Shown: piece after piece, positions 1 through 14,939 of the stretch
Layout: each line of letters opens with the position of its first letter
Numbering within the stretch: the first letter of the stretch is position 1
From: Tannerella sp.
GTDB taxonomy: Bacteria > Bacteroidota > Bacteroidia > Bacteroidales > Tannerellaceae
Direction of reading: 5' to 3'
Assembly (NCBI GenBank): GCA_031279875.1
Contig: JAITHS010000305.1
Coordinates: 1 to 14,939, forward strand
Length of the DNA: 14,939 nucleotides
The notes under the pieces: model-generated
The model's database searches: none
The model's input: only the letters and a program-made list of their open reading frames with translations
Told to the model about the DNA's origin: nothing
Program-made: the position numbers and the translations under genes

Positions 1-172
1 TACTGCCAATAAAATGCGCGTTGTCGTTGCTGTTGGCAATTCTAATGATATCATTGAATAATTGTTGGCACTCTTTTATTGTCCAATCATAATTTCGCTG
101 ATACACAGGAATAGCAAAAGTTGTTTCGCTTGTTGCTAAGAATCTGTCTATTTTGGTTTCGCTTGCTTTCAT
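1..172 (-). CDS. DUF262 / GmrSD-type protein, N-terminal 57 residues (runs off the left edge)
   Basis: Reading leftwards from the ATG at 172-170 gives 57 codons with no stop. The protein opens MKASETKIDRFL and carries IPVYQRNYDW at about residues 21-30. This is the hallmark (I/V)PxYQRxYxW motif of DUF262, the ParB-like NTPase/nuclease domain of GmrSD-type modification-dependent restriction enzymes and many other defence-associated proteins. In that family the N-terminal domain is thought to hydrolyse nucleotide and drive cleavage, but nothing beyond the first motif is visible, so the C-terminal partner domain (often DUF1524 HNH) and the exact role are unknown. The ATG overlaps the TGA of the upstream methyltransferase stump (ATGA), so it may be translationally coupled to it. 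The N-terminus looks complete and undamaged. Confidence 0.72.
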   Translation of the reverse strand, partial: MKASETKIDRFLATSETTFAIPVYQRNYDWTIKECQQLFNDIIRIANSNDNAHFIGS

Positions 173-324
173 ATTTTATAAATTTCAATTGATGAAAAAC
201 AAAATCGCAAGGCATAATTGTTCATTTCGATATGTGCCAAAGGCGTATAGCCCGCCCGAATAAAGCCCTCGGACAAGCCACTCGCACCTGCAAACAGGTC
301 TATGAAATTTAAAGTATGCAACAT
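169..324 (-). pseudogene. Truncated DNA cytosine-5 methyltransferase (N-terminal stump, 51 codons)
   Basis: The short ORF reads MLHTLNFIDLFAGASGLSEG and continues with FIRAGYTPLAHIEMNNYA. This is motif I (F-DLFAG-GG-S-GF, AdoMet binding; the usual GG appears as SG at residues 15-16) followed by the motif II acidic residue (E33) of C5-methyltransferases. Homology stops there. The last 12 or so residues (LRFCFSSIEIYKI) resemble no C5-methyltransferase, and the catalytic PCQ motif, ENV motif and target recognition domain are all missing. Full-length enzymes have 300-450 residues, so this stump cannot methylate DNA. Its TGA (171-169) overlaps the DUF262 start. A -7 promoter box at 351-358 suggests it may still be transcribed. 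The likely history is an internal deletion that joined the 5' end of a methyltransferase gene to the region just upstream of DUF262. Confidence 0.7.
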
Positions 325-350
325 ATCTAAATTACTAAAATTTTGCGCCG

Positions 351-358
351 CAAAATTA
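351..358 (-). promoter_or_regulatory. Bacteroidota -7 box for the methyltransferase stump and DUF262 gene
   Basis: On the minus strand the sequence is TAATTTTG followed by CGGCGC, matching the TAnnTTTG consensus. It lies 26 bp upstream of the ATG at 324. No convincing -33 TTTG was chosen, because the upstream stretch is a T-run belonging to the terminator. Confidence 0.5.
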
Positions 359-359
359 C

Positions 360-401
360 GAAAAAAAAAAACACCTCAAAACAACTTGTTTGTTTTGAGG
401 T
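360..401 (-). terminator. Rho-independent terminator after the DUF3987 remnant
   Basis: A perfect 10-bp inverted repeat (373-382 with 392-401, arms ACCTCAAAAC and GTTTTGAGGT) encloses a 9-nt loop. On the minus strand it is followed by G and a run of about eleven T (360-371). It lies 23 bp past the stop codon (426-424) of the DUF3987 fragment, as expected for that gene's own terminator. Confidence 0.75.
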
Positions 402-423
402 ATTTACCCGCGCAATCCCTATG

Positions 424-995
424 CTACTCTGCTTTTTTAACATAATTGCCGTATGTTTGTCGGGTTATCAGTCCTGCGTTGCAAAATCGGGCAATTTGCT
501 TGTCGGCGGTGCTTTCGGGGATTTCTAACTGCTTGGCAACTTCTATGTACTTTGCACGGTCGCCTTGATTTTTAGGATTTTAATGATTTACAAAATTAGC
601 ACACGGATAATACAGATTTCACGAATTTTCGCGGATAAAATCCTATTAATCTTTTTAATCAGGTAAATCGTGGTTCAGACGATTTGTGCCAAAGTGTCGC
701 CCTCTGTTTCAAACATCAAGCCCGCGCCGTTGTTGTCGTTGAGAATTTGGAAAAAGGCGGTTGCGCTACTGTTGGCAGACATCAGCAAAGCAAAGATTGG
801 CGGCTCTAAACATTTGGCAAACAAGCCGAAACAACCACCAATGAACCAAGCAAAAGCAAATCTTTGTCTTCGGGCAAAGTGACTTTTGCAGTTACTTGTT
901 GCAAAAAATCGGCATTGCGGCATTGCTTGTTGGGAATACCTTTGGAAAGGTAGATAGAGTAGATTATTTTGATGGCGTTACTTTCGTTACTTTTT
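424..995 (-). pseudogene. Broken DUF3987 mobile-element protein (three fragments in order)
   Basis: Three pieces of one protein can be read in order on the minus strand. Fragment 1 (about 995-809) contains FLQQVTAKVTLPEDKDLL and then GSLVVVSACLPNV before an in-frame TAG (808-806). Fragment 2, in another frame (806-678, TGA at 677-675), contains EPPIFALLMSANSSATAF and then GAGLMFETEGDTLAQIV. Fragment 3 (about 579-427, TAG at 426-424) contains YIEVAKQLEIPESTADKQIA and ends NYVKKAE, a helix-turn-helix-like tail. From memory these match the CLPNV, NSS/E(S/T)E-DTL and C-terminal segments of DUF3987 proteins, which are carried by Bacteroidota integrative and mobilisable elements. The CLPNV-EPP junction lacks the stretch that normally holds the P-loop (roughly 90 residues), and several hundred residues are missing between fragments 2 and 3, where a repeat sits. 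The gene is certainly non-functional; the family call is good but from memory. Confidence 0.68.
567..674. repeat. About 100-bp intergenic repeat or miniature element inside the DUF3987 remnant
   Basis: This AT-rich stretch separates fragments 2 and 3 of the DUF3987 remnant and has no coding potential fitting either side. Imperfect inverted arms lie at 567-582 and 636-651 (14 of 16 bases match). Between them are two CGGATAA copies (604-610 and 632-638) and the palindrome CGAATTTTCG. The text ACGAATTTTCGCGGATAAAA resembles intergenic repeats I recall from many Bacteroidota genomes. Only one copy is in this window, so its mobility and borders are inferred. Confidence 0.45.
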
Positions 996-1012
996 TTTTC
1001 GATAATTATTCG

Positions 1013-1020
1013 TACCTTTG
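1013..1020 (+). promoter_or_regulatory. -7 box for the phosphatase-pyrF unit
   Basis: TACCTTTG matches TAnnTTTG, 31 bp before the ATG at 1052. A T-rich run (991-999) occupies the -33 zone without a clear TTTG. Confidence 0.6.
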
Positions 1021-1051
1021 CTTAATATTTACTTAAAGACACAAACGTAAA

Positions 1052-1984
1052 ATGAAAAGAATTTATTTGATTATCAGTAGTATTATTGCTTTGACGGCAT
1101 GTAATAGCCATGACAGCAAGCAGCCACAAGGTATAAAACATGTAGTAGTAATCGGAATTGACGGTTTGAGTTGCGAAGGGCTTCGCAAAGCTAATACACC
1201 GACGATGGATGACATGATGGCTCATGGAGCGTATAACTTCGCGGTAAGATGCGTATTGCCGACCGTCAGCAAGCCAAACTGGAACGCTATGCTCTGCGGA
1301 GCAGGCCCTGATATTACCGGTTGTGCGTCAAACGGCTGGAATAGAGACAAATACGATATCGAACCTGTTGCCAAAACCGACAACAAGTCGTTTCCAAACA
1401 TCTTTTATATCTTCCGTCAGCAAAGACCTGAAGCTGAACTCGGCTCTGTTTATCAATGGGGCGACTTCGGTAGCATGCTCGACAAAGCCATTATGAACAT
1501 GAACGAAACCGACAGCACGGCGCTTCTGACAGCCCAAAGGTCGGCACAGTATATCATAGACAAAAAGCCTGATTTTCTGTTTATTCAGTTAGACGATGTT
1601 GACCATTTCGGACACAGCGACGGACACATGACCGAGCCGTATCTTGAAAGTATCACGGTAGCAGACACTTATGTCAAGATGTTGCTGGACGCCATCAATA
1701 AGGCTGAAATCGCCTCTTCGACGCTCGTTATGATAGTTTCCGACCATGGTGGCATCAACAAAGGTCATGGCGGCAACACTATCGAAGAACTGACCACGCC
1801 GATTATCTATTACGGACCGGGCATTAAAAAAGGCTATGAGATAAAACAACAAATATACCGTTACGATGTTGCGGCAGATGTAGCTTTTGTACTCGGTCTC
1901 AAAGCCCCGCAAGTATGGACGGGACGCCCTGTCAAAGCCGCTTTCAAGGGCTTCAACGAACCGGAAAATCTTTGGAATAAATAA
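1052..1984 (+). CDS. Alkaline-phosphatase-superfamily (NPP-like phosphodiesterase/phosphatase) lipoprotein
   Basis: The 310-residue protein starts [17 protein letters not shown], a signal peptide with a lipobox (LTAC, Cys17), so it is probably a lipid-anchored envelope protein. The two-metal site of the alkaline phosphatase / nucleotide pyrophosphatase superfamily is visible in order: VIGIDGL (D37), the nucleophile region PTVSKPNW (T71/S73), DHFGH (D184 and H188), SDHGG (D231, H232) and H239 in GHGG. These residues should bind two metal ions and hydrolyse a phosphate mono- or diester; the substrate cannot be read. The length suits the compact members of the family that lack a cap domain. It is followed after 7 bp by pyrF and is probably co-transcribed with it, though no functional link is obvious. 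Phosphonoacetate hydrolase-like or sulfatase-like activities are less likely alternatives. Confidence 0.85.
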
Positions 1985-1991
1985 ATTTGTT

Positions 1992-2804
1992 ATGACAAAA
2001 AATGATATTATAAACCAAATTAAAGAAAAAAAATCCTTCCTCTGCGTTGGATTGGATACGGATATCAGCAAGATACCGGAGTTTTTGCGGGATGAGAAAA
2101 AGCCTCTTCTCGCTTTTAACAAGGCTATTATAGATGCGACAGCCGATTATTGCGTCGCTTATAAACCGAATCTCGCCTTTTATGAAGACCACGGTACGCA
2201 AGGCTTGAATGAATTTATCGAAACGGTTGATTATCTGTATGATAACTACCCATCGCATTTCGTTATTGCCGACGCCAAACGCGGCGACATCGGCAATACA
2301 TCGTCAATGTACGCGCAGGCTTTCTTCGAAAATTACGATGTGGACGCCATTACCGTTGCTCCCTACATGGGCGAAGACAGCGTGAAACCGTTTCTCGCTT
2401 TCGACGAGAAATGGGTCATCTTGCTGGCGTTGACGTCCAACAAAGGCTCTCTTGATTTCCAAATGACGTGCGACGAAAACGGCGAACGCCTCTTTGAGAA
2501 AGTCCTACGTGTCTCCAAGCAATGGGGAACAGACGAAAACATGATGTACGTAGTTGGCGCCACGCAGGGCAAACTGTTTGAAGACGTGCGTCGTATTGTG
2601 CCGGAGCATTTTCTGCTTGTTCCGGGCGTAGGAGCGCAAGGCGGCTCGCTCGAAGAAGTCTGCCGTTACGGGATGAACAGCGACTGCGGTTTGTTGGTAA
2701 ACTCCTCACGCGCAATAATTTACGCCGACAAGACAGACCGCTTTGCCGAATATGCCGCCCAAGCCGCTGCCGAAGTTCAAAACGAGATGGCGAAGTATCT
2801 TTGA
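1992..2804 (+). CDS. pyrF: Orotidine 5'-phosphate decarboxylase
   Basis: The protein (270 residues) converts OMP to UMP, the last step of de novo pyrimidine synthesis in the cytoplasm. The catalytic motif DAKRGDIG lies at residues 94-101 with K96 as the catalytic lysine. CVGLDTD (18-24), KPN (58-60), VPGVGAQGG (210-218, phosphate-binding loop) and NSSRAIIYA (237-245) complete the (beta/alpha)8 barrel signatures of the longer type-2 PyrF subfamily found in Bacteroidota and Actinobacteria. The frame is open further upstream, to 1887, but that would overlap the phosphatase gene by about 100 bp. The ATG at 1992 gives a normal N-terminus ([10 protein letters not shown]) and a 7-bp gap, so it was chosen. 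No separate promoter is visible and expression probably comes from 1013-1020. The stop lies only 10 bp from the end of the convergent rhamnosidase gene. Confidence 0.96.
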
Positions 2805-2814
2805 AATATTAAGT

Positions 2815-5800
2815 TCACTTTACTACAACTCTATCTTTATTGATCGCAAATTCAAATGTGCCGGAATCCAATTCATATTCGGCAACCGAAACGGAAAAGT
2901 GGAATGTTTTACGGATAAATTTTGCACCGTAAACAGTATCGAAGTTTGATACGTTTTCATCGACGGGAAGATATAATGTTGCCTTTGTGTTAGCCGGAAC
3001 TGTTGCTTTATAGTTGGTTATTTGTCCTATTTGGTCGGCTTTCCATGAGCTTTCGATTGTGCCGTAATGGGAGTTATAACTACCTGACAGGGATAAATAA
3101 TTTGCTCCGGCAGACGGTTGAAGGATAAAGTGTTGATATCCGGCTTGACCGCTTGTAATGCCTAACTGATATTCATACATCCATTGTCCTACGGCGCCGA
3201 GTGCAAAATGATTAAACGAGTTCATGCTGTTGCGGTTGTTGTTACCGAATGCCGCTTCATAGCCATCCCAGCGCTCCCAGACCGATGTTGCGCCTTTTGT
3301 TACGGGATAAAGCCATGAGGCCAAATCGGTACAGGTAAACATGAGGTAAGCCTCTTTGTGGCGTCCGGCGCGGCTTAAAGCAGGCAGGATATTAGGCGTT
3401 CCCGCAAAACCGGTCGTTATTGTAAAGGCAGGATATTGTTTATCGCTATTGCCGCTTGAAGAAGGGTTGGCAGCAAGTTCGGCAAGCCATTTTTGAGCCA
3501 TAGATTTGTACCGGTCATCAAAACAGTTAAAATTTAAGGGAACGGCGTATGATGATTGAGAATGAATTATTTTGCCGTCCGTCGATTTTGTTTTGCCCGT
3601 AGCCGGATCGATATAAGCTTTGTTCCACTCCTGTTTTGCCCTTTCATGTCGGTTACGCAACAGTTGAGCGTAATCGTTACGTCCTATTGCGTCTGCCATT
3701 ATTGCCGTTACTTCCATCATGTGAATATAAATGGCATTATTTAGTATATCCGAAGGCGTATTTGTGTCCATAGCCAAATGGTCGGCCAGTCCGCTTGCTT
3801 TACTTGACAGATGAGGATACGTTTCACTGAAATCATAAAAATCCATACCGTTAAGCCATGCCATCATCGCTTCAATATTTTCTTCAATAATTTGTATATT
3901 GCCGTATTGAATATAAAGTTGCCATGGCACCATACAAACGGCAGCCGCCCAAGTCGTACCGTTAGCAAAGGTAGGATCGTCGGTCTGATTATAAGTAGGA
4001 ACGGTGTTACCTATTCCTCCCGGCGCTTCGGTATCGCTGCCTGTGCCTTGGTCGGCGCGAAGAATTACCATCCATTGGCGGAAAAAGTTCAGCACATCGG
4101 AATTGTAAGTAGCCGTGCGTACGTATGCCTGTGCATCACCTGTCCATCCCATACGTTCGTTTCGTTGCGGGCAGTCGGTAGGTATGGTAAAGAAATTGCC
4201 CAACTGACTGCGTTGTATGTTTTTGAATAATTGGTTTACAAGTTTACCTGTTTTGTTATTGTCGGCAGTAACGGCGTGGTAATGTCCTGTCGGCAGTTCG
4301 TCGGACGATAGAACTAATCCTTTCACATTTTCGACCGGCAAAGCTCCTTTGTGATTGGGCAGCGTAATCTGAATATATTGATAGCCGCGATATGTTGTTG
4401 TAGGCTCGATTATTGCCTGATGATCATCTTTGGCGACATAAAAATCGGTAACGAATGCACCTCTCATCGTTTCATATAACGGACGTCCGGCAATAGTTTT
4501 CTTGTCGTTTTTTAATTTCGGATAAAGTTGTTCGGCATAACGCAGTATAACCGTATCGCCCTTTTTGAGCCATCCGGCAGGTATTGTTACCGACGGCACG
4601 CCAACCATGTTGGTACCCATATCATAGATATAAGTGTGTTGGTCAGCGCTGTGTGTCGGCGTAAGACGTTGTGCCGTTAGCGTTTCACGGACACGGACAG
4701 GAGCGTCATAACGCGCTTTGATGTCGAAATTGACCCATTCGCGCTGATGTATAATGTCGGCTTTTGTCCATTTTGCATCGTCATATACAGCTGTTGTCCA
4801 GCCTTCTATGGCGTCTTCTTTGTTGGCGTCGTAGCGCTCGCCATTAAAGAAACTTCCGTAGCGTATCGGGCCGTCGTTACAGACTTTCCACGTTTCGGGA
4901 TTAGTAACTATCGTTTGCTTGCTGCCGTCGTTATATGTAATGACAAGTTTAAGGAGTAACGCTTCATAGTCGCCGAAGAAATTGAAATTGGATGTGGTGA
5001 AAGTCATGTAACCTGTGTACCATCCGGCATGTAACAATGCTCCAATGCAATTATCGCCGGTTGTGAGCATGTCGGACACATCGTAAGCGTGGTATCCTAT
5101 CACTTCCCGATATTGTCCGTGTCCGGGATTAAACATGTCGTTGCCCACGCGCTTGCCGTTAATGTATAATTCGTAAGCGCCCATAGCAGTGGCATAGAGT
5201 TTGGCTTTGGTTATCTTTTTGGCGGCGGCGGTGTTGGTGTCGGTTTCGGTGTTGAATACTGAACGGGTTAAAGTCAATCCTCCGTGGCTTGGGTCGGCAT
5301 AAGCGATGGTCATCTTGTGAGAATCATTTCGTACATTAATAATACGACCGTTCACCTCTACGTGTTTCATATTTTCAAAGATGCCATAATGCTTGCTGTC
5401 GAAAATTACGTTATCAATACTGTGTCCGCAGTTTTTTATCTGAAAATCGTTATATTCGACTTCGCATTCCGGCATAGCGGCAAATCCGACAGAGCAAAGA
5501 TGTGGCAATGTATTATAATCGTGAGTATTGCCCCACGGCCCGACGTTGAAACGGGTAGCGTTACTGATTTTGATATTGGAACGGCCTACGGTATAACTGT
5601 GGGAAGGGCGACGAGACACGGCAGGTGTGGTAAGCAGTTCCGTATCGTTGACCGTAAAGTAGATATTGCTGTTTTCTACGTTGATAGATAACGTATGCCG
5701 GTTTTTCTTGTTTGCAGCAGTAAATAAAGTGTTAATATTTGTTTGCGGAAACTTCTCCGCCGATATTGATATAAACGGCACATCGGCACAATCTCCTTTG

Positions 5801-6453
5801 GCATACCCCACGCGATAGATATTCAATACTGCGCCTTGTTCGCTGCCTGCGCCGGAAATATCTATCTCTATGCGAACATAATTTTCGCCCGCCAGATTAT
5901 CCTTATTTTGGAACGCATCCGTCAAACGGAAGTCATTAGCGCCCAAAATGATCGACGCCTTATCGCCTTTGAGTATCCTGAAATCGGTTTTAATCTCAAA
6001 ATAGTTGTTTGATGCAGCATCCGAATTCAATTGTTTGGAGCCAATCCACCGAGCGCCGTTCCACGCTGATATTTTAGGATTCATCAGTCCTGTTTCGAAA
6101 TGCGATGACGCCGAATAGTCTTTTCCGTCATCATCCCATACGGTAAGTTGCCAGCGGTATGCCATTTCGGGTTGCAGCGATAAGCCCATGTATTTGATGT
6201 TATTAGAAGCGCGACTTGTCGTTTTTTGACTGTCCCAAACAATGCGGTTGTCGCTTTGACGGACAACTACAATGCGGTAAGCCTGCTGTTTCCACCCAAC
6301 GACGTTTGACTGCATCTGCCAACTAAACAAAGGATGAGCATCTTCAACCGTCAAAGGCTCTGTCATGTTTTGTACTTTCAACCGGCATAAAGAAGTTTCT
6401 CCGGCTATGACAGCCTGAAACGCAAAAGCCAAAATAAATAAATAATTTTTCAT
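2815..6453 (-). CDS. Secreted alpha-L-rhamnosidase, glycoside hydrolase family 78
   Basis: The 1212-residue enzyme should remove terminal alpha-L-rhamnose from plant pectin, glycosides or bacterial polysaccharide. A signal peptide (MKNYLFILAFAFQAVIA, cleavage near residue 17-18, no lipobox) points to the periplasm. The domain order follows GH78: an Ig-like N-terminal domain (about 20-122, FSWQMQS), a beta-sandwich insert (about 150-345, resembling concanavalin/LamG-like modules), Bac_rhamnosid_N (about 412-545, YELYINGKRVG, HAGWYTGY), a CBM67-like domain (about 605-700, YDMGTNMVG), the (alpha/alpha)6 barrel (about 730-1100) and a C-terminal sandwich (about 1105-1165). The barrel contains TDCPQRNERMGWTGDAQ (759-775, E766 and D773 being the usual acidic pair) and GATSVWERWDG (1054-1064) with E1060 as the expected general base. 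No susC/susD or regulator flanks it, so it is not in a recognisable utilisation locus here. Its length is at the upper end for the family because of the insert. Confidence 0.93.
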   Translation of the reverse strand: MKNYLFILAFAFQAVIAGETSLCRLKVQNMTEPLTVEDAHPLFSWQMQSNVVGWKQQAYRIVVVRQSDNRIVWDSQKTTSRASNNIKYMGLSLQPEMAYRWQLTVWDDDGKDYSASSHFETGLMNPKISAWNGARWIGSKQLNSDAASNNYFEIKTDFRILKGDKASIILGANDFRLTDAFQNKDNLAGENYVRIEIDISGAGSEQGAVLNIYRVGYAKGDCADVPFISISAEKFPQTNINTLFTAANKKNRHTLSINVENSNIYFTVNDTELLTTPAVSRRPSHSYTVGRSNIKISNATRFNVGPWGNTHDYNTLPHLCSVGFAAMPECEVEYNDFQIKNCGHSIDNVIFDSKHYGIFENMKHVEVNGRIINVRNDSHKMTIAYADPSHGGLTLTRSVFNTETDTNTAAAKKITKAKLYATAMGAYELYINGKRVGNDMFNPGHGQYREVIGYHAYDVSDMLTTGDNCIGALLHAGWYTGYMTFTTSNFNFFGDYEALLLKLVITYNDGSKQTIVTNPETWKVCNDGPIRYGSFFNGERYDANKEDAIEGWTTAVYDDAKWTKADIIHQREWVNFDIKARYDAPVRVRETLTAQRLTPTHSADQHTYIYDMGTNMVGVPSVTIPAGWLKKGDTVILRYAEQLYPKLKNDKKTIAGRPLYETMRGAFVTDFYVAKDDHQAIIEPTTTYRGYQYIQITLPNHKGALPVENVKGLVLSSDELPTGHYHAVTADNNKTGKLVNQLFKNIQRSQLGNFFTIPTDCPQRNERMGWTGDAQAYVRTATYNSDVLNFFRQWMVILRADQGTGSDTEAPGGIGNTVPTYNQTDDPTFANGTTWAAAVCMVPWQLYIQYGNIQIIEENIEAMMAWLNGMDFYDFSETYPHLSSKASGLADHLAMDTNTPSDILNNAIYIHMMEVTAIMADAIGRNDYAQLLRNRHERAKQEWNKAYIDPATGKTKSTDGKIIHSQSSYAVPLNFNCFDDRYKSMAQKWLAELAANPSSSGNSDKQYPAFTITTGFAGTPNILPALSRAGRHKEAYLMFTCTDLASWLYPVTKGATSVWERWDGYEAAFGNNNRNSMNSFNHFALGAVGQWMYEYQLGITSGQAGYQHFILQPSAGANYLSLSGSYNSHYGTIESSWKADQIGQITNYKATVPANTKATLYLPVDENVSNFDTVYGAKFIRKTFHFSVSVAEYELDSGTFEFAINKDRVVVK

Positions 6454-6479
6454 TATGATCGTATTTATGATTAGAGGCG

Positions 6480-6487
6480 CAAAGATA
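6480..6487 (-). promoter_or_regulatory. -7 box for the rhamnosidase gene
   Basis: On the minus strand TATCTTTG fits TAnnTTTG and lies 26 bp upstream of the ATG at 6453. No clear -33 element was found. Confidence 0.6.
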
Positions 6488-6519
6488 CATAAAAATCACG
6501 AATTAACGGTTAGTGGTAC

Positions 6520-6561
6520 CCCAAACCCTTGCAGCGGTTTAAAACCCTGCAAGGGTTTGGG
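6520..6561. repeat. Near-perfect palindromic hairpin repeat (copy 1)
   Basis: The arms 6520-6534 and 6547-6561 are perfectly complementary over 15 bp (CCCAAACCCTTGCAG with CTGCAAGGGTTTGGG). The enclosed 12 nt can extend the stem by GGTTT/AAACC with a one-base bulge. It lies between the divergent rhamnosidase and mtaB genes. A diverged copy is present at 14569-14612, so it is a dispersed repeat rather than a gene-specific terminator. No T-run follows on either strand. Confidence 0.75.
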
Positions 6562-6573
6562 CAGGCGTTAATT

Positions 6574-6660
6574 CGTAATTTTTAATTCGTAATCCGTAAT
6601 TTTTAATTCGTAATTCGTAATTTTTAATTCGTAATTCGTAATTTTTAATTCGTAATCCGT
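6574..6660. repeat. Four 21-bp tandem repeats plus partial copies
   Basis: The unit CGTAATTTTTAATTCGTAAT followed by C or T (21 bp) occurs at 6574-6594, 6595-6615, 6616-6636 and 6637-6657, then CGT at 6658-6660. Copies differ only at the last base (C, T, T, C). A partial unit (TTAATT) precedes the array. Read on the minus strand the unit encodes a repeated NYELRIK heptapeptide, but this is low-complexity translation, not a gene. The array abuts the mtaB -7 box. Confidence 0.9.
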
Positions 6661-6667
6661 ACCTTTG
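6660..6667 (+). promoter_or_regulatory. -7 box for mtaB, formed at the end of the tandem repeats
   Basis: TACCTTTG fits TAnnTTTG, 22 bp upstream of the mtaB ATG. Its first T is the third base of the fifth, partial CGT repeat unit, so the -33 zone consists of repeat sequence. Confidence 0.6.
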
Positions 6668-6689
6668 CCGAAAAATTTGACATCTATTT

Positions 6690-7994
6690 ATGACCTGTAA
6701 GGATATATTTAGCGATAAAACCGTTGCGTGGTTCACGCTGGGCTGCAAATTGAACTTTGCCGAGACTTCAACTATCGGCAAACAGTTTGCCGCACTCGGC
6801 ATCCGCAAGGCACGACAAGGAGAAGAGGCCGACTACTGCGTCGTCAATACCTGCTCGGTAACCGAACTTGCCGACAGAAAATGCCGTCAGATGATACGCA
6901 AAATCATCAAACTGCACCCAAACGCATTTGTCATTGTAACAGGCTGTTACGCCCAACTCAAACCCGAAGATATAACAGCCATAGAGGGCGTTGACCTCGT
7001 TATCGGAGCTAACGTTAAAGCAGACCTGATATCAATACTCAAACAGCAAAACGCCGAAACCCCCGAAATTTCAAACGACCGAACAACATTTTTTCCCGCC
7101 TGTTCAGCCGACGACCGCACACGACATTTCCTCAAAGTACAAGATGGCTGCGACTGTTTCTGTTCATACTGCACTATTCCGATGGCACGCGGGCGCAGTC
7201 GCAACGGCGCTATTGCCGACATTGTAATGCAGGCAACGGAAGTAGCGCGCACCGGCGGCAAAGAAATCGTCCTTACCGGCGTCAATATCGGTGATTTCGG
7301 CAAAACGACAGGAGAAAAATTTATCGACCTTCTCAAAGCGCTTGATCATGTAGAAGGTATCGAAAGATACCGTATTTCTTCGATAGAACCGGATCTTATT
7401 ACCGATGAAATCGTATCATTTGTGTCGGAAAGCAAGCATTTTATGCCTCATTTTCATGTCCCTCTGCAAAGCGGATGCGATGCCGTTCTTAAACTTATGC
7501 GCCGTCGTTATGACACAAAACTTTTCAGCGACATAATACTGAAAATCAAACATTTGTTGCCCGACGCATTTATCGGCATCGACGTTATTGCGGGAATGCG
7601 CGGAGAAACGGAAGAGTATTTCCTTAACAGCAAGGCTTTTATAGAGAGTTTGCCGTTTTCGCAACTGCATGTATTTACCTATTCGGAGCGTCCCGACACG
7701 AAAGCGCTGACTATCGAACCGGTGGTGCCTCACACTGTTAGACATGAACGCACTCGCCAACTTATCGAACTGTCCGACAGCCGTTTAAATCTGTTTTATG
7801 ACGCATATACCGGCAAAACGGCCAACGTATTATTTGAACATGCGCAAAAAAAAGGCTTCATGTATGGCTTTACCGAAAACTATATTAAAGTTGAAATACC
7901 TTATAATAAGGCTCTTTGCAACACCGTATGCTCTGTCAAAATGACAGGTTGGAATGACACACGAACAGTGCAGAAAGCAGAACCGAATTTCTAA
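6690..7994 (+). CDS. mtaB: tRNA (t6A37-C2) methylthiotransferase MtaB
   Basis: The 434-residue radical-SAM enzyme adds a methylthio group to C2 of N6-threonylcarbamoyladenosine at position 37 of ANN-decoding tRNAs. The N-terminal UPF0004 domain holds the three cysteines of the auxiliary 4Fe-4S cluster: C19 (TLGCKLNFAE), C55 (NTCSVT) and C86 (TGCYAQ). The radical-SAM CxxxCxxC is C154/C158/C161 in DGCDCFCSYCTIP. A TRAM-like RNA-binding tail occupies about residues 370-425 (GKTANVLFE ... YIKVEIP). The GCKLNFAE context and the length favour MtaB over MiaB or RimO. There is an extra cysteine, C156, inside the radical-SAM loop where aromatic residues are usual. It appears to be transcribed alone from 6660-6667; speA has its own promoter downstream. 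Confidence 0.92.
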   Translation: MTCKDIFSDKTVAWFTLGCKLNFAETSTIGKQFAALGIRKARQGEEADYCVVNTCSVTELADRKCRQMIRKIIKLHPNAFVIVTGCYAQLKPEDITAIEGVDLVIGANVKADLISILKQQNAETPEISNDRTTFFPACSADDRTRHFLKVQDGCDCFCSYCTIPMARGRSRNGAIADIVMQATEVARTGGKEIVLTGVNIGDFGKTTGEKFIDLLKALDHVEGIERYRISSIEPDLITDEIVSFVSESKHFMPHFHVPLQSGCDAVLKLMRRRYDTKLFSDIILKIKHLLPDAFIGIDVIAGMRGETEEYFLNSKAFIESLPFSQLHVFTYSERPDTKALTIEPVVPHTVRHERTRQLIELSDSRLNLFYDAYTGKTANVLFEHAQKKGFMYGFTENYIKVEIPYNKALCNTVCSVKMTGWNDTRTVQKAEPNF

Positions 7995-8012
7995 GTGTTT
8001 TTTTATCCAATG

Positions 8013-8044
8013 TTTGAATATTCTGAAAAATTTATCTAATTTTG
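8013..8044 (+). promoter_or_regulatory. Bacteroidota -33/-7 promoter of speA
   Basis: TTTG at 8013-8016 and TAATTTTG at 8037-8044 are separated by 20 bp, which suits the Bacteroidota sigma-ABfr consensus. The -7 box ends 34 bp before the speA ATG. Confidence 0.7.
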
Positions 8045-8078
8045 CGCCCTCAAAACATTAAAAACAGATAGAAACAAC

Positions 8079-9977
8079 ATGAGAAAATGGCGAATAGAAG
8101 ATTCGGCCGAACTGTACAATATCTACGGCTGGGGACTTGATTACTTTTCGATTAACGAAAAAGGACATATCGTTGTTACACCTAAAAAAAACGGGACGCA
8201 GATTGACCTCAAAGAACTGATGGACGAACTCGTACTGCGCGATGTCGAAGCGCCGCTACTGTTACGGTTTTCCGACATCCTCGACCACAGAATAGAGAAG
8301 ATTTCAAACTGCTTCACTATCGCTTCCGAAGAGTACAAATACAAGGGGCAAAACTTTATAATCTACCCTATCAAAGTAAACCAGATGAAGCAGGTAGTAG
8401 AAGAAATAGTGAGCCACGGCAAAAAATTTAACATCGGTTTGGAAGCAGGCTCCAAACCCGAACTACATGCAGTATTAGCTATCAACACCAGTCCCGATTC
8501 GCTGATAATATGCAACGGCTACAAAGACGAAAACTATGTCCGCCTCGCGCTTCTGGCGCAGAAGATGGGCAAACGTATCTTCATCGTAGTCGAAAAACTC
8601 AACGAGCTGCGCCTCATAGCCGACCTCGCCAAAAAGATGAAAATAACGCCCAATATCGGCATCCGCATCAAATTAGCCAGCGCCGGCAGCGGTAAGTGGG
8701 AAGAATCAGGCGGCGATGTAAGCAAGTTCGGACTGTCGTCGAGCGAACTCCTCGAAGCACTTGATATTCTGGATAAAACGAAGATGAAAGACTGCCTCAA
8801 ACTCATCCACTTCCATATCGGCAGTCAAGTTACGAAGATACGACGCATCAAGAACGCTCTACGCGAAGCATCACAGTTTTATGTCCAACTGCGAAAGATG
8901 GGATATAATGTTGATTTTGTGGATATTGGCGGCGGTCTCGGCGTTGACTACGACGGCACGCGCTCATCAGGCAGCGAAAGCAGTATGAACTACTCAATTC
9001 AAGAGTATGTCAACGATTCTATCTCTACCCTTGTTGACGTGTGCGAAAAAAACAATATACCGCAGCCTAATATAATTACGGAATCAGGGCGGTCGTTGAC
9101 GGCACATCATTCCGTACTGATATTCCAGATCATGGAAACAGCCGCTTCGCCGCAATGGGACGAAGACGAAGAACTGCCCGAAGACGCTCACGAACTCGTG
9201 CGCGAACTCTACAAACTGTGGGACGAGATGAATCACCCGCGCCTTATCGAAACATGGCACGACGCCCAGCAGATACGCGAAGAATCGCTCGACCGTTTCA
9301 GTCTCGGAATGTTAGACCTCACTACACGCGCCCAAGTCGAGAAACTCTACTGGTCGATAGCCCGCGAAGTGCAGCAGATGGCGCTCAACATGAAACATGC
9401 CCCCGAAGAGCTGCACAAAATATCTAAAATGCTGCCCGACAAATACTTCTGCAACTTCTCATTGTTTCAGTCCCTGCCCGATTCATGGGCGATAGACCAG
9501 ATATTTCCTATCGTACCTATATCGCGCCTCGACGAAAAACCCGACCGCACGGCAACACTGCAAGATATTACCTGCGACAGCGACGGCAAGATAGATAATT
9601 TTATCAACATGCAAAACTATACCTATCACTTGCCTGTTCACCGCTTCAACCGAAAAGAACCGTATTATTTCGGCGTATTTTTAGTTGGCGCATATCAAGA
9701 AATACTCGGCGACCTGCACAACCTCTTCGGCGACACTAATGCAGTACATATATCGGTCGGCAAAGACGGATACGAAATAGAACAAATCATTGACGGAGAG
9801 ACTATTGCCGACGTACTCGAATATGTTCAGTACAGCCCCAAAAAGTTAGTCCGCACAGTCGAAACATGGGTAACGCAGTCGATGAAAGAAGGCAAAATAA
9901 CCCTCGAAGAAGGTCGCGAATTTCTCTCCAACTATCGCTCCGGACTTTACGGATATACGTATTTGGAAGTATCATAA
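8079..9977 (+). CDS. speA: Biosynthetic arginine decarboxylase (PLP-dependent)
   Basis: The 632-residue enzyme converts L-arginine to agmatine and CO2, the first step of the agmatine route to putrescine, in the cytoplasm. It is a fold-III (alanine racemase/ornithine decarboxylase-like) PLP protein. The Schiff-base lysine is K99 in YPIKVNQ. HFHIGSQ (244-250) and DIGGGLGVDYDG (282-293) build the PLP phosphate site, and ESGRS lies at 335-339. The C-terminal part has NFSLFQSLPDSWAIDQ and TCDSDG, which contributes the active-site cysteine in this family. The length is close to the usual 630-660 residues. No other polyamine gene, such as agmatine deiminase, is adjacent. The start at 8079 gives the family-typical N-terminus (WRIEDSAELYNIYGWG). 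Confidence 0.97.
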   Translation: MRKWRIEDSAELYNIYGWGLDYFSINEKGHIVVTPKKNGTQIDLKELMDELVLRDVEAPLLLRFSDILDHRIEKISNCFTIASEEYKYKGQNFIIYPIKVNQMKQVVEEIVSHGKKFNIGLEAGSKPELHAVLAINTSPDSLIICNGYKDENYVRLALLAQKMGKRIFIVVEKLNELRLIADLAKKMKITPNIGIRIKLASAGSGKWEESGGDVSKFGLSSSELLEALDILDKTKMKDCLKLIHFHIGSQVTKIRRIKNALREASQFYVQLRKMGYNVDFVDIGGGLGVDYDGTRSSGSESSMNYSIQEYVNDSISTLVDVCEKNNIPQPNIITESGRSLTAHHSVLIFQIMETAASPQWDEDEELPEDAHELVRELYKLWDEMNHPRLIETWHDAQQIREESLDRFSLGMLDLTTRAQVEKLYWSIAREVQQMALNMKHAPEELHKISKMLPDKYFCNFSLFQSLPDSWAIDQIFPIVPISRLDEKPDRTATLQDITCDSDGKIDNFINMQNYTYHLPVHRFNRKEPYYFGVFLVGAYQEILGDLHNLFGDTNAVHISVGKDGYEIEQIIDGETIADVLEYVQYSPKKLVRTVETWVTQSMKEGKITLEEGREFLSNYRSGLYGYTYLEVS

Positions 9978-10021
9978 GAAAGTTTTTTTCAACAACATGT
10001 AATAAATTCAAAAAAAAATTA

Positions 10022-10029
10022 TACTTTTG
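10022..10029 (+). promoter_or_regulatory. -7 box for the DUF2795 gene
   Basis: TACTTTTG fits TAnnTTTG within the 119-bp gap after speA, 67 bp upstream of the ATG at 10097. The leader is longer than those of neighbouring genes. Confidence 0.55.
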
Positions 10030-10096
10030 CGGCGATTTTCATACGAAAATCACACTTTAAATTTGTTTATTAATTTGTAACTTAATACTTTACGCT

Positions 10097-10318
10097 ATGT
10101 ATTGGACATTAGAATTAGCATCCAATCTTGAAGATGCACCCTGGCCGGCCACCAAAGACGAACTTGTTGATTACGCGCAACGTTCGGGAGCGCCGTTGGA
10201 AGTGATTGAAAATTTGCAGGAAATGGAAGATGAAGGCGAGATCTACGAATGCATGGAAGATATCTGGCCTGATTATCCGAGTAAAGAAGATTTTTTCTTT
10301 AACGAAGAAGAATATTAA
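10097..10318 (+). CDS. DUF2795-family acidic micro-protein
   Basis: The 73-residue protein reads MYWTLELASNLEDAPWPATK and continues with DELVDYAQRSGAPLEVIENL. The segment PATKDELVDYAQRSGAP...VIENL is the DUF2795 signature, a small helical domain of unknown function. The second half is strongly acidic and ends FFFNEEEY. Very similar stand-alone proteins of this size are common in Bacteroidota and usually conserved, so this is a real gene despite its length. It has its own -7 box and is flanked by promoters on both sides. There is no signal peptide or membrane segment, so it should be cytoplasmic. No function can be assigned. Confidence 0.85.
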   Translation: MYWTLELASNLEDAPWPATKDELVDYAQRSGAPLEVIENLQEMEDEGEIYECMEDIWPDYPSKEDFFFNEEEY

Positions 10319-10325
10319 TATTTTT

Positions 10326-10356
10326 TTTGTTGTTTAAAAAAAAATTATTATCTTTG
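10326..10356 (+). promoter_or_regulatory. -33/-7 promoter of the tex operon
   Basis: TTTG at 10326-10329 and TATCTTTG at 10349-10356 are 19 bp apart, an excellent match to the Bacteroidota promoter. The tex ATG follows 17 bp later. Confidence 0.7.
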
Positions 10357-10373
10357 CCGCAAATTTAGTTATT

Positions 10374-12497
10374 ATGAACGAAATTATACCCACACTGATA
10401 TCGGAGAGATCAGGGATAAGCAATCACCAGATTATCAACACCATAGAATTGCTTGATGATGGGGCTACGATACCGTTTATCAGTCGTTACCGAAAAGAGA
10501 AAACCGGCGGTCTTAACGAGGTAGAGATAGCGAATATCGCTGATGAATACAAGCGACTGCTTGATTTGGAAAAGCGTAAGGAAACGATTGTTTCTACTAT
10601 CGAAGAACTCGGCAAAATGAACGACGCATTGAAAGCGCGAATAGACTCGGTTTGGACTTCGGCAGAGTTGGAAGACATCTATCTGCCCTACAAGCCCAAA
10701 CGTCGCACACGCGCCCAAATAGCACGCGAGAAAGGCTTGGAACCATTAGCGAAAATACTGATGACACAACGTCGGGACGATGTGGAGGTAATTGCACAAA
10801 AGTATATCTCCGAAGCTGTTACGACAGTCGAAGAAGCATTGGCAGGCGGGCGCGACATCATTGCCGAATGGGTCAACGAAGCTACTATGGCACGTAACAT
10901 CGTAAGGTCGGCATTTGAACGCGAAGCAGTGATTTCGAGCCGCGTAGTAAAAGACAAAGAAGCAGAAGGCGACAAATACCGCGACTATTTCAATTTCAGC
11001 GAAACGATGAGGCGCATAACATCACATCGACTGCTCGCCATCAGACGCGGCGAAACGGAAGGCTTCCTGCGAGTTGACATATCGCCCGACGAAACACATA
11101 CATTAATGAGGCTGCACCATTTTTTTGTTAAAAGCGATAATGACGCAAGCAGACAAGTAGAAATGGCTGTTACAGACGGCTACAAACGTCTTTTGAAGCC
11201 ATCAATAGAAACCGAATTTGCCGCTTCAAGCAAAGAGAAAGCCGATAAAGAAGCAATCAGTATCTTTGTGCAGAATATCAGACAGTTATTGCTCGCCCCA
11301 CCGCTCGGACACAAGCGTATTCTGGGTATCGACCCCGGATACCGCACCGGTTGTAAAGTCGTATGCCTCGACGAGCAAGGCAATCTGCTGCATAATGAAA
11401 CAATATTTCCTCATCCCCCGAAATCGGAACGACTTGAAGCGATGAAAAAACTTTCCACTCTCGTCGAACAGTATGAAATACAGGCCATTGCAGTAGGTAA
11501 CGGCACTGCCGGACGCGAAACCGAGCAATTAGTACAAAACACCCGCTTTGACCGCACAGTTCAAATATTCGGCGTCAGCGAAAGCGGCGCCAGCATATAT
11601 TCGGCGTCGGATATAGCACGCGAAGAATTTCCCGATTATGACGTTACCGTAAGAGGAGCCGTTTCGTTAGGACGACGACTGATGGACCCGCTGGCAGAGT
11701 TAGTCAAATTAGACCCTAAATCTATCGGCGTAGGTCAGTATCAGCATGACGTTAATCAGACAGCTCTTAAAGATGCTCTCGACAGAACAGTCGAATTTTG
11801 CGTCAACCTTGTAGGCGTAAACGTCAATACAGCAAGCAAATATCTGCTTACATACGTTTCGGGCATAGGACCGGCGCTCGCCCAAAATATCGTTTCATAC
11901 AGAACAGAACACGGCTTGTTTCGCAACCGCAACGAATTTATGGCAGTACCTAAACTCGGCAATAAATCGTTTGAACAGTGCGCCGGCTTTCTGCGCATCA
12001 ACAACGCCGAAAACCCGCTCGACAACTCGGCCGTTCATCCCGAAAGTTACTATATAGTAGAACGAATGGCGGCCGACCTTAACTGCAACGTCCGAGATTT
12101 GCTCGACAATGAAGAACTGCGCGGAAAGGTAGAATTAGACAAATATGTTACCGATAATGTAGGACTGCCAACCTTACATGACATTATGACCGAACTTGGC
12201 AAACCCGGTCGCGACCCACGCGAAACTATCACCGAGTTTGCGTTTGACCCTACTGTGCGTAATATTTCCGACCTTCGCGAAGGAATGATTTTGAACGGAA
12301 TAGTTACTAATGTTACCAAATTCGGCGCCTTTGTAAATATCGGCATCAAAGAAAACGGAATGGTTCATATATCCCAGATAGCAGATCAATATATCGGTAA
12401 TCCGGCCGATATTATATCTGTTCATCAACAAATTACGGTTAAAGTACTCTCAATTGACGAGGCGCGTAAAAGGATAAATTTAAGTATGAAAATATGA
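10374..12497 (+). CDS. tex: Tex family S1 RNA-binding protein
   Basis: The 707-residue cytoplasmic protein is Tex, a nucleic-acid-binding factor related to eukaryotic Spt6 and linked to transcription and RNA quality control. The domains are complete: a helical N-terminus (1-310) with IPFISRYRKEKTGGL at 33-47 and ELEDIYLPYKPKRRTRA at 98-114; a YqgF/RNase H-like domain starting ILGIDPGYRTG (316-326), with VGNGTAGRETE (374-384); a helix-hairpin-helix region (about 485-560, NTASKYLLTYVSGIGP); and an S1 domain (about 635-705, GMILNGIVTNVTKFGAFVNI) that ends the protein. The basic tail seen after S1 in some homologues is absent. The TGA overlaps the start of the next gene (ATGA), so translation is probably coupled. 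Confidence 0.97.
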   Translation: MNEIIPTLISERSGISNHQIINTIELLDDGATIPFISRYRKEKTGGLNEVEIANIADEYKRLLDLEKRKETIVSTIEELGKMNDALKARIDSVWTSAELEDIYLPYKPKRRTRAQIAREKGLEPLAKILMTQRRDDVEVIAQKYISEAVTTVEEALAGGRDIIAEWVNEATMARNIVRSAFEREAVISSRVVKDKEAEGDKYRDYFNFSETMRRITSHRLLAIRRGETEGFLRVDISPDETHTLMRLHHFFVKSDNDASRQVEMAVTDGYKRLLKPSIETEFAASSKEKADKEAISIFVQNIRQLLLAPPLGHKRILGIDPGYRTGCKVVCLDEQGNLLHNETIFPHPPKSERLEAMKKLSTLVEQYEIQAIAVGNGTAGRETEQLVQNTRFDRTVQIFGVSESGASIYSASDIAREEFPDYDVTVRGAVSLGRRLMDPLAELVKLDPKSIGVGQYQHDVNQTALKDALDRTVEFCVNLVGVNVNTASKYLLTYVSGIGPALAQNIVSYRTEHGLFRNRNEFMAVPKLGNKSFEQCAGFLRINNAENPLDNSAVHPESYYIVERMAADLNCNVRDLLDNEELRGKVELDKYVTDNVGLPTLHDIMTELGKPGRDPRETITEFAFDPTVRNISDLREGMILNGIVTNVTKFGAFVNIGIKENGMVHISQIADQYIGNPADIISVHQQITVKVLSIDEARKRINLSMKI

Positions 12498-13726
12498 AAC
12501 ATTTCCCATTAATACTTACAGCGCTATGGCTGACGTTAAGCTGCGTGAACGAGAGAGTTGAACCGTCCCTGCCAGAAACACGCCGTAACATACTTTTTTA
12601 TATCGCTACCGACGAAGGCTCTATCATCGACGGAGATACAAAACCCAAGATCGACGACATCAGACGCGGCTGGCAACCCGGCAAAGGCGAAATGCTAATC
12701 TATGCCGACCGCCTCAACAACGGCGCTACGCTGATGCGTATCAGCGACGTCAAAGGCTCTAACGGGGCGTATATGATTGATACTCTGGCAAATTACGGCG
12801 TCGAAAACTCTGCCGACCCTGCCACGTTAAGCCGCGCTATCGACAGCCTTACAAGACATCATAAAGCCGACAGTTACGGCTTGATATTCTTCTCGCACGC
12901 AAGCGGCTGGCTGCCAAAAGGTATGCTTGCCAACCCACGCTCGTTGGTGATAGACAAAGGAGGCGACGGCGTTAAAAAAGAAATGAATTATACCGACTTT
13001 GCAGACGCAATACCCGACCACACGTTTGATTTTATCATCCTTGAAGCGTGCCTCATGGCAGACGTTATTTCGATGTACGAACTGCGCAATAAAGCCGATT
13101 ATATCCTCGCATCGTCGGCCGAAATAGTAGCGCCGGGGTTTCAATTAGGTCTGACATGGGACAATGTGTTGCCGCCAAGTGCGTATCAAACCAAAACAAT
13201 GTCGCTTTTCGACACCCAACAGCCTGTTGAAACTATCCTGAAAGACTTCGGACAGGCGTATTATAATATTGTATCGAAAATCTCTGCCGGAAACGATTAT
13301 AATTCCATGACGCTCGGACTGATAAAGATGAGTGAGATGGATGCCCTCGCAACAGCAACCAAAACGGCATTAAACGGCGCCGTAATCCACGAAAACAGTC
13401 TAAAAACGGGCGTCGATATCAACGATATACAAACGTTTGACCGCCCGCAAGCCTCCGGCATGGGTGGTATGCCTTATTCACGCTATTTCGATTTTGCACA
13501 TACGCTACAAAATATCGTGCCGCAAGACAAATATGCAGACTTTTCCAAACAAATGGAGAAAACAGTCGTCTGGAAAGTCTCTACGCCGAATTTTATGCTT
13601 TCGTACAACGGTTTTGAAATCAAACATCACTGCGGACTGACTACTTATATCGAACGTGAAACTGTTTATCCCGACATCACTGCGGCTTACGAGCAGTCGG
13701 CGTGGTTCGCAGCAACGCAAAACTAA
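12494..13726 (+). CDS. Clostripain-family (C11) cysteine peptidase lipoprotein
   Basis: The 410-residue protein starts MKHFPLILTALWLTLSC, a signal peptide with a lipobox (TLSC, Cys17), so it is likely a lipid-anchored envelope protein. The caspase-like C11 catalytic dyad is present: H135 in FFSHASGW and C186 in ILEACLMADV, followed by YELR and ADYILASSAE as in clostripain-related proteins. The usual HGSGW appears as HASGW. Clostripain-type enzymes cleave after basic residues, but specificity here is not readable. The ATG overlaps the tex stop codon by ATGA, and the corrinoid adenosyltransferase starts 9 bp after its end, so all three probably share a transcript. No separate propeptide is obvious. 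Confidence 0.85.
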   Translation: MKHFPLILTALWLTLSCVNERVEPSLPETRRNILFYIATDEGSIIDGDTKPKIDDIRRGWQPGKGEMLIYADRLNNGATLMRISDVKGSNGAYMIDTLANYGVENSADPATLSRAIDSLTRHHKADSYGLIFFSHASGWLPKGMLANPRSLVIDKGGDGVKKEMNYTDFADAIPDHTFDFIILEACLMADVISMYELRNKADYILASSAEIVAPGFQLGLTWDNVLPPSAYQTKTMSLFDTQQPVETILKDFGQAYYNIVSKISAGNDYNSMTLGLIKMSEMDALATATKTALNGAVIHENSLKTGVDINDIQTFDRPQASGMGGMPYSRYFDFAHTLQNIVPQDKYADFSKQMEKTVVWKVSTPNFMLSYNGFEIKHHCGLTTYIERETVYPDITAAYEQSAWFAATQN

Positions 13727-13735
13727 TTATATATT

Positions 13736-14317
13736 ATGAAGAAATCAAATGTTTATACCCGTACGGGCGATGCCGGAATGACGTCATTAGTCGGCGGCGC
13801 CCGTGTACCTAAAACGCATCCGCGCCTCGAAGCCTACGGTACGATAGATGAATTGAACTCTTTTATCGGGCTTCTTGTTGCCGAAATGACGGATGCCCCC
13901 ACCCTACGCAGGACGTCGGAAACAAATATTTTGCAATCGCTCTCCGTCATTCAGTCCAAACTGTTCGACATCGGCGCATACCTCGCTACCGACCCCGAAC
14001 AGACATCTTTCACACCCGCCGCCGCCGTTACGGACGAAGACATCAAATATCTCGAAGAAGCCATTGACCTGATAGACGACAAGTTACCGAAGATGAAATC
14101 ATTCGTCATCCCCGGCGGATGCAAAACGGCAGCGTTAATACACGTTTGCCGTACCGTTTGCCGCCGCGCCGAACGCGCTATGTTTGCCATAGAAACACCC
14201 AATTCGTTAAACGGCAGCTCTCTACCTATCACTTATATCAACAGATTGTCGGATTATCTGTTTGTTATGGCCAGATATGAATGTATCTCAAATACAGGGT
14301 CAGAAGTGTTTCTTTAA
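13736..14317 (+). CDS. PduO-type corrinoid adenosyltransferase
   Basis: The 193-residue cytoplasmic enzyme transfers the adenosyl group of ATP to cob(I)alamin or cobinamide to make the coenzyme B12 form used by mutases such as methylmalonyl-CoA mutase. The ATP-binding N-terminus YTRTGDAGMTSLVGGARVPK (residues 7-26) is the PduO signature; M15 replaces the common Thr. RLEAYGTIDELNS (30-42), IPGGCKTAALIHVCRT (125-140), CRRAER (142-147) and YINRLSDYLFVMAR (167-180) complete the motif set of the five-helix bundle. The length is typical. It is the last gene of the tex unit, separated by 9 bp from the peptidase, and its stop is followed 3 bp later by the palindrome array. Confidence 0.95.
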   Translation: MKKSNVYTRTGDAGMTSLVGGARVPKTHPRLEAYGTIDELNSFIGLLVAEMTDAPTLRRTSETNILQSLSVIQSKLFDIGAYLATDPEQTSFTPAAAVTDEDIKYLEEAIDLIDDKLPKMKSFVIPGGCKTAALIHVCRTVCRRAERAMFAIETPNSLNGSSLPITYINRLSDYLFVMARYECISNTGSEVFL

Positions 14318-14320
14318 TTA

Positions 14321-14553
14321 CATACGTATGCGTTGAAAATTTCATGCGTATGCGTTGAAAATTGCATGCGCATGCGTTGAAAATTACATGCGCATGCGTT
14401 GAAAATTACATGCGCATGCGTTGAAAATTACATGCGCATGTAAGTGATCGTTACATACGTATGTAATTTTCAACGCATGCGCATGTAAGTGATCGTTACA
14501 TACGTATGTAGGTGATCGTTACATACGTATGTAATTTTCAACGCATGCGCATG
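14321..14553. repeat. Array of eleven 10-bp palindromes with 12-13 bp spacers
   Basis: Palindromes of the form CATRCGYATG (one hybrid, CATGCGTATG) start at 14321, 14343, 14365, 14387, 14409, 14431, 14454, 14476, 14499, 14522 and 14544. The first five spacers are CGTTGAAAATTA or a one- or two-base variant (12 bp, 22-bp pitch). After 14440 the spacers are TAAGTGATCGTTA or TAGGTGATCGTTA (13 bp) and TAATTTTCAACG (12 bp), the latter being the exact reverse complement of the first type. Every palindrome is a strictly alternating pyrimidine-purine tract. It is not a CRISPR: repeats and spacers are too short and spacers recur. It starts 3 bp after the adenosyltransferase stop codon and could also act as a transcript 3' structure. 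Confidence 0.93.
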
Positions 14554-14568
14554 TAAGTAATGACGGAA

Positions 14569-14612
14569 CCCAAAACCCTTGCAGTGGTTTTAAACCCTGC
14601 AAGCGGTTTGGA
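14569..14612. repeat. Palindromic hairpin repeat (copy 2, diverged)
   Basis: CCCAAAACCCTTGCAG (14569-14584) and CTGCAAGCGGTTTGG (14597-14611) match the repeat at 6520-6561 with a few substitutions and a one-base length change in the left arm. The inner GGTTTTAAACC (14586-14596) is also conserved. The stem is less perfect than in copy 1. Confidence 0.7.
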
Positions 14613-14614
14613 GC

Positions 14615-14654
14615 TAACGCCCTGTATCATTGCGAGGGCGTTAACGTACAGGGC
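14615..14654. repeat. Two overlapping, mutually exclusive inverted repeats
   Basis: TAACGCCC (14615-14622) pairs with GGGCGTTA (14636-14643). GCCCTGTA (14619-14626) pairs with TACAGGGC (14647-14654). The two stems share the GCCC at 14619-14622 and cannot form together. CATTGCGAG inside this block (14629-14637) is repeated at 14661-14669, in the left arm of the next element. Confidence 0.65.
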
Positions 14655-14657
14655 ATT

Positions 14658-14726
14658 CGTCATTGCGAGGTACGAAGCAATCCAGAAGGAATGGCACGCT
14701 GGATTGCTTCGTACCTCGCAATGACG
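14658..14726. repeat. Perfect 28-bp inverted repeat (CATTGCGAGG-type palindromic element)
   Basis: The arms 14658-14685 and 14699-14726 are exactly complementary over 28 bp, with a 13-nt loop (AAGGAATGGCACG). The arm starts CGTCATTGCGAGG and ends GAAGCAATCCAG. This text is familiar as a widespread non-coding palindromic repeat in many bacterial genomes. Its minus-strand translation produces the spurious CEVRSNPA/WIASYLAMT peptides often annotated as proteins. No T-run follows directly on either strand, so it is not a classical terminator. Confidence 0.9.
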
Positions 14727-14838
14727 TGGTGCTTTCTGCCTTCTGCTTTCTCCTATTTTTTTTAAATTAATGCAATTTTTTATACACATCACACAATTTT
14801 TTTATACAAGCTACGTTTTTAAGTCATAAACATAAACT

Positions 14839-14846
14839 TAATTTTG
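14839..14846 (+). promoter_or_regulatory. -7 box for the last, partial gene
   Basis: TAATTTTG fits TAnnTTTG. The preceding stretch 14727-14838 is AT-rich with a pyrimidine run (14733-14754) and no recognised gene. Transcription would begin close to 14852, at or just after the first candidate ATG. Confidence 0.55.
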
Positions 14847-14894
14847 CCTATGATGAAATTATTACCTGTTGTGTCAGTATCTGACAGAAAAAAA

Positions 14895-14939
14895 ATGAAA
14901 AAAGAAAATCCCGGTCCGCGAACCGAAACATTGTTGATT
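14895..14939 (+). CDS. Start of an unidentified gene (runs off the right edge)
   Basis: An open frame enters the right edge with in-frame ATGs at 14850, 14853 and 14895. The first two lie at the expected transcription start and would give a leaderless message (MMKLLPVVSVSDRKK). The third, preceded by an A-rich run as is common in Bacteroidota, gives MKKENPGPRTETLLI and a leader of about 40 nt, so it was preferred. Only 15 residues are visible and no family can be named. Whether this is a full gene depends on sequence outside the window. Confidence 0.4.
   Translation, partial: MKKENPGPRTETLLI

What the first reader, a model, noticed from the sequence alone, without database searches (positions are those of the whole stretch)
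14321..14553. Phased array of eleven alternating pyrimidine-purine palindromes with an orientation switch
Eleven 10-bp palindromes (CATACGTATG, CATGCGTATG or CATGCGCATG) recur every 22-23 bp, close to two helical turns, so equivalent faces line up. Each is a strict pyrimidine-purine alternation, extending in places to 14-15 bp (for example TACATGCGCATGCGT at 14385-14399), the classic composition of Z-DNA-prone sequence. The first half has one directional spacer; the second half has its exact reverse complement plus a second 13-bp spacer, so the array changes direction after 14440. Substitutions preserve the palindrome in ten of eleven copies (A/T pairs exchanged for G/C pairs on both sides), which suggests selection on dyad symmetry. 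Candidate roles are a multi-site dimeric protein binding array, a nucleoid or segregation site, a recombination target, or a transcript-end structure. I do not recognise it as a named element.
Basis: partly seen in the sequence, partly recalled or inferred. Interest (0 to 1): 0.78.

Follow-up and report, generated by a model that had tools for sequence, protein, structure and literature searches.

The report
HU-linked 22-bp palindrome repeat array
This is a row of eleven short mirror-symmetric DNA sites, about two helix turns apart, of a kind that in related bacteria usually sits beside a gene for an HU-like chromosome-packing protein, which suggests that these proteins may each have their own landing strip on the chromosome.

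Summary
The array is real: 11 CATRCGYATG cores at 22-23 bp, 10 perfect palindromes, starting 3 bp after a cobalamin adenosyltransferase gene. It is not a one-off. Its spacer-plus-core 19-mer (one mismatch allowed) occurs in 5 of 123 genomes of the family: this one and four others, each time at the 3' end of an HU-family gene (HU_rel, Pfam HU-HIG), intact in one, decayed or cut by a contig end in three. Following that lead, 47 of 59 HU_rel genes in the genus have a tandem array of 20-24 or 42-46 bp period within 500 bp, against 3.3% of random places, 2 of 29 adenosyltransferase genes and 5 of 127 intergenic gaps at lag 22-23. Unit sequences differ between loci; the 22-bp period stays. Other families of the order repeat it (18 of 31). 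Best reading: rows of dimer sites for the neighbouring HU_rel protein; the window copy is an orphan, no HU_rel being found in its contig. The family tie is well supported; protein binding is inferred. Z-DNA is not the shared property. Rivals: RNA hairpins, or a neutral minisatellite kept symmetric by template switching.

The parts
14321..14553 (.). Phased array: eleven CATRCGYATG cores at 22-23 bp, ten of them perfect palindromes
14331..14430 (+). First half: five 12-bp spacers CGTTGAAAATT(T/G/A) between cores 1-6 (14331-14342, 14353-14364, 14375-14386, 14397-14408, 14419-14430)
14441..14543 (-). Second half: 13-bp spacers TA(A/G)GTGATCGTTA at 14441-14453, 14486-14498, 14509-14521, and the inverted 12-bp spacer TAATTTTCAACG at 14464-14475 and 14532-14543
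   Evidence: the 19-mer shared with HU_rel 3' ends in other genomes lies here on the - strand at 14454-14472 and 14522-14540
13736..14317 (+). PduO-type cob(I)alamin adenosyltransferase gene; the array starts 3 bp after its stop codon
   Evidence: Pfam PF01923 E 5.2e-61, TIGR00636 E 3.8e-53
14573..14609 (.). Dispersed AAACCCTTGCAG repeat; the same repeat follows the array of the own HU_rel gene in C151. A neighbour, not claimed as part of the array
14658..14726 (.). Dispersed CATTGCGAGG inverted-repeat element (arms 14658-14685 and 14699-14726). A neighbour, not claimed as part of the array
   Evidence: like elements beside the two single-unit remnants in C231 and C257

Best explanation
The array is an orphan member of a family of about 22-bp, often dyad-symmetric, tandem arrays that accompany genes for HU_rel (HU-HIG) proteins in Bacteroidales. 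Most likely each unit is a site for one HU_rel homodimer; spacing of two helical turns puts the dimers on one face of the DNA, so that they assemble side by side into a local nucleoprotein block that sets the expression of the HU_rel gene and its neighbour or insulates one transcription unit from the next. In the window the block lies directly behind the adenosyltransferase gene, with no HU_rel gene found in the contig, and would be bound in trans. Shown: the array, the shared 19-mer with HU_rel 3' ends, the HU_rel-array association, a constant period with changing sequence. Inferred: binding, cooperation, regulation.
For: 19-mer in 5 of 123 family genomes, outside the own genome only at HU_rel 3' ends (G002 by eye). 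47 of 59 HU_rel genes have a 20-24/42-46-bp array within 500 bp; with no period fixed beforehand 44 of 59 pass and 39 of these lie at lag 21-23. Controls: 3.3% and 6.0% of random places, 7 of 600, 2 of 29 PduO genes, 8 of 127 intergenic gaps, 5 at lag 22-23. Order level: 18 of 31 by TRF, 17 of 31 at lag 21-23. Palindrome centres in HU_rel flanks lie 11, 22 and 44 bp apart; unit symmetry over the set p 1.2e-7. Array likeness follows HU_rel likeness (rho 0.29, 0 of 2000 permutations). HU_rel has the HU fold; HU and IHF act as symmetric dimers (established).
Against: No HU_rel gene or remnant in the window. Arrays also occur away from HU_rel: G031 (three), G032, G058, G009, G038. Only 11 of 46 units in the genus and 3 of 17 in the order are singly more symmetric than shuffles. 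12 of 59 HU_rel genes had no TRF array and 13 of 31 in the order; five Bacteroidales plasmid-record genes had none. Near-identical HU_rel proteins (88%) can have unlike arrays, which does not suit strict sequence-specific binding. No 11-bp composition signal that would mark curved DNA. HU proteins are generally held to bind with little sequence specificity. No binding data.
Confidence: 0.42

Rival explanations
1. It works as RNA: transcribed from the adenosyltransferase gene (or from HU_rel in relatives), the array folds into long hairpins that protect, process or end the transcript.
For: RNA fold z -12.0 on the + strand and -15.6 on the - strand. 38 of 47 HU_rel arrays fold with z below -2 on at least one strand. 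30 of the 47 lie downstream of HU_rel. G031 units keep a stem round a CATA loop by paired changes.
Against: 17 of 47 arrays lie only upstream of HU_rel. Both strands fold about alike (median z -3.6 and -3.1), as DNA symmetry predicts; the shuffles there do not keep the tandem order, so z overstates. No terminator-like site on the + strand, one on the - strand inside the array. No Rfam match.
Confidence: 0.25
2. It is a neutral minisatellite. Units grow and shrink by slippage; quasi-palindrome correction by template switching keeps them symmetric without selection; HU_rel loci merely lie in repeat-rich, variable regions.
For: Copy number varies, one unit in G027 and five in G029 at matching sites (by eye). 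Array sequence turns over fast. The window's intergenic region also holds two other dispersed repeats. Period 22-23 is also the commonest lag among the few arrays of control intergenic gaps (5 of 8).
Against: Association with HU_rel far above controls, one prevailing period in unrelated sequences and families, and like placement, up- or downstream, in most of the closest HU_rel pairs.
Confidence: 0.24
3. It is a mobile element of the MITE-with-minisatellite type, like BrickBuilt.
For: The array sits at a synteny break in this genome; single-unit remnants elsewhere; G031 has three related arrays with a like leader; inverted end spacers in G002 and G029 (by eye).
Against: Only one full array in the own genome; no common terminal inverted repeats or target duplications were shown; in relatives the element stays at the HU_rel 3' end. 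No transposase search was made.
Confidence: 0.06
4. The cores form Z-DNA under supercoiling.
For: All eleven cores here alternate pyrimidine and purine.
Against: Many units of related arrays do not alternate. Z-forming energy was not computed.
Confidence: 0.03

Closest known systems
BrickBuilt MITE/minisatellite of Porphyromonas gingivalis (PMC4596501, passages read)
   Same: Bacteroidales, intergenic, 23-nt tandem units, copy number varies between strains, predicted stem-loops.
   Different: Unit AGAYCATARTATCCTCTCRTRTG is another sequence; it has leader and tail with IS5-type terminal inverted repeats and 19 copies per genome; its table of neighbouring genes, as far as shown to me, lists no HU gene.
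REP/BIME palindromic elements of enterobacteria (recalled)
   Same: Intergenic palindromic units, often at gene 3' ends, in clusters of alternating orientation.
   Different: Recalled units are longer, hairpin-forming and of one sequence family per genome; here the period is about 22 bp and the sequence differs by locus. No REP-type transposase was looked for.
Helically phased operator, iteron or parS-type arrays (recalled)
   Same: Repeated dyad or direct sites about two turns apart beside the gene of their binding protein.
   Different: Those serve dedicated sequence-specific proteins; here the neighbour is an HU-family protein, and binding is unproven.
HU-HIG (PF18291) / HU_rel (TIGR01201) paralogue expansion of Bacteroidetes (family names; the paper on the HU-HIG clade is recalled and not held)
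   Same: The protein next to the related arrays belongs to it.
   Different: I recall no array in that work and could not check it.

Membership tests
HU_rel-associated 22-bp array (proposed here) | Tandem units at about 22 bp, often with a dyad | tested here: met
   Steps 22-23, ten of eleven cores palindromic
HU_rel-associated 22-bp array (proposed here) | HU_rel gene within 500 bp | tested here: not met
   None found in the window; the contig ends 386 bp after the array. I therefore call it an orphan, tied to the family by sequence and not by neighbourhood
HU_rel-associated 22-bp array (proposed here) | Sequence shared with arrays at HU_rel 3' ends | tested here: met
   19-mer in 5 of 123 genomes, four of them at HU_rel 3' ends
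HU_rel-associated 22-bp array (proposed here) | Bound by the HU_rel protein | not testable with these tools
   Needs a binding assay
BrickBuilt MITE | 23-nt unit AGAYCATARTATCCTCTCRTRTG | tested here: not met
   Unit read in PMC4596501 compared by eye with the units
BrickBuilt MITE | Leader and tail with IS5-type terminal inverted repeats | not tested
   Not searched for in the window
Known structured RNA (Rfam) | Match at the gathering score | tested here: not met
   No match in the window
Z-DNA-forming element | Pyrimidine-purine alternation shared by the family | tested here: not met
   Cores here alternate; units of many related arrays do not
Intrinsic terminator of the adenosyltransferase gene | Stem-loop followed by a T-run on the + strand | tested here: not met
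   Scan of 14200-14939 gives terminator-like sites on the - strand only
REP/BIME | Associated REP-type tyrosine transposase | not tested
   No such search was made

The most novel reading that the evidence does not exclude
HU_rel (HU-HIG) paralogues of Bacteroidales and their neighbouring 22-bp arrays are two-part cassettes: each paralogue has a private, fast-diverging, helically phased landing array, so that a supposedly unspecific chromatin protein family has split into many locus-specific architectural regulators, with the period rather than the sequence under selection.
Probability: 0.35. Interest if true: 0.82.

Novelty: new variant of a known kind. Interest (0 to 1): 0.6.

Why it matters
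HU-family proteins are known as largely unspecific nucleoid proteins, yet genomes of this genus carry up to 18 TIGR01201 matches, sub-cut-off ones included, of unclear purpose. An array of constant period beside most HU_rel genes gives each paralogue a candidate target and makes the question directly testable: bind, footprint, delete. It also gives a search rule, since the period is constant while the sequence is not.

Tried and rejected
Z-DNA as the shared trait: rejected, many related units do not alternate. Curvature from helically phased composition: no 11-bp signal (mean z -0.05, SE 0.17, n 47; the 22-bp signal is weak, 0.74, SE 0.24). Old feature of the adenosyltransferase locus: rejected, none of 29 relatives has two such cores in series. 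Known RNA: no Rfam match. Viral origin: no exact 20-mer in the viral contigs; a single-protein search there gave 21 stretches and no HU_rel relative, which finds close relatives only. HU_rel remnant beside the window array: none.

Limits of the counts. The TRF filter (20-24 and 42-46) was chosen after one search had shown 22-bp arrays; one search repeats the test over lags 12-40. Low-complexity TRF arrays (for example L150 downstream, L256) were not removed. Of the 12 HU_rel genes without a TRF array (flanks printed), by eye four (L129, L162, L174, L178) have inverted-repeat units at about 21-23 bp, L130 has one unit, four are cut by contig ends (L131, L132, L157, L161) and three show none (L146, L152, L175); these readings are not in the counts. 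At the order level I examined 31 of 45 over-cut-off genes outside the own genome, and 6 of 10 plasmid records. Seven weaker HU matches (L138-L144) were seen only: no 22-bp array, one 21-bp array of 2.0 copies in L142. Control stretches are 298 kb of G022, 100 kb of G013 and 154 kb of the own genome, and the own part holds two HU_rel genes. Of 14 control units tested for symmetry 1 had p at or below 0.05. Pair distances come largely from copies within arrays and are not independent.

Full report
What is there. The window is contig C125 of a 2.79-Mb draft genome in 410 contigs. At 14321-14553 lie eleven 10-bp cores, CATACGTATG, CATGCGCATG and once CATGCGTATG, at steps of 22 or 23 bp; ten are perfect palindromes. 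The spacers are CGTTGAAAATT(T/G/A) five times, then TAATTTTCAACG twice and TA(A/G)GTGATCGTTA three times. The array begins 3 bp after the stop codon of a PduO-type adenosyltransferase gene. The core occurs at 16 places of the assembly, 11 of them here. A nucleotide search of the own genome gives, below E 1e-3, only two further places, each of a single unit, C231:239-264 and C257:536-557; both lie beside the dispersed CATTGCGAGG repeat.

Relatives of this array. A search of 100 genomes (own included) gave matches at E below 1e-3 outside the own genome in G001, G002, G029 (two loci), G032, G035 and G058 (two loci). In G001 and G029:C269 the array follows an intact 125-aa HU_rel gene (L092 9733-10110, L094 9988-10365). 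In G029:C246 and G002 the contig begins inside codons that read as the end of such a gene, 14 and 7 residues, by eye. In G035 a 27-residue HU_rel C-terminus precedes a single unit (E 7.3e-6). In the stretches fetched from G032 and G058 no HU_rel was found. The 19-mer TGAAAATTACATACGTATG, searched in 123 genomes of the family with one mismatch allowed, hit 5: the own genome, G001, G002, G035 and, with one mismatch, G161 of another genus, where it follows a decayed HU_rel end (E 0.06, supported by eye). So outside the own genome each place with this 19-mer is at a HU_rel 3' end, two of the four on weak or by-eye evidence (G002, G161).

The wider pattern. I then asked whether HU_rel genes in general have arrays. 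Of 59 HU_rel genes over the TIGR01201 cut-off in 41 genomes of the genus, 47 have a TRF array of period 20-24 or 42-46 within 500 bp, 30 downstream and 17 upstream only. With no period fixed beforehand (lags 12-40, 50-bp windows, 400-bp flanks) 44 of 59 pass, 39 of them at lag 21-23 and 34 at exactly 22. Controls: 3.3% of random gene-sized places in G022/G013 and 6.0% in the own genome by TRF; 7 of 600 random places, 2 at lag 22; 2 of 29 adenosyltransferase genes; and the strictest, 8 of 127 intergenic gaps, 5 at lag 22-23, in a sample whose own-genome part includes two HU_rel genes. So 22-bp arrays are not confined to HU_rel genes, but are far commoner there. In other families of the order 18 of 31 examined HU_rel genes (of 45 over cut-off) have such arrays by TRF, 17 of 31 at lag 21-23. 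Five HU-HIG genes on plasmid records of Bacteroides, Parabacteroides and Phocaeicola have none; one of Treponema saccharophilum has a 21-bp array upstream.

What is conserved. Unit sequences differ between loci (AAAAGGTATATACCTTTTACCC, AAAACGATAACTATCGTTTCCC, and AAACAAAGCTTGATTTGAAGTC in the own genome), but the period does not: among non-overlapping arrays in 54.7 kb of HU_rel flanks 32 have period 22 and 10 have 44, against 7 of period 22 and none of 44 in 552 kb of control. Distances between palindrome centres stand out at 11, 22 and 44 bp, with none at 22 in the control, which has its own peak at 42. Symmetry of the units exceeds shuffled units over the set (46 arrays, p 1.2e-7; order 17 arrays, p 0.018), but only 11 of 46 and 3 of 17 do so singly. 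Array likeness follows HU_rel likeness (rho 0.29, 0 of 2000 permutations), yet pairs at 88% protein identity can have unlike arrays. The three G031 arrays, with no HU_rel found near, keep a stem round a CATA loop: 117 of 153 cells pair against at most 111 in 500 shuffles, and 16 double changes against at most 15; the units are related, so this is support and not proof.

The window copy. It is an orphan: no HU_rel gene or remnant was found in the window, and the contig ends 386 bp on, in an open frame of 30 residues that shows no likeness to HU_rel. It lies at a synteny break: in the relatives the adenosyltransferase gene is followed by the gene that starts MYWTLELAS (25 of 29 by script; the other 4 by eye), a DUF2795 gene that in this window sits upstream, at 10097-10318. 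The own genome has three HU_rel genes over cut-off: C151 with a 22-bp array downstream, C409 with one upstream, C331 with none seen. After the C151 array come the same dispersed repeats as after the window array, AAACCCTTGCAG and CATTGCGAGG; these repeats are dispersed, so this is a hint only.

How it may work. HU_rel has the HU fold by profile, by model and by fold comparison; HU and IHF act as two-fold symmetric dimers (established). A dyad every two helical turns is what a row of dimers on one face of the DNA would want. I therefore take the arrays as docking rows for the adjacent HU_rel, with local control or insulation of transcription as the effect; this is inference. RNA hairpins (z -12.0 and -15.6; 38 of 47 HU_rel arrays below -2 on at least one strand) and passive repeat growth with template-switch correction stay serious rivals. 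The repeats also give four weak promoter-like matches on the + strand (9 in the region against 3.1 in shuffles), which I do not weigh.

Print. BrickBuilt (PMC4596501; passages read, not the whole text) is the nearest described Bacteroidales minisatellite that I found, with another unit. The searches (listings and abstract openings only) showed no report of arrays beside HU_rel genes in the held open library. Subscription papers, among them the paper on the HU-HIG clade that I recall (not held), could not be checked.

Noticed in passing
G031:C54:8830-9147, C199:1640-1763, C270:6009-6280 (L097, L098, L099): Three arrays of 23-bp units with the same CATACGTATG core but another spacer; stems round a CATA loop change on both sides together, and each array follows a like T-rich leader.
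   Followed up: partly
G038:C89:11012-11273 (L112) and G009:C97:13268-13445 (L113): Arrays of about 21-bp units with GTACNNGTAC-type cores, 12.9 and 11.3 copies by TRF, with no HU_rel found near.
   Followed up: partly
window 10097-10318 and 13736-14317: Synteny break: in relatives the DUF2795 gene follows the adenosyltransferase gene; here it lies 3.4 kb upstream, before Tex.
   Followed up: partly
window 6523-6558 and 6569-6661: Further repeats: an AAACCCTTGCAA-type repeat and a 7/21-bp TAATTCG array.
   Followed up: no
L275 (Treponema saccharophilum plasmid pTS1, NZ_AP025289.1): An HU-HIG relative outside Bacteroidota, the best-scoring plasmid hit (86 bits), with a 21-bp array upstream.
   Followed up: no
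L130 (G027:C88) versus L122 (G029:C269): Matching flanks after related HU_rel genes hold one inverted-repeat unit in G027 and five units in G029, read by eye: growth or shrinkage at one site.
   Followed up: partly
L202 at 7639-8061 (G013:C58) and L204 at 14864-15544 (G013:C149): Large 42-bp arrays of 10 and 16 copies with no HU_rel match in those stretches.
   Followed up: no
HU_rel loci such as L131, L132, L157, L161: Several HU_rel genes lie at contig ends, so draft assemblies tend to break beside them.
   Followed up: no
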